In this document: positions 1-48,929 of the stretch, piece after piece
Numbering within the stretch: position 1 is the stretch's first letter
Layout: the number at the start of each line of letters is the position of its first letter
Source of the DNA: Planctomycetaceae bacterium
GTDB taxonomy: Bacteria; Planctomycetota; Planctomycetia; Planctomycetales; Planctomycetaceae
Assembly (NCBI GenBank): GCA_947476295.1
Contig: CANJQC010000030.1
Coordinates: 1-48,929 of the forward strand
Reading direction: 5' to 3'
DNA length: 48,929 nucleotides
The notes under the pieces: generated by a model
What the model saw: the letters and a program-made list of their open reading frames with translations, nothing else
What the model was told of the DNA's origin: nothing
Databases searched by the model: none
Program-made: the position numbers and the translations under genes

Positions 1-57
1 CATCGTGGATGACCTTTGGGAACCGGTTGAATTCTGAAACAATGTCACCGTATTTTG

Positions 58-165
58 AGCGGCACGGCGCTAGCGGTCTGTTGATTTAATCAGCCGATGG
101 GCGATAGCCCCGGTTATAGGCTCGAAAAACACAGGCAAAATAACCGAGGCTAGCGCCTTGCCGCT
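58..165. repeat. Palindromic intergenic element (family A)
   Basis: Two 17-bp arms (58-74 and 149-165) are inverted copies of AGCGGCACGGCGCTAGC with one mismatch. The spacer holds a second, weaker pairing (CGGTTAT against ATAACCG). This resembles the long-armed, MITE-like palindromes scattered between genes in planctomycete chromosomes. No ORF lies inside. The arm-spacer-arm structure is seen directly; the element status is inferred. Confidence 0.6.
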
Positions 166-645
166 CACGACCTTAGAGCATCGGGACAGACTCCAAGCCG
201 AAGGGTACTTGAACTAGTAAGATAGGGGGAGGGAGGGCTGAATGAATTCTTTTTGCGCCTCGAAGATTTCCCGATAGTCCTCGATACACGCTGTGCCCTG
301 TTTGGTACCTTTGGTGTTTTTCGTGGTCAAACGACTTGGTGTGATGAACTTCAATAATGCAGGGGGCATCGCCCTAAAACTCGCCAGCCTCGTCGACTGA
401 ATTCTTCTCAGAAATACAATACTCTTAACGTTTGCTGAGCAGATCCGGGGGCTAGGGACGAACCGCATGTGATTGGCGACGCTCTTGAAATTGCTGCTCC
501 CAATGACATGTCGGAAGTGGACAGGCCTTTGATGTTGATGAGCCTGCTCGGGACCTGGCGAAATAAGCGAGGATTTGCTAGAAATCAGGCGATCGTCGGC
601 TTCTGACTGATTTCAATTAGCAGTCTCTTGAAAGGAGACTTTTCA
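166..645. other. Intergenic stretch without a supported gene
   Basis: Small ORFs occur on both strands but none has a recognisable domain or a convincing ribosome binding site. The minus-strand ORF at 214-468 looks like random low-complexity translation. Only the ribosome binding site of the next gene (AAAGGAG, 631-637) is clear. Confidence 0.5.
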
Positions 646-945
646 ATGGCAACTTTCATCGCGACCATCAAGTTTACACAGCAGGGCGTCAAAGGCATCG
701 ACGACAGCACAAAGCGGGCAGCGGCTCTCAAGGCGGCTGCGAAGAAGCTGGGGGCCAAAGTCACGAACGTTTATTGGACGCTGGGCGAATACGACGGGCT
801 GCTGATTCTTGAAGCCCCGGACGATGAGACGGCTATGACCGTACTCCTGCATTTGGCTGCGTTGGGCAACGTCCACACAACGACCGTGCGTGCATTTACC
901 GCCGCTGAGATGGACAAGATCATCGCCAAGGTGCATGTGGGTTAA
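646..945 (+). CDS. GYD domain-containing protein
   Basis: A 99-residue protein that fits the GYD family, small ferredoxin-fold dimeric proteins of unknown role. The family signature region is visible as YWTLGEYDGLLILEAPDDE in the middle, after an N-terminal strand ATFIATIKFTQQG. The start at 646 is chosen over the upstream in-frame ATG at 628 because AAAGGAG (631-637) lies 8 bases before it. It has no signal peptide or membrane segment, so it is probably cytoplasmic. It stands alone between decayed sequences and gives no operon clue. Length and start match typical family members. The substrate or ligand is unknown. Confidence 0.85.
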   Translation: MATFIATIKFTQQGVKGIDDSTKRAAALKAAAKKLGAKVTNVYWTLGEYDGLLILEAPDDETAMTVLLHLAALGNVHTTTVRAFTAAEMDKIIAKVHVG

Positions 946-1074
946 AATCGGGGGGGGATGTCATCTGCAGATCATTGGGCGTGGCAGGAAGCGCTGACCT
1001 CTTGCCAGGTCGTTCGGCGCGGAGACGGTAGTTGATGCTTGAAGTTGCACACACATTGTCTGTGACAGATCAAC

Positions 1075-1284
1075 CTACCGAATCATCGCGAGCAGTTCTT
1101 CGGCAGACAGTCGGCGGCCGGTGGTGTCGGTCCCTTCCAGCAGGCTGTCGGCGAGGTCGCGTTTCGTGGCGTGAAGGTCGAGGATCTTGTCTTCAATTGT
1201 GCCGCGAGTAATAAAGCGATAGATCGTCACTGGTCGCAACTGGCCCATTCGATGAGCCCGGTCGGCGGCCAAGGCCAGCGCACA
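1075..1284 (-). pseudogene. SNF2/SWI2 helicase, C-terminal remnant
   Basis: About 69 codons survive of the end of a SNF2-family DNA-dependent ATPase. The helicase motif VI region is recognisable as AADRAHRMGQLRPVTIYRF, followed by the usual tail TIEDKILDLHATKRDLAD and a normal stop at 1075. Everything upstream of motif VI is missing, and similarity stops where the transposase remnant ends (about 1285). The fragment lacks Walker A/B and cannot be an active helicase. Either the transposon landed in the gene and the 5' part was later lost, or a rearrangement joined the two. The ATG at 1272 is internal to the old gene. Confidence 0.75.
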
Positions 1285-1775
1285 CTAAATAGCTTTGATA
1301 CCAAGGACTTGCATCAGGAAGTCATCATTCCAGCCACAGATTCGTCGTTTCATGGCGAGGCTGTCCTTGCCGGGATGTTGTTTCAGCAGAGACAAAGTGA
1401 AGCGTCGGAGCCAGGCAAGATTCTCAGCGATCGTCCGTGTCCCTTCTTTGTCTCTTCTTCCAGACGTTCCGATGGAACGCCTGCGAAGTCATCGCGGATG
1501 TGTTCATCGACGTAATTCATCACCTGTTGAAACAGGCTGTCCTCATTCGCTTTTAATGCCAGAATGAAATCACCTTTGCCCTCAACAATCTGTTCGGCAA
1601 TGGCTGTTTGAGTTCCCATGGCATCGATCGTGATGATGGCACCTTTCAGATCGATCGCCATGTGAGTCTTTTCTTCAGCGCTGATGCCAGCCTTCTCTCT
1701 CGCAGCATCACGCAGTGACTCTTCAAAGTGACAGACAACTTCGCAGAGCCCAATACTGACATCAGACCGTGACAT
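1285..1775 (-). mobile_element. ISAs1-type transposase, internally deleted remnant
   Basis: Pieces of an ISAs1-family DDE transposase are present in order but with gaps: an N-terminal scrap (CEVVCHFEE), a middle scrap (SLRDAAREKAGISAEE), the catalytic block DLKGAIITIDAMGTQTAIAEQ through GHGR, then after a frame change AENLAWLRRFTLSLLK up to a stop at 1285. The total is 491 bp, where an intact family gene is roughly 1.1-1.3 kb. The first two joins keep the frame. The third, after GHGR, shifts it and drops roughly 90 codons including the final catalytic acidic region. It is therefore inactive. No clean terminal inverted repeats were recognised at either end. Confidence 0.75.
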
Positions 1776-1929
1776 AGATTTCTCTCCATAGCATGCGATG
1801 ACAATTTGTATGCTGTGGAGGTATACTCAAAATGCCTCAGCGGCGCAGCTGCCCACTTTACCAGATTGGCCTAATATTCGCGATGGCCTTAGGGTAACAC
1901 TAGGCATGTATCGGAACAGACTTCTGGTC

Positions 1930-4251
1930 TCAACGTTTTCGTCCCAGCCACACAAGCCCGGCCCCCGTGCAACTGACCAGCACCGAGATCGTCAGGAACC
2001 ATGTCGGTAGTGACGATTCGTTTTCGACATTCAGGTTCAGCCCGATGAACTGCAGCACCGGATCCAGTTCTTTCAGCGACAGCAGCAATCCATTGCTCAA
2101 TGCGTGCATCACGATGCCAGGAAAAATGCTGCCACTGGAAAATCGAATACCGCACAACACCAGACCAAGCAGGAACGTCGCTGGAAAACGCTCCAGCGTC
2201 AGGGACTGATCTACGATCACATGAAACGCGGCGAACAACAGCGTGCTGATCAAAAACGGTCGTACCCACTGTTTTTCGTTCTTCTGAAGAGTACTGATCA
2301 GGAATCCTCGGAAAAACAATTCTTCGCAAACCGCCGGAACCAGCGCCAGAGTCGCGATGCGAATAAGGAACGGTGTCTCGGAAGTCAGTCGTTCTGCCAA
2401 CTCTTTGAGTTTCGTGTTGTTCAGGATCTCCATCCACTGCAACGGTGCCTTTGAAAAAATCAAAACCTGATACGCGATTGTCCACATGGTGCAACCCAGC
2501 AATGCCGCTCCGATAAGCGAAGCGATGTGGAACTTGTGCAGGGCGAAGACTTCCACTGCGGATGCACGAATCCATTTTGCGATTGCTAGTGGCAAAACCG
2601 CGAACAACAAAATCGTTAACAAGCCTGAGAGGAGCAACTGCCCGGACAAATTATCCAGCGGCACAATGCGACTGCGCAGAGCGGAGAGTATCAGAAACAG
2701 CGGAATCAGCAGCATCAGCCAGCCAATGCCGATCTCAACCGGAATCCGCAAACGAATTTTCCCGGGGCGTTTCGTCAGGGCTGAAACACCGGCGGAACTG
2801 CCGAACAACACCGCGTCGTGCCCGAATACACTGGCCGCCACGCGCAGCGCCAGCATCGTGTACACAAGCGTTGAAAGGAGTGCAACGAAATACAGATGTG
2901 TGGCGGCAGTTCCCTGAAGCAGTTCGCGGCCCAGAAGGACGATGTTAACCAGCGGAACCAGAGCCAGTCCGACTGTCAGATGCACACCCGGCATCAGGCT
3001 CAGAATCCCCGGCGCGAGCGAGACCAGCATCAGAGGAATGAGCCACGCCTGAGCTTCCCGAAAACTGCGAGCAAAGCTGGTAATGGACAGCAGCACGGCA
3101 GAGAAGAATGACGCGAACACCACCAGCAATGCCAAAATCTGAAGGAACATTTGAAACGTCGCGCCATCCGCCAGCAAAACACGATCAAAGCCCGTAGCGT
3201 AGAGCGTAAGCACCATCGCGACGAGATTGATGACGGCTGTCAGCACCGCGACCGTCAGTACGGCGATGAATTTTCCGGTCAGCAAATGAGCACGCGAAAC
3301 TGGCGCGGCCATCAGGATTTCAAGCGTACCGCGTTCGCGTTCGCCGGCTGTCAAATCAATCGCCGGATACACAGCACCCGTCATTGTCATCAGCACGAGC
3401 ATCAGTGGCAAAAAGGCACCAAGTGGCGATGATTTTGGTGCGTTATTTGCCACTGATTGCCTGGAAATTGTCGGCATGATGCCGGAACCTAGGCCAGTTT
3501 GGTTCAACCGTATGCGAACGTGGCGATCCCGAAATGCCAACAGGCGTTCTTCCACCTCAACCGCCGCACGCAGGCTGAACTCGTCACCGCTGCGGCTGAG
3601 AACCTGAAAATCGGCGGGCTGAACAACACCTGTTGTCGTGTCCTGAGCCGCCGGTGTCTGCCGAATTCCGACATCTGCGTCTTCGGCCTTCAGGAACTCT
3701 TCGACGTATTGCGCCTTCACGGGATGTTCGTATCGCTGGAATCTGACTGGCGGGCCGTCCGAATCACCGCGATTTGTCAATGATCCGATCGCGTCAGCAG
3801 TGGAAGAACCGGTGAGCAAAGTGGCCACATCCTGCGGAGACGGAGATGGATGCACCGAGTCCCGTCGGGTTGCACTATCTGCACCATCGACGGACTTTTC
3901 CGCTCTGTCATCCCTGTTCGGATCGGAATTCGGTTCTGCTTCTTCCAGGATTGCCGTCGCAAGTTCGTCAGGAATACTGCCATCGAAGACCACGATGGCG
4001 GGCGGAGAATTCGGATTGATTCGATTGATTGCGAATCTCTGGACTACGGAACCCAGCAGTGGATATACGATCAACGGCATCACGATCAGCGTCACCAGAG
4101 TGCGTCGATCTCGCAGTGATTCTCGCAGCTCCTTTCGAGCCAGCCGCAGCACGCGAAGAATCGATGACCGTGGTTTTAATGCACCTTGCGTGGCAGATTT
4201 GCTTTGCCGAAGATTCAGTTCGTCACTGTGGTGATCGCCGGTTGGGTTCAC
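1930..4251 (-). CDS. ABC-2 permease fused to CPBP membrane protease
   Basis: A 773-residue membrane protein with two parts. The N-terminal part is an ABC-2 (NatB-like) permease: one membrane segment near residues 45-65, a large extracytoplasmic loop, then several helices. The C-terminal part (from about 530) is a CPBP/Abi intramembrane protease with all three motifs visible: EELFFRG (residues 643-649), FAAFH, and MHALSN. The start is GTG at 4251, which overlaps the stop of the upstream ATPase gene in a GTGA arrangement. The longer ATG ORF would run about 200 bases into that gene and is rejected. The pair likely forms one exporter; the substrate is unknown. The fusion is known in planctomycetes and some other bacteria. 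Confidence 0.88.
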   Translation of the reverse strand: MNPTGDHHSDELNLRQSKSATQGALKPRSSILRVLRLARKELRESLRDRRTLVTLIVMPLIVYPLLGSVVQRFAINRINPNSPPAIVVFDGSIPDELATAILEEAEPNSDPNRDDRAEKSVDGADSATRRDSVHPSPSPQDVATLLTGSSTADAIGSLTNRGDSDGPPVRFQRYEHPVKAQYVEEFLKAEDADVGIRQTPAAQDTTTGVVQPADFQVLSRSGDEFSLRAAVEVEERLLAFRDRHVRIRLNQTGLGSGIMPTISRQSVANNAPKSSPLGAFLPLMLVLMTMTGAVYPAIDLTAGERERGTLEILMAAPVSRAHLLTGKFIAVLTVAVLTAVINLVAMVLTLYATGFDRVLLADGATFQMFLQILALLVVFASFFSAVLLSITSFARSFREAQAWLIPLMLVSLAPGILSLMPGVHLTVGLALVPLVNIVLLGRELLQGTAATHLYFVALLSTLVYTMLALRVAASVFGHDAVLFGSSAGVSALTKRPGKIRLRIPVEIGIGWLMLLIPLFLILSALRSRIVPLDNLSGQLLLSGLLTILLFAVLPLAIAKWIRASAVEVFALHKFHIASLIGAALLGCTMWTIAYQVLIFSKAPLQWMEILNNTKLKELAERLTSETPFLIRIATLALVPAVCEELFFRGFLISTLQKNEKQWVRPFLISTLLFAAFHVIVDQSLTLERFPATFLLGLVLCGIRFSSGSIFPGIVMHALSNGLLLSLKELDPVLQFIGLNLNVENESSLPTWFLTISVLVSCTGAGLVWLGRKR

Positions 4252-5060
4252 GCAGACCTGCCTTCGCGTTTTGGGACTGTCACCACGGGCTGAGGCTGCA
4301 TGGATTCTTCGGTCGTGGAATCGTTCTCCTGCATCAGATCGAGAAATATGTCGGTGATGGAATCGCGTCCGGATTTCTCCCGCAATTCTGTCAGTGTGCC
4401 TTGCAGTTGCAGGCGACCACGGAACATCAGGCCGAAACGATCGCACAACCGCTGAGCTTCCTCAAGGCGATGCGTGCAGAAGATCACAGCCTTGCCCATT
4501 TCCTTCAACCGTGCGGTGAAATCAAAGATACGTTTTGAACCGACTATGTCTAGACCTCGCGTTGGCTCATCCATCAGTACAACCGGAGGATCATGCATCA
4601 GTGACCTTGCCAGATTGACACGTTGCTGTTGTCCGGTGCTTAAACCAGAACATGGCCGATCAATAAACTCTCGCAGATCGAACAATTTCGTTAGTAACTC
4701 GACCCGCTGTTGGGCAGCGTGATCTGCAACATCATAGAGATCAGCAAAGTAGTGCATCAGTTCTCGCGGTGACAACCATTGATACAGCCCAGCGCTGGCG
4801 GAGACCAGAGCCACACTGCGTTTGACCTGTTCCGGCTGCGTTGCCGCATCGAATCCGGCGACGGATGCCTTTCCTGTAGTCGGCTTCATCAGCCCCAGAA
4901 TCATACGGAGCGTCGTGGTTTTCCCGGCACCGTTTGCCCCCAGCAGCCCAAATACTTCACCACTTTTAACATTCAGCGACAGCCCATTCACAGCGTGGAC
5001 GTCACCGACAGGCGTCGCAAAAATCTTATACAGATTGATCGCTTCGATAAGATCAGGCAT
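4248..5060 (-). CDS. ABC transporter ATP-binding protein (NatA-like)
   Basis: A 270-residue ATPase subunit. Walker A GANGAGKT is at residues 41-48, the signature LSTGQQQRV is in the middle, and Walker B VVLMDEP is followed by the H-loop ICTHR. The start is set at 5060 (MPDLIEAINLYKIF), where family members begin; the 45 extra upstream codons are unlike any ABC protein. It is co-transcribed and translationally coupled (4-base overlap) with the permease-protease fusion that follows. It powers export by that permease at the cytoplasmic face. The 278-base gap to the divergent ketosynthase gene probably holds both promoters. Confidence 0.92.
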   Translation of the reverse strand: MPDLIEAINLYKIFATPVGDVHAVNGLSLNVKSGEVFGLLGANGAGKTTTLRMILGLMKPTTGKASVAGFDAATQPEQVKRSVALVSASAGLYQWLSPRELMHYFADLYDVADHAAQQRVELLTKLFDLREFIDRPCSGLSTGQQQRVNLARSLMHDPPVVLMDEPTRGLDIVGSKRIFDFTARLKEMGKAVIFCTHRLEEAQRLCDRFGLMFRGRLQLQGTLTELREKSGRDSITDIFLDLMQENDSTTEESMQPQPVVTVPKREGRSA

Positions 5061-5338
5061 GGTCCGCTTTCGCGATTGAATCTTTGAGCCCGCAGTGACA
5101 GAGGCTGTCAAGGCTTCATAGCAGTACGCCGATTGACGCCGTAAAATGATCTGTTTTCGTCGCAGATTCAAGGAACTTGGCGTAGTGCTTGTCATGCTTT
5201 CGGTATCCAGATACCCTGCTGGCCTTTTCCAGAACCTCCTGCGCGACGAAAAGTCGCTCGGTTCATCGAGAAAACAGGCCGCTTTCGAAGGGATCGGACG
5301 GCTTTCCCAGCAGTTGCGATTGGCGTTGAGGTCATCTA

Positions 5339-6574
5339 TTGTCGGTTCAGGATCGAATTGTCATCACCGGGATTGGACTGACTTCCCCGAACGGAAACAG
5401 TCTGGCGGAGTTCCGTCAGAATCTTCTGGACGGGAAGTCCGGTGTTGTAAATTACGAAACGCGGTACATAGGCCCGGTACTGGCGGGCGTCTGTAATTTC
5501 GACGAACTGCGGTATCAGAAAAAGAAAGATATCCGCAGAGGGACGCGAGCTGGGTCGATTGCCGTCTACTGCGCGAATGAAGCCGTCCGTGACTCTGGGC
5601 TCAACTGGCCCAGCGTTGCGCGTGATCGGGTCGGCGTTTATATTGGTATCACAGAACACGGCAATGTGGAGACTGAAAATGAGATCTACGAGATCTCAAA
5701 ATTTCAGTACGACACAAAAGTCTGGTCGCATCATCACAATCCACGTACCGTCGCCAACAATGCTGCTGGCGAAGTGACGCTGAATATGGGCATCACGGGG
5801 CCTCATCTGACGCTCGGTGCCGCTTGTGCGGCGGGAAACGCTGGGTTTATTCAGGCAGCTCAAATGCTGCGGTTGGATGAAGTTGATATCGCGATCGCAG
5901 GCGGCGTGTCAGAGAGTATTCGCACGTTTGGAATCTTTGCCAGTTTCTCAGCGCAGGGAGCTTTGGCAACGCACGAGGACCCAACGAAAGCCTGCCGTCC
6001 ATTTGACATCAATCGCAATGGCATCGTCGTGGCGGAAGGCGGCGGAATCTGCACGGTTGAACGTCTACCCGACGCGCTGGCGCGTGGTGCAAAAATTTAT
6101 GCGGAAATCATTGGCTATGCCATGAATTCAGACGCTCGGGATTTTGTCCTGCCAGACGCCAATCGTCAGGCTGAATGTATGCAATTGGCGATGAAGCGAG
6201 CAAAAATCAACGCAGATCAGATCGATATCGTCAGCAGCCATGCCACGGCGACAGAGCAGGGCGATATTGAAGAAGCGAGTGCGTTGCGGCGAATTTTCGG
6301 GGACAGCAAGGCCGTCATCAACAATACGAAGAGCTTTATTGGGCACGCGATGGGGGCTGCGGGGGCTTTGGAAATGCTGGGCAATTTGCCGTCGTTTGAC
6401 GATGGCATTGCCCACGCTACAATCAATCTGGATGATGTCGATCCGCGGTGTGCGTTGCCGAATCTCGTTATCAATCAACCCCGAGAATTGGGCAATGTGA
6501 GCTGCATTCTGAACAATTCATTCGGTATGCTGGGCATCAATTCGGTTGTCATCCTCCGCAAGTTTGTGGGATGA
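5339..6574 (+). CDS. Beta-ketoacyl-ACP synthase (FabF-like)
   Basis: A 411-residue thiolase-fold condensing enzyme that would extend an acyl-ACP by decarboxylative condensation. The active-site residues sit where FabF has them: Cys163 (GAACAAGN), His301 (SSHATATEQGD), Lys331 and His336 (NNTKSFIGHAMGAAGALE). It is a full-length single KS with no partner chain-length factor. The start is TTG at 5339, preceded by GAGGT 7 bases upstream. Together with the ACP, FAD oxidoreductase and DJ-1-like genes it heads a four-gene cluster. It contains its own KS-type residues rather than the KAS III set, so it is more likely FabF-type than FabH. Its substrate is unknown, and a housekeeping role is unlikely given the neighbours. 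Confidence 0.9.
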   Translation: MSVQDRIVITGIGLTSPNGNSLAEFRQNLLDGKSGVVNYETRYIGPVLAGVCNFDELRYQKKKDIRRGTRAGSIAVYCANEAVRDSGLNWPSVARDRVGVYIGITEHGNVETENEIYEISKFQYDTKVWSHHHNPRTVANNAAGEVTLNMGITGPHLTLGAACAAGNAGFIQAAQMLRLDEVDIAIAGGVSESIRTFGIFASFSAQGALATHEDPTKACRPFDINRNGIVVAEGGGICTVERLPDALARGAKIYAEIIGYAMNSDARDFVLPDANRQAECMQLAMKRAKINADQIDIVSSHATATEQGDIEEASALRRIFGDSKAVINNTKSFIGHAMGAAGALEMLGNLPSFDDGIAHATINLDDVDPRCALPNLVINQPRELGNVSCILNNSFGMLGINSVVILRKFVG

Positions 6575-6654
6575 CGGTCTGCGGGCGGTGAGTTGTTTTT
6601 TATGGATTTCGGATTACCAAGAAGCATCCGGTTGAACAGCGAGAGGGTGGTTTA

Positions 6655-6918
6655 ATGACGTCAGATCAGATTCGGCAGGTGATTCTGGAAATTCTGGAGC
6701 GGATTGCTCCGGACGAGGATCTCACCGATCTGGATGACGTGCGTCCATTTCGTGAACAGATGGAACTGGACAGCATGGACTTTCTGGATATTGTGATGGA
6801 ACTTCGGAAGATGTACCGCATCCAAATTCCAGAAGAAGATTATTCGAACCTCAACACCATGGCGGGCACGGTGGAATATCTGCTGCCACGACTCAAGGAT
6901 GTTGCGGTCGGAGCGTGA
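6655..6918 (+). CDS. Acyl carrier protein
   Basis: An 87-residue acidic helical protein with the phosphopantetheine attachment motif LDSMDF; the modified Ser is residue 40. The length and motif position match stand-alone ACPs. It lies 80 bases after the ketosynthase and before the FAD oxidoreductase, so it is probably dedicated to this cluster and not the housekeeping AcpP. The sequence around the Ser (ELDSMDFLDIVMELRK) differs from the usual DSLDTVEL of AcpP. A purine-rich AGGG lies shortly before the ATG. Confidence 0.92.
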   Translation: MTSDQIRQVILEILERIAPDEDLTDLDDVRPFREQMELDSMDFLDIVMELRKMYRIQIPEEDYSNLNTMAGTVEYLLPRLKDVAVGA

Positions 6919-6966
6919 GGTGAGGGTCGTTCGAATATAACAGCTAACATCCCCGGGCGGGATTTC

Positions 6967-7047
6967 TGTAGCTTGGACATTCATGTCCGAGTCCCTCAGA
7001 GGAAAGTATTTCCACGTGATGCGACGGACATGAACGTCCATCCTACA
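6967..7047. repeat. Palindromic element (family B) inside the operon
   Basis: The arms at 6967-6989 and 7025-7047 are inverted copies, 20 of 23 positions paired, of TGTAG..TGGAC.TTCATGTCCG. Each arm itself contains the near-palindrome GGACATTCATGTCC. The element lies between the ACP gene and the FAD gene. A related but disrupted copy lies at 21140-21343. It could form a strong hairpin in the mRNA. Confidence 0.65.
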
Positions 7048-7077
7048 TACGAAATCACCGGTCGGAAGGTTATTGCT

Positions 7078-8454
7078 GTGCGTTATGACACGGTCATTAT
7101 CGGTGCTGGAATGTCCGGTCTGTCAGCTGGCGTTCGTTTGGCATACTTTGAAAAGAATGTCTGCATTCTGGAGCGTCACACCACGGTTGGTGGTCTGAAT
7201 TCGTTCTACCGACTGCGAAAACGCAACTACGACGTTGGGCTCCACGCCGTGACCAATTACGCGGAACCTGGCACAAAGCAGGGGCCGCTCAGCAAACTCT
7301 TGCGTCAGTTGCGAATGAAATGGGAAGACTTCGACCTCCGCCCGCAACTTCGGTCTTCAATCGTATTCCCTGACTGCGCACTCCATTTTACGAACCAGTT
7401 CAACTTCTTCGTCGAACAAATCGCCGCTGCATTTCCACAGCAGATCGACGGCTTCCGCAGACTGGTGACTCGGATTGCTGAACACGACGCACTGGATCTT
7501 GAACGATCGGCATTGTCCGCTCGGCAGGTTGTGTCGGAATATATTCGTGATCCGCTGTTGATCGATATGATCTTCTGTCCGTTGATGTTTTACGGCAGCG
7601 CTACGCCGCGGGACATGGACTTCAATCAGTTCGTGATTATGTTCAAGAGTATTTTTCACGAAGGCTTCGGGCGGCCATTCGATGGCATTCGGCTCATTCT
7701 CAAACGACTGGTAAGACACTTCAAATCCTTGGGCGGACATTTGAAGCTTCGCGCGGGAGTCCAGGAAATTCGACAGACCAACGGCGTGGCGACGTCGGTG
7801 CTGCTCGACGACGGAACCGAAATCGAAGCCGAAAATATTCTGTCATCAGCGGGTGCGGCGGAAACCATGAGAATGGTCGATCCCAACGCTCCGCTGATGA
7901 AGGCAGAGCCGGGCGACATTTCCTTCGTGGAATCCATCAGTGTGCTTGATTGCGAACCAGCATCTCTGGGACACCGCGATACGATTGTGTTCTACAGCGA
8001 TTCCAAAGAGTTCCACTACGAGCGCCCGAACGTCCCCGTTGATCTGCGGAGTGGCATCGTGTGTTCGCCAAATAATTTTGACTATTCACAGCCACTGGAA
8101 GACGGACGAATTCGCATTACGGCTCTCGCAGATCCGCATTACTGGTTAAATCTGTCGGAAGAAGATTACGCCGCTGCAAAGGATTACTGGAACTCACAAA
8201 TCATCCAAAGTGCGTTACAACATCTGCCGGACTTCCGTCCGCATGTGATCGACACGGACGTGTTTACTCCTCGCACCATTCAGCGGTTTACCGGCCACAT
8301 GAATGGCTGTGTCTACGGCGCGCCGCAGAAATTTGTCAATGGTCAGACCCCAGTGCGCAATCTCTACCTTTGCGGAACGGACCAAGGTTTCCTAGGGATC
8401 GTCGGCGCAATGCTGAGTGGTATCACGATTGCCAATCGCTATCTGTTGAAATAG
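7078..8454 (+). CDS. CrtI-like NAD(P)/FAD-dependent oxidoreductase
   Basis: A 458-residue flavoprotein of the phytoene desaturase/carotenoid isomerase class. The N-terminal dinucleotide-binding motif is VIIGAGMSGLSAG, right after the start. The C-terminal FAD-contact region LYLCGTDQGFLGIVGAMLSG is intact. The start is GTG at 7078, because GGAAGG (7064-7069) lies 8 bases upstream. The longer ATG ORF from 6973 would read through the palindromic element. The protein probably desaturates or isomerises a lipid-like chain made with the adjacent ketosynthase and ACP; this is inference. No carotenoid synthase gene is nearby, so an ordinary carotenoid role is not supported. Confidence 0.85.
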   Translation: MRYDTVIIGAGMSGLSAGVRLAYFEKNVCILERHTTVGGLNSFYRLRKRNYDVGLHAVTNYAEPGTKQGPLSKLLRQLRMKWEDFDLRPQLRSSIVFPDCALHFTNQFNFFVEQIAAAFPQQIDGFRRLVTRIAEHDALDLERSALSARQVVSEYIRDPLLIDMIFCPLMFYGSATPRDMDFNQFVIMFKSIFHEGFGRPFDGIRLILKRLVRHFKSLGGHLKLRAGVQEIRQTNGVATSVLLDDGTEIEAENILSSAGAAETMRMVDPNAPLMKAEPGDISFVESISVLDCEPASLGHRDTIVFYSDSKEFHYERPNVPVDLRSGIVCSPNNFDYSQPLEDGRIRITALADPHYWLNLSEEDYAAAKDYWNSQIIQSALQHLPDFRPHVIDTDVFTPRTIQRFTGHMNGCVYGAPQKFVNGQTPVRNLYLCGTDQGFLGIVGAMLSGITIANRYLLK

Positions 8455-8477
8455 CCAACCGGCAGTAAGGGCAATAC

Positions 8478-9050
8478 ATGTCATCCAGCAAAGTGCTTAT
8501 CATTGTCGGCGATGCGACTGAAACGCTCGATACAATGTACCCGTATTATCGGCTCATCGAATCCGGCTTTCAGCCTGTCGTCGCCGCGCCAGAGAAGCGC
8601 CGTTATCAGATGGTGCTGCACGAAGTGAAGCCTGGCTGGACGATCACGAAGGAATGGGAAGGCTATTCGATCGACGCTGACATCGCTTTCAGTGATGTCT
8701 GTGAGGAAGAGTACGCTGGGATTTTTTTTTCCGGCGGGCGGGCTCCGGAATATATTCGCTACGACGAAAATCTTGTACGCATCACGCGTTATTTCTTCGA
8801 AGTCAACAAGCCAATCGCGAGTGTCTGCCACGGCGTGGAGATTCCCGCTTTCGCTGGCTGCGTTAAAGGACGCCGCATGGCCACCGTTCCGAAATGCCGT
8901 TTCGATCTGGAAGTCTGCGGCGGGATTTTCGTCGACGAACCATGCGTCATCGATCGTAACCTCGTGAGCGGTCGCACCTGGCACGATAACGGCCACTACG
9001 TTGCCCCATGGATTAAGTTGCTTGAGAGCTCGCGCACCGGCAGTCTGTGA
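8478..9050 (+). CDS. DJ-1/PfpI family protein
   Basis: A 190-residue glutamine-amidotransferase-like protein. The nucleophile elbow is ASVCHGVEIPA, with Cys at the sharp turn followed by His, and the preceding FFSGGRAPEY strand-turn matches the family. It lies 23 bases after the FAD oxidoreductase with AAGGG before its ATG, so the two are almost certainly co-transcribed. Members include deglycases, chaperones, hydratases and isonitrile hydratases, so the reaction cannot be told from sequence. The context suggests a tailoring or protective role in the ketosynthase/ACP pathway. Confidence 0.88.
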   Translation: MSSSKVLIIVGDATETLDTMYPYYRLIESGFQPVVAAPEKRRYQMVLHEVKPGWTITKEWEGYSIDADIAFSDVCEEEYAGIFFSGGRAPEYIRYDENLVRITRYFFEVNKPIASVCHGVEIPAFAGCVKGRRMATVPKCRFDLEVCGGIFVDEPCVIDRNLVSGRTWHDNGHYVAPWIKLLESSRTGSL

Positions 9051-9114
9051 ATGCATCAATGGGCAGCCCGTGAACACCTTGGCACAATGCTCTCCTTGCC
9101 TCTTTTTCAGAGGA

Positions 9115-9172
9115 TGACGCACCTTTTAAAACAGAACGGTGCTTCGCGGCTGTTCTCTTTCAAGGTGCGTCA
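9115..9172. terminator. Long hairpin after the ketosynthase cluster
   Basis: Perfect 11-bp arms TGACGCACCTT (9115-9125) and AAGGTGCGTCA (9162-9172) enclose a second inner pairing (AGAAC against GTTCT). It starts 64 bases after the DJ-1-like gene stop and may end the operon transcript. No clear T-tract follows, so it may instead be another palindromic repeat. Confidence 0.5.
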
Positions 9173-9357
9173 AACGGAGATTTGTTCCTCCCGGGGCCCT
9201 GCCGAATAATCAATGCCGACTTGACACATTGCGGATTTAGAGTGAAAAAAAATTTAAGGACATGGCCAACCAAACTGTTGACGCATTGAACAAATCTGAT
9301 AGCTTCCAGTTCAGAATATTTCATGTTTTTTCAGTTTTCCTGAATGGAGCACAACCA
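9173..9357. other. Leader region of the DUF1559 gene
   Basis: This stretch holds a TTGACA hexamer at 9221-9226 but no good -10 box at the usual spacing, then an A-rich run. A ribosome binding site GGAG (9346-9349) lies 8 bases before the chosen start at 9358. The in-frame ATG at 9262 is not used here because it precedes the prepilin leader by over 30 residues. Confidence 0.4.
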
Positions 9358-10455
9358 ATGAACATGCATTCCCGAAATCGAGGCTTCACGTTAATCGAAC
9401 TCTTGGTGGTGATTGCCATCATTGCAGTTCTCATATCCCTCTTGCTTCCTGCCGTGCAACAGGCTCGCGAGGCGGCTCGCAGAACTCAGTGCCGCAACAA
9501 TCTCAAGCAGATCGGCTTGGCTATTCATAATTATCATGACGTCTATAACAAGTTACCAATGGGTTACCTGTCCAATGCAGATTACAGCACGGGAACAGTT
9601 ACGCCCCTGCGTGGGTCAATGAGTTGGCCATGCGCGCTGCTGCCCTACATCGAGCAAGCCAACGCATACAACGCGATCTCAGCAGCTGGGGGTCTCTTAG
9701 ACGATGTCGGTGCTGCTGCAGGTGGCAGCCTTGTGGCTCAGAAAACTATTATTTCAGGGTACATCTGTCCGTCTGCTCCGCGCGGTGCGAACGCTGTGAC
9801 CGGTAGCGGTGCGAGCAATCCGAATGTTCCGGGTGCTGGTGTCAAGTCAACTAACACGCTGACAGGTGGCGTGATGGATTACATTGCGATCATTGACGTT
9901 ACTTCGGGTGCCGGGATTTATACAGCTTGGAATGCCGCCTATCCGACTCACGGTAGTTCTGCTGGTGCTATGGGGAACTCTATTGCGATATTTCCATCTC
10001 CTGGCCCGGGTGTTGTTGTTCAGCACAACAGCGGCGGCGGATTGCGTGACATGATCGACGGGACGTCCAACACACATCTTGTTCACGAGCATGCGATGCG
10101 TGAGCAGGGTTTCACTCGCGGTAAGCCAGATACATTCCTCAACACCACTGTTGGCAGCGCTGGTGGAGTTTGGACGAGTATTTTGCAAGGAGCGGCCTTC
10201 GCCAACGGAGTTCCATTTGGTACCGCGCCAGGTACTATCGATGCCAATAACGGGGGAACCGGCGGGCCTTGTTTAATCAACTGCTCCAATGTGGTGTATG
10301 CGACGGCAGATGTGGCGGGGCCTTATTCGTTCCACGCTGGAGCTGCCCTCACTTTGATGGGGGATGGCTCTGTGCAGTCAACAAGTGAGAATATGTCCTC
10401 AGCCTTATGGGTTGCTCGAAATACCATGGCTGGCGGCGAGGTTGTAGGTGAGTAG
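9358..10455 (+). CDS. DUF1559 pseudopilin-like protein
   Basis: A 365-residue member of the planctomycete DUF1559 family. It starts with a type IV pilin/type II secretion leader: short basic N-terminus, then [20 protein letters not shown], with cleavage expected before Phe. The DUF1559 body follows ([24 protein letters not shown]). The C-terminus carries the H-X9-DG motif ([12 protein letters not shown]). Start 9358 has GGAG 8 bases upstream. It is exported to the cell envelope after prepilin peptidase processing. The exact function is unknown, and planctomycete genomes carry many paralogues. It is followed by a terminator and a small lipoprotein gene, a common pairing in this phylum. Confidence 0.93.
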
Positions 10456-10484
10456 ACATTCCGTTTTTGTGAACTGAGAATAGA

Positions 10485-10519
10485 AACCAACCGTGAGCCG
10501 TTCGCGGTTGGTTTTTTTG
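10485..10519 (+). terminator. Rho-independent terminator after DUF1559 gene
   Basis: Arms AACCAACCG (10485-10493) and CGGTTGGTT (10505-10513) pair perfectly around an 11-base loop and run into a T-tract. It lies 29 bases past the stop of the DUF1559 gene. Confidence 0.85.
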
Positions 10520-10638
10520 TTTCTAAACAAGAATACAGTGACGGCTTCTAGAGCGGCTCGGATGATTTTTCCCTGATGCGGTACAGACGAGAAACTGTAA
10601 ATAAAGGGATGGTTACTTCAACAGGAGATCAAGGTATC

Positions 10639-11103
10639 GTGAGCAATACGGCAAAGCGGCTCTTTGGCCCTCGAAGATTGATCAGTAAGGTAGTTTTATT
10701 GTGTCTGCTGACTTTCGGCTGTTCCGGCGGGGAAAGAAAGCCGCTCAACGCGAAGCCTGTTCTGCCTGTCAGCGGTCTCGTTCATGTGGATGGGGCACCA
10801 TTGGCGGGTGTAAAGATCATCTTCCATGCAAAGACATCCGATCCCAGTAATGCAACATTGTCAATGGCCAAAACGGATGCTGAAGGGCGGTTTAAGGCAT
10901 GGACATATCAGGCAGACGACGGGGTGCCGCCCGGGGACTACACGGTCACATTTGATGACCAAAGTAAAACGCAACCTCACATGCGCAGCAGTCCGGATCT
11001 TTTCAATGGTAAGTATTCCGATCCGAAGAAATCAGAATTCAAAGTCAAAGTTCCAGAGTCTGGAGAGCCCATTGATATGGGTACGATTGAGCTTAAGCAT
11101 TGA
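10639..11103 (+). CDS. Small carboxypeptidase-regulatory-like lipoprotein
   Basis: A 154-residue lipoprotein: a basic start, a hydrophobic stretch VVLLCLLTFGC with a lipobox Cys, then a transthyretin/carboxypeptidase-regulatory-like beta domain (VSGLVHVDGAPLAGVKIIF ... GRFKAWTYQADDGVPPGDYTVTF). GTG at 10639 is preferred because AGGAG (10623-10627) precedes it and the signal peptide then has normal length. ATGs at 10576 and 10609 are alternatives. Such proteins commonly follow DUF1559 genes in planctomycetes. It is probably anchored in the envelope; the partner is unknown. A terminator separates it from the pseudopilin gene, so it may have its own promoter. Confidence 0.8.
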   Translation: MSNTAKRLFGPRRLISKVVLLCLLTFGCSGGERKPLNAKPVLPVSGLVHVDGAPLAGVKIIFHAKTSDPSNATLSMAKTDAEGRFKAWTYQADDGVPPGDYTVTFDDQSKTQPHMRSSPDLFNGKYSDPKKSEFKVKVPESGEPIDMGTIELKH

Positions 11104-11285
11104 CAGGATCGGACTTGGATTTTGTTGAGTCTTCAATGACGAATTCTAAGCGTTAACATCTAAGCACGATGCAAGACAATTGAACGGCTAACCTGTAAAC
11201 CGGTCCGTCTTTTAGTTTTTGGCTTCGTCTGCCGTTTGGTCTTTTTGTCGATCGAGGAATAATCGATCTAAGAGTCTGAAGAGCG

Positions 11286-12953
11286 ATGCTTAAGGAAAAG
11301 ACAATTTCCAGCGTGGAGACAGCGATCGACGGTATTGTGAGTAATTCCGCGACGGTATCGGTGGAAACGCGAATTCAGCTTTGTCGACAATGCCTTGATA
11401 GTGTCGTCGCCGTCGCGGACGAATGGACCGAACAGGCTGCGATTGCGAAAGGGCTTTCAAATACGTCAGCGTTGCGAGCGGAAGATCTGCTGAGCGGTCC
11501 CGGAGTCGTAGCTCGTCAGTTGCAGTTGACCATTCAATCGCTTCGAGGCATCCAGAGGCAGGGGCGTCCGTCTTTGCCAGGCCGACCAGTGCGACTACAG
11601 AATGGCCAGTTTTCGATCCCCGTTTTTCCGAGCTCTGGACTGTTCGACAGCCTTACATTCATGGGGATGCGAGGGTCCGTCAGGCTGCATACTGGCGTCG
11701 CCGAAGGAGCCATCCACGGGCAACTCCCGGAAGCAGCCACGAATCCAAAGCTGCGAATGGTGACGGCAGTTCTGGGGGCGGGAAATGTGTCGTCCATTCC
11801 CGCAACAGACAGTCTCAACAGGATCATGTTTGAAGGCAGCAGAGTGGTCCTTAAGCTGAATCCTGTCAATGAGTATCTGTACCCGATCTTCCAGAAGGCC
11901 TTTGCGCCATTAGTCAAAGCGAACCTTCTACGCATCCTGACCGGTGGAGCAGACGTTGGCGAAGCGTTGATTCAGAATGACGCGGTAGATGCTGTCCATA
12001 TTACCGGATCCGCAACAACACATGACGCGATCGTGTGGGGCAAGGATCTTAACGAACGCATTCGCCGCAAGCAGTGCGACGATCCGGTGCTGAAGAAGAA
12101 CGTGACCAGCGAGCTTGGAAACGTGACTCCGTGGATTGTCGTCCCCGGTGTCTATACCGCACGACAGCTGGATTCACAGGCACAGCATATTGCCACATCA
12201 ATTACGAATAATGCCTCATTCAACTGCCTGGCCACAAAAATCATTCTGACCTGGAAAAATTGGGCCCAGCGCGATCAGTTCCTTCAGCGGATTCAGCACC
12301 ATTTGTCGCAGACACCATTCCGTCCGGCGTACTATCCGGGGGCGGCGGAACGTTATCGGCGGTTCACGGGTTTATCGGTTCAGCCTGATGAGCGAGGTTG
12401 CCTGCCGTGGACTCTGTTGACGGGAACGTCGATTGAACAGCGGCCTGAATTGTTTCAGGAAGAGTCGTTTGTCTGCGTCTGTGCGGAGACCCAACTGGCT
12501 GGTGACACTCCAGAACATTTCCTTGCCGCAGCAACCGAGTTTGTGAATGATCGAGTTAACGGGACCTTGTGTGCGTCCGTCACCATCCCGCAGGGATTCC
12601 GTCATCAGCATGCGAAATCGTTTGAACGCTGCCTCGAAAAACTTCGTTACGGTTCAGTCTGTGTGAATCAATGGTCCGGACTCGCTTATGGTCTGACAAG
12701 TCCGCCCTGGGGAGCCTATCCCGGCGCAACCCTAAAGGATGTCCACAGCGGTATCGGAAATGTACACAATACGTATTTACTCGATCGCGTAGAAAAAACG
12801 GTGTTGGAAGGCCCTTTAGTGAACTTCCCTAGGCCTGTCTGGTTCCCTTCACATCGAAACGCTGTGAGTGTGGCAAGTCGACTTTTGCGTCTGTACCATC
12901 GTCCATCAATGTTCCATCTTCCGGGGCTGTTTGCGGCCGCGATTACAGGGTAA
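11286..12953 (+). CDS. Aldehyde dehydrogenase family protein
   Basis: A 555-residue protein of the NAD(P)+-dependent aldehyde dehydrogenase superfamily. The general base Glu276 lies in SELGN and the catalytic Cys314 in NASFNCLATK. The cofactor-domain motif HITGSATTHDAIVWG corresponds to the usual FTGS region. It is somewhat longer than the common 480-500 residues, with an extended N-terminus and a C-terminal tail. No signal peptide is seen, so it is cytoplasmic. It is 30 bases upstream of the beta-helix/diheme gene on the same strand, so the two are likely co-transcribed. The substrate is unknown. The motifs are divergent, so substrate class should not be guessed. Confidence 0.85.
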   Translation: MLKEKTISSVETAIDGIVSNSATVSVETRIQLCRQCLDSVVAVADEWTEQAAIAKGLSNTSALRAEDLLSGPGVVARQLQLTIQSLRGIQRQGRPSLPGRPVRLQNGQFSIPVFPSSGLFDSLTFMGMRGSVRLHTGVAEGAIHGQLPEAATNPKLRMVTAVLGAGNVSSIPATDSLNRIMFEGSRVVLKLNPVNEYLYPIFQKAFAPLVKANLLRILTGGADVGEALIQNDAVDAVHITGSATTHDAIVWGKDLNERIRRKQCDDPVLKKNVTSELGNVTPWIVVPGVYTARQLDSQAQHIATSITNNASFNCLATKIILTWKNWAQRDQFLQRIQHHLSQTPFRPAYYPGAAERYRRFTGLSVQPDERGCLPWTLLTGTSIEQRPELFQEESFVCVCAETQLAGDTPEHFLAAATEFVNDRVNGTLCASVTIPQGFRHQHAKSFERCLEKLRYGSVCVNQWSGLAYGLTSPPWGAYPGATLKDVHSGIGNVHNTYLLDRVEKTVLEGPLVNFPRPVWFPSHRNAVSVASRLLRLYHRPSMFHLPGLFAAAITG

Positions 12954-12983
12954 TTTTTGTACTGAGCATCAAAGGAATTTTCT

Positions 12984-15305
12984 GTGCAACATATAAGTTT
13001 TTGTCCGACTGCTGGCCTGATCCTCTCGATCCTGTTGTACTCAGCAACAGTGAGTCGGGCTGAGGAAAAGACGGGCGGTGAGTCCGCTAAACTGACAGCC
13101 ACTACCAAAATTCTGCAACCCGGTGACAGAGTACAATTCGAATTGCAGGCGGCATTGATCAACGCCGTGCCCGGTGACGTGATTGAACTCAAAGCGGGTA
13201 CATACCACTTTAACACTGAGCTGAACGTCGTGTGTGACAACATCACTATTCGTGGTGCCGGACGCGATAAAACCGTTCTGTCATTTACGAATCAGTCCGC
13301 AGGAAGCAGCGGGATTGTTGCGACGGGTAATGCGTTTGTAATTGAGCATCTGGCCGTTGAAGACACAGTTGGAAATGCGATCAAGGTTCTTGGAGCACAA
13401 GACGTCACTTTCCGTAACGTTCGCGTGGAGTGGACCGCAGGGCCTAAATCGACGAATGGTGCCTACGGCATTTATCCGGTCGAGTGCCGGAATGTCTTGA
13501 TCGAAGACTGTGTATCCATCGGAGCATCAGATGCGGGGATCTATGTCGGCCAGTCACAGGACGTCATTGTCCGCGGATGTCTCGCAAAACAAAACGTGGC
13601 TGGCATTGAAATTGAAAATACGCTGCGGGCGGACGTCTTCGACAACACGGCGACCGACAATACCGGAGGTATTCTGGTATTCGACCTGCCCGGTCTTAAC
13701 CTGACCAATGGTGGCCAGGTGCGGGTTTTTCAAAACCGGATTACCGACAACAATTACGAAAACTTTGCACCAAAAGGAACAATGGTTGCCGACGTTCCGG
13801 CCGGGACAGGCGTCATGCTCATGGCGACAGACAACGTCGAGATCTTTGATAACGACATTACAGACCACCAAACGACCAACGTGCTTGTTGCCAGTTTTCT
13901 GATCACAGAACGAAAGGTCAATGATGCGAATTACGACCCATTTCCAGAGAACGTTTCAATTCATGATAACCGCATTGCCGGAGGCGGATTGAAGCCAGCC
14001 GGACAATTGAGCACGCTCCTGGCTCCACTGACCGGCGGCGTGTTTCCCGACATTTTTTATGACGGAATTTTGAACCCTGCAAAACTTAAGGATGCGAAAG
14101 TACCGGCCGTCTTTTCATTGCGAATTCGTGACAATGGAGACGCAAGTTTCGCAAACATGAACATTGGTGATCTTTCAGTCAATAACATCAAGGCAGGCAA
14201 GTACAGCATTGGACGTGACCTCGGGCCGTACGGCGCTGATATTCCACCGGTTGATTCGGTAACCCTGCTGCCACATGGCACTGCGTCATCGCAAGGGAAC
14301 CCGGCGGTGGCCGTCTACCGATCGGCACCCGAGAAACTCTCAACATGGGGGCTGTACGTAAACCAAAGCAACCGCTGGGTGCCGGCGGAGGGACTGATTG
14401 AGTATGAGCTAAACACACCATTGTTCTCTGACTACACTTTGAAACACCGCTTTGTGCGACTCCCAAAGGGTGAGCACATGACGTGGCATGAGACAGAGTC
14501 TTTGGAATTTCCTGTTGGTACCGTCATCGCCAAGACGTTTGCCTATCCCGATAAGACAGATGATCGAACTCCAGGCGAGCGGATTGTGGAGACTCGTATC
14601 GAACTACGGGAACCGTCTGGATGGTATGGCTACTCATACGTGTGGGACGAAAATCAGTCCGATGCGTCTTTAAGCCTCGGAGGTGGTGCCGTTGATGTCA
14701 CATGGAAGCACGAGGATGGCAGCCTCCATCACAACACATACCAGATACCCAACGCCAACCAGTGTCTCAGTTGCCACAGCAACAATGATAAATACGTGCC
14801 GTTAGGAACAACAGCCCGGAACCTCAACCGGCGTGGCGTGGAAGAGGGCGCCGCAAATCAACTTGCTCAATGGGCCGAATGCGGTTTGCTGAAGGGATGC
14901 CCGTCGCCGGAAGATCGCCCGAAACTTGCGGCATACAATGATCCGAACAGCGGGTCGCTGGATCAAAGAGCACGGGCATGGCTGGAGGTGAACTGCGCGC
15001 ACTGCCATCAACCGACGGGCTCTGCCAGGACGTCCGGGCTGGACCTCAGGACAGTGCAGACAGAACCTGCCAAATTCGGTGTCTTCAAATCGCCCGTCGC
15101 AGCCGGAAGCGGCACCGGTGGCAGACGATACGACATCATTCCTGGCAAGCCCGATGAATCCATCCTGATGTTTCGGCTGGAAACAGAGATTCCAGGAGCG
15201 AGAATGCCGAATTTGGCACGTAATCTGATTCACGAGGAATCAAATCGACTGATACAAGAGTGGATTCTCGCAATGAAGCCCGAAGCGGATGCGACTCAGA
15301 AATGA
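12984..15305 (+). CDS. Parallel beta-helix and diheme cytochrome c fusion
   Basis: A 773-residue exported protein with a signal peptide ending near VSRA. Residues about 50-390 form a right-handed parallel beta-helix like the TIGR03805 family (repeated N-V-x-I-x-D/N rungs). Residues about 420-770 match the HNE_0200/SO2930 diheme cytochrome family (TIGR03806), with heme sites CLSCH (594-598) and CAHCH (671-675). In other bacteria these are usually two neighbouring genes; here they are one continuous frame. The start is GTG at 12984 with AAAGGA 7 bases upstream. It probably acts in the periplasm as an electron carrier tied to an unknown oxidation, perhaps together with the aldehyde dehydrogenase before it. 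Confidence 0.88.
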   Translation: MQHISFCPTAGLILSILLYSATVSRAEEKTGGESAKLTATTKILQPGDRVQFELQAALINAVPGDVIELKAGTYHFNTELNVVCDNITIRGAGRDKTVLSFTNQSAGSSGIVATGNAFVIEHLAVEDTVGNAIKVLGAQDVTFRNVRVEWTAGPKSTNGAYGIYPVECRNVLIEDCVSIGASDAGIYVGQSQDVIVRGCLAKQNVAGIEIENTLRADVFDNTATDNTGGILVFDLPGLNLTNGGQVRVFQNRITDNNYENFAPKGTMVADVPAGTGVMLMATDNVEIFDNDITDHQTTNVLVASFLITERKVNDANYDPFPENVSIHDNRIAGGGLKPAGQLSTLLAPLTGGVFPDIFYDGILNPAKLKDAKVPAVFSLRIRDNGDASFANMNIGDLSVNNIKAGKYSIGRDLGPYGADIPPVDSVTLLPHGTASSQGNPAVAVYRSAPEKLSTWGLYVNQSNRWVPAEGLIEYELNTPLFSDYTLKHRFVRLPKGEHMTWHETESLEFPVGTVIAKTFAYPDKTDDRTPGERIVETRIELREPSGWYGYSYVWDENQSDASLSLGGGAVDVTWKHEDGSLHHNTYQIPNANQCLSCHSNNDKYVPLGTTARNLNRRGVEEGAANQLAQWAECGLLKGCPSPEDRPKLAAYNDPNSGSLDQRARAWLEVNCAHCHQPTGSARTSGLDLRTVQTEPAKFGVFKSPVAAGSGTGGRRYDIIPGKPDESILMFRLETEIPGARMPNLARNLIHEESNRLIQEWILAMKPEADATQK

Positions 15306-15362
15306 CCGAACGTGTCGGATTCGGACTGACGCCGACTGAAATCTAAAATCGCTGCATCCGAG

Positions 15363-16148
15363 TCACCACCAGAATCGTTTTTTTACCGGTGCTTCTACGG
15401 GGGCTGTTCCACTGAAACTGGATTGCAGGACGATGTTTTCCGGCAGCAGGACGCAACTCAGTGCTCCGCCAACACCGCCGGTTGTGTCGATAGCGATTGT
15501 GTCATTGCCGAACTGAACCTTCGGCACAGGTACATGGCCGATCACGACCGGGACCGGGCAATCGGTGGGTGGTCCAGTCAGAATGAACTCTTTTGAATAC
15601 AACCACGGTGGATGACTGAGCGAATAATCGCGTTCGCGGAGAATGCGAATCTGAGTTTCGAACGGGATGTTGCGATCGAGGCCAGCATGGACGAACAAAT
15701 AATCCCGATGTTCGATGCCCCACGGCAAGTCCGACAGCAGGCGAATGTGCTCTTCCGGCAACGCCGCCTTGAGTCCCTCAACATCTTTGTGTTCGACACC
15801 GTACGATTCAAACGTGGTATGCGAATTGTAATGATGAGTCCAGCGGCCTCGGAAATCGATGTAGTCCGGAGCGTCAATCAGACCAAGTGTTCCAGCCATC
15901 GCCAGCTCATGATTTCCGCACAGCCACGTGACTTTCTCGTGTTGCTTCACAAGATCACAGTAAAGCTGCACGGTTCCGGCCGGATCGGGCCCACGATCCA
16001 CGAGGTCGCCGATAAACACAATCCAGCGTTTATGAATATCCGGCAGTCTTGCCAACTGTGCAATGATTTCACGCAGTTGCGACGTCTGCCCGTGTACGTC
16101 GCCGATTACGGCCACGGGACCTTCAATACGAGTGGGAACAGATGCCAT
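15363..16148 (-). CDS. Metallophosphoesterase (PPP-type)
   Basis: A 261-residue calcineurin-like phosphoesterase. The metal-binding motifs are all present in order: GDVHG, GDLVDRGP, GNHE, then HAG and GHVPVPK. The arrangement matches bacterial PPP-type Ser/Thr phosphatases and diadenosine tetraphosphatases; which of these cannot be settled. It has no signal peptide. It is convergent with the beta-helix/diheme gene and has no operon partner. Confidence 0.92.
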   Translation of the reverse strand: MASVPTRIEGPVAVIGDVHGQTSQLREIIAQLARLPDIHKRWIVFIGDLVDRGPDPAGTVQLYCDLVKQHEKVTWLCGNHELAMAGTLGLIDAPDYIDFRGRWTHHYNSHTTFESYGVEHKDVEGLKAALPEEHIRLLSDLPWGIEHRDYLFVHAGLDRNIPFETQIRILRERDYSLSHPPWLYSKEFILTGPPTDCPVPVVIGHVPVPKVQFGNDTIAIDTTGGVGGALSCVLLPENIVLQSSFSGTAPVEAPVKKRFWW

Positions 16149-16695
16149 TTCACTTGAGATTTTGTGAGCGGATACAGAGGAAGGCCGACCTGATTTCGGC
16201 AGTCCCCCCCAAATTCAAAGACCAATGACGAATGGTAGCCAATACGACAAAAACATGCCACCCGTAAGGGACTGCGACAAACGCTTGTCCACAAAACGCG
16301 AATCTGCCGCATCCGCCGCCATGCGTTAGCGGTCTGTTTCCGCAAGGGGTTATCCGGTGCCAGGCACCTGACACTCGTTGTAGAAACGGGCCATTTGCCA
16401 GACATCTTCCCGGAATCCTAGTTATTTTGTGTCCAGCGACAGACTCCACCTGGAAAGGTGGCATTCGAAGTGCCACGCGGCAGAAGTCATCCACCAGGGG
16501 GCAGGAGTCATCCAGAGCCAGTCAGGCGTTCCCAACGATGGCCTGGTGATTGTAACGCCCGCTCAGCGCTGGGGACTCCGGGCGAGATTGGTCACTTGCC
16601 GAAACGGAATGCCCACTCGACGCTGAAGATCGATTTCAAAGCGATGACCCAGATATTGGCGGGAATTACAGGGAATTCCCGCCTGCAGAAAGGAA
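16149..16695. other. Intergenic stretch with short palindromes
   Basis: No gene is supported. It contains the palindrome GGTGCCAGGCACC (16356-16368) followed by TGACAC, which is like one arm of REP-type elements. It also contains a perfect 10-bp hairpin GGCGGGAATT / AATTCCCGCC (16658-16667 and 16674-16683) just past the end of the UDP-glucose dehydrogenase remnant. Two short direct repeats around AGTCATCCA lie near 16485-16515. Confidence 0.5.
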
Positions 16696-17136
16696 TTACC
16701 TGCGAACCTGCAACGCGCTCAGGCCGATGCCGGAGTAGTAGAAACCTCGAGCTGCCATTTTGGTGCGGTCGTACAGATTACGACCATCGAAAATAACCGG
16801 TGACTTCATCTTCAGTTTGATGTCGTCGAAGTCCGGATTCCGGAACTCATTCCATTCCGTCACGATGGCAATTGCGTCGGCACCGTCACACGAGTCGTAG
16901 TGATGGTCACAGTATGTGATTCTGTCGCCGAGTTCCCTGCGGACGTTTTCCAGAGCGACCGGATCGTGAGCTTTCACAATCGCACCGGCTTCCAGCAGGC
17001 TGTGAATCAGGACCAGCGCAGGAGCTTCGCGAATGTCATCTGTGCGAGGTTTGAAGCTCAGCCCCCAGACCGCAATCGTGCGCCCGGTCAGGTCACCGCC
17101 AAAGTAGTGAAGAACTCGTTCATGCTTATGTGTCTC
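16696..17136 (-). pseudogene. UDP-glucose 6-dehydrogenase, C-terminal remnant
   Basis: The last 146 codons of a UDP-glucose/GDP-mannose dehydrogenase remain in frame, from [21 protein letters not shown] through [11 protein letters not shown] and FDGRNLYD to a natural stop at 16696. This is the UDP-binding C-terminal domain only. The NAD-binding and catalytic Cys domains are missing, and an in-frame stop (17137-17139) sits just upstream of the conserved part. The frame itself is undamaged, so the truncation may be fairly recent. An ATG at 16977 would give a 93-residue piece of no likely function. Confidence 0.85.
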
Positions 17137-17375
17137 CTAAATTCGCCGAACGACCCCCATCAGCGGATGGCGGGGGAAGAGTATCCATGTCAAGCCGCGA
17201 ACGACCGCCATTCCGCTGCATGGGATTGGGTACGCCCGTCATGGGCATGAGTTTGTGGGGTTAAAGTCCCCTGTGTGAGACTGGGAGTCTCAAGGAGGTC
17301 AATATGCCAAATCACAACTCCGATCTTTTTCGGCGGAGCAGCCGGACATGTGGACGGCACCTCAGCGGTGGTGGC
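17137..17375 (+). other. Structured remnant, possibly 5' end of a mobile element
   Basis: Three hairpins follow one another: GCCC/GGGC (17234-17246), GGGG/CCCC (17257-17271) and GAGACT/AGTCTC (17277-17291). Next come AAGGAGG (17292-17298) and an ATG at 17304 that opens a frame of about a dozen plausible residues before running into the arylsulfatase remnant. Structured RNA before a ribosome binding site and a cut-off frame would fit the 5' part of a group II intron or similar element. No family was identified. Confidence 0.3.
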
Positions 17376-17528
17376 GACGTCGAAGGTCTCGCTGGCGGTG
17401 AAGGCGGCGGGCACGGTCATCTTCGTCTCGGTGCGGGCAACTTCCTGGCCGTCCACACTGAGAACGATGTCGGCGGGCGCGCCGGGTTTCGGGGCTTTGA
17501 GGATGGTTTCGACGACGATGTTGATATG
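17376..17528 (-). pseudogene. Arylsulfatase, C-terminal fragment
   Basis: About 50 codons on the minus strand match the C-terminal beta-sandwich of planctomycete sulfatases: IVLSVDGQEVARTETKMTV followed by PAAFTASETFDV. Similarity stops abruptly on both sides, without the usual DYFDR.PF.F.G tail, so this is a fragment cut at both ends. It is visibly GC-richer than its surroundings, which suggests a different source or history. Confidence 0.6.
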
Positions 17529-17628
17529 ACTTGAACTAGTACCAACCGAAACGAGGCTCGATTGAATGCCTGCTGAATTCTCGTCACACTAACTGGAGTG
17601 GCTATTCAGACCGCAATGATCCACCGAA

Positions 17629-19572
17629 GTGACTGTTATGCGAATGCGACCGCAGATTGCCGCCATCCGTTTGTGTCTTTTACTGTTGCCATGCATCTCA
17701 CTGCCATCGAGTACGTCTGCGCAGGTGGACCAAACGGCGACGGATTTTGCTCATAACATTGTTCCGATTCTGCAGAAGCATTGCGTCGGTTGTCACGGAG
17801 GCCGCGAGGCGAAGGGCAGCTTTTCGATCAATACTCGAGAATTGCTGGTCGATTCCGGCCATGCGCAGCCAGGCAAACCAGACGAATCACATCTGATCGA
17901 ACTAGTGCTGGCGACAGATAAACAGATTCAGATGCCGCCTGCGGATAAAGAGCGTGTGAGTATCGCCGAAGTCGCGGCATTGAAGAAATGGATCGCCGAC
18001 GATTTGATTTGGGACGACGGATTTTCGTTTGCTCCTGTCGCCTGGGAACCGCCGCTCAAACCACGACGTCCTGAACTTCCAAAGGCTATTGATGGGCGTG
18101 AAAATCCGATTGATCGGATTCTGGATGCTGACCTGACCGCTCATGATGTGTTGAGACCTAAGCGCATCGACGATGCTGTCTTCCTGCGGCGTGTGAGTCT
18201 GGATCTGGTGGGACTGTTACCGGAACCTGAATCACTTGCCACGTTTCTGGCAGATGCGGCTGCGGATAAGCGAGAAAAGATCGTCCGGCAATTGCTCGAC
18301 GATCGCATCGCATACGCCGATCACTGGCTGACATTCTTCAACGACTTGCTGCGGAATGACTACAGCGGCACGGGATTCATCACGGGCGGTCGTCAGCAGG
18401 TCAGTGCCTGGCTGTACGAGGCATTGCTGACCAATAAACCGTTCGATGAGTTTGCGCGGGAGTTGATCGCTCCCCCGACATCGGCCAGTCAGGGTTACAT
18501 CGACGGCATTCGCTGGCGCGGTGAAGTCAGCGCGGGGCAGACAGTGGAAATCCAGTTCGCGCAGAGCGTTTCGCAATCGTTCCTTGGTATCAACATGAAA
18601 TGTGCCTCGTGCCATGACAGTTTCATTGATCGCTGGAAACTCGACGAAGCGTACGGGCTGGCCGCGATTTATGCGTCGCAGCCGATGGAGATTCATCGTT
18701 GCGATAAACCCATCGGTCGGCAGGCGAAAGCGCAGTGGCTGTTTCCGGAGCTCGGTGCGATCGATCCGGCAGCACCGAAAGAAGAAAGACTTCGGCAACT
18801 TGCCGCCCTGATGACACATCCGGACAACGGACGTTTTACACGAACAATCGTCAATCGCCTGTGGTACAAGCTGATGGGGCGCGGCATCGTACATCCGCTG
18901 GATGCGATGCAGTCGAAGCCGTGGAACGAGGATCTGCTTGATTCGCTTGCAGTGCATTTGCAGGAGAGCAAGTACGATCTGAAGTCAGTGCTGTATCTGA
19001 TCGCCACCTCGGAAGCGTATCAGTCGGAATGTGTCGTTCGTGAGCAGGTAGCTGACGCTGGGTTGCAGGGTTTCATTTATCGCGGTCCGATTTCACGTCG
19101 CATGACGGCGGAACAATTTCTGGATTCGGTCTGGCAGATCACCGAGTCAGCTCCTGCCGCTTTCGACGCGCCGGTGGTTCGAGCAGTTGTTGACAGTAGC
19201 GGCGCTAATCGCATGATCAGGACATCTCTGCTGAAGAGCGACTTTTTGATGCGATCACTTGGCAGGCCGATGCGAGAACAAATCGTGTCGATGCGACCGT
19301 CAGAACTGACAACTTTAGAGGCTGTCGATTTAACAAACGGATCGACGCTCTCAAATTATTTGGCCCAGGGTGCAACCCGACTGGCTGACCGATGGAGCGA
19401 CGACAGGTCCGGGCTGATCAATCATCTAACTCAGTTCGCCTTGTCCCGATCGCCGGTCACTGAAGAACGGATTGTTTTGGAAGCTGCACTCAGTCCTTCA
19501 CCGACAGCAGAGGAAATCGAGGACATACTGTGGGTCATTGTCATGATGCCTGAATTCATGCTGGTCCGATGA
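17629..19572 (+). CDS. PSCyt1/DUF1549/DUF1553 cytochrome protein
   Basis: A 647-residue exported protein with a signal peptide ending around STSAQ. It has a planctomycete cytochrome c domain with heme site CVGCH near residue 55, then DUF1549 (from about 160, NPIDRILDADL) with a second heme-like site CASCH, then DUF1553 (from about 390, HPDNGRFTRTIVNRLWYKLMGRGI). It is shorter than the common 750-1000-residue members. It lies 91 bases before a DUF1501 gene, the standard pairing. The family is thought to act at the cell surface or periplasm and is often near sulfatases and sugar degradation genes, but its reaction is unknown. Confidence 0.93.
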   Translation: MTVMRMRPQIAAIRLCLLLLPCISLPSSTSAQVDQTATDFAHNIVPILQKHCVGCHGGREAKGSFSINTRELLVDSGHAQPGKPDESHLIELVLATDKQIQMPPADKERVSIAEVAALKKWIADDLIWDDGFSFAPVAWEPPLKPRRPELPKAIDGRENPIDRILDADLTAHDVLRPKRIDDAVFLRRVSLDLVGLLPEPESLATFLADAAADKREKIVRQLLDDRIAYADHWLTFFNDLLRNDYSGTGFITGGRQQVSAWLYEALLTNKPFDEFARELIAPPTSASQGYIDGIRWRGEVSAGQTVEIQFAQSVSQSFLGINMKCASCHDSFIDRWKLDEAYGLAAIYASQPMEIHRCDKPIGRQAKAQWLFPELGAIDPAAPKEERLRQLAALMTHPDNGRFTRTIVNRLWYKLMGRGIVHPLDAMQSKPWNEDLLDSLAVHLQESKYDLKSVLYLIATSEAYQSECVVREQVADAGLQGFIYRGPISRRMTAEQFLDSVWQITESAPAAFDAPVVRAVVDSSGANRMIRTSLLKSDFLMRSLGRPMREQIVSMRPSELTTLEAVDLTNGSTLSNYLAQGATRLADRWSDDRSGLINHLTQFALSRSPVTEERIVLEAALSPSPTAEEIEDILWVIVMMPEFMLVR

Positions 19573-19663
19573 TGTTTTTGAGTATACTGTGTTCTCACTA
19601 GGCCACCTGAGTGGCGTCAGCCCTTCGGTACCAGAGTCCAGCTTCGAAGCAAAGAGTCCAAAC

Positions 19664-21121
19664 ATGTCATTTGAAGTTGATCCAACAGCTCCAAAACACA
19701 TCGTTCGTCGCGACTTTCTGCGCAGACTTTCTGCCGCCTCTGCGGCAACACTTGCTTGTGGCACGCCACGGGCATTACGTGCGGCGCAGCATCTCGCGGT
19801 CGAACAACCCACAGCCACAGCCGATGCCTGCATTCTGATCTGGATGGGCGGCGGTATGGCCGCACCGGATACGTTTGACCCGAAACGCTATGAGCCCCTT
19901 CGACGCGGCTTGCCTGTCAAGGATATGCTGAGCACATTTCCGGCGATTGATACGTCGGTGAGCGGGCTGAGAATCTGTCGCGGGCTTCCGCAGATCGCTG
20001 AAGTCATGGATCGGGCGACGCTTATTCGCTCAGCCGTGCAGCCGGATCTTGGCAGCATTCTGCATTCGAGACATCAGTATCACTGGCATACCGGATATGT
20101 TCCTCCACAGACTGTTGCGTGTCCGCATTTGGGAGCATGGATCGCCAGGGTGCTGGGGCCTCTCAATCCCGTCATTCCGGCATTCATCAACATCGGACAG
20201 CGGCTGGAAGGTGTCGGAGAAAGTGAAGAGCTCAAAGCCTTTACTACAGGGGGATTCTTCGGCACTGAGTTCGGCCCTATGAATCTGCCGTTTCCGGCTG
20301 ATGCGGCACAGTCCGTGCGGCCGCCTAGATCCATGACAGGTGGGCGATTCGTCAGCCGCAACAAGCTGTTTCGAAATCTGGTCGAACAGAATCCTCATCG
20401 CAAATTCATGAGCGACTACCAACAGGAGTCAATGCTGCGTTCATTCGACAATGCCTATCGATTGCTGAGTTCCGGGCACCGCGACGCATTCGATATCAGC
20501 CGGGAGCCTGAACCGAGTCGAACTCCGTATGGCGAAAGTCGATTTGGTCAGGGCTGTCTGCTGGCGCGGCGACTGGTCGAATCCGGGGCGAGGTTTGTAG
20601 AGGTCACGACGGAGTACGTTCCGTTTCTGCACTGGGATACTCATACGAACGGACATGAGACGCTGGAACGCATGCATTCAGAAATAGATTTGCCGATCGC
20701 CCGATTGATTCGCGATCTCGAACTGCGCGGGATGCTGGACCGAACTCTGGTTGTCATCGCATCTGAATTCAGTCGCGATGCGTTGATTGAAGGAGTTCCC
20801 GGTTCAACGGCGACAGATCAGGCGACAGACCGAGTTGATCTTATCACAGAAATAAAGCACTATGGACTTCACCGTCATTTCACTGGCGGAACGAGCGTTG
20901 TGATGTTCGGCGGCGGAATGAAACGCGGTTTCGTGTACGGCAGGACCGCCGACGAGCGACCGTTGATTGCCATCGAAAACCCGGTCTCAATCGCAGACCT
21001 GCACGCCACCATCATGACAGCCATGGGGATCAGCCCTCAGACAGGTTTCGACATCGAAGGTCGACCGTTCTATGTGACGCAGGACGGGCAGGGCAAAGCC
21101 GTGCAGGAATTGTTTGCGTGA
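19664..21121 (+). CDS. DUF1501 domain-containing protein
   Basis: A 485-residue DUF1501 protein, a family related in fold to sulfatases and alkaline phosphatases. The N-terminus has a twin-arginine-like signal, RRDFLRRLSAASAATLACG, so export through Tat is expected. ATG 19664 is chosen because it places this signal near the start; the longer ORF from 19589 adds 25 unlikely residues. Family landmarks include LIWMGGGMAAPDTFDPK and the later VVIASEFSRD and HYGLHRHFTGGTS segments. It is paired with the DUF1549/1553 gene just upstream. The biochemical role of this pair is not established. Confidence 0.93.
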   Translation: MSFEVDPTAPKHIVRRDFLRRLSAASAATLACGTPRALRAAQHLAVEQPTATADACILIWMGGGMAAPDTFDPKRYEPLRRGLPVKDMLSTFPAIDTSVSGLRICRGLPQIAEVMDRATLIRSAVQPDLGSILHSRHQYHWHTGYVPPQTVACPHLGAWIARVLGPLNPVIPAFINIGQRLEGVGESEELKAFTTGGFFGTEFGPMNLPFPADAAQSVRPPRSMTGGRFVSRNKLFRNLVEQNPHRKFMSDYQQESMLRSFDNAYRLLSSGHRDAFDISREPEPSRTPYGESRFGQGCLLARRLVESGARFVEVTTEYVPFLHWDTHTNGHETLERMHSEIDLPIARLIRDLELRGMLDRTLVVIASEFSRDALIEGVPGSTATDQATDRVDLITEIKHYGLHRHFTGGTSVVMFGGGMKRGFVYGRTADERPLIAIENPVSIADLHATIMTAMGISPQTGFDIEGRPFYVTQDGQGKAVQELFA

Positions 21122-21139
21122 AGGACCAAGACCGTACCT

Positions 21140-21343
21140 GTGACATTCATGTCCGAGACGTGGACTCTAGGAGATGGCGTGATACCTCATTGAATTCTTC
21201 AATCTTAATCCTACTCGTAATCTTAATCTCTCATGCCAAAGTACATCGTCTAGGGTGACTTAAGATCGCACGGGGTGTCCTAAGCAAAACGATTAAGATT
21301 AAGATTGGGAGTTTCAGCAAACGACATGGGTGTCCATCCTGCG
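21140..21343. repeat. Palindromic element (family B), disrupted copy
   Basis: The outer arms (21140-21157, GTGACATTCATGTCCGAG; and 21322-21343, CGACATGGGTGTCCATCCTG) resemble the arms of the element at 6967-7047. Between them lies a second inverted pair: AATCTTAATC at 21201-21210 and again at 21219-21228, against GATTAAGATTAAGATT near 21291-21306. This looks like one repeat nested in another. Confidence 0.5.
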
Positions 21344-21361
21344 GCGAAGATTCTCAGTCCG

Positions 21362-21775
21362 CTACTTTTTCCGCCTGCGCCCGGAATTTGCCGGAACCCA
21401 AGTATTCGCACTCATCACTTTGATTTCGTGAGCTTCCTGAGCGGAGATCGGCTGGTTTGTGCCGACCGTTGATGATAACTGCGACTGACCTGCGATTCGC
21501 GGTTCATAATCTGCCAGTCCGTCGTCACGGCGATTGCGGGCAGTCGAAAACAGAAATCCCAGATTGGAATTTGGCACTTTTCCGAAACGCTGCAGTACGA
21601 TCAGGGTGAGGAGCACAGAAAGCACGCCGCCAAGCCCCCACGCTGTAATGGCAAACGACTCAGGTGAAATGAGAGCGACCAGAAACAGACAACACCCAAA
21701 CCCAAGCGCCAGAATAAAGACGGAAGCCAGAAGGCTTCCGGCATCGTTCCGACTGTGGTGAAATCGCTTTGGCAT
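21362..21775 (-). CDS. Hypothetical membrane protein
   Basis: A 137-residue protein of no recognised family. Two hydrophobic segments are visible (about residues 14-36 and 42-62), followed by a hydrophilic, probably cytoplasmic tail ending in a basic cluster GRRRKK. The ATG at 21775 is preceded by GGAG. It is transcribed alone. The call as a gene rests on the regular hydrophobic pattern and ribosome binding site. Confidence 0.65.
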   Translation of the reverse strand: MPKRFHHSRNDAGSLLASVFILALGFGCCLFLVALISPESFAITAWGLGGVLSVLLTLIVLQRFGKVPNSNLGFLFSTARNRRDDGLADYEPRIAGQSQLSSTVGTNQPISAQEAHEIKVMSANTWVPANSGRRRKK

Positions 21776-21907
21776 CTTAAGTCGCTCCAGACGGCCTGAG
21801 TTCCCGCTGTCTGGATTCTAGCGAATTGCTCTGAATGCGACAGAGCAGCCGTGGAGGAAACTTTTTCTGTTGAAAGGTATCGCTGGCGATTTTTTCGGCC
21901 GGTCGCC

Positions 21908-22927
21908 CTATTGCTCAGTCTGCCGCACGCGACGCATCACGTCTTCCATATCAATCAGCATCTGTTCCTGGTTACTGAGGGCTGGAAACTGACTCTTGGC
22001 AAGCTGCTGGCTCATCCACCGACGTTCGCTCGATGTTTTCGTTTGCAGCAATGTCGCACAGATAACGGCAATGACAGTGCGTTCTTCTACGAAATGCTGA
22101 AACATGGAATCGTCTACCTGGCGTCGCACCGTGACGAGTTTGTCCGGATCAACCTTGTTCTCCGTTGCAATCGGTCCTGCAGCCGCATCGACATCCACCT
22201 CATTCGTCTTAGAATCTGACGATTTCTTCCTTAGCCGCAGTTCGTCCAGTACGCTTTGCCATGGTTCTGACAACACTTGAGCGACATCAACACCCTGGTC
22301 TTGGCAATCCTGAAACATCTGAATCTGATTCACAAAAGGTTTGAGTCGATTATTCATATCCTTGGTGACGGAAGGCGACAGAATCATGCCTGCGATTCGG
22401 CGTTGTCCTTCAAGCCAGTTCGGCTGTTTTTCTATCACTTGCTGCAGCGTGTCCGCTTCGATCGTGTCGCTGATGGATGAATAGCGATTGCGGTTGGAAT
22501 TTGCGACGATCCGATGCCGGATGAATGCATCCCGGATCGCATCGCCGGAACCTAAATCACCCGGGGCTTCCACAAACATGACTAGGTCACCGACTTCAGG
22601 GGCAAATGATTTGGGTTTCACCGTCTGACACCAGGTTGGATGACTGAAATGGACTTCTAGAACACCCAGCGGAGAAAAATGACTGTCGCGATATCGAATT
22701 GCTGCGACCAAGCTTCCCTGACGAAGGGTCTGAACTTCACCAAGATCAATCACGGGGATGCCATCAGTGACTCGTTCAACCGTCCCGATGAACCACACCA
22801 GCCCCTCAGGTTCCTCGACGTCTTCAAACGGAGCGCCGCTCACGCAATCCGCCGACCAAAACATCAAGCAGCCAACAACCAAACCAACAGATCCAGAAAT
22901 TGTCGTGCAGCAGGAAAAGAGTGTCAT
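21908..22927 (-). CDS. Hypothetical exported protein
   Basis: A 339-residue protein with a signal peptide (hydrophobic GSVGLVVGCLMFW, cleavage near VSGA). Residues about 45-120 look like a small beta-barrel: VWFIGTVERVTDGIPVIDLG, then GSLVAAIRY, then EVGDLVMFVE. This resembles the barrel in FlgT-like or trypsin-inhibitor-like domains that follow GTV..V....V.IDLG. The rest is mostly helical and charged. AGAGGT lies 5 bases before the ATG. No function can be assigned. Confidence 0.75.
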   Translation of the reverse strand: MTLFSCCTTISGSVGLVVGCLMFWSADCVSGAPFEDVEEPEGLVWFIGTVERVTDGIPVIDLGEVQTLRQGSLVAAIRYRDSHFSPLGVLEVHFSHPTWCQTVKPKSFAPEVGDLVMFVEAPGDLGSGDAIRDAFIRHRIVANSNRNRYSSISDTIEADTLQQVIEKQPNWLEGQRRIAGMILSPSVTKDMNNRLKPFVNQIQMFQDCQDQGVDVAQVLSEPWQSVLDELRLRKKSSDSKTNEVDVDAAAGPIATENKVDPDKLVTVRRQVDDSMFQHFVEERTVIAVICATLLQTKTSSERRWMSQQLAKSQFPALSNQEQMLIDMEDVMRRVRQTEQ

Positions 22928-23149
22928 CGAATACCTCTAAAAAGGAGTGCCGACTCTGACGCCTGCAGCTTGCCGCGAAACCATTGAATCGACAGTGCGC
23001 TCAGTGTACCAATAGTTTACGTCCGACTGCAAAAAGAATCCTCGACACGAACCAAGCCACGGGTTCTGCCAATTCGTTCACACCCGCTTAATCTGCATCA
23101 TCAGAACGTTTGGTTCCCTGAAAACCGGGCATTTACGATCGCATCCCGC

Positions 23150-24232
23150 CTATTCCGTACCTGACTGAACACGTTTCCTGGCGCGTTCATGCAGCTCCAC
23201 CGGCACGAACTTCAGCAGCCGCTCCACGACGACGTCTGGTGTTAAACCCTGGCTGGCCGCTGCGAAAGTTGTCATAATGCGATGGCGCAGTACGGGTTTT
23301 GCCACGGCTTTGACGTCATTCGTCGTGACATGAAAACGTCCCTGAAGCAATGCGTAAGCTCGCGCGCCGAGAATCAAATACTGACCGGCCCGGGGCCCCG
23401 CGCCCCACGAAATGAGTTCCTTCACGAACGGAGGTGCTTCACTTTCGCCAGGCCGTGTCGCTCGGACAAGATCGCGAGCATAAACAAAAATGTACTCCGC
23501 GCAGGGAACGCGGCGGACGACCTCCTGCAATGCCTGGATCTGACGACCGGTGAGAACCGGCGTGAGTTCCGGTTTGTCAGTGCCGGTGGTCTGCTTAAGG
23601 ATTCGCAGTTCTTCCGCAGCAGATGGATACTTCACGACAATGTTGAACATAAACCGGTCAAGCTGGGCTTCGGGAAGCGGATACGTGCCTTCCTGTTCGA
23701 TCGGGTTCTGAGTCGCCAGGGTGAAAAACGGATCCGGCAGATCGTACGTGTGCGAACCAACTGTGCAGTGTCGCTCCTGCATGGCTTCCAGCAAAGCGGC
23801 TTGAGTCTTCGGTGGTGTACGGTTGATTTCGTCAGCCAGCAGGACGTTTGTAAACAGCGGTCCCTGAATGAACTGAAACACGCGGCGACCGGTTTCCGGG
23901 TCATCCTGCAGCACGTCCGTGCCGGTGATGTCGGACGGCATCAGGTCGGGAGTAAACTGAATGCGTCGAAACGACAGTTGCAGAATGCTGGCGATCGTGC
24001 TGCACAGCAACGTCTTGGCCAAACCGGGGACTCCGACCAGCAAACAATGGCCGCGGCAGAACATTGCAATCAGCAATTGATCGACGACTTCATCCTGACC
24101 GATGACGACTTTACTGATCTCCTGTCGCATCCGCTGATAGGCGGTCGTTAATCCCCGAATTGCCTGTTCTTCGAGCGCAGTGGGTGCAACTTGAGAGCGT
24201 TCACTGTTATTCTGTTGTTCAAATTCAGGCAT
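23150..24232 (-). CDS. MoxR family AAA ATPase
   Basis: A 360-residue AAA+ ATPase of the MoxR class. Walker A is GVPGLAKT and Walker B is VLLADEINRTPPKTQAALLE, with the MoxR hallmark FTLATQNPIEQEGTYPLPEAQLDRF and a C-terminal lid. MoxR proteins act as chaperones that help assemble metal-containing or membrane complexes, usually with a neighbouring DUF58/VWA protein. No DUF58 or VWA gene lies next to it here, so the partner must be elsewhere. It is divergent from the exonuclease gene. Confidence 0.95.
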   Translation of the reverse strand: MPEFEQQNNSERSQVAPTALEEQAIRGLTTAYQRMRQEISKVVIGQDEVVDQLLIAMFCRGHCLLVGVPGLAKTLLCSTIASILQLSFRRIQFTPDLMPSDITGTDVLQDDPETGRRVFQFIQGPLFTNVLLADEINRTPPKTQAALLEAMQERHCTVGSHTYDLPDPFFTLATQNPIEQEGTYPLPEAQLDRFMFNIVVKYPSAAEELRILKQTTGTDKPELTPVLTGRQIQALQEVVRRVPCAEYIFVYARDLVRATRPGESEAPPFVKELISWGAGPRAGQYLILGARAYALLQGRFHVTTNDVKAVAKPVLRHRIMTTFAAASQGLTPDVVVERLLKFVPVELHERARKRVQSGTE

Positions 24233-24363
24233 GGCAGGCCGGTTACAGTCCTGGAACGGATACGGTTTTCAAACGCAGCTTATTAATTTGAACGCACATT
24301 CCGACGAAATGCGAGCGGCCTGCCAAAAGATTCGCAGCGACAGATTAAAAGTGGGAGCAGATG

Positions 24364-25254
24364 ATGAGCGACGTCAAATACCTGATCTTCGATATTGAGA
24401 CTGTGGGCGACGGCGATCTGATCCGGAAAGTTCGCTATCCTGACGAAGATTTGACGCCGCGTGAGGCTGTGGATCGGTATCGTCGGCAGTTACTGGAAGA
24501 GACCGGTAAGGACGTTTTGCCGCTCACGTTTGTACTGCCGGTTTCAGTCGCGATCGCGAAAGTCGCTGCCGACTATCGGCTACTGGAGCTGATCGTGCTC
24601 GACAGTCCGGAATTCCGTCCTCACGAAATCGTCCGCCGATTCTGGCAAGGATGGCAGCACTATCAGCGACCCACATTGGTGACCTTCAACGGTCGCGGTT
24701 ACGACGTGCCCGTCCTAGAGGTTTCCGCCTTTCGATTTGGGCTGAGTATCCCGGCATGGTTCAACGTAGATTCCCGTGCGTTCGAGCAGTCTCGCAATCG
24801 CTACAACCATGACTCGCATCTGGACCTGCAGGATCTGCTCACCAACTTTGGTTCGTTTCGAATGCACGGCGGTTTGAATCTGCTCGCGAACCTGATCGAC
24901 AAACCAGGCAAGGCAGGCATTGATGGATCGCAGGTGCAGAATCTGTACAACGAAGGCCACGTCGATCGCATCAACGACTACTGCCGCTGCGATGTCTTGG
25001 ATACTTACTTCGTGTTTCTTAGAAGCCGCGTGCTGCTGGGAAAACTTACTCTGCAGGAAGAACAGACATTAACTGCGATGACTCGTGATCTACTGTCGGA
25101 GCAAGCGGAGAATCATCCGGCCTATGAACATTATCTGAAGACCTGGGACGTTCGCCTGCAGCAACAGATGGATGTGATGCAGGCAATCGGCGTGCCAGTT
25201 GTGGAAGAAGCATCGGAGGTTGTCTCAACGGCAGTTGTTGCTGACGAGGCGTAG
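24364..25254 (+). CDS. Predicted PolB-type 3'-5' exonuclease
   Basis: A 296-residue nuclease of the DNA_pol_B_exo2 family (DEDD superfamily). The catalytic acidic motifs are visible: [10 protein letters not shown] near the start, [13 protein letters not shown] in the middle, and [15 protein letters not shown] near residue 215. Two ATGs stand in tandem (24361 and 24364); the second has GGGAG 6 bases upstream and is preferred. It lacks a polymerase domain, as is normal for this family. It is probably a cytoplasmic nucleic acid repair or processing enzyme. Confidence 0.9.
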
Positions 25255-25319
25255 GGATCGAAGAATTCCGATTCCAGAGTGACCAATGCCCGTTCTTCGA
25301 GTGGTCAGGCAATTGCCGT

Positions 25320-26951
25320 TCAATTCCGTTCTGGCACCGGTATCTTAAATGGCACCGGAGTTCCATCGACGCCAGCATCCGGCAGCGGAGCAATGGAACC
25401 ATCCGTGCGAGCCGCCACATCGCGGCTTCGCAGAAAAATTCCATCCGCCTGTTCGACAGCACGTTTATCTGCCAGATCACTCTCTTGTTCGACCGACGGT
25501 TCTTTCAGCGCCGACGCATGTTCAACCAACTGCGCCAGATCATGCGAGATGGCTCGTTGACCAATGTCAGTTGCTGCAAGATGCATGACTTCGGAAACCA
25601 GCGTTGCTTCCGGGCCGCCATGGCTTGCCATCGCCAGCATCTCATCGGCGGTCTTGTTATAGCCTCGCAGTTTTTGAAACGTCCCAGCCAGTAATAATCG
25701 ATCTGCGGACATCGGCCGTTCGGCCAGCCAGTTCCAAAGCGGCGCGCCATGGGAACGAGCGCGTTCAGCCACTTTCTGGCCGTACAGTTCTTCCGCAGTA
25801 AACCATGGTCGAGAGGCATCGCTTTCCATCGCCAGCCCCGTTTTCAGGTAACTGGTTGAGACCGGAAAGTCGCCGAACGCAATTCGTACCATCGCCATCC
25901 GCAGATACGGAGCGCGTCGATCCGGAGCAGTCTTGATCGCCGTAGCGTAGAACATGTCCGCTGCAGCATAATCCGATTTTCGAAATGCATCGTCTCCGCT
26001 GGCCTGATATCGCAGACTGTGAATTTTCTCCGCGAGCGATGAAATCTTTTGTTCGCGTGGCACGGCATGGAATTCATTCAGAACCGGGACGGCATCCGCC
26101 TGAACCGGCAACGGTGGCTCATCCGGAAGCACGGGCTGATCGCCAGGTTCTGGAGGCTGCGGGACCGGAGGTACCTCGGCGCCATTAAGATCAACAGCAT
26201 TCGGATCTGCAGCCGGAGCCAACATATCGATCATGCGAGGATCAATTAGTGAATACGAACTTGTGGATGACAACACGGGCTGCATGATGAGATTCATGTT
26301 CACCATGAGTAAGGTTGGAGCAATTCCAGCGCCAGGGAAGTACGGATTCATACAGGTCGCGTTCGGCCAGCCCGAATAAGCTCCAACGTTGTCAGCCCCT
26401 GACGGAACGAAGCCGATATAGCCGTTGGAGATATAGTTGCCAGACGGGAAATTCGGGCTAAAGACGCCTGTGCCATAGCCGAACACCGAAGGAGAATAGT
26501 TGTAGAACGGCATGGACCAGATGACGGGCGAACCGTACCCGAATCCATAGTTGTACCCACCGAATCCAGAATTGCACCCACCGAATCCACCGGGAGAAAC
26601 TCCGTACGTCGTCACACCGAAGTTGCGTGATGAGTAAGTCGCTGTGCCAAAACCATTTCCGAACGACACGCCGCCAAGTGGAGCACTGGCGTTGAAGCCA
26701 CCTAGTGGAGCATTGGCGTTGAAGCCGCCGTAGTTGTAGTGGTACGGACCATTGTACGCGCCATAGTTGTTGTAGGCTCCGCCGCCGCCATAGTTATTGC
26801 TGACACCGCTAAATCCTAGGTTGTTAAAGTGGCCGGAGTGGTGCTGAGCAAGGCAGTTCGTCCCGCAACTCAGCACGCAAACGATCGTGGCCAGTGACAG
26901 CAGTCTTCGAAGGCAAAACCGAGTGAAAACAGCGGAGAAAATTGTGGTCAT
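25320..26951 (-). CDS. Exported Gly/Asn/Tyr-rich protein with TPR-like region
   Basis: A 543-residue protein with a signal peptide (LLSLATIVCVLSCGTNCLA). Residues about 37-200 are low complexity, rich in Gly, Asn, Tyr and Phe, with repeats such as NYGGGGAYNNYGAYNG and a duplicated NAxAPLGGF unit. A proline-rich acidic linker follows (EVPPVPQPPEPGDQPVLPDEP). Residues about 320-440 look like degenerate TPR helices (DAFRKSDYAAADMFYATAIK). GAGG lies 7 bases before the ATG. The architecture suggests a surface or envelope protein. The function is unknown. Confidence 0.8.
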   Translation of the reverse strand: MTTIFSAVFTRFCLRRLLSLATIVCVLSCGTNCLAQHHSGHFNNLGFSGVSNNYGGGGAYNNYGAYNGPYHYNYGGFNANAPLGGFNASAPLGGVSFGNGFGTATYSSRNFGVTTYGVSPGGFGGCNSGFGGYNYGFGYGSPVIWSMPFYNYSPSVFGYGTGVFSPNFPSGNYISNGYIGFVPSGADNVGAYSGWPNATCMNPYFPGAGIAPTLLMVNMNLIMQPVLSSTSSYSLIDPRMIDMLAPAADPNAVDLNGAEVPPVPQPPEPGDQPVLPDEPPLPVQADAVPVLNEFHAVPREQKISSLAEKIHSLRYQASGDDAFRKSDYAAADMFYATAIKTAPDRRAPYLRMAMVRIAFGDFPVSTSYLKTGLAMESDASRPWFTAEELYGQKVAERARSHGAPLWNWLAERPMSADRLLLAGTFQKLRGYNKTADEMLAMASHGGPEATLVSEVMHLAATDIGQRAISHDLAQLVEHASALKEPSVEQESDLADKRAVEQADGIFLRSRDVAARTDGSIAPLPDAGVDGTPVPFKIPVPERN

Positions 26952-27256
26952 GGCTAAGCCTCATTCTTGGGTGAACACTGCTCAAACAATCACAGGCAGA
27001 TGCATGTGTCCCGCAACGACGTCTGCGCCATCAATTCTCCGCTGATTCTCTGCGATTCGCAACAGTAAAATGCGCTACCAGCCTGTTTGCGTCTTACTCG
27101 AATTCTGCGGGAAGTAACAACCGCCGGGGTTGACAACCGAGTCGGAATTGTGCAGAGTCGTGCTACAGGAAAACCCGTCATGGGGAGCCGTACGGGCGTT
27201 CCATAAAGTTTTGTCCAGAATCCTGTAATGAAACTATTTTAAGGAGACACGTTCTG

Positions 27257-27889
27257 ATGATTCGATGGTCTGCGTTGATGATCCTGTCGATTGCGTCTGT
27301 TTGTTGCCTTGCAGGCACGACCGCAGACGACAAAAAAAAGGCTGCTGATGCGGCTGAGTCTAAGACAGAAAATACAGAATCGAAAGATTCTAAGGATGCT
27401 AAGCCTGAAGCTGGCGAAGAGAAAGCGTCTAAGAAATTGAGCGAAGAAGACAAGTTCACCGCGAAGTGTCCTGTTTCCGGAGAAGCGGCGAGCAAAGAAC
27501 AGTTTACTTCCTACAAAGAGAAGGAGGTTTACTTCTGCTGCGACAAATGCAAAGCCGCATATGAAGCGGAACCGAAAAAGTTCGAAGTCAAAGCCAACTA
27601 CCAGTTGGTGCAGACCAAACAATTCAAACAGAAGCATTGCCCGATTTCCGGCGGTGCCGTCAAGAAAAAATTCGAGGCTAGCGTGGCGAATGTGGCGGTT
27701 CGCTTCTGCTGTGAAAAGTGCGAAGGTGCTGTAGAAAGCGCTGAAGCCGACGCAAAGCTGGAAATGGTCTTTGCAGAAGGGGCGTTCAAGAAAGCCTTTG
27801 TTGCTGTCAAAAAAGAAGAAAAATCGGCTGAAAATAAAACGGATCAGCCAAAAGAAGACGCCGAGAAGAAGGTCGAAGCCAAAAAATAA
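27257..27889 (+). CDS. Exported protein with tandem YHS-like Cys motifs
   Basis: A 210-residue exported protein (signal peptide ending near CCLAGTTA) with a Lys/Glu-rich linker and two Cys modules. Module 1 reads CPVSG, then a YKEKEVYFCCDKCK block ending in a P.KF-like turn, the pattern of YHS/TRASH metal-binding domains. Module 2 reads CPISGG, then VAVRFCCEKCEG. A charged Lys/Glu tail closes the protein. AAGGAG (27241-27246) precedes the ATG. It probably binds a heavy metal ion such as copper in the periplasm (inference). It is monocistronic, ended by a strong terminator. Confidence 0.8.
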   Translation: MIRWSALMILSIASVCCLAGTTADDKKKAADAAESKTENTESKDSKDAKPEAGEEKASKKLSEEDKFTAKCPVSGEAASKEQFTSYKEKEVYFCCDKCKAAYEAEPKKFEVKANYQLVQTKQFKQKHCPISGGAVKKKFEASVANVAVRFCCEKCEGAVESAEADAKLEMVFAEGAFKKAFVAVKKEEKSAENKTDQPKEDAEKKVEAKK

Positions 27890-27926
27890 CGTTTTTGCGG
27901 TTCGCCGCAAACCCGATACCCCCGCG

Positions 27927-27960
27927 ACAGCAGCCTGTTCATCAGGCTGCTGTTTTTGTT
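27927..27960 (+). terminator. Rho-independent terminator after the YHS-like gene
   Basis: Perfect 11-bp arms ACAGCAGCCTG (27927-27937) and CAGGCTGCTGT (27943-27953) enclose a 5-base loop and are followed by TTTTGTT. A small GCGG/CCGC hairpin precedes it at about 27897-27908. Confidence 0.9.
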
Positions 27961-27988
27961 GCGACTGCAGTCAGTGGCGATCTCTGAC

Positions 27989-28384
27989 TTATTTTCGGCT
28001 CAATAATCGCTCCAGAACCATACGATTGGCTTCCGGAAATTGCAGCGATGCCAGTTCTTCGAAGCTAATCCAACGGAATGGCTTCTCCGGGGTTGCCAGG
28101 TCGGGAAGGCCGGGAACCAGTCCGCAGCGCCAGAAATGCAGTTCAACGTCGCCGTGCGGATAGGAGTGTTCGATTGTTGCCAGATGATCGCGCGGGACAA
28201 TGATCAATCCTGTCTCTTCCTGACATTCACGTACCGCGCACGATCTGGGAGTTTCGTCGTTTTCACACTTGCCGCCCGGGAATTCCGCTAGGCCCGGCAA
28301 TGGAACGTCCGCCGCGCGCTGACCGACAAGGACTTTGCCAGCCGATTCAACAACGGCAATACCAATTCGAATAGCCAGCGCCAT
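27989..28384 (-). CDS. Nudix hydrolase (MutT-like)
   Basis: A 131-residue Nudix protein. The Nudix box is complete: GGKCENDETPRSCAVRECQEETGL fits G-x5-E-x7-REUxEExGU. The size and the early LVGQRAADVPLPGLAEFPGG segment resemble MutT (8-oxo-dGTP diphosphatase), but substrate cannot be fixed from sequence. It lies 20 bases after the AcpH-like gene on the same strand and is probably co-transcribed with it. Confidence 0.92.
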   Translation of the reverse strand: MALAIRIGIAVVESAGKVLVGQRAADVPLPGLAEFPGGKCENDETPRSCAVRECQEETGLIIVPRDHLATIEHSYPHGDVELHFWRCGLVPGLPDLATPEKPFRWISFEELASLQFPEANRMVLERLLSRK

Positions 28385-28404
28385 TTGGAATAAACTCCAA
28401 TAAG

Positions 28405-29100
28405 TCAGCAGTCGTTGCGCACGAGTGAAAGTTCAGGCTCAGCGACCTCGGATGCAACTGCATCCAATAATTCCTCGCCATGTTGAGCCAACAATTGCCG
28501 GGCGTCCCGCAAAACCGGCAGACAATCAGCTTCCAGCGGGGGAAGCGTGACACGTTTCATCACCTGATTGAGTCGTCCAAGCAGTCGGGTGTCGTCGGCA
28601 TAGTCGAACAGAAACTGGGCGGTTCGGAACTGCTGCACGAATCCGGCGAGATGATTCGTCGTGCGCGTGGCGACCGTGTTGACCGCTTCCTGAATCTGCA
28701 ATGGTGAAACCTGCGACAGGGCCGCGTAGTAATTGTTCAGCACTTCAGGCATCTGCTGTGCGATGAAGTCGTCGAGAAGCAATTCAATCACGATGTGACC
28801 CAGAAACGGAGGCCGATGATCGAAACGATCGGGCATAATTCTGCGAAACCGTGACGACAGTTCCGATTCGAGCATGACGAACCGCACAGAACGATGAAAC
28901 AAATCATCGTCGTGCAGATGCTGCAACATGCCTTCCACGATCGTACGCAGATCAACATCCAGTAAATCCAGATGTTCAAGAATCCTGCGACTGCGAACAC
29001 GAACACGGCGATCTACAACACTCAACCAGTCCGGAACGGCCGTTCCGGCCACCATCAGAGGCGAATTGAGAAACCGAAATCCATGCGCAAGATAATTCAT
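28405..29100 (-). CDS. ACP phosphodiesterase-like (AcpH-like) protein
   Basis: A 231-residue protein starting MNYLAHGFRFLNSP, the typical opening of the AcpH/YajB family, which removes phosphopantetheine from acyl carrier protein. The later helical, His/Asp-containing blocks (HLHDDDLFHRSVRF; FLGHIVIELLLDDF) fit an HD-like fold. Start 29100 is chosen by this homology; an ORF from 29157 adds 19 residues. The match is partial, so the activity is uncertain. It lies upstream of the Nudix gene. Confidence 0.65.
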   Translation of the reverse strand: MNYLAHGFRFLNSPLMVAGTAVPDWLSVVDRRVRVRSRRILEHLDLLDVDLRTIVEGMLQHLHDDDLFHRSVRFVMLESELSSRFRRIMPDRFDHRPPFLGHIVIELLLDDFIAQQMPEVLNNYYAALSQVSPLQIQEAVNTVATRTTNHLAGFVQQFRTAQFLFDYADDTRLLGRLNQVMKRVTLPPLEADCLPVLRDARQLLAQHGEELLDAVASEVAEPELSLVRNDC

Positions 29101-29313
29101 GGCGGGATTTGAATGGCTTTCGGTGATTTCTGAAAGCCCGATTGAGTCAGAAATCACTTGATTTCATGCAGGTTGGTGATTCACGGCGGACCAGCAGTGA
29201 TTTCGCGTGCTGCACATGGCGAACAGCGACTATGATCTGGAGCTCGAGGTCTGACATCTGACATTTGAAATTCGAGATTTCCCTGCACTAGTCGACGCAC
29301 ACCACAGCAAACC

Positions 29314-29784
29314 ATGACCACAGACACTGCCTGGCGACACCACAACTGGATCGCCCACACTCAAATCATGCTCAATTCCTTCCGGCGCTTTGTCGGGCGT
29401 GAACTGATCGCACGCACGGGCGATATCGATGAAGAAGCAGAGATTGTGTTTGATGCTTCGTTTGTTGTCGTTTCACACGGAACACAGGACGATCCCGTAC
29501 TGAACTACGGCAACGGAATGGCATTGTCACTGTGGAAAATGGACATCCCGACATTGACATCCACGCCGTCACGTCTGACTGCCGAACCCATGCACCGTGA
29601 CGAACGGGCTCAACTGATGACTCGTGCCGCACAAGATGGCTTCGTTGACGACTATCGCGGTATCCGCATCAGCAGTTCTGGAGAACGATTTTTGATCGAA
29701 CAGGCGATCGTCTGGAATCTGGTCGATGCTGATGGGCAACGAGTCGGACAGGCAGCGACGTTCTCGCACTGGGTGCCCTTGTAG
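29314..29784 (+). CDS. MEKHLA domain-containing protein
   Basis: A 156-residue stand-alone MEKHLA domain, a PAS-like fold first described at the C-terminus of plant HD-ZIP III proteins and also found in bacteria. Recognisable blocks are NGMALSLWKMDIPTLTSTPSR, then RDERAQLM, then YRGIRISSSGERFLIEQAIVWNL. It has no signal peptide. Bacterial members are cytoplasmic and of unknown function. It is monocistronic; the upstream leader (29250-29280) contains a degenerate TGACAT/TTTGAAAT repeat. Confidence 0.88.
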   Translation: MTTDTAWRHHNWIAHTQIMLNSFRRFVGRELIARTGDIDEEAEIVFDASFVVVSHGTQDDPVLNYGNGMALSLWKMDIPTLTSTPSRLTAEPMHRDERAQLMTRAAQDGFVDDYRGIRISSSGERFLIEQAIVWNLVDADGQRVGQAATFSHWVPL

Positions 29785-29984
29785 CGTCTGCCAACCTCTG
29801 GTATGTCAGCCAACGTCTACACGGGCGGCAGTTGGGCCGTGCATTTTGAGACAATCACGGAAAATTTCAAAAAAAGGGTGACCGCCGCCCAGTGCTTTTG
29901 ATCGTCCCGCCAAGGTGGCCAGTGCCCGGAGGCACGGTTTATTTCATCACATGGATTGCGCGTATATTTTTACTGTCGATCGCC

Positions 29985-30431
29985 TCAGTACTCATCGCGA
30001 GTCTGCATGAACAACGCTTTTTTCTCACCCGGCAGCGTAAAGTCGAATCCGCACGCCTGGAAAAAGCCATCGGCGGACGTAATGGCCATGACTTCCAGCA
30101 CATTGCGATGTACGGCCAGATCAACACAACGCTGGACGAGTCCTCGACCTATCCCCTTGCCCTGATGATCCTCATGAACCGCGAGACTGCGAATTTCCGC
30201 CAGCTTGGCTGAATAAATCTCCAGCGCCGCAAAGCCGACAATGCGTCCATTGATCTCCGCAACAAAACCAAACGGGATCAGGTCACATAATTCATCAAAC
30301 GTACGTGGCAGCAGACGATTGGCCGTTACGAAATGATCGACGAGGTTTTCCAGCTGAGGAATGTCATCCCGATTCGCTTCACGAATGTTAAACTTCGGAT
30401 CGTTGGATCGTGCGTTTTTGGTTTCAGTCAT
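29985..30431 (-). CDS. GNAT acetyltransferase (ArgA C-terminal-like)
   Basis: A 148-residue GNAT-fold N-acetyltransferase. The acetyl-CoA-binding motif A is IRSLAVHEDHQGKGIGRGLVQ, and the arrangement (IREANRDDIPQLENLVDHF at the start, FFQACGFDF near the end) resembles the C-terminal domain of N-acetylglutamate synthase. The ATG at 30431 overlaps the stop of cinA by 4 bases, so the two are translationally coupled. Arginine biosynthesis is possible but not shown by context. Confidence 0.85.
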   Translation of the reverse strand: MTETKNARSNDPKFNIREANRDDIPQLENLVDHFVTANRLLPRTFDELCDLIPFGFVAEINGRIVGFAALEIYSAKLAEIRSLAVHEDHQGKGIGRGLVQRCVDLAVHRNVLEVMAITSADGFFQACGFDFTLPGEKKALFMQTRDEY

Positions 30432-31744
30432 TGATCTGCGTTTCCGACGAAGAATTCGTGCTTGATCATCAGTCGCAATCGATTTACAGCAGTCCGCGCG
30501 GCGCGCTGACGAAAGATAGCAAGGTTGCCGGACATGCTCACATCGAAGCTTCGGATTTCATCTGCAGTGCTCACGGCCACATGACCGCGCCGAATGACAA
30601 CACCGGAATCCAGCGGTTCGTCATAGAAAGGTGACGAGAGCAGCACGAAGTCCACGTTGTAGTTAAGCCGAATCTTTTCACTCACGACAGTGGCCAAAGT
30701 GAGCCAGTCTTCCTGTTGGTCAATCTCCAGCGCCGGCGGATCGACACCCAGCACACGCAACGCCATAGCATCCCACCCTCCCGGAATCACCATCGCCGCC
30801 TTCACCACCGATGCGACAGATCCGTTCTCCGACATCCACATCGCCAGTTGCCCGCCGGTTGTTGCGCCTTCGACAAGTGCCAAGGAACGGTTCTTGCATT
30901 TCAGAATCGCAATCAAAACGTCGTGCAATTCGTCATCACCGTCTGCATAAACGGCGTCGCCCAGGCGTTCTCGAATCAGCTGACACGTTTCGCTGCTCAG
31001 CCGTTCTGCTTCCTCAACAGACTCCGAACGCGCAGTGACCCAAAGTGAAATCACGGCTTCGCTGGCCGTGATGCCGACTTCAGGGTTTCGCCCGCGTGCC
31101 GTCAAATCACCCAACATTCGTTCTGCATCCGATTCTCCGAATCCAAACGTACGAATCACTGCTCGCCGCAACACCACGCCGCTCTCGAGCAGAACCGGAC
31201 GAACATGCCGTTCGAACATCGGTCTCATTTCCGCAGGAACACCCGGCATCACAGCGATCAGGCATCCTTTGGAGGCCTGTTGAACATCCGATGTGACACT
31301 CATCGCATCCCCATCTGACGAGACTCGCATCAGGATTCCAGGTGCTGTGCCGCACGAATTAGGCAGCACGTCCGAATGTTGCGGACGATCCGCCTGTCGA
31401 ACGTTGCGTTCAGGCATTTCACGTCCTCGCGCCTCGAATAGTGCCCGAATCTGCTGCAGCGATTCATGGTCGCGAACCAGCTGCTGATCGAATGCCAGCG
31501 CCAGCGCGTCCCGCGTAATATCGTCCAGGGTCGGTCCCAGTCCACCAGTGATAAGGACAACCTGAGCCCGTGAGGCGGCAGCGCGGAATTCGCCGACGAT
31601 TGCTTCCATGTCATCCGCCAGCGTTGTGTGGCGCATCACGGTCCAGCCAAGCGATTCCAGTTCACGACTGAGCCATTGACTGTTCGTGTCCAGTTTTGAA
31701 CCGCAAGTCAGTTCAGATCCAATTGCAATGATCTCAGCAAACAT
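30428..31744 (-). CDS. cinA: CinA family protein with degenerate C-terminal domain
   Basis: A 438-residue CinA-like protein. The N-terminal molybdopterin-binding-like (COG1058) domain is normal: AEIIAIGSELTCGSKLDTNSQWL, then LITGGLGPTLDDITRDALA. The C-terminal PncC-type domain is not: the usual AESxTGG becomes VEGATTGG, the V.YSN motif becomes AAMVIPGG, and GIAGPGG is absent. The nicotinamide-nucleotide amidase activity is therefore probably lost. Start 31744 matches where family members begin; an ATG 4 codons earlier (31756) is possible. It precedes and overlaps the GNAT gene. Confidence 0.85.
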   Translation of the reverse strand: MFAEIIAIGSELTCGSKLDTNSQWLSRELESLGWTVMRHTTLADDMEAIVGEFRAAASRAQVVLITGGLGPTLDDITRDALALAFDQQLVRDHESLQQIRALFEARGREMPERNVRQADRPQHSDVLPNSCGTAPGILMRVSSDGDAMSVTSDVQQASKGCLIAVMPGVPAEMRPMFERHVRPVLLESGVVLRRAVIRTFGFGESDAERMLGDLTARGRNPEVGITASEAVISLWVTARSESVEEAERLSSETCQLIRERLGDAVYADGDDELHDVLIAILKCKNRSLALVEGATTGGQLAMWMSENGSVASVVKAAMVIPGGWDAMALRVLGVDPPALEIDQQEDWLTLATVVSEKIRLNYNVDFVLLSSPFYDEPLDSGVVIRRGHVAVSTADEIRSFDVSMSGNLAIFRQRAARTAVNRLRLMIKHEFFVGNADQ

Positions 31745-32099
31745 AAGCCCAAGCATTCCTGCACAGCGAAACGGTCTTATTCCTCAGCCGCGAAAGGCTA
31801 GTCAATCGCCGAGTGAAACAAAAGTGCCGGACATAAAAGTGGCTCGATCAGGATTTGAACATGAAACGGAGGTGGACCCCGGAATTCAGACCAGTCACTA
31901 AGGTGGAAGATGTCGAGTTGGAGTTACCATGGGTCAGGAACCAATAGCAAAAAGGCCCGAAGGGTACTTCGCACTATTGGTTCCTGACCATTTTTCCCAA
32001 GTCGGTTGAATTGCAATTCCTCTGCGGAGACTCATACTTCGTGTCACTTAACGGAGTTTCGCAGCGTATTTTGTTTCACTCGAAAAATGACGGAGAAGA
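31745..32099. other. Intergenic region between cinA and the transketolase gene
   Basis: No gene is supported. It carries one copy of the family D palindrome (31932-31989). Around 31845-31862 a short stretch, read on the minus strand, looks like the T-arm and 3' end of a tRNA, but no acceptor 5' half or anticodon arm is present. A GGAG precedes the transketolase start. Confidence 0.5.
31932..31989 (+). repeat. Palindromic element (family D), copy 1
   Basis: Perfect 16-bp arms GGTCAGGAACCAATAG (31932-31947) and its reverse complement (31974-31989) enclose a 26-base loop. The same 58-bp unit recurs in the opposite orientation at 44701-44780, with about 54 of 58 core bases identical, including most of the loop. 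The loop contains GGCCCG, then AGGGT, then CTTCGCA. Confidence 0.85.
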
Positions 32100-34037
32100 A
32101 TGACAATGTCAGCGGTTGCCGAGTTTCCGATTCCACTTAGCCAGTATTCTGTTCTGCCATTGGATCCGAAGAACGCGAAACTGACTGCGGAACAGCGAAA
32201 AACTCTCAGGAAAAATATCGACATCTGCCGCGATGCAATTGTCTTCTTCACCGCTATTGCGGATGCCAAGGGACTCGGAGGACATACGGGGGGGCCTTTC
32301 GACACTGTTCCTGAAGTCTGCATCATGCATGGCTTTATGAAACATGCCGCCGCTGGCGGGACGCCCGACGTCTTACCGATTTTCTTTGACGAAGCTGGCC
32401 ACCGCGTTGCGACTCAGTATCTGATGGCTGCGCTGGAGGGCGAACTGCCGGTCGAAAAGCTCTACCACTACCGCGAGTACCTGTCACATCTTCCGGGACA
32501 CCCGGAACGTGGTTTTACGCCGGGCGTCAAGTTTTCGTCTGGCCGCCTGGGACACATGTGGCCTTTCGTCAACGGTGTGGCGATTGCCAATCCGGGAAAA
32601 GTCGTCTTCATGCTGGGTTCGGACGGTTCGCAAATGGAAGGCGATGATTCCGAAGCGGCCCGGCTTGCGGTCGCTCAGAATTTGAACGTGAAGCTGCTGA
32701 TTGACGACAACGACGTCACGATCGCCGGTCATCCGTCGGACTATCTGCCAGGCTATGACGTTTCTAAAACGCTTGAAGGCCACGGCCTGACGATCGATAT
32801 CGGCGACGGCGAAGATTTGGATTCGCTGTACGCACGCATGTGTGCCGCAGTGACCGCAACCGGACCGATCGCACTGATCAATCGCCGAAAAATGTGCGTG
32901 GGCATTAAGGGGCTTGAAGGCAGTGCTCACGGACACGACGTCATCAAAGTTTCCCTGGCAAAAGAATATCTGACCGGACGAGGCCAGACGGCAGCCGCTG
33001 AATATCTGAACAATGTCAAAAAAGGTCCGTCCGGACCATCGTATGAAGGCAGTTGCAGTAAGAACGTCGGCAAAAACCGTGATCTGTTCGGCAAGTTTCT
33101 CAATGAGATTCTGGACACGATACCGGAATCACAGCGGATCGACACAGTACGTGTTTTCGACTGCGACCTTGAAGGATCATGCGGCCTGAATCATGTGCGT
33201 GCCGCACATCCGGAAGTGTTCGTTCGCGGCGGAATTATGGAACGTGGAAATTTCTCAGCGGCGGCAGGCTTCGGGTACGAATCCGGCAAGCAGGGCGTAT
33301 TTGCAACGTTCTCAGCTTTCCTTGAAATGATCGTATCAGAAATCACGATGGCGCGGCTGAATCAGGCCAATGTGCTGGCTCATTTTTCCCACGCTGGCTG
33401 TGACGACATGGCGGACAACACTTGCCATTTCGGCCTCAACAACATGTTTGCAGCAAACGGGCTTCCGGATGAAGGACGTGATACCACACGCCTTTACTTC
33501 CCGGCGGATCAGCATCAGTTCAAGGCCTGCATGAAAAAGATCTACGGTGATGCGGGACTGCGATTTATCTTCTCTACGCGATCCGGTGTGCCTGATCTGC
33601 TGACCGAAGACGGTGTCCGAGTTTATGGGGACGACTATAAGTTTGTCCCCGGTCGTGACGACGTCATCCGCGAGGGCAAAGATGGCTATATCGTGTCGTT
33701 CGGCGAAACCGTCTACAGATCCCTTGACGCCGTAATTAAGCTCAAGTCTCAGGGAATCAATGTCGGACTCATCAACAAGGCGACATTGAATGTGTACGAC
33801 GAAGCCACTATGGAAAAACTGGCGGCATCTTCGCTTGTGCTTGTGGCTGAATCCTTCAACATCAACACCGGGCTGGGTTCACGCTTCGGTACGGAATTGC
33901 TCAAACGACGCTTCAAGGGATGCTACAATAATATCGGCACCTATCGCGAAGGCTCCGGTGGCTTGTGGCAGCAGATGGGACATCAGGGCATTGATTCTGA
34001 CGGTATTCAATCGGCCATTAAGGCGTTGTTGAAGTAG
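32100..34037 (+). CDS. Transketolase
   Basis: A 645-residue thiamine-diphosphate enzyme transferring two-carbon units between ketose and aldose phosphates in the pentose phosphate and Calvin-type cycles. The N-terminal half holds GLGGHTGGPFDT and the TPP motif from GSDGSQMEGDD to DDND; the transketolase pyrimidine and C-terminal domains follow (GNFSAAAGFGYESGKQGVF; LVAESFNINTGLGSRFGTEL). The sequence is divergent from Escherichia-type TktA but full length. Tandem ATGs at 32100 and 32106 follow a GGAG. A DUF420 gene lies 22 bases downstream, likely in the same transcript. Confidence 0.88.
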   Translation: MTMSAVAEFPIPLSQYSVLPLDPKNAKLTAEQRKTLRKNIDICRDAIVFFTAIADAKGLGGHTGGPFDTVPEVCIMHGFMKHAAAGGTPDVLPIFFDEAGHRVATQYLMAALEGELPVEKLYHYREYLSHLPGHPERGFTPGVKFSSGRLGHMWPFVNGVAIANPGKVVFMLGSDGSQMEGDDSEAARLAVAQNLNVKLLIDDNDVTIAGHPSDYLPGYDVSKTLEGHGLTIDIGDGEDLDSLYARMCAAVTATGPIALINRRKMCVGIKGLEGSAHGHDVIKVSLAKEYLTGRGQTAAAEYLNNVKKGPSGPSYEGSCSKNVGKNRDLFGKFLNEILDTIPESQRIDTVRVFDCDLEGSCGLNHVRAAHPEVFVRGGIMERGNFSAAAGFGYESGKQGVFATFSAFLEMIVSEITMARLNQANVLAHFSHAGCDDMADNTCHFGLNNMFAANGLPDEGRDTTRLYFPADQHQFKACMKKIYGDAGLRFIFSTRSGVPDLLTEDGVRVYGDDYKFVPGRDDVIREGKDGYIVSFGETVYRSLDAVIKLKSQGINVGLINKATLNVYDEATMEKLAASSLVLVAESFNINTGLGSRFGTELLKRRFKGCYNNIGTYREGSGGLWQQMGHQGIDSDGIQSAIKALLK

Positions 34038-34059
34038 CTTTGAGTTCGAAAGTGCGATC

Positions 34060-34560
34060 ATGCTGTTCAATGGATTTCTTGGCTACCCGACAACTTTTAT
34101 GCTGGACTTCGTCGTCTGTGCTCTGGCACTGGTGGTGCCGCTGCTGCTTTGGAGCCTTTGGCTGGTTAAGTTTCGCCGACATTACGTCGCACACAAACGC
34201 CTTCAGATCGCATTGGGCATCATCCTGTTGTTGGCTGTCACGGCGTTTGAGGTGGACGTTCAGATGGTGCATGGCGGCTGGGAGAAGATCGTTGCGAAGC
34301 AGCAGTTAAGCCCCGACGCGCTGACTGCTAAAATCAGTTCCGTAAGACCGTATCTCTTGGTTCACCTAGTTTTTGCGGTCACCACGCCGCTGTTGTGGAT
34401 TGTGACCATGACGCTGGCTTTGCGTCGTTTCAAAAATCCTCCAACACCGGGAACGCACAGTCGTATCCACAAAACACTCGGCTGGGCATCGACGATTGAC
34501 ATCACGATGACGTCTGTGACAGGATTGTTGTTCTATTATGTTGCGTTTGTGAAATCGTAG
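34060..34560 (+). CDS. DUF420 family membrane protein
   Basis: A 166-residue membrane protein with about four transmembrane helices. The His-containing helices and the overall pattern (HKRLQIALGIILLLAVTAFEVD; YLLVHLVFAVTTPLLWIVTM; THSRIHKTLGWAS) fit DUF420, a family linked to cytochrome oxidase assembly (CtaM-like) in some bacteria. No cytochrome oxidase gene is nearby. It lies 22 bases after the transketolase gene. Confidence 0.78.
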   Translation: MLFNGFLGYPTTFMLDFVVCALALVVPLLLWSLWLVKFRRHYVAHKRLQIALGIILLLAVTAFEVDVQMVHGGWEKIVAKQQLSPDALTAKISSVRPYLLVHLVFAVTTPLLWIVTMTLALRRFKNPPTPGTHSRIHKTLGWASTIDITMTSVTGLLFYYVAFVKS

Positions 34561-34600
34561 GGCCACCATTGAGCGAGCGCAGCCCATAGCCCAAAGGCGA

Positions 34601-34692
34601 GCGGCAGGGCGTCAGCCCTCCGAGTGGCTTCTGTCGGTCAATATGTTTCGAAATTACATCCCTGGTTGCTTTCAGGGCTGACGCCCTGCCGC
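34601..34692. repeat. Palindromic element (family C)
   Basis: Perfect 19-bp arms GCGGCAGGGCGTCAGCCCT (34601-34619) and its reverse complement (34674-34692) flank a 54-base spacer. It lies between the DUF420 and GT39-like genes and contains no ORF. Confidence 0.8.
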
Positions 34693-34749
34693 CAAACGTA
34701 TGTTCGTATGAAATTGACTAAGACTCTGCATTTTCTTTGACAGTCATCA

Positions 34750-36006
34750 ATGCGCCAGTCCTGCTACAAATTCTGGACGATCCTGCTACTGGCGTTGCTG
34801 CTGCGTGTTATCGCGGCGATTGCGATTGATCAGCTTGTGACTCAGGCCGGCCGCACGTTTCTGATCGAAGGCGACGCCAACGGTTACTGGGAGCTGGGAC
34901 AACATATTGCAGCAGGCGAAGAGTATTCCATTTTTCAACCGCCACGCCGTGTTTTGCGGACTCCCGGATTTCCGCTGCTGCTTGCGGCAAGTATCAAAGT
35001 CTTCGGAAAGAGCGTGTTTGCTGCAAGTCTGGTCATGGCTGTCGTTGGAACCGGCTGCTGCTGGCTGACATGGCTGCTGGCACGAAAACTGTTTGATGAA
35101 TCAACGGCTTTGTGGGCAATGCTGCTGGTGGCTGTGTCGCCGCTGCAGATAGGAAGTAATGTTCAGATTCTGTCGGAAACATGCTTCAGCTTCGGACTGT
35201 TGCTGTGTCTGCTAGCACTTGCCCGCCTGCTACAGCAGGCCACTGCGGCAGGCTGTGGCAGGACTGCTTTTACGAACGGAATTCTAACCGGGCTCACGGT
35301 GCTCATCCGTCCCGGCTGGATTCTCTGGGCGGGTCTCAGCTCGTTAATCGTCGTCCTCTTCGGACAAATGACTTTCATGAAGAGAATTCTGTGTGCCGCC
35401 CTCATCTGCAACGGTTGCTTTGTCGCTCTGTTGCCTTGGGCCTGGAGAAACCACGAAGTGACCGGCCACTGGATTTTCACGTCGCTCTGGTCCGGCCCAA
35501 GTCTGTACGACGGATTGCACGCCGGGGCGACAGGTGCCAGCGACATGGCCTTCGTGGATAACGAAGATGCGTATTCCACGATGTCTGAATTCGATGCAAA
35601 TGCCCACTACAAGAAGCGCGCGATCGACTTTGTAGAAGAGAATCCTCGCCGCACTGTCGAGCTCGCAGTTCTAAAAGCAGGCCGCTACCTAAGCCCTTCT
35701 CTGAACGCCGCAGGTTTCTCAGGTGGTGTATTTTCTGTATTTTGTACACTTTGGTATTTTGTTTTAACGCTGCTGATTTTGGCTGGCGTTCTGAATTTAC
35801 GTCATAATCTGGCATATGTCGCACTGCTTGCCGGCCCTTTCCTGCAGTTTTTGCTGGTTCATATGGTCTTTGTGGGGTCAATTCGATATCGTCTGCCGGT
35901 TGAGTTTCCGTTGTCGATCTTGGCTGCGCATGGACTTGTGGCGCTCCGACAGCGATGGAACCATCGCGCACGGCGTAACTGCGAGCCGCAGTCCGGCGTG
36001 AATTGA
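34750..36006 (+). CDS. GT39-like polytopic membrane protein
   Basis: A 418-residue protein with roughly ten membrane helices and the layout of PMT/ArnT-type glycosyltransferases. An N-terminal helix is followed by an extracytoplasmic loop with acidic residues (LIEGDANGYWELGQHIAAGEEY) and RTPGFPLLLA, a motif common in this family. It probably transfers a sugar from a polyprenyl phosphate donor to a lipid or protein outside the cytoplasmic membrane. No clear ribosome binding site precedes the ATG. The AsmA-like gene follows after 45 bases. Confidence 0.8.
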   Translation: MRQSCYKFWTILLLALLLRVIAAIAIDQLVTQAGRTFLIEGDANGYWELGQHIAAGEEYSIFQPPRRVLRTPGFPLLLAASIKVFGKSVFAASLVMAVVGTGCCWLTWLLARKLFDESTALWAMLLVAVSPLQIGSNVQILSETCFSFGLLLCLLALARLLQQATAAGCGRTAFTNGILTGLTVLIRPGWILWAGLSSLIVVLFGQMTFMKRILCAALICNGCFVALLPWAWRNHEVTGHWIFTSLWSGPSLYDGLHAGATGASDMAFVDNEDAYSTMSEFDANAHYKKRAIDFVEENPRRTVELAVLKAGRYLSPSLNAAGFSGGVFSVFCTLWYFVLTLLILAGVLNLRHNLAYVALLAGPFLQFLLVHMVFVGSIRYRLPVEFPLSILAAHGLVALRQRWNHRARRNCEPQSGVN

Positions 36007-36051
36007 TTTTGTCCAGTTCGCGAACATGGATGTCGCGATTGGCGAGGAAAC

Positions 36052-39000
36052 ATGAAGGTCTGGCCTGTTCTTAAATGGATGTTCTTCATAGCGCTGGCGC
36101 TGGCGATTAGCGTCAGCGTGGGAGGCGTATGGCTTTGGAAGAACGCCGACCGGCTCATTCGGCAGCAGGCGTTGCGGACGTTCGACAAAGCCGCACCCGA
36201 TTTGGAACTGAGGATCGACGGCATTCAGCTCGTCAGCACATCGTCGCTGCGCGTGACCGGCGTTGAAATTCGCGACCGCAATTCCAACCGCCCGATCTTG
36301 CGGGCGAAAGAGGCGCTGGCAACGGTTGACGAAACGCAGTTGATGGAACGACAGAACGTAATCGTTCGCTCAATAAGTATCTCCGGTGTGGAAGTGCTGC
36401 TCAAGCGATCTGAAGACGGTCGCTGGAACTGGCAGGATTACAAGTTTCATCCCATCAGCGACAATCCGTTGATTCCTCCAAGCGTGATTCTGGAAAACGT
36501 CCGCGTTCAGGTTCAACTGGAACATGGCGATGGAATTCCGCCGGCGAGTCTGATCGTGACATCGCCCTTGTTTCAAGCCGTGCCAAAGTCTGCGGAAGCG
36601 TATGACTTTTCCGGAAGCCTAGCATTGCCGGGAGCCGGAAATCTCGCCGTTAACGGAGCGTGCAATCTGACAACAAGAGAGTGGAATCTGCATGGACAAT
36701 TAGCTGGACTCACGGCAGATCAGTCTCTGATGGATCTGGCCAAATCGACCGCACCGCAGCTCGCCACACAACTTCAGCAATTGGACGCAAAGATAGCCAG
36801 CGTGCTCCCTTCACCAGACGAATCACACACTGCTGCGGCCGGTCCCGAGACGAGTGCTATTGTGGTGGGAGGCAGCAGCGTGTCGCCTCGATTTATGGGC
36901 GTGCTGGACGTAGATTTCATGGTTGAGAAGCGACCAGAACATGCGGTTCCGGATTTGCGACTGAAAGTCGAAGTGCGTGATGGTCAGTTGAGTTGCCCTG
37001 TGGTGCCGGTTCGGCTCTCCGACGTCCGAGCCACATTCTTCTGGGACAACAGCAACGTCATCTTTAAGTTGCTGAATGCCCGCGACGGCGACGCGCTGGT
37101 GACTGGTCAGTTTGTAATGGAGCTTCGTGAGAATGCGCCAGCGCCGACAGCGTCCGTGCATCTGGAAAAGTTTCCGATCACGAAGCATCTGCAGCCGCTG
37201 CTTCCGAGGAAAATGCAGAAATTGTTTGATCATTTTCAGCCGTCTGGAGCTGTCTCCGGCGATATGACTGTGCAACGATTTCCATCGGGCAGGTGGTTAC
37301 CCACGGCTATGAATGGCTTCGCAGAAAATGCATCGCTGTTGTTTCATAAGTTTCGGTATCCGGTAACCGGCGTTAATGCCACGCTGCATCAAAAGCCGCT
37401 GGAGTCAGCGGCCTCAGGAATGGACTCAGTCGTTCTGGACATCGTCGCTGACGGAATGCTGGGGAATCGTCCAGTGCAGGCGTCTGGCTGGATTCGAAAC
37501 CCCGGCCCTGAACTGGAACTGGACTTCCATCTTGATGTGCAGGACCTGCCACTGGATCGGGATTTCCGCGAAGCGCTGAATGATCAGGGCCGTAAAGTCA
37601 TCGATAGCCTGAATATCGGTGGACTGGGTTCGGCAAAAGTCGTCTGTCACCGTGAGCCGGGTATGGATCAGCCAACCGACATACAGCTCTTCACCACCGT
37701 TCGTGACGGCAGCGTTCGATTTAGCAAATTTCAATACGAAATCACAGATCTCAGCGGTGAGCTCTCATACGACTCGAAAGCAAAATACTGGCGTTTTACG
37801 AATCTTCACGGTCTGCACGACAAGGGAGAATTGACCGCTGGCGGCAGCTTTCGAGGCCTGCCCGAACCCGGTGTGCTGCAACTGACGATCAATGCGGAAA
37901 ACGCGAAACTGGAGACCGATCTGTTCAATGCCCTGAATCCGTCCTCACGGACTCTCTGGACAATGCTGCAGCCCGAAGGATCTGTCAGCCTCACGACAAA
38001 AATTGACTGGACTGCCGCACCGGGGCATGTCCCGGTTGTTGAACTTCAGAATGTTCGAATTTTTGATGCTTCGATATATCCGAAACCATTTCCGTATCAC
38101 ATGAACATCAGCGAAGCCAAACTCAGCTACAAACCGAATGACCCGGAACATGCCGGCGTCCACCATTGTACAATCGAAACTCTGACAGCGGATCATGAAG
38201 GATCGCCAATTCGCACCAGTGGCTGGGCAGAATTGTCACCGGGCGGCTACTGGCAACTGCACCTGAATGATCTGAATGCGACCGATCTGAAACCCGACGA
38301 TCAGTTTCGTGCCGCTCTGCCGGACAATTGGCGCGATACGCTGTCGCGTCTTTCGCAGACTGGCCGTGTTTCCATTGAATCATCGGAACTGGAATTTCGC
38401 GGCCTGACGAACGGTTCCGCTCCGGCGACCGCAGCTTGGAGTCTCAACATGCGTCTGAAGCAATGTGCGGTTTCAGCAGGACTGGATCTGACAAAAGTGT
38501 CGGGCATGGTCGTTGCAAATGGCACCTGGGATGGATTTCACCTGCAGAATCATGGCCAGATCCGACTCGATCAGGCTGAAGTCCTTGAGATGACCATCAC
38601 CGATATCCAGGGTCCGTACACCATGTCGGAAGACGAACTGGTTCTTGGATGCCGTGAGATCATTCAACAGCAGTCGCAGCCGGCGGACGTTTCAAAGGAC
38701 CGCCGAATTATGGCTAAAGCCTATCGCGGCGTGCTGGAAATGGATGGAATGATAGATCTTACGAAGGGCAGCGAATACGAGTTTTTTGGGGAGCTGAAAA
38801 ATGCACTACTGGAAAACTACGCCGCGATCCACATGCCGGATCAACCGAACTTGAAAGGTGTGGTGACGGCGTGGCTGCATGTCAAAGGCGACGGTGACTC
38901 AGCTGCGAATCTCACGGGAAGCGGTCAGCTGCGAATTGATCCGGCCTCGCTGTACGAAGTGCCTGTCGTCCTAGAAATGCTGTCTGCCCTGTCCAGTCTG

Positions 39001-39396
39001 CAATTCGCCGTGCCCAATCGAGCGGCATTTGACTACGCAGAGATGTCCTTCAAAATTCGCGATGAAGCGTTTGAATTCGAACCGATCGATCTCGTTGGCA
39101 ACTCTCTTGCACTGCGTGGCCGTGGCCGAGCCGGCTTTGGTGGTGATGTGTATCTGGACTTCTTCTCACGTCCGCCTGTCACCAGCAATCCGATCAAGAA
39201 TCTTGTCATGTCCAGCACGACATCACTGGTTGCCGTTACGGTCCGCGGCACGACAACGAAACCGCAGACAACGGTTGGCAGACGTAAGGTCGATGATTCC
39301 ATGCGTGAGTTCTTTGGTGCCTTTGAGCCTCGCCCCGGAGCGCCAATCCCCACACTCAATATCCCTCGCCTGTTCGGTCTCCCCAACGCACCGTAA
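36052..39396 (+). CDS. AsmA-like / DUF3971-type envelope protein
   Basis: A 1114-residue protein with one N-terminal membrane anchor (MFFIALALAISVSVGGVWLW) and a long beta-rich body of the AsmA/YhdP/TamB type (repeated D.QL....L.V...; LRVTGVEIRDRNSNRPILRAK early, AsmA-like C-terminal block near the end, GRGRAGFGGDVYLDFFSR). Such proteins form bridges across the periplasm and are implicated in lipid transport to the outer membrane. AGGA precedes the ATG. The exact subfamily is not settled. It probably belongs with the upstream glycosyltransferase in envelope biogenesis. Confidence 0.8.
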   Translation: MKVWPVLKWMFFIALALAISVSVGGVWLWKNADRLIRQQALRTFDKAAPDLELRIDGIQLVSTSSLRVTGVEIRDRNSNRPILRAKEALATVDETQLMERQNVIVRSISISGVEVLLKRSEDGRWNWQDYKFHPISDNPLIPPSVILENVRVQVQLEHGDGIPPASLIVTSPLFQAVPKSAEAYDFSGSLALPGAGNLAVNGACNLTTREWNLHGQLAGLTADQSLMDLAKSTAPQLATQLQQLDAKIASVLPSPDESHTAAAGPETSAIVVGGSSVSPRFMGVLDVDFMVEKRPEHAVPDLRLKVEVRDGQLSCPVVPVRLSDVRATFFWDNSNVIFKLLNARDGDALVTGQFVMELRENAPAPTASVHLEKFPITKHLQPLLPRKMQKLFDHFQPSGAVSGDMTVQRFPSGRWLPTAMNGFAENASLLFHKFRYPVTGVNATLHQKPLESAASGMDSVVLDIVADGMLGNRPVQASGWIRNPGPELELDFHLDVQDLPLDRDFREALNDQGRKVIDSLNIGGLGSAKVVCHREPGMDQPTDIQLFTTVRDGSVRFSKFQYEITDLSGELSYDSKAKYWRFTNLHGLHDKGELTAGGSFRGLPEPGVLQLTINAENAKLETDLFNALNPSSRTLWTMLQPEGSVSLTTKIDWTAAPGHVPVVELQNVRIFDASIYPKPFPYHMNISEAKLSYKPNDPEHAGVHHCTIETLTADHEGSPIRTSGWAELSPGGYWQLHLNDLNATDLKPDDQFRAALPDNWRDTLSRLSQTGRVSIESSELEFRGLTNGSAPATAAWSLNMRLKQCAVSAGLDLTKVSGMVVANGTWDGFHLQNHGQIRLDQAEVLEMTITDIQGPYTMSEDELVLGCREIIQQQSQPADVSKDRRIMAKAYRGVLEMDGMIDLTKGSEYEFFGELKNALLENYAAIHMPDQPNLKGVVTAWLHVKGDGDSAANLTGSGQLRIDPASLYEVPVVLEMLSALSSLQFAVPNRAAFDYAEMSFKIRDEAFEFEPIDLVGNSLALRGRGRAGFGGDVYLDFFSRPPVTSNPIKNLVMSSTTSLVAVTVRGTTTKPQTTVGRRKVDDSMREFFGAFEPRPGAPIPTLNIPRLFGLPNAP

Positions 39397-39459
39397 GCGA
39401 TACAAGGTGCATCCGATCCGAATTCGCCAGCCGGAAATTGCCGCTGAGCTGGACGTGAT

Positions 39460-40878
39460 TCAATTCCGACTGGCTCCGTCACCGGCTGCTGGATCAAACC
39501 CATCCGCTGACTGCGGTGGCTTCGAACTGCTTTCCTTATCGACCATTGCGTTTCGGATCTCCCGGGCGCGTTGAAGATCGGTTTTCGCGTCGTCTGCCTG
39601 TCCGGATTCGCGGCGATCATCGGCGCGTTTTTCGTAGGCCACAGCGACCTGTTCGTCAAAGCGACCGGCTGTTTCAAAGTCGCTGATCGCGTTATCGAAA
39701 TTCTCCAGACGCATCCAGAGATCACCGCGGAGTGAATAGGCTTCCTGAGAAGATCGGACGACAATCGATTCATCGCAGTCCAGCATCGCTTTCTGAAGAT
39801 CGCCAGTCGCCATCCATGCGGATGCTCGTCCCGTCAATGCGTCAGAGTTGCCGGGTTTGACGATCAGAGCGCGAGTGAAGTCCTGAATGGCGGCACCGTA
39901 CTGGCTTCCGTTCATAAGATGTTTTCCGCGAATAATCCATGACGCCGGGTTTCTGGCATTGCGAGAGGCCTGCTGAGACAGCAGGTTCAACTGTTCCAGC
40001 CATGCAACTTTTGCACCATCCTTCTGCGCTTCCGCAAAGCGATTCAGCTTCAGCAGTGCCACGCGACGGTGGCTCAGCCATCGCATATCCATTGGCTCCA
40101 GCTCAGCAGCACGCGAAAATGCCGTCAGAGCATCTTCGTACTTTTCCTGCTGCATGTAGACCAGACCGCAATTGTTCCATGCAGTGACGTAACTCTCCTG
40201 AAGCCGCAATGCCTGCTGCAGGTCGGACAGTGCCGGTTCGTACTTTTCCAGTTTAAGTCGTGCGAAGCCACGATTGTTCCATGCGTCCGCAAACTTGCGA
40301 TCGCCATCGATGGCTTTCGAAAAATCAGCTTCTGCAGATTTGTAGTCCTTGCTGGTCAGCGCAATGAGTCCGCGATTATTGAGCGCGGCGGCATGAGTCG
40401 GATTCAGCTGTATGGCTTTTTCGAAGTCGGCGAGGGCTTCCCTCGAAAGCCCCTGCGACATCAGGAAATAGCCGCGATAGTTGTAACAATCGGCATTGTT
40501 CGGCGCTAGCCGCACGGCAGTGCTGAAATCGACGCGAGCGCTGGCATTTTCACCCTGCAATACGTACACATCAGCTCTCATGCGAAATAAGCTGGCATCT
40601 TCGGGCGACGCGCCGATCGCCTGACTCAACGCTTCGATTGCAACCCCATGCTGGCCTGCAACAACGGCACTGTTGGCTTTCTGCAAAAGCTGACGGACAG
40701 CTTCCGGATATTGGGACAGTGTCTTCTTTGAGGAGTTGTCAGCAATTTGTGTCGTCTGAGCCTGATTGCCGGAAATTGAGAGCGGGATACCCGCCGATCC
40801 GGCTTCCGGTGCTTTAATTTCTGACCCGCAACCTGCGGCCAGCAGCATTGATCCCAAGATAATTAAGACACGGCGCAT
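39460..40878 (-). CDS. Tetratricopeptide repeat lipoprotein
   Basis: A 472-residue lipoprotein with an N-terminal signal ending at LLAAGC (lipobox) and about ten consecutive TPRs (for example NADCYNYRGYFLMSQG, HAAALNNRGLIALTSKDY, SYVTAWNNCGLVYMQQEKY). It is expected to be membrane-anchored and to act as a protein-protein scaffold. GGAG lies 7 bases before the ATG. It is convergent with the AsmA-like gene (63-base gap) and divergent from rfbA. The partner is unknown. Confidence 0.88.
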   Translation of the reverse strand: MRRVLIILGSMLLAAGCGSEIKAPEAGSAGIPLSISGNQAQTTQIADNSSKKTLSQYPEAVRQLLQKANSAVVAGQHGVAIEALSQAIGASPEDASLFRMRADVYVLQGENASARVDFSTAVRLAPNNADCYNYRGYFLMSQGLSREALADFEKAIQLNPTHAAALNNRGLIALTSKDYKSAEADFSKAIDGDRKFADAWNNRGFARLKLEKYEPALSDLQQALRLQESYVTAWNNCGLVYMQQEKYEDALTAFSRAAELEPMDMRWLSHRRVALLKLNRFAEAQKDGAKVAWLEQLNLLSQQASRNARNPASWIIRGKHLMNGSQYGAAIQDFTRALIVKPGNSDALTGRASAWMATGDLQKAMLDCDESIVVRSSQEAYSLRGDLWMRLENFDNAISDFETAGRFDEQVAVAYEKRADDRRESGQADDAKTDLQRAREIRNAMVDKESSSKPPQSADGFDPAAGDGASRN

Positions 40879-41374
40879 CGGTTTGCTCCATCGAACAATT
40901 CAGACATCGGGCCGATTCTACCAGCCCTTCAAATCACCGGGGCGTTTGTAGTCGTGATAAGTTCCTTGTGTCAATCTGAGTTGAGTGAGAATCGAAGTTC
41001 TGGGTAAGTTGGCGAACATCGCAGCGAATAACCTTCATACACAACTCGGCAGAAAACTACGGTTCATTGCCTCCGATGTCGCAGCAGAATGATTTGCGAT
41101 GTATCACGGGGTGAAAAGTATTGTCACCTCAAGTTCCGCAGACACAAGGATTCCCACCCTAGCAGAAGCAACTATTGAATGGCCGTAACTCCCCATTCCT
41201 CGCTGACGATTCCGGTTAATCTGTCCAGGTCTCAAATGTGTCATCTTTGGATACGTGAAGTATATTCCAACCAAAGAGCGGCAATAACGGTTTGAATCGC
41301 CTGACCCCTTGGATTACCATCCGCCGGCTTCGCGTAATCACATTGATAACATGAGCCGCCATTCAAGGCAATCT
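40879..41374. other. Divergent promoter region between TPR lipoprotein and rfbA
   Basis: About 500 bases without a supported gene. It must contain the promoters of both flanking genes, which point away from each other. No repeat, hairpin with T-tract or operator could be picked out with confidence. Confidence 0.4.
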
Positions 41375-42247
41375 ATGAATATTTGCAAAAAGGGGATCGT
41401 ACTTGCCGGCGGGACGGGGTCGCGGTTGTTTCCGCTGACGCTCGCGATCAGCAAGCAGATGGCACCCGTGTATGACAAGCCGATGATTTATTATCCGCTG
41501 TCGGCATTGATGCTGGCTGGAATTCGTGATGTGCTGGTCATCAGTTCGCCGCGTGATCTGGGTGGATTTCAAAAACTGCTGGGTGACGGTGCTGGCTGGG
41601 GTATGAAGTTTTCCTACGTCGAACAAGCGCGACCCGAAGGACTGGCTCAGGCTTTTGTTCTCGGTGCGGACTTCATCGGCGCTGATCATGTGGCGTTGAT
41701 TCTGGGCGACAACATTTTCTATGGCAGTGGCTTTCAGAAGATCCTGAATTCTGCAGCATCCAACGAAACCGGAGCCACCATTTTTGGCTACGAAGTTCGT
41801 GATCCCGAACGATACGGCGTTGTTGAATTTGATCAGCATGGCAAGGCAATCTCTCTGGAAGAAAAGCCAAAGCACCCAAAGTCAAATTTCGCCGTTCCCG
41901 GCCTGTACTTCTACGACAATACTGTCGTGGAAATATCCAGGAACCTGAAGCCGTCTGTGCGAGGTGAACTGGAAATCACGGACGTAAATTCGGAATATCT
42001 TCGCCGAGGCCAGTTGCGGGTTAAAATGCTGTCACGCGGCTTTGCGTGGCTGGATACAGGGACTCACGATTCACTTCTGGATGCCGGGAATTTTGTCGCG
42101 GCGATCGAAAAGCGAATGGGACTCAAGATCTCCTGCCCGGAGGAAATCGCGTTCCGTCGCGGCTTCATCGATCGGGCTCAGTTGCTGGTTCTGGCCGCAT
42201 CGTTTCCCAATGAATACGGCGCTTATCTCAAGCATGTGGCCCGCTGA
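41375..42247 (+). CDS. rfbA: Glucose-1-phosphate thymidylyltransferase
   Basis: A 290-residue enzyme making dTDP-glucose from dTTP and glucose 1-phosphate, the first step toward dTDP-rhamnose and related sugars. The nucleotide-binding signature [22 protein letters not shown] is at the start; [19 protein letters not shown] and [17 protein letters not shown] follow as in RmlA. The start is ATG 41375, with AAGG 6 bases upstream; longer ORFs (41309, 41351) add residues absent from the family. The adjacent RmlD-like gene fits the same pathway, but rfbB and rfbC are not in the window. Confidence 0.95.
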
Positions 42248-42279
42248 TACTTTTTTACACGTTGCTGCGGATTGCTTTG

Positions 42280-43152
42280 ATGTTCTTGATTCTCGGTGGA
42301 AATGGTTACGTCGGTACAGCGTTTCAAAAGCATCTGCAAAAGTTGCAGCTTCCGTTTGAAGTGATTTCACGTGCCGTCGTTGACTACTCAGACGAAACAT
42401 CGCTGCTGCGCCTGTTTGACCAGCGACGTCCGGAGTTCTTAATCAACGCGGCCGGCTACACGGGTCGTCCGAATGTCGATGCGTGCGAAGTGCATCGGAC
42501 CGAATGCCTGCAAGGGAATGCCGTGCTGCCAGGCGTAATTCGATCTGCCTGTGAGAAAGCCGGCTTGCCTTGGGGACATGTGTCTTCCGGCTGCATTTAC
42601 ACCGGGGCGAAACCAGATGGCAGCGGCTTTACAGAAGCCGATGCGCCGAATTTTTCGTTTCGTCAGAATAACTGCAGCTTCTATTCCGGCTGCAAGGCTC
42701 TGGGAGAAGAGCTGCTTTCCGGTGCCGCCAATTGCTACGTTTGGCGACTGCGAATTCCGTTCAACGAATTTGATGGTCCGCGAAACTACATTTCTAAGAT
42801 GATGCGGTACGATTGCCTGCTGAAGGCGACAAACAGTCTGTCGCAGCTGGATGAATTCGCCTCTGCCTGTGTCGCCTGCTGGACGAAGCGTGTGCCGTTT
42901 GGCGTCTACAACCTGACCAATCCGGGCTCAGTGACGACGGAAGATGTTGTCGCGATGATCAAACGTCACGGTCTGGTGCATAAGGATTTTCGCTTCTTCG
43001 ATTCCGAAGACCAGTTCATGCAACTGGCAGCAAAAACGCCACGGTCAAACTGCGTGCTGGATACGACAAAGGCGGAACAACTGAAACTGCCGATGCGCCC
43101 GATTGTGGAGTCCCTTGAAATGGCGATGCGAGGCTGGGTAAAGGCTAGGTGA
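42280..43152 (+). CDS. RmlD-like NAD(P)-dependent sugar-nucleotide reductase
   Basis: A 290-residue extended short-chain dehydrogenase. The Rossmann motif FLILGGNGYVGTAF opens the protein, INAAGYTGRPNVD follows, and the catalytic YSGCK (Y-x3-K) is in place. It resembles dTDP-4-dehydrorhamnose reductase (RmlD) more than UDP-glucose epimerases. ATG 42280 places the Rossmann fold at the N-terminus; a TTG at 42262 would add six residues. It lies 32 bases after rfbA and is probably co-transcribed. The exact sugar is not certain. Confidence 0.82.
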   Translation: MFLILGGNGYVGTAFQKHLQKLQLPFEVISRAVVDYSDETSLLRLFDQRRPEFLINAAGYTGRPNVDACEVHRTECLQGNAVLPGVIRSACEKAGLPWGHVSSGCIYTGAKPDGSGFTEADAPNFSFRQNNCSFYSGCKALGEELLSGAANCYVWRLRIPFNEFDGPRNYISKMMRYDCLLKATNSLSQLDEFASACVACWTKRVPFGVYNLTNPGSVTTEDVVAMIKRHGLVHKDFRFFDSEDQFMQLAAKTPRSNCVLDTTKAEQLKLPMRPIVESLEMAMRGWVKAR

Positions 43153-43550
43153 GCCGCCTGCAGCAACCTGAGCTTCCGCCTGCCCTGTTGACATGTGGCC
43201 ACGTAAGATGAGTATCTTACGAGACATGAAAACGACTGTCTCAAGCGAGATCAATCGCTCCAGGGAGTATCTCGCGGAACGCCTCCGCACAATCGGAAGA
43301 GACTGAGTTCTCTGACCCTCATGGCACTCAACCCGGGTGACTTTACCCGAGTCTGCGGATTCTCTCAAAGCTCAACTTGCCGACATCCGATTCTTCGGTA
43401 GACGTACATTTTCGTCGCCTGGATGCCCTGCGACTGATCTGGTGACCTCTGCGGCGGGCGCATGGAGATTGCGCTGTTTTGACGATTGTCCCGCCGCTAT
43501 TCATGGAAGAGACCACTCTTAACGACTTTCCGTAAAGTCAGGTTCCTTCT
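43153..43550. other. Intergenic stretch before the alpha/beta hydrolase
   Basis: No gene is supported. Several short frames occur but lack family signs and ribosome binding sites. No strong hairpin was found. Confidence 0.4.
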
Positions 43551-44594
43551 GTGATTCGACTTATCCATCGACTTTCATGCGCAATCTCTATCGCGGGTTC
43601 GATGCTGATGCTGTGTTCCGGCATTGCCCTGAACGCGCAGGAAGTTGTGCAATATCCGCTGCCGCCGCTGGGAACAGTCGCGACGGAATTGCCGTTGATG
43701 CCGTCAGCCACGATGACTCCGGGATACTGGATTGTCGGTTCACATGCATCGCCGCAGTCATTTGACGGATCGGCACCCGTGTTCTGCCCCAGCGTCACGC
43801 GGTATGATCATTGTGTCGGGTTTCATCAGGCAAATATGCAGGAGCTGACAATGTCGCTCCAGCCAGGTGTGCCGGTTTGCATCTTCTGCCACGGCAGTTT
43901 TGTAAGCTGGCAGGACGTACTCACGGAATCGGTTGAGACATGGAAATGGCTGCATCATGCGTGTCCTGATCAGCCAATCCAGATGATCCATTTCTCGTGG
44001 CCCAGTGACCGACCGAGATTTTCACCAGTCATTCAGCTTGACGTTAATCGGCTTGGGCGTCGAGCTGGGAGAAATGGTTTCTATATGGCCAGCCTGGTGC
44101 AGCAAATTCCGTCAGAATGCCCGATCTGTCTGATCGGCCACAGCCACGGTACTCGCGTCATTGCATCGGCACTGCATTTGATGGGTGGTGGCGCAGTCGA
44201 TGGCTTTGTACTGGCATCTGGCCCGTTTCCGCAGCATCGACTGCGTGCGGTCTTTGCGGCATCTGCCATGGACCACACATGGCTGAATCCGAATGAACGC
44301 TACGGTCGCGCTCTGTGTCCTGTCGAATGTGTGCTGAACCTAAAGAATTCATGCGATCCCGCACTGTTCATTTATCCTCTGCGACGCCCGTTTTCCTGCG
44401 GAGCACTGGGTTACACAGGGGTCACCAGGAGAGACAGAGATCAGTTGGGACCATCCGGCCACAAAATCCAGGATCTGGATTTGACAGAAGACATCGGAAT
44501 CGGCCATTACTGGCCCAACTACTTCCAACGCCCATGGCTGGCTCGTGCGATTCGAAATTACCTATTCTTTGACGAACAGACGGCAAATCCGTAG
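43551..44594 (+). CDS. Exported alpha/beta hydrolase
   Basis: A 347-residue protein with a signal peptide (IAGSMLMLCSGIALNA) and an alpha/beta-hydrolase core. The nucleophile elbow is LIGHSHGTRV; an early block PVCIFCHGSFVSWQDV and the later FVLASGPFP fit the DUF900/lipase-like group. The catalytic Ser is present; the acid and His were not placed. The start is GTG 43551, preceded by a weak AGGT. It is monocistronic. The substrate is unknown. Confidence 0.78.
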   Translation: MIRLIHRLSCAISIAGSMLMLCSGIALNAQEVVQYPLPPLGTVATELPLMPSATMTPGYWIVGSHASPQSFDGSAPVFCPSVTRYDHCVGFHQANMQELTMSLQPGVPVCIFCHGSFVSWQDVLTESVETWKWLHHACPDQPIQMIHFSWPSDRPRFSPVIQLDVNRLGRRAGRNGFYMASLVQQIPSECPICLIGHSHGTRVIASALHLMGGGAVDGFVLASGPFPQHRLRAVFAASAMDHTWLNPNERYGRALCPVECVLNLKNSCDPALFIYPLRRPFSCGALGYTGVTRRDRDQLGPSGHKIQDLDLTEDIGIGHYWPNYFQRPWLARAIRNYLFFDEQTANP

Positions 44595-44700
44595 CATCTC
44601 TACCTTGCGTACGCCACGTTTGGAAACCTTAGCAAAGGAAGATTGCTGCCGGTTGATCGAGGTGCTTTGGCACGTTAAAAGCTGTTTTTCGCCGCCACAG

Positions 44701-44780
44701 CTCAGAAAAGGGGTCAGGAACCAATAGTGCGAAGCACCCTGCGGGCCATTTGGCTATTGGTTCCTGACCCCTTTTCTGAG
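44701..44780 (-). repeat. Palindromic element (family D), copy 2
   Basis: Arms of 27 bp (44701-44727 and 44754-44780) are perfect inverted copies, starting CTCAGAAAAGGGGTCAGG. The 16 inner bases and the 26-base loop match copy 1 at 31932-31989 when read on the minus strand. It ends 25 bases before the next start codon, so it could also act as a hairpin in that gene's leader or as a bidirectional terminator. Confidence 0.85.
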
Positions 44781-44805
44781 CACTAGCCACGACCGGAGGA
44801 TCTGC

Positions 44806-45423
44806 ATGACTTTAGAGACTGCCATTCGCGAACGCAAAGACGCCCTCCGGAAGCAGGCGCACGCGAATCGAAACGCCCAAGATGACAAGGACGAACTCAG
44901 TCGGCGCATTGTCGGTGCGTTTATGTCGCTGCCTGAGTATGTGACGGCTCAAACTATCATGTTTTACATCGACGTCCGTAGTGAAGTACGGACTCGGCAG
45001 GATCTGGAACACGCGCTGGAGTCCGGAAAGACGATTGTCGTGCCGTGGTGCAATGCTGATGGTGAACTGGAATTGTTCCGCCTAGACTCGATGGATGAGC
45101 TGGAAATTGGCATGTACAAGATCCTTGAACCACAGGCAGCACTGCGTGGTTTGGCAGAAAAGCAGGTCAACGTTGAATCCCTAGATCTGATCATGGTGCC
45201 CGGCGTTGCCTTCGATCGGCGCGGCGCCCGCATGGGACATGGAAAAGGTTACTACGATAAATTGCTGCAGCATGCTCGCAGTAACACGCCACTAATCGCA
45301 CTGGCTTTTGAATGCCAGCTATTCGACGAAATCCCGGTCGCCGATCACGATATCTTTATGGACAAGCTCATTACCGAAGATCACGTCTATAACGGCCAGG
45401 GTCGTGATGTCAGCGATCGTTGA
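44806..45423 (+). CDS. 5-formyltetrahydrofolate cyclo-ligase
   Basis: A 205-residue enzyme that converts 5-formyl-THF and ATP to 5,10-methenyl-THF. The family signature GVAFDRRGARMGHGKGYYDKLL is complete; FYIDVRSEVRT and IVVPWCNADGELELF fit the N-terminal substrate-binding part. GGAGG (44795-44799) precedes the ATG by 6 bases. The stop lies 17 bases inside the next gene, the H4MPT formyltransferase, so the two are translationally linked. This places folate and methanopterin C1 metabolism in one unit. Confidence 0.93.
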   Translation: MTLETAIRERKDALRKQAHANRNAQDDKDELSRRIVGAFMSLPEYVTAQTIMFYIDVRSEVRTRQDLEHALESGKTIVVPWCNADGELELFRLDSMDELEIGMYKILEPQAALRGLAEKQVNVESLDLIMVPGVAFDRRGARMGHGKGYYDKLLQHARSNTPLIALAFECQLFDEIPVADHDIFMDKLITEDHVYNGQGRDVSDR

Positions 45424-46336
45424 AGATACCTACGCCGAGGCGTTTCGCAGTTTGTTTGTTGAATTCCTGATCACCGCGCGTGATCGGAAGTGGCTGGATC
45501 ACGCGATCAACGCGGCAACCGGCTGCGGATCTTCTACAATCCGGTGCGACTGTGAAGCAGGCTTGGATTGCTACGTCGGCCCTGGCGGAGATGAATCATT
45601 TCGCACGCCGGACGGGCGACCAGGAGCGATCTGCCAGCTCCATGTGCCGCGATTCTGGAAACACCGTGTTGAAGCTCTGGAAAAAGCTCTGCTGACGCGC
45701 GTGAGTCAAAATGTACTCACCTGTCCAACCACGCGTTGCTTTTCGCTCAGCGACACAGCGCCGTACTTCCGCCTGGGCCGTAAGGTAGCGTTTTTCGGCG
45801 ACGGCTTTGAACGCATTGAAGACAGATTCGGTCGTCAGATGTGGGTATTGCCGACAATGGGAGGTGACTTCTGCATCGATCGACGATTCAGCTATCACGA
45901 CGGCATCATGGGAGGCAATCTTTGGTTCATGGCAAGCTCGGAGGATGCATCTCTCGAAGCTGCCGAGCGCGCCGTTGAAGCGTGTCAGCACGTTCCTGGT
46001 GTCGTCACTCCATTTCCAGGTGGTGTGGCAGCGAGCGGTTCCAAAGCCGGCAGCAGGTACAAGTTTCTGTTCGCGAGTACCAACGATTCCTTCTGCCCAA
46101 CTTTGAAAGGATGCCCCGGAGTTGAATCACTGATCCCTGACGGAGTCAAATCCGTCATGGAAATCATCATCAACGGTCGCGATCTTGCTGCCGTCAGTGC
46201 CGCAACCCAGGCTTCCATCAAAGCCGCCTCTGCCGTCGAAGGCCTTGTCAATATTACAGCAGGAAACTTCGGCGGACGACTAGGCAAAAGCTGGATTTGG
46301 CTGATCCCGGAAAACCATCTCGATGCACAGAGTTGA
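45407..46336 (+). CDS. fhcD: Formylmethanofuran:H4MPT formyltransferase
   Basis: A 309-residue Ftr-type enzyme moving a formyl group between formylmethanofuran and tetrahydromethanopterin, part of the H4MPT-dependent C1 pathway found in methylotrophs, archaea and planctomycetes. Conserved blocks include IEDRFGRQMWVLPTMGGDF, MGGNLWFMA, VTPFPGGVAASGSKAGSRYKF and ITAGNFGGRLGK. Length matches the usual ~297 residues. Start 45407 (ATG, preceded by CAGGG) overlaps the previous gene; a longer ORF from 45308 is rejected. fhcA, B and C are not in the window. Confidence 0.94.
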   Translation: MSAIVEDTYAEAFRSLFVEFLITARDRKWLDHAINAATGCGSSTIRCDCEAGLDCYVGPGGDESFRTPDGRPGAICQLHVPRFWKHRVEALEKALLTRVSQNVLTCPTTRCFSLSDTAPYFRLGRKVAFFGDGFERIEDRFGRQMWVLPTMGGDFCIDRRFSYHDGIMGGNLWFMASSEDASLEAAERAVEACQHVPGVVTPFPGGVAASGSKAGSRYKFLFASTNDSFCPTLKGCPGVESLIPDGVKSVMEIIINGRDLAAVSAATQASIKAASAVEGLVNITAGNFGGRLGKSWIWLIPENHLDAQS

Positions 46337-46346
46337 GTCCCATGAA

Positions 46347-48671
46347 TTACTCACGGTTCAGTGCTTCATCAAGATTCAAAACTGTCAGGCACACGACCGT
46401 CATCGCGGCATGATCGGTGATGTTGAGTGATTGATCTCGCGGTGATTCACCGGTCGCAAGGAATTGCGAAGCAGCGTCCTGATCAGATGAGAAAATTGAT
46501 CTCTGTTTCTCGAACGCGAGTCGCAGTTTGTTGAGTTCACTTTCCGTGATCTCGCGCAAGAGGACTCGCCGAGCGGCATACTTCAACTGGTGATCCAGTT
46601 CCGTCCCTGACTTTAATGCGTTCTCAGCGAGGACTCGTGCGGCCTCGACCCATGTCGGGTCGTTGAGCGTTGTGAGTGCATGCAGTGGCGTACTGGTTGG
46701 ACTTTGACGAACTCGGCATGTCTGCCTGTTCGCTGCGTCAAACATATTCGCCGGACTCACTGTTCTGCGCCAAAATGTGTAGATACTGCGACGATAAAGA
46801 TCAGGGCCAAACGATGCCGGATAGGTGAAGTCGCGTTCCTTTGTGATCGCCAGTGCTTCCCAGATGTCACCCGGCTGATACGGATACACGGGAACACCGC
46901 CAACTTTTTCATTCAAAAGCCCACTGGCGGCCAGCGCCCAGTCGCGTAACAACATGGACGGCATTCTGAATCGACTGCCGCGGGCAAACAAGCGGTTTTC
47001 GCGGTCGCGATCCAACAGCTCAGATGTCACCTTGCTGGACTGACGATACGTGGCACTGGTCACAATCAGGCGATGCATGTGTTTCATGCTCCACCCGCTG
47101 TCGCGAAACTCCACAGCCAGCCAGTCCAGCAGATCGCCGTGAATTGGATACTCGCTCTGCACGCCAAAGTCTTCTGCTGTCTTAATAATGCCCGTGCCGA
47201 AATAGTGCTGCCAGAATCGATTCACCTGCACCCGTGCTGTGAGAGGATGCTCCGGAGCCATCAGCCACTGCGCGAATCCCAGTCGATTCTTCGGTGCGTC
47301 GGCTGTCTGAGGCAGTAGAAACGCGGGCGTTGCAAACGAAACTTTCTCCGTGGGATTCAGGTACTCCCCGCGAGACAGGATGCTGGTCTCTCGCGGCTTG
47401 TCGTCACTCATGATCATCACGCGCGGGATCTGGTCGGCCTTGTAGGCCGCAAGTTGCTTTGCCAAGTCTTCACGCTGCTCGGCAGCGGCAGCGGCAATGC
47501 GTGTTTCAAACTCGCCAATGCGAGTCTTGTTCTCATGCGTTGGCAATTCAAGAAACGGAGCCCCAACGCGGATGCGCTTTGAAAAAAACTGCGGCGTACC
47601 GGATTCCGGAACACGGTTAAATGCATCCAGCATGCTGTAGTAGTCACGCTGCTTCATCGGATCGTATTTGTGATCGTGACATTGCGCACAATTCATGGTC
47701 AGGCCAAGCCAGGTCGTGGATGTCGTCTCCATGCGGTCGAACAAATTGACCCAACGCTGCTCTTCTGCAATTGCTCCGCCTTCGCCGTTGAGCAGATGAT
47801 TCCGGTTAAACGCGCTGGCAATCTTCTGCTCTTCGGTGGCGTCCGGAAGCAGGTCTCCGGCAAGCTGCCAGATCGTAAACTTATCAAATGGCAGATCTTC
47901 ATTGAGAGCCCTCACCACCCAGTCTCGCCAGATCCATTGCCAGGTGTCGCCGTCCTGTTGAAATCCATTACTGTCGGCATAGCGGGCCGCATCCAGCCAA
48001 CCCAGCGCCATCCGCTCTCCATAGTGCGAGCTGGCCATCAGCCGATCAACCAGCGTTTCCCAGGCTCGGGGATCTGTGTCGTTGACGAATGCATCGACGG
48101 CTTCCGGAGTCGGTGGCAGTCCAACAAGATCGATCGACAAGCGGCGAATCAAGGTGGCTCGATCTGCTTCCGGCGATGGATGCAATCCCTCAAGTTCCAG
48201 CTTGTGCAGCACGAAGCGATCAATGGGATTGCGAGCCCAGTCTGTCGTCGTCACTTCTGGTTCAGTGGGACGGACGGGCGTTTCGAAAGCCCAGTGAGTC
48301 TGATACTTTGCACCCTCCGAAATCCATCGTTCCAACAATGCTTTCTGTCCGGCTGACAGACGACGGTTCGACTTCGCAGGCGGCATGAGTTCGTCTGGAT
48401 TGTCAGAATTGATCCGCTGAACGACCGCACTGCCCGCAGCGTCGTTCGGCACGATCGCGCCTCTATCTAGGGCGGCGTCACGATGATCCAGCCGCAGATC
48501 GGCCTGTCGTTTGTTGTTGTCCTGACCGTGACAATAGAAACAGTTTTCAGACAGAATTGGTCGAATATCGCGATTGAAGTCCAGCGATTGCTGCCCGCAC
48601 ACAATGCTTGGCAGAAGCCAGACCACGGGCAGTGAAAATCGAAGCGAATGTCTCAGGTTGAGTCGTTTCAT
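46347..48671 (-). CDS. PSCyt1/DUF1549/DUF1553 cytochrome protein
   Basis: A 774-residue exported protein: signal peptide (FSLPVVWLLPSIVCG), planctomycete cytochrome c domain with heme site CFYCH near residue 45, DUF1549 (NPIDRFVLHKLELEGL onward) with a second site CAQCH, and DUF1553 (HPLTARVQVNRFWQHYFGTGII onward). This is the full, typical architecture, longer than the copy at 17629. Start 48671 is chosen because the 21 earlier codons are unlike any signal peptide. It has no DUF1501 partner within view; its 3' neighbour fhcD is convergent with a 10-base gap and no terminator was seen. Confidence 0.93.
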   Translation of the reverse strand: MKRLNLRHSLRFSLPVVWLLPSIVCGQQSLDFNRDIRPILSENCFYCHGQDNNKRQADLRLDHRDAALDRGAIVPNDAAGSAVVQRINSDNPDELMPPAKSNRRLSAGQKALLERWISEGAKYQTHWAFETPVRPTEPEVTTTDWARNPIDRFVLHKLELEGLHPSPEADRATLIRRLSIDLVGLPPTPEAVDAFVNDTDPRAWETLVDRLMASSHYGERMALGWLDAARYADSNGFQQDGDTWQWIWRDWVVRALNEDLPFDKFTIWQLAGDLLPDATEEQKIASAFNRNHLLNGEGGAIAEEQRWVNLFDRMETTSTTWLGLTMNCAQCHDHKYDPMKQRDYYSMLDAFNRVPESGTPQFFSKRIRVGAPFLELPTHENKTRIGEFETRIAAAAAEQREDLAKQLAAYKADQIPRVMIMSDDKPRETSILSRGEYLNPTEKVSFATPAFLLPQTADAPKNRLGFAQWLMAPEHPLTARVQVNRFWQHYFGTGIIKTAEDFGVQSEYPIHGDLLDWLAVEFRDSGWSMKHMHRLIVTSATYRQSSKVTSELLDRDRENRLFARGSRFRMPSMLLRDWALAASGLLNEKVGGVPVYPYQPGDIWEALAITKERDFTYPASFGPDLYRRSIYTFWRRTVSPANMFDAANRQTCRVRQSPTSTPLHALTTLNDPTWVEAARVLAENALKSGTELDHQLKYAARRVLLREITESELNKLRLAFEKQRSIFSSDQDAASQFLATGESPRDQSLNITDHAAMTVVCLTVLNLDEALNRE

Positions 48672-48769
48672 CCAGCAAAGTCCGGTGAGATTTCCCGTTT
48701 TCGTATAACCCGATCCCGCAGGCGAGGAGTCCATTGAAGTGGTCTCGCCTGCGGCTTCTGAAGTTGCGC

Positions 48770-48821
48770 ATTTCAGGCCCGGAGGGCCGAGATATCAAAT
48801 GCCGGTGGCGTGAGCCACCGG
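48770..48821. repeat. Paired short palindromes (family E)
   Basis: Two palindromes lie close together: GGCCCGGAGGGCC near 48776-48788 and the perfect hairpin CCGGTGGCGTGAGCCACCGG at 48802-48821 (8-bp stem, 4-base loop). Such paired REP-like units recur between genes in planctomycetes. They lead straight into the 7-bp tandem array. Confidence 0.65.
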
Positions 48822-48924
48822 TAATCGGTAATCGGTAATCGGTAATCGGTAATCGGTAATCGGTAATCGGTAATCGGTAATCGGTAATCGGTAATCGGTA
48901 ATCGGTAATCGCGAATCGGTAATC
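48820..48924. repeat. GGTAATC tandem repeat
   Basis: Thirteen perfect copies of the 7-mer GGTAATC run from 48820 to 48910, followed by one variant (GCGAATC) and one more perfect copy, 15 units in all. The window ends 5 bases later (GAGAA), so the array may continue. A 7-bp period is not a coding or CRISPR pattern; slippage would change length easily. Confidence 0.95.
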
Positions 48925-48929
48925 GAGAA

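Follow-up and report, generated by a model that had tools for sequence, protein, structure and literature searches.

The ketosynthase (KS), acyl carrier protein (ACP), and CrtI-like flavoprotein (CrtI1) genes of the window, by which we mean the whole 48,929-nucleotide stretch of DNA analyzed, probably form part of a type II polyunsaturated acyl synthase, dissociated into single enzymes, that would supply OleA where Pfa does so elsewhere; the probable end product is a C31:9-type hydrocarbon. As predicted from sequence, a set of separate enzymes probably does the job of the giant synthase known from other bacteria: KS, ACP, CrtI1, a second CrtI-like flavoprotein (CrtI2), a FabG-like ketoreductase, a FabZ-like dehydratase, and a FabI-like enoyl reductase would make up the synthase. 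This reading draws on gene content, recurrent linkage, joint presence, exclusion of PfaD, and matched OleA lineages.

KS, ACP, and CrtI1 form a conserved unit

Four genes lie on the same strand in the window (Table 1), separated by gaps of 80, 159, and 23 bases when CrtI1 begins at the GTG at 7078, a start that agrees with its orthologues (the longest open reading frame opens at the TTG at 6973). Open reading frames, Pfam matches, and an alignment of 15 KS sequences bore out what the earlier note on this DNA had said of this arrangement, of the KS catalytic residues, and of the ACP Ser40, which sits within LDSMDF. The window KS is placed in the FabF/KS superfamily by its catalytic Cys, two His, and Lys; Cys163, His301, Lys331, and His336 were invariant in the orthologue alignment (15/15, window KS included), and the C-terminal motif SFGM[L/V]GIN was likewise kept in 15/15 aligned orthologues; the genome's FabF has SFAFGGHN there.

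Table 1. Positions and domain matches of the four neighboring genes in the window
Feature	Position	Strand	Domain evidence
KS, FabF-like ketosynthase of the putative polyene module	5339..6574	+	Pfam ketoacyl-synt 2.2e-38 and Ketoacyl-synt_C
ACP	6655..6918	+	Pfam PP-binding 7.4e-08; Ser40 in LDSMDFLDIVMELRK
CrtI1, CrtI-like FAD enzyme 1	7078..8454	+	Pfam Amino_oxidase 5.9e-13, NAD_binding_8
DJ-1/PfpI-family protein	8478..9050	+	Pfam DJ-1_PfpI 5.4e-31

Of 392 genomes from the phylum, 95 have a KS orthologue, at 57 to 83% identity (the window's own gene aside), and the remaining KS matches of relatives, among the matches listed, reached at most 36%. Neighborhood stretches were taken from 40 of these 95 genomes (40 stretches). 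KS loci numbered 77 overall, one genome contributing two because its KS is split in half, and gene order could be assessed in the 68 that extend 3.2 kb or more rightward from where KS starts. ACP came next after KS in 64 of the 68, and ACP and CrtI1 both followed in 56; no CrtI1 was detected beside KS in 12 (5 of which belong to family f39), and ACP went undetected in 4. KS, ACP, and CrtI1 form a real unit, and the comparison of gene order in relatives, which had been set as a possible refutation, found their adjacency to be common. The dedicated four-gene cluster proposed in the earlier note stands for this trio and falls for DJ-1, which followed the trio in only 2/68 loci, that of the window and that of a genome of the same genus (L040). 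We did not adopt a four-gene unit that includes DJ-1. Among 331 loci, DJ-1 copies of more than 80% identity occurred in L040 and L100 only. DJ-1 is probably a bystander outside the conserved module, although the 80% copy in L100 (G020, same family) counts against its being a passenger: CrtI2 is only ∼9 kb away there, with the two genes on opposite strands.

A housekeeping FabF identity for the window KS was rejected: its score against the FabF model TIGR03150 (316 bits) is below the curated cut-off of 493.75, and a separate gene of the genome scores as FabF (595.5 bits). With 13 PF00109 matches, this genome holds several candidates of the family; KS is not its sole FabF, and the second refutation that the earlier note had set for a dedicated pathway did not come about.

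The gene set extends to CrtI2, KR, FabZ, FabI, and Ole genes

Beyond the trio, the gene run of many relatives also takes in CrtI2, a ketoreductase (KR), FabZ, FabI, and Ole genes, in several arrangements. Locus L138 carries KS-ACP-CrtI1-CrtI2-KR-FabZ-FabI-OleA-OleB-OleC on a single strand; its OleA matches PDB 3row and 3fk5, and its OleC matches olefin beta-lactone synthetase models. The OleD of L067 matches 2-alkyl-3-oxoalkanoate reductase models. The place of the Ole genes relative to KS differs between families, upstream on either strand in some and downstream in others, and OleA lies within 10 kb of KS in 38 of the 95 KS genomes. One neighbor in L138 is a YgiQ radical SAM gene.

In the window's own genome (G000), the pieces are scattered over several contigs, with a second CrtI, FabZ, FabI, OleA, and OleC all on contigs other than that of the window. 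Its OleA (C20:25166-26206) is 52% identical to that of L065 and groups with the OleA proteins of KS genomes in the tree described below. Its OleC (contig C32; 51% to the L067 OleC) scores 648 bits against PRK09274, over the cut-off of 478; with the olefin beta-lactone synthetase models it reaches 565 and 501 bits, short of the respective cut-offs of 900 and 850. OleB and OleD gave no match within the examined stretches of this genome. Both this scatter and a genome of the same genus (G007; 99% complete) count against the reading; G007 has CrtI2, FabZ, and OleC, and the KS orthologue is absent from it. The absence of reductase, dehydratase, and release enzymes beside the trio, to which the earlier note had drawn attention, does not extend to relatives, which carry ketoreductase, FabZ, FabI, and Ole genes in the same run; in G000, FabZ, FabI, a second CrtI, OleA, and OleC are present on other contigs. 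The suggestion that a CrtI-class flavoprotein beside KS and ACP points to a modified lipid or polyene is carried forward in part, as a dedicated pathway that probably has an ACP-bound polyene substrate.

The Ole genes also bear on the nature of the product. OleA, OleC, and OleD serve beta-lactone pathways too (PMC7064751), and polyene chains might leave these three enzymes as a beta-lactone or ketone, with no hydrocarbon formed. We consider this outcome improbable: in L138 and L140, OleA and OleC flank an OleB-like hydrolase, and such hydrolases occur in 22 of the 80 cross-phylum loci kept from at least 566 CrtI2 relatives.

KS co-occurs with OleA and excludes PfaD

Among the 392 genomes, KS was found in 95, CrtI2 in 96, and both in 94. 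OleA was present in 94 of the 95 KS genomes; the exception, with KS and CrtI2 and no OleA detected, is 61% complete (G391). PfaD (TIGR02814), by which we recognized the known Pfa-type polyunsaturated fatty acid synthase, exceeded its cut-off in 0/95 KS genomes and gave no match when searched in the window's genome. The 146 genomes with OleA divided into 96 with KS and/or CrtI2, 47 with PfaD over the cut-off, none with both, and 3 with neither (Fisher values for the co-occurrence are nominal, because the genomes are related). On the other side of the balance, weak PfaD matches, far under the cut-off, were seen in 2 KS genomes and in 5 of 19 genomes outside the phylum, and two of the large type I polyketide synthases of the window's genome scored 667 and 604 bits against the PfaA model (cut-off 1010). 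If the proposed reading is right, it predicts a polyene source for about two thirds (96/146) of the OleA-bearing genomes sampled in the phylum.

For a tree of 40 OleA sequences, 20 genomes were hand-picked for family spread from the 94 with KS and OleA, and 20 from the 47 with PfaD and OleA; the KS/CrtI2 class and the PfaD class were split with support of 100/100. Both sides include members of families f1 and f53, and the tree indicates movement of whole modules as blocks, not many independent swaps.

These patterns also weigh on the idea that the genes serve an auxiliary pathway, for fatty acids or polyene lipids, whose product is its own and to which the Ole link is incidental. Consistent with that idea, the KS-ACP-CrtI genes do not adjoin Ole genes in the window and in most examined f1 loci, and both OleC and OleA occur without KS (OleC in 51 of a 59-genome set, 36 of which have KS; KS absent from 52 of the 146 OleA genomes). 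Nevertheless, the nesting of KS within OleA presence (94/95), the exclusion of PfaD, the distinct OleA lineages, and an Ole linkage that recurs in several gene orders and phyla make it unlikely.

A predicted route to polyene chains

We infer the roles of CrtI1 and CrtI2 from fold and pathway logic only. The Amino_oxidase match of CrtI1 (Table 1) and its fold place it in the CrtI/amine-oxidase flavoprotein superfamily; the solved fold nearest to its AlphaFold2 model (pLDDT 89.4) is the gamma-carotenoid desaturase 4rep (Z 29.9; 432 residues; rmsd 3.5), which is also nearest to the CrtI2 model (Z 32.1). A PDB sequence search at 1e-8 with the CrtI2 of the window's genome gave no match. L135 was excluded from the CrtI1 alignment because of a stop inside its reading frame. 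The best NCBIfam match of CrtI1 is the carotenoid isomerase CrtISO (TIGR02730) at 89.8 bits, far under the cut-off of 586.9, and its score against the CrtI phytoene desaturase model TIGR02734 is 49.8 bits, under the cut-off of 238.1. With the fatty acid isomerase of P. acnes, whose substrate is a free fatty acid, there is a precedent for a FAD enzyme that moves a double bond along an acyl chain. Both CrtI models share its flavoprotein fold (PDB 2b9w; Z 22.8 for CrtI1 and 23.2 for CrtI2); however, identity is 13%, and many superfamily oxidases score equal or better.

As we picture the mechanism, each cycle would condense, ketoreduce, and dehydrate to yield trans-2-enoyl-ACP, which FabI would saturate in some cycles. 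In others, the flavoenzymes would shift the trans-2 bond to cis-3 or convert it to cis-2, and by this isomerization methylene-interrupted double bonds would be retained. The module would make the chain and pass the polyunsaturated acyl thioester to OleA as its acceptor, and OleA, D, C, and B would join two chains, each predicted to be C16:4, head to head, and the outcome would be a polyene hydrocarbon of very great length, of the C31:9 type. C31:9 has been predicted to arise from two 4,7,10,13-16:4 chains via OleA-D (PMC4882568). The same 2016 review states that C31:9 producers make EPA or DHA as well, which counts against our reading. In its most specific form, which we put forward tentatively, the set may be a polyunsaturated fatty acid synthase that is fully dissociated and needs no oxygen. 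Its two CrtI-like flavoproteins would take the place of the Pfa dehydratase domains in the isomerizations ascribed to those domains (positional, trans-2 to cis-3, and geometric, trans-2 to cis-2), and the set, together with an OleA lineage of its own, would have replaced Pfa as a block and spread over about six phyla.

Alternatively, the CrtI enzymes could be true desaturases that add double bonds to acyl-ACP, a possible if somewhat doubtful variant that keeps the same module and product class and overlaps with the isomerase route. It would fit the proximity of both CrtI models to a carotenoid desaturase, the anaerobic desaturation model for Kuenenia and Desulfotalea (Rattray 2009, PMC2649909), and the presence of FabI, which would suit a chain saturated first. 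Desaturating housekeeping chains, however, would hardly need a dedicated KS, ACP, KR, dehydratase, and enoyl reductase. The best NCBIfam match of CrtI1, far under the cut-off, is to a carotenoid isomerase, and two Kuenenia homologues failed to desaturate phytoene in E. coli (PMC4790861). None of these three points is decisive against the variant. That CrtI1 is instead a pigment enzyme acting on isoprenoids, with KS and ACP as unrelated neighbors, is very improbable. Pfam and NCBIfam do put it in the CrtI/CrtISO superfamily, and Pirellulaceae produce C40 and C45 carotenoids (PMC12078418), but it scores far under the carotenoid model cut-offs, the KS-ACP-CrtI1 order is conserved in several families and other phyla, and no recurring isoprenoid gene was seen among the clustered neighbors read by eye.

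Comparison with known systems and occurrence in other phyla

In the known Ole pathway, the starting acyl thioesters are ordinary ones or come from Pfa. OleA and OleC are present in the window's genome, and OleA, OleB, OleC, or OleD stands beside the KS set in many relatives; the difference proposed here lies in the chain source, a dedicated type II synthase. In Shewanella, and in the pfa-ole tandem of Geobacter bemidjiensis, Pfa gives the polyunsaturated chains for Ole-made C31:9 (PMC4882568, PMC3098273). Pfa is a giant multidomain enzyme set, whereas the genes described here encode separate small proteins and two CrtI-like flavoproteins. If the reading holds, polyunsaturated chains can be built by a set of small proteins with no need of a giant enzyme, an attractive prospect for engineering; a compact set for heterologous expression would consist of seven small genes and oleABCD, and the two CrtI-like families gain a concrete candidate acyl-ACP substrate.

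KS, ACP, FabZ, and CrtI-like genes likewise stand together in the anammox ladderane candidates (kuste3603-3608) and in the CrtI/FASII loci of Desulfotalea psychrophila, and an anaerobic FASII extension for polyunsaturated chains was proposed in the same work (Rattray 2009, PMC2649909); the terms oleA, oleC, olefin, and head-to-head do not occur in the available text of that paper. Radical SAM enzymes and noncanonical FabF paralogues are central to the ladderane system, but neither was seen to recur in the neighborhoods here (open reading frame clusters, by eye). Membership of a ladderane cluster was not adopted, no recurrent radical SAM pattern having been noticed in these clusters. The present set may shed light on the CrtI-like genes in the ladderane pathway, itself still unsolved. 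A literature search by title and abstract start, its scope excluding most subscription papers and all preprints, found no description of the operon.

D. psychrophila is reported to make C31:8 and C31:9, and the available text of the same source gives it no gene resembling a PUFA-type polyketide synthase and lists its CrtI-like open reading frames as DP1860, DP2405, and DP2406 (PMC2649909). The module supplies candidate genes for a question in print since 2009, the source of C31 polyenes in organisms such as this one that have no known polyunsaturated fatty acid synthase. The species belongs to Desulfobulbales, an order with CrtI2 relatives. CrtI2 loci also occur in Verrucomicrobia/Opitutae, Bacteriovoracaceae, Chloroflexi/Dehalococcoidia, and Nitrospinae (taxa as recorded; many are metagenome-assembled genomes). 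We draw no prevalence from the cross-phylum scan, which kept 80 of at least 566 CrtI2 relatives; the core set together with an Ole gene was found in 33 of these 80 loci. In 19 genomes hand-picked from among these, OleA was present in 19/19 and PfaD over the cut-off in 0/19. Among the 58 genomes related to that of Desulforhopalus vacuolatus (G441, locus L201; itself included), 47 carry CrtI2.

Conservation of the KS-ACP-CrtI1 trio

The genes for the ketosynthase (KS), its acyl carrier protein (ACP), the CrtI-like FAD enzyme CrtI1 and DJ-1 are separated by gaps of 80, 159 and 23 bases, as the earlier note stated, and Pfam bore out all four of the families it had named. The longest CrtI1 reading frame starts at a TTG at 6973; the GTG at 7078 is the position where most orthologues begin. 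The window KS matched the FabF model only distantly (316 bits; cut-off, 493.75), and a separate FabF elsewhere in the genome (G000; 5,986,839 bases in 252 contigs, the window being contig C30) scored 595.5 bits, above the cut-off. This second FabF excludes the case, raised earlier, of a sole FabF with a housekeeping role, and together the two scores argue that the window KS is a specialised paralogue. The KS C-terminal motif SFGM[L/V]GIN was kept in 15/15 aligned orthologues (59 to 94% identity to the window KS); the same-genome FabF carries SFAFGGHN at this position.

KS was present at ≥66% identity in 36 of 59 related genomes (the window's own counted; two in pieces), every other KS match listed in these genomes being ≤36% identical. 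The second CrtI-like enzyme, CrtI2, was found (1e-60) in 39 of the 59, including all 36 with KS. We compared gene neighbourhoods across 36 stretches from this search and 40 from a phylum-wide search; 68 loci were assessable because the sequence extended ≥3.2 kb rightwards from the start of KS. ACP followed KS in 64/68 (undetected in 4) and ACP plus CrtI1 in 56/68 (CrtI1 undetected beside KS in 12), whereas DJ-1 followed the trio in only 2/68, the window and L040. These counts point to the trio without DJ-1 as the conserved unit; thus, the gene order proposed earlier is common in relatives for its first three members but not for its fourth. In L100, from another genome of the window's family, CrtI2 has ~9 kb away a DJ-1 gene whose product shares 80% identity with the window protein, so a looser association of DJ-1 with the module may exist.

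Extended runs and a scattered version

We read the trio as a piece of a dissociated type II polyunsaturated acyl synthase that would feed OleA of the head-to-head hydrocarbon pathway (OleA to OleD). The run continues beyond the trio in loci from other families. In one of these relatives (L138), KS, ACP, CrtI1, CrtI2, a FabG-like ketoreductase, FabZ, FabI, OleA, OleB and OleC lie on one strand (names based on NCBIfam and PDB matches; see table). The best PDB matches of its OleA were 3row (1e-58) and 3fk5 (6.1e-57), which we take to be OleA of Xanthomonas. Ole genes were found upstream of KS on the same strand (L065 to L067, L137, L140, L141, L151, L154, and L161 to L163) or the opposite strand (L136 and L145), or downstream of KS (L138, L146 to L148, L152, and L155 to L158). 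OleA lay ≤10 kb from KS in 38/95 KS genomes, and OleD immediately upstream of KS in six genomes of the window's genus. By eye, phosphopantetheinyl transferase-like reading frames follow FabI in some loci.

The window's own genome holds a scattered version of the module, with CrtI2 and FabI on one contig and FabZ, OleA and OleC on three others (see table). No OleB or OleD was found in the stretches surrounding these genes, and ketoreductase matches there reached only 28 to 29%, beside two type I polyketide synthases (PKSs). Large type I PKSs of this genome on contigs C63 and C42 (L093 and L094) matched the PfaA model below its cut-off (667 and 604 bits); a C45 autoproteolytic acyltransferase-like domain is present in one of them.

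The FabZ-like gene is split in frame in two f30 genomes (L137 and L140) by an insert, lying between its two halves, that resembles a REP-associated transposase. Inspected by eye, the FabI-like proteins of L138 and L065 seem to retain Y-x6-K, whereas of the active-site tyrosines in E. coli FabI the second seems to be missing; their reaction could be altered.

Coordinates and matches of the features discussed
Feature	Location	Strand	Match
KS	window 5339-6574	+	
ACP	window 6655-6918	+	
CrtI1	window 7078-8454	+	
DJ-1	window 8478-9050	+	
Short ORF	window 1383-1775	-	
ABC-2 permease, 838 aa	window 1930-4446	-	
Its ATPase	window 4248-5195		
555-aa protein	window 11286-12953	+	aldehyde dehydrogenase, weak, 40.8 bits, residues 176-343
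773-aa fusion	window 12984-15305	+	
CrtI2	G000:C80:15675-17090		67%
FabI	G000:C80, ~6 kb from CrtI2	opposite to CrtI2	65%
FabZ	G000:C174:4191-4622		59%
OleA	G000:C20:25166-26206		52%
OleC	G000:C32:38081-39667		51%
Type I PKS	L093:1315-9420		
Type I PKS	L094:9348-17399		
DJ-1 copy	L100:257-823	-	
Split FabZ-like gene	L137:11845-13041		
Split FabZ-like gene	L140:13666-15078		
FabI-like protein	L065:5060-5863	-	
FabI	L138:3923-4723	-	168.2 bits, below equivalog cut-off
Ketoreductase	L138		3-oxoacyl-ACP reductase, 284.5 bits, below equivalog cut-off
FabZ	L138		88.8 bits, below equivalog cut-off
OleA	L138		PRK09258 ketoacyl synthase III, 409.6 bits, passes curated cut-off
OleB	L138		haloalkane-dehalogenase-like
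OleC	L138		PRK09274, 643 bits, passes cut-off; olefin beta-lactone synthetase, 507 bits, below cut-off
OleD	L067		2-alkyl-3-oxoalkanoate reductase, 429 bits, below cut-off

Joint presence with OleA and exclusion with PfaD

We searched 392 genomes drawn evenly from the phylum, the taxonomic group assigned by search to G000, whose gene content fits Planctomycetota (KS and CrtI2, E ≤ 1e-90; OleA, 1e-40; PfaD, the marker of the giant polyunsaturated fatty acid synthase Pfa, over its cut-off). KS was present in 95, CrtI2 in 96, and both in 94. OleA was present in 146, including 94/95 KS genomes, the one KS genome without it being 61% complete. PfaD was over its cut-off in 52, with far weaker, sub-cut-off matches in five more, two being KS genomes. 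Among the 146 OleA genomes, 96 carried KS and/or CrtI2, 47 carried PfaD, none carried both and 3 carried neither; among the 246 without OleA, KS/CrtI2 occurred in 1 and PfaD in 5. The Fisher value within OleA genomes, 4e-35, is nominal and too small given the kinship of the genomes. The three OleA genomes with neither supplier (G061, G197, and G333, the last 54% complete) may have a third supplier or incomplete assemblies. Joint presence is not strict: G007 (99% complete) has CrtI2, FabZ and OleC and no KS orthologue.

We built an OleA tree from 40 proteins, 20 each from the KS and PfaD classes. One branch with 100/100 support split the two classes, the window genome's OleA falling on the KS side and families f1 and f53 having members on both sides. 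Each chain supplier thus travels with its own OleA lineage, which fits matched modules and whole-module replacement and also implies few independent events.

Occurrence in other phyla

Searching beyond the phylum with the CrtI2 alignment yielded at least 566 relatives, of which 80 loci were kept (taxa from record titles). The matches listed were mostly from Desulfobulbales, both metagenome-assembled genomes and isolates (Desulfosediminicola flagellatus, Desulforhopalus vacuolatus, and Desulfogranum japonicum), and included Opitutae (Geminisphaera colitermitum TAV2 and Cerasicoccus arenae), Bacteriovoracaceae and Halobacteriovorax, Chloroflexi/Dehalococcoidia, and Nitrospinae. Among the 80, KS, ACP and CrtI1 were within the stretch in 56, an Ole gene in 43, and this core plus an Ole gene in 33; others, such as L225 and L250, held CrtI2 alone within the stretch. 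OleA was present in all 19 of these outside genomes searched for it, and PfaD was over its cut-off in 0/19 (weak sub-cut-off matches in 5). CrtI2 occurred in 47/58 genomes around Desulforhopalus. Desulfotalea psychrophila, of the family Desulfocapsaceae, is likewise a member of Desulfobulbales, and the consecutive numbers DP2405 and DP2406 (PMC2649909) suggest a CrtI tandem like CrtI1-CrtI2; this locus may be the same operon.

Proposed chain building and relation to published work

C31:9 is predicted in PMC4882568 to arise when OleA-D join two 4,7,10,13-hexadecatetraenoyl chains. Counting back from such a C16:4 chain, KS, ketoreductase and dehydratase would act in every two-carbon cycle. Some cycles would include full reduction, some would need the trans-2 double bond moved to cis-3, and others would need it turned to cis-2. 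The operon would supply one KS, ACP, ketoreductase, dehydratase and enoyl reductase plus two extra flavoproteins, and it is attractive to suppose that CrtI1 and CrtI2 perform the two isomerisations. Their models resembled carotenoid desaturase 4rep (Z of 29.9 and 32.1, respectively) and fatty acid isomerase 2b9w (22.8 and 23.2), the latter being one among many oxidases; an isomerase is not distinguishable from a desaturase by fold alone. The published reading (PMC2649909) is desaturation.

No publication was found whose title or abstract opening describes the operon or the mutual exclusion between it and Pfa. Closest in print are Rattray 2009 (PMC2649909), from whose text oleA, oleC, olefin and head-to-head are absent, and a 2011 paper (PMC3098273) that tied Pfa-like synthases to ole genes. 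By term search, the words hydrocarbon and polyunsaturated are absent from a 2025 review of planctomycete metabolites (PMC12078418). We therefore call the module a putative new supplier for an already known hydrocarbon pathway.

Other genes in the window

The 838-aa ABC-2 permease has a C-terminal CAAX-protease-like (Rce1-like) domain, and its ATPase gene adjoins; among the 36 stretches from related genomes, this permease lay upstream of KS in L039 and L040 only. The 555-aa protein is probably a divergent aldehyde dehydrogenase member. The 773-aa fusion joins a beta-helix/NosD-like part to a C-terminal part with CxxCH-like motifs, noted by eye. The short reading frame at 1383-1775, also by eye, is presumably a DDE transposase remnant.
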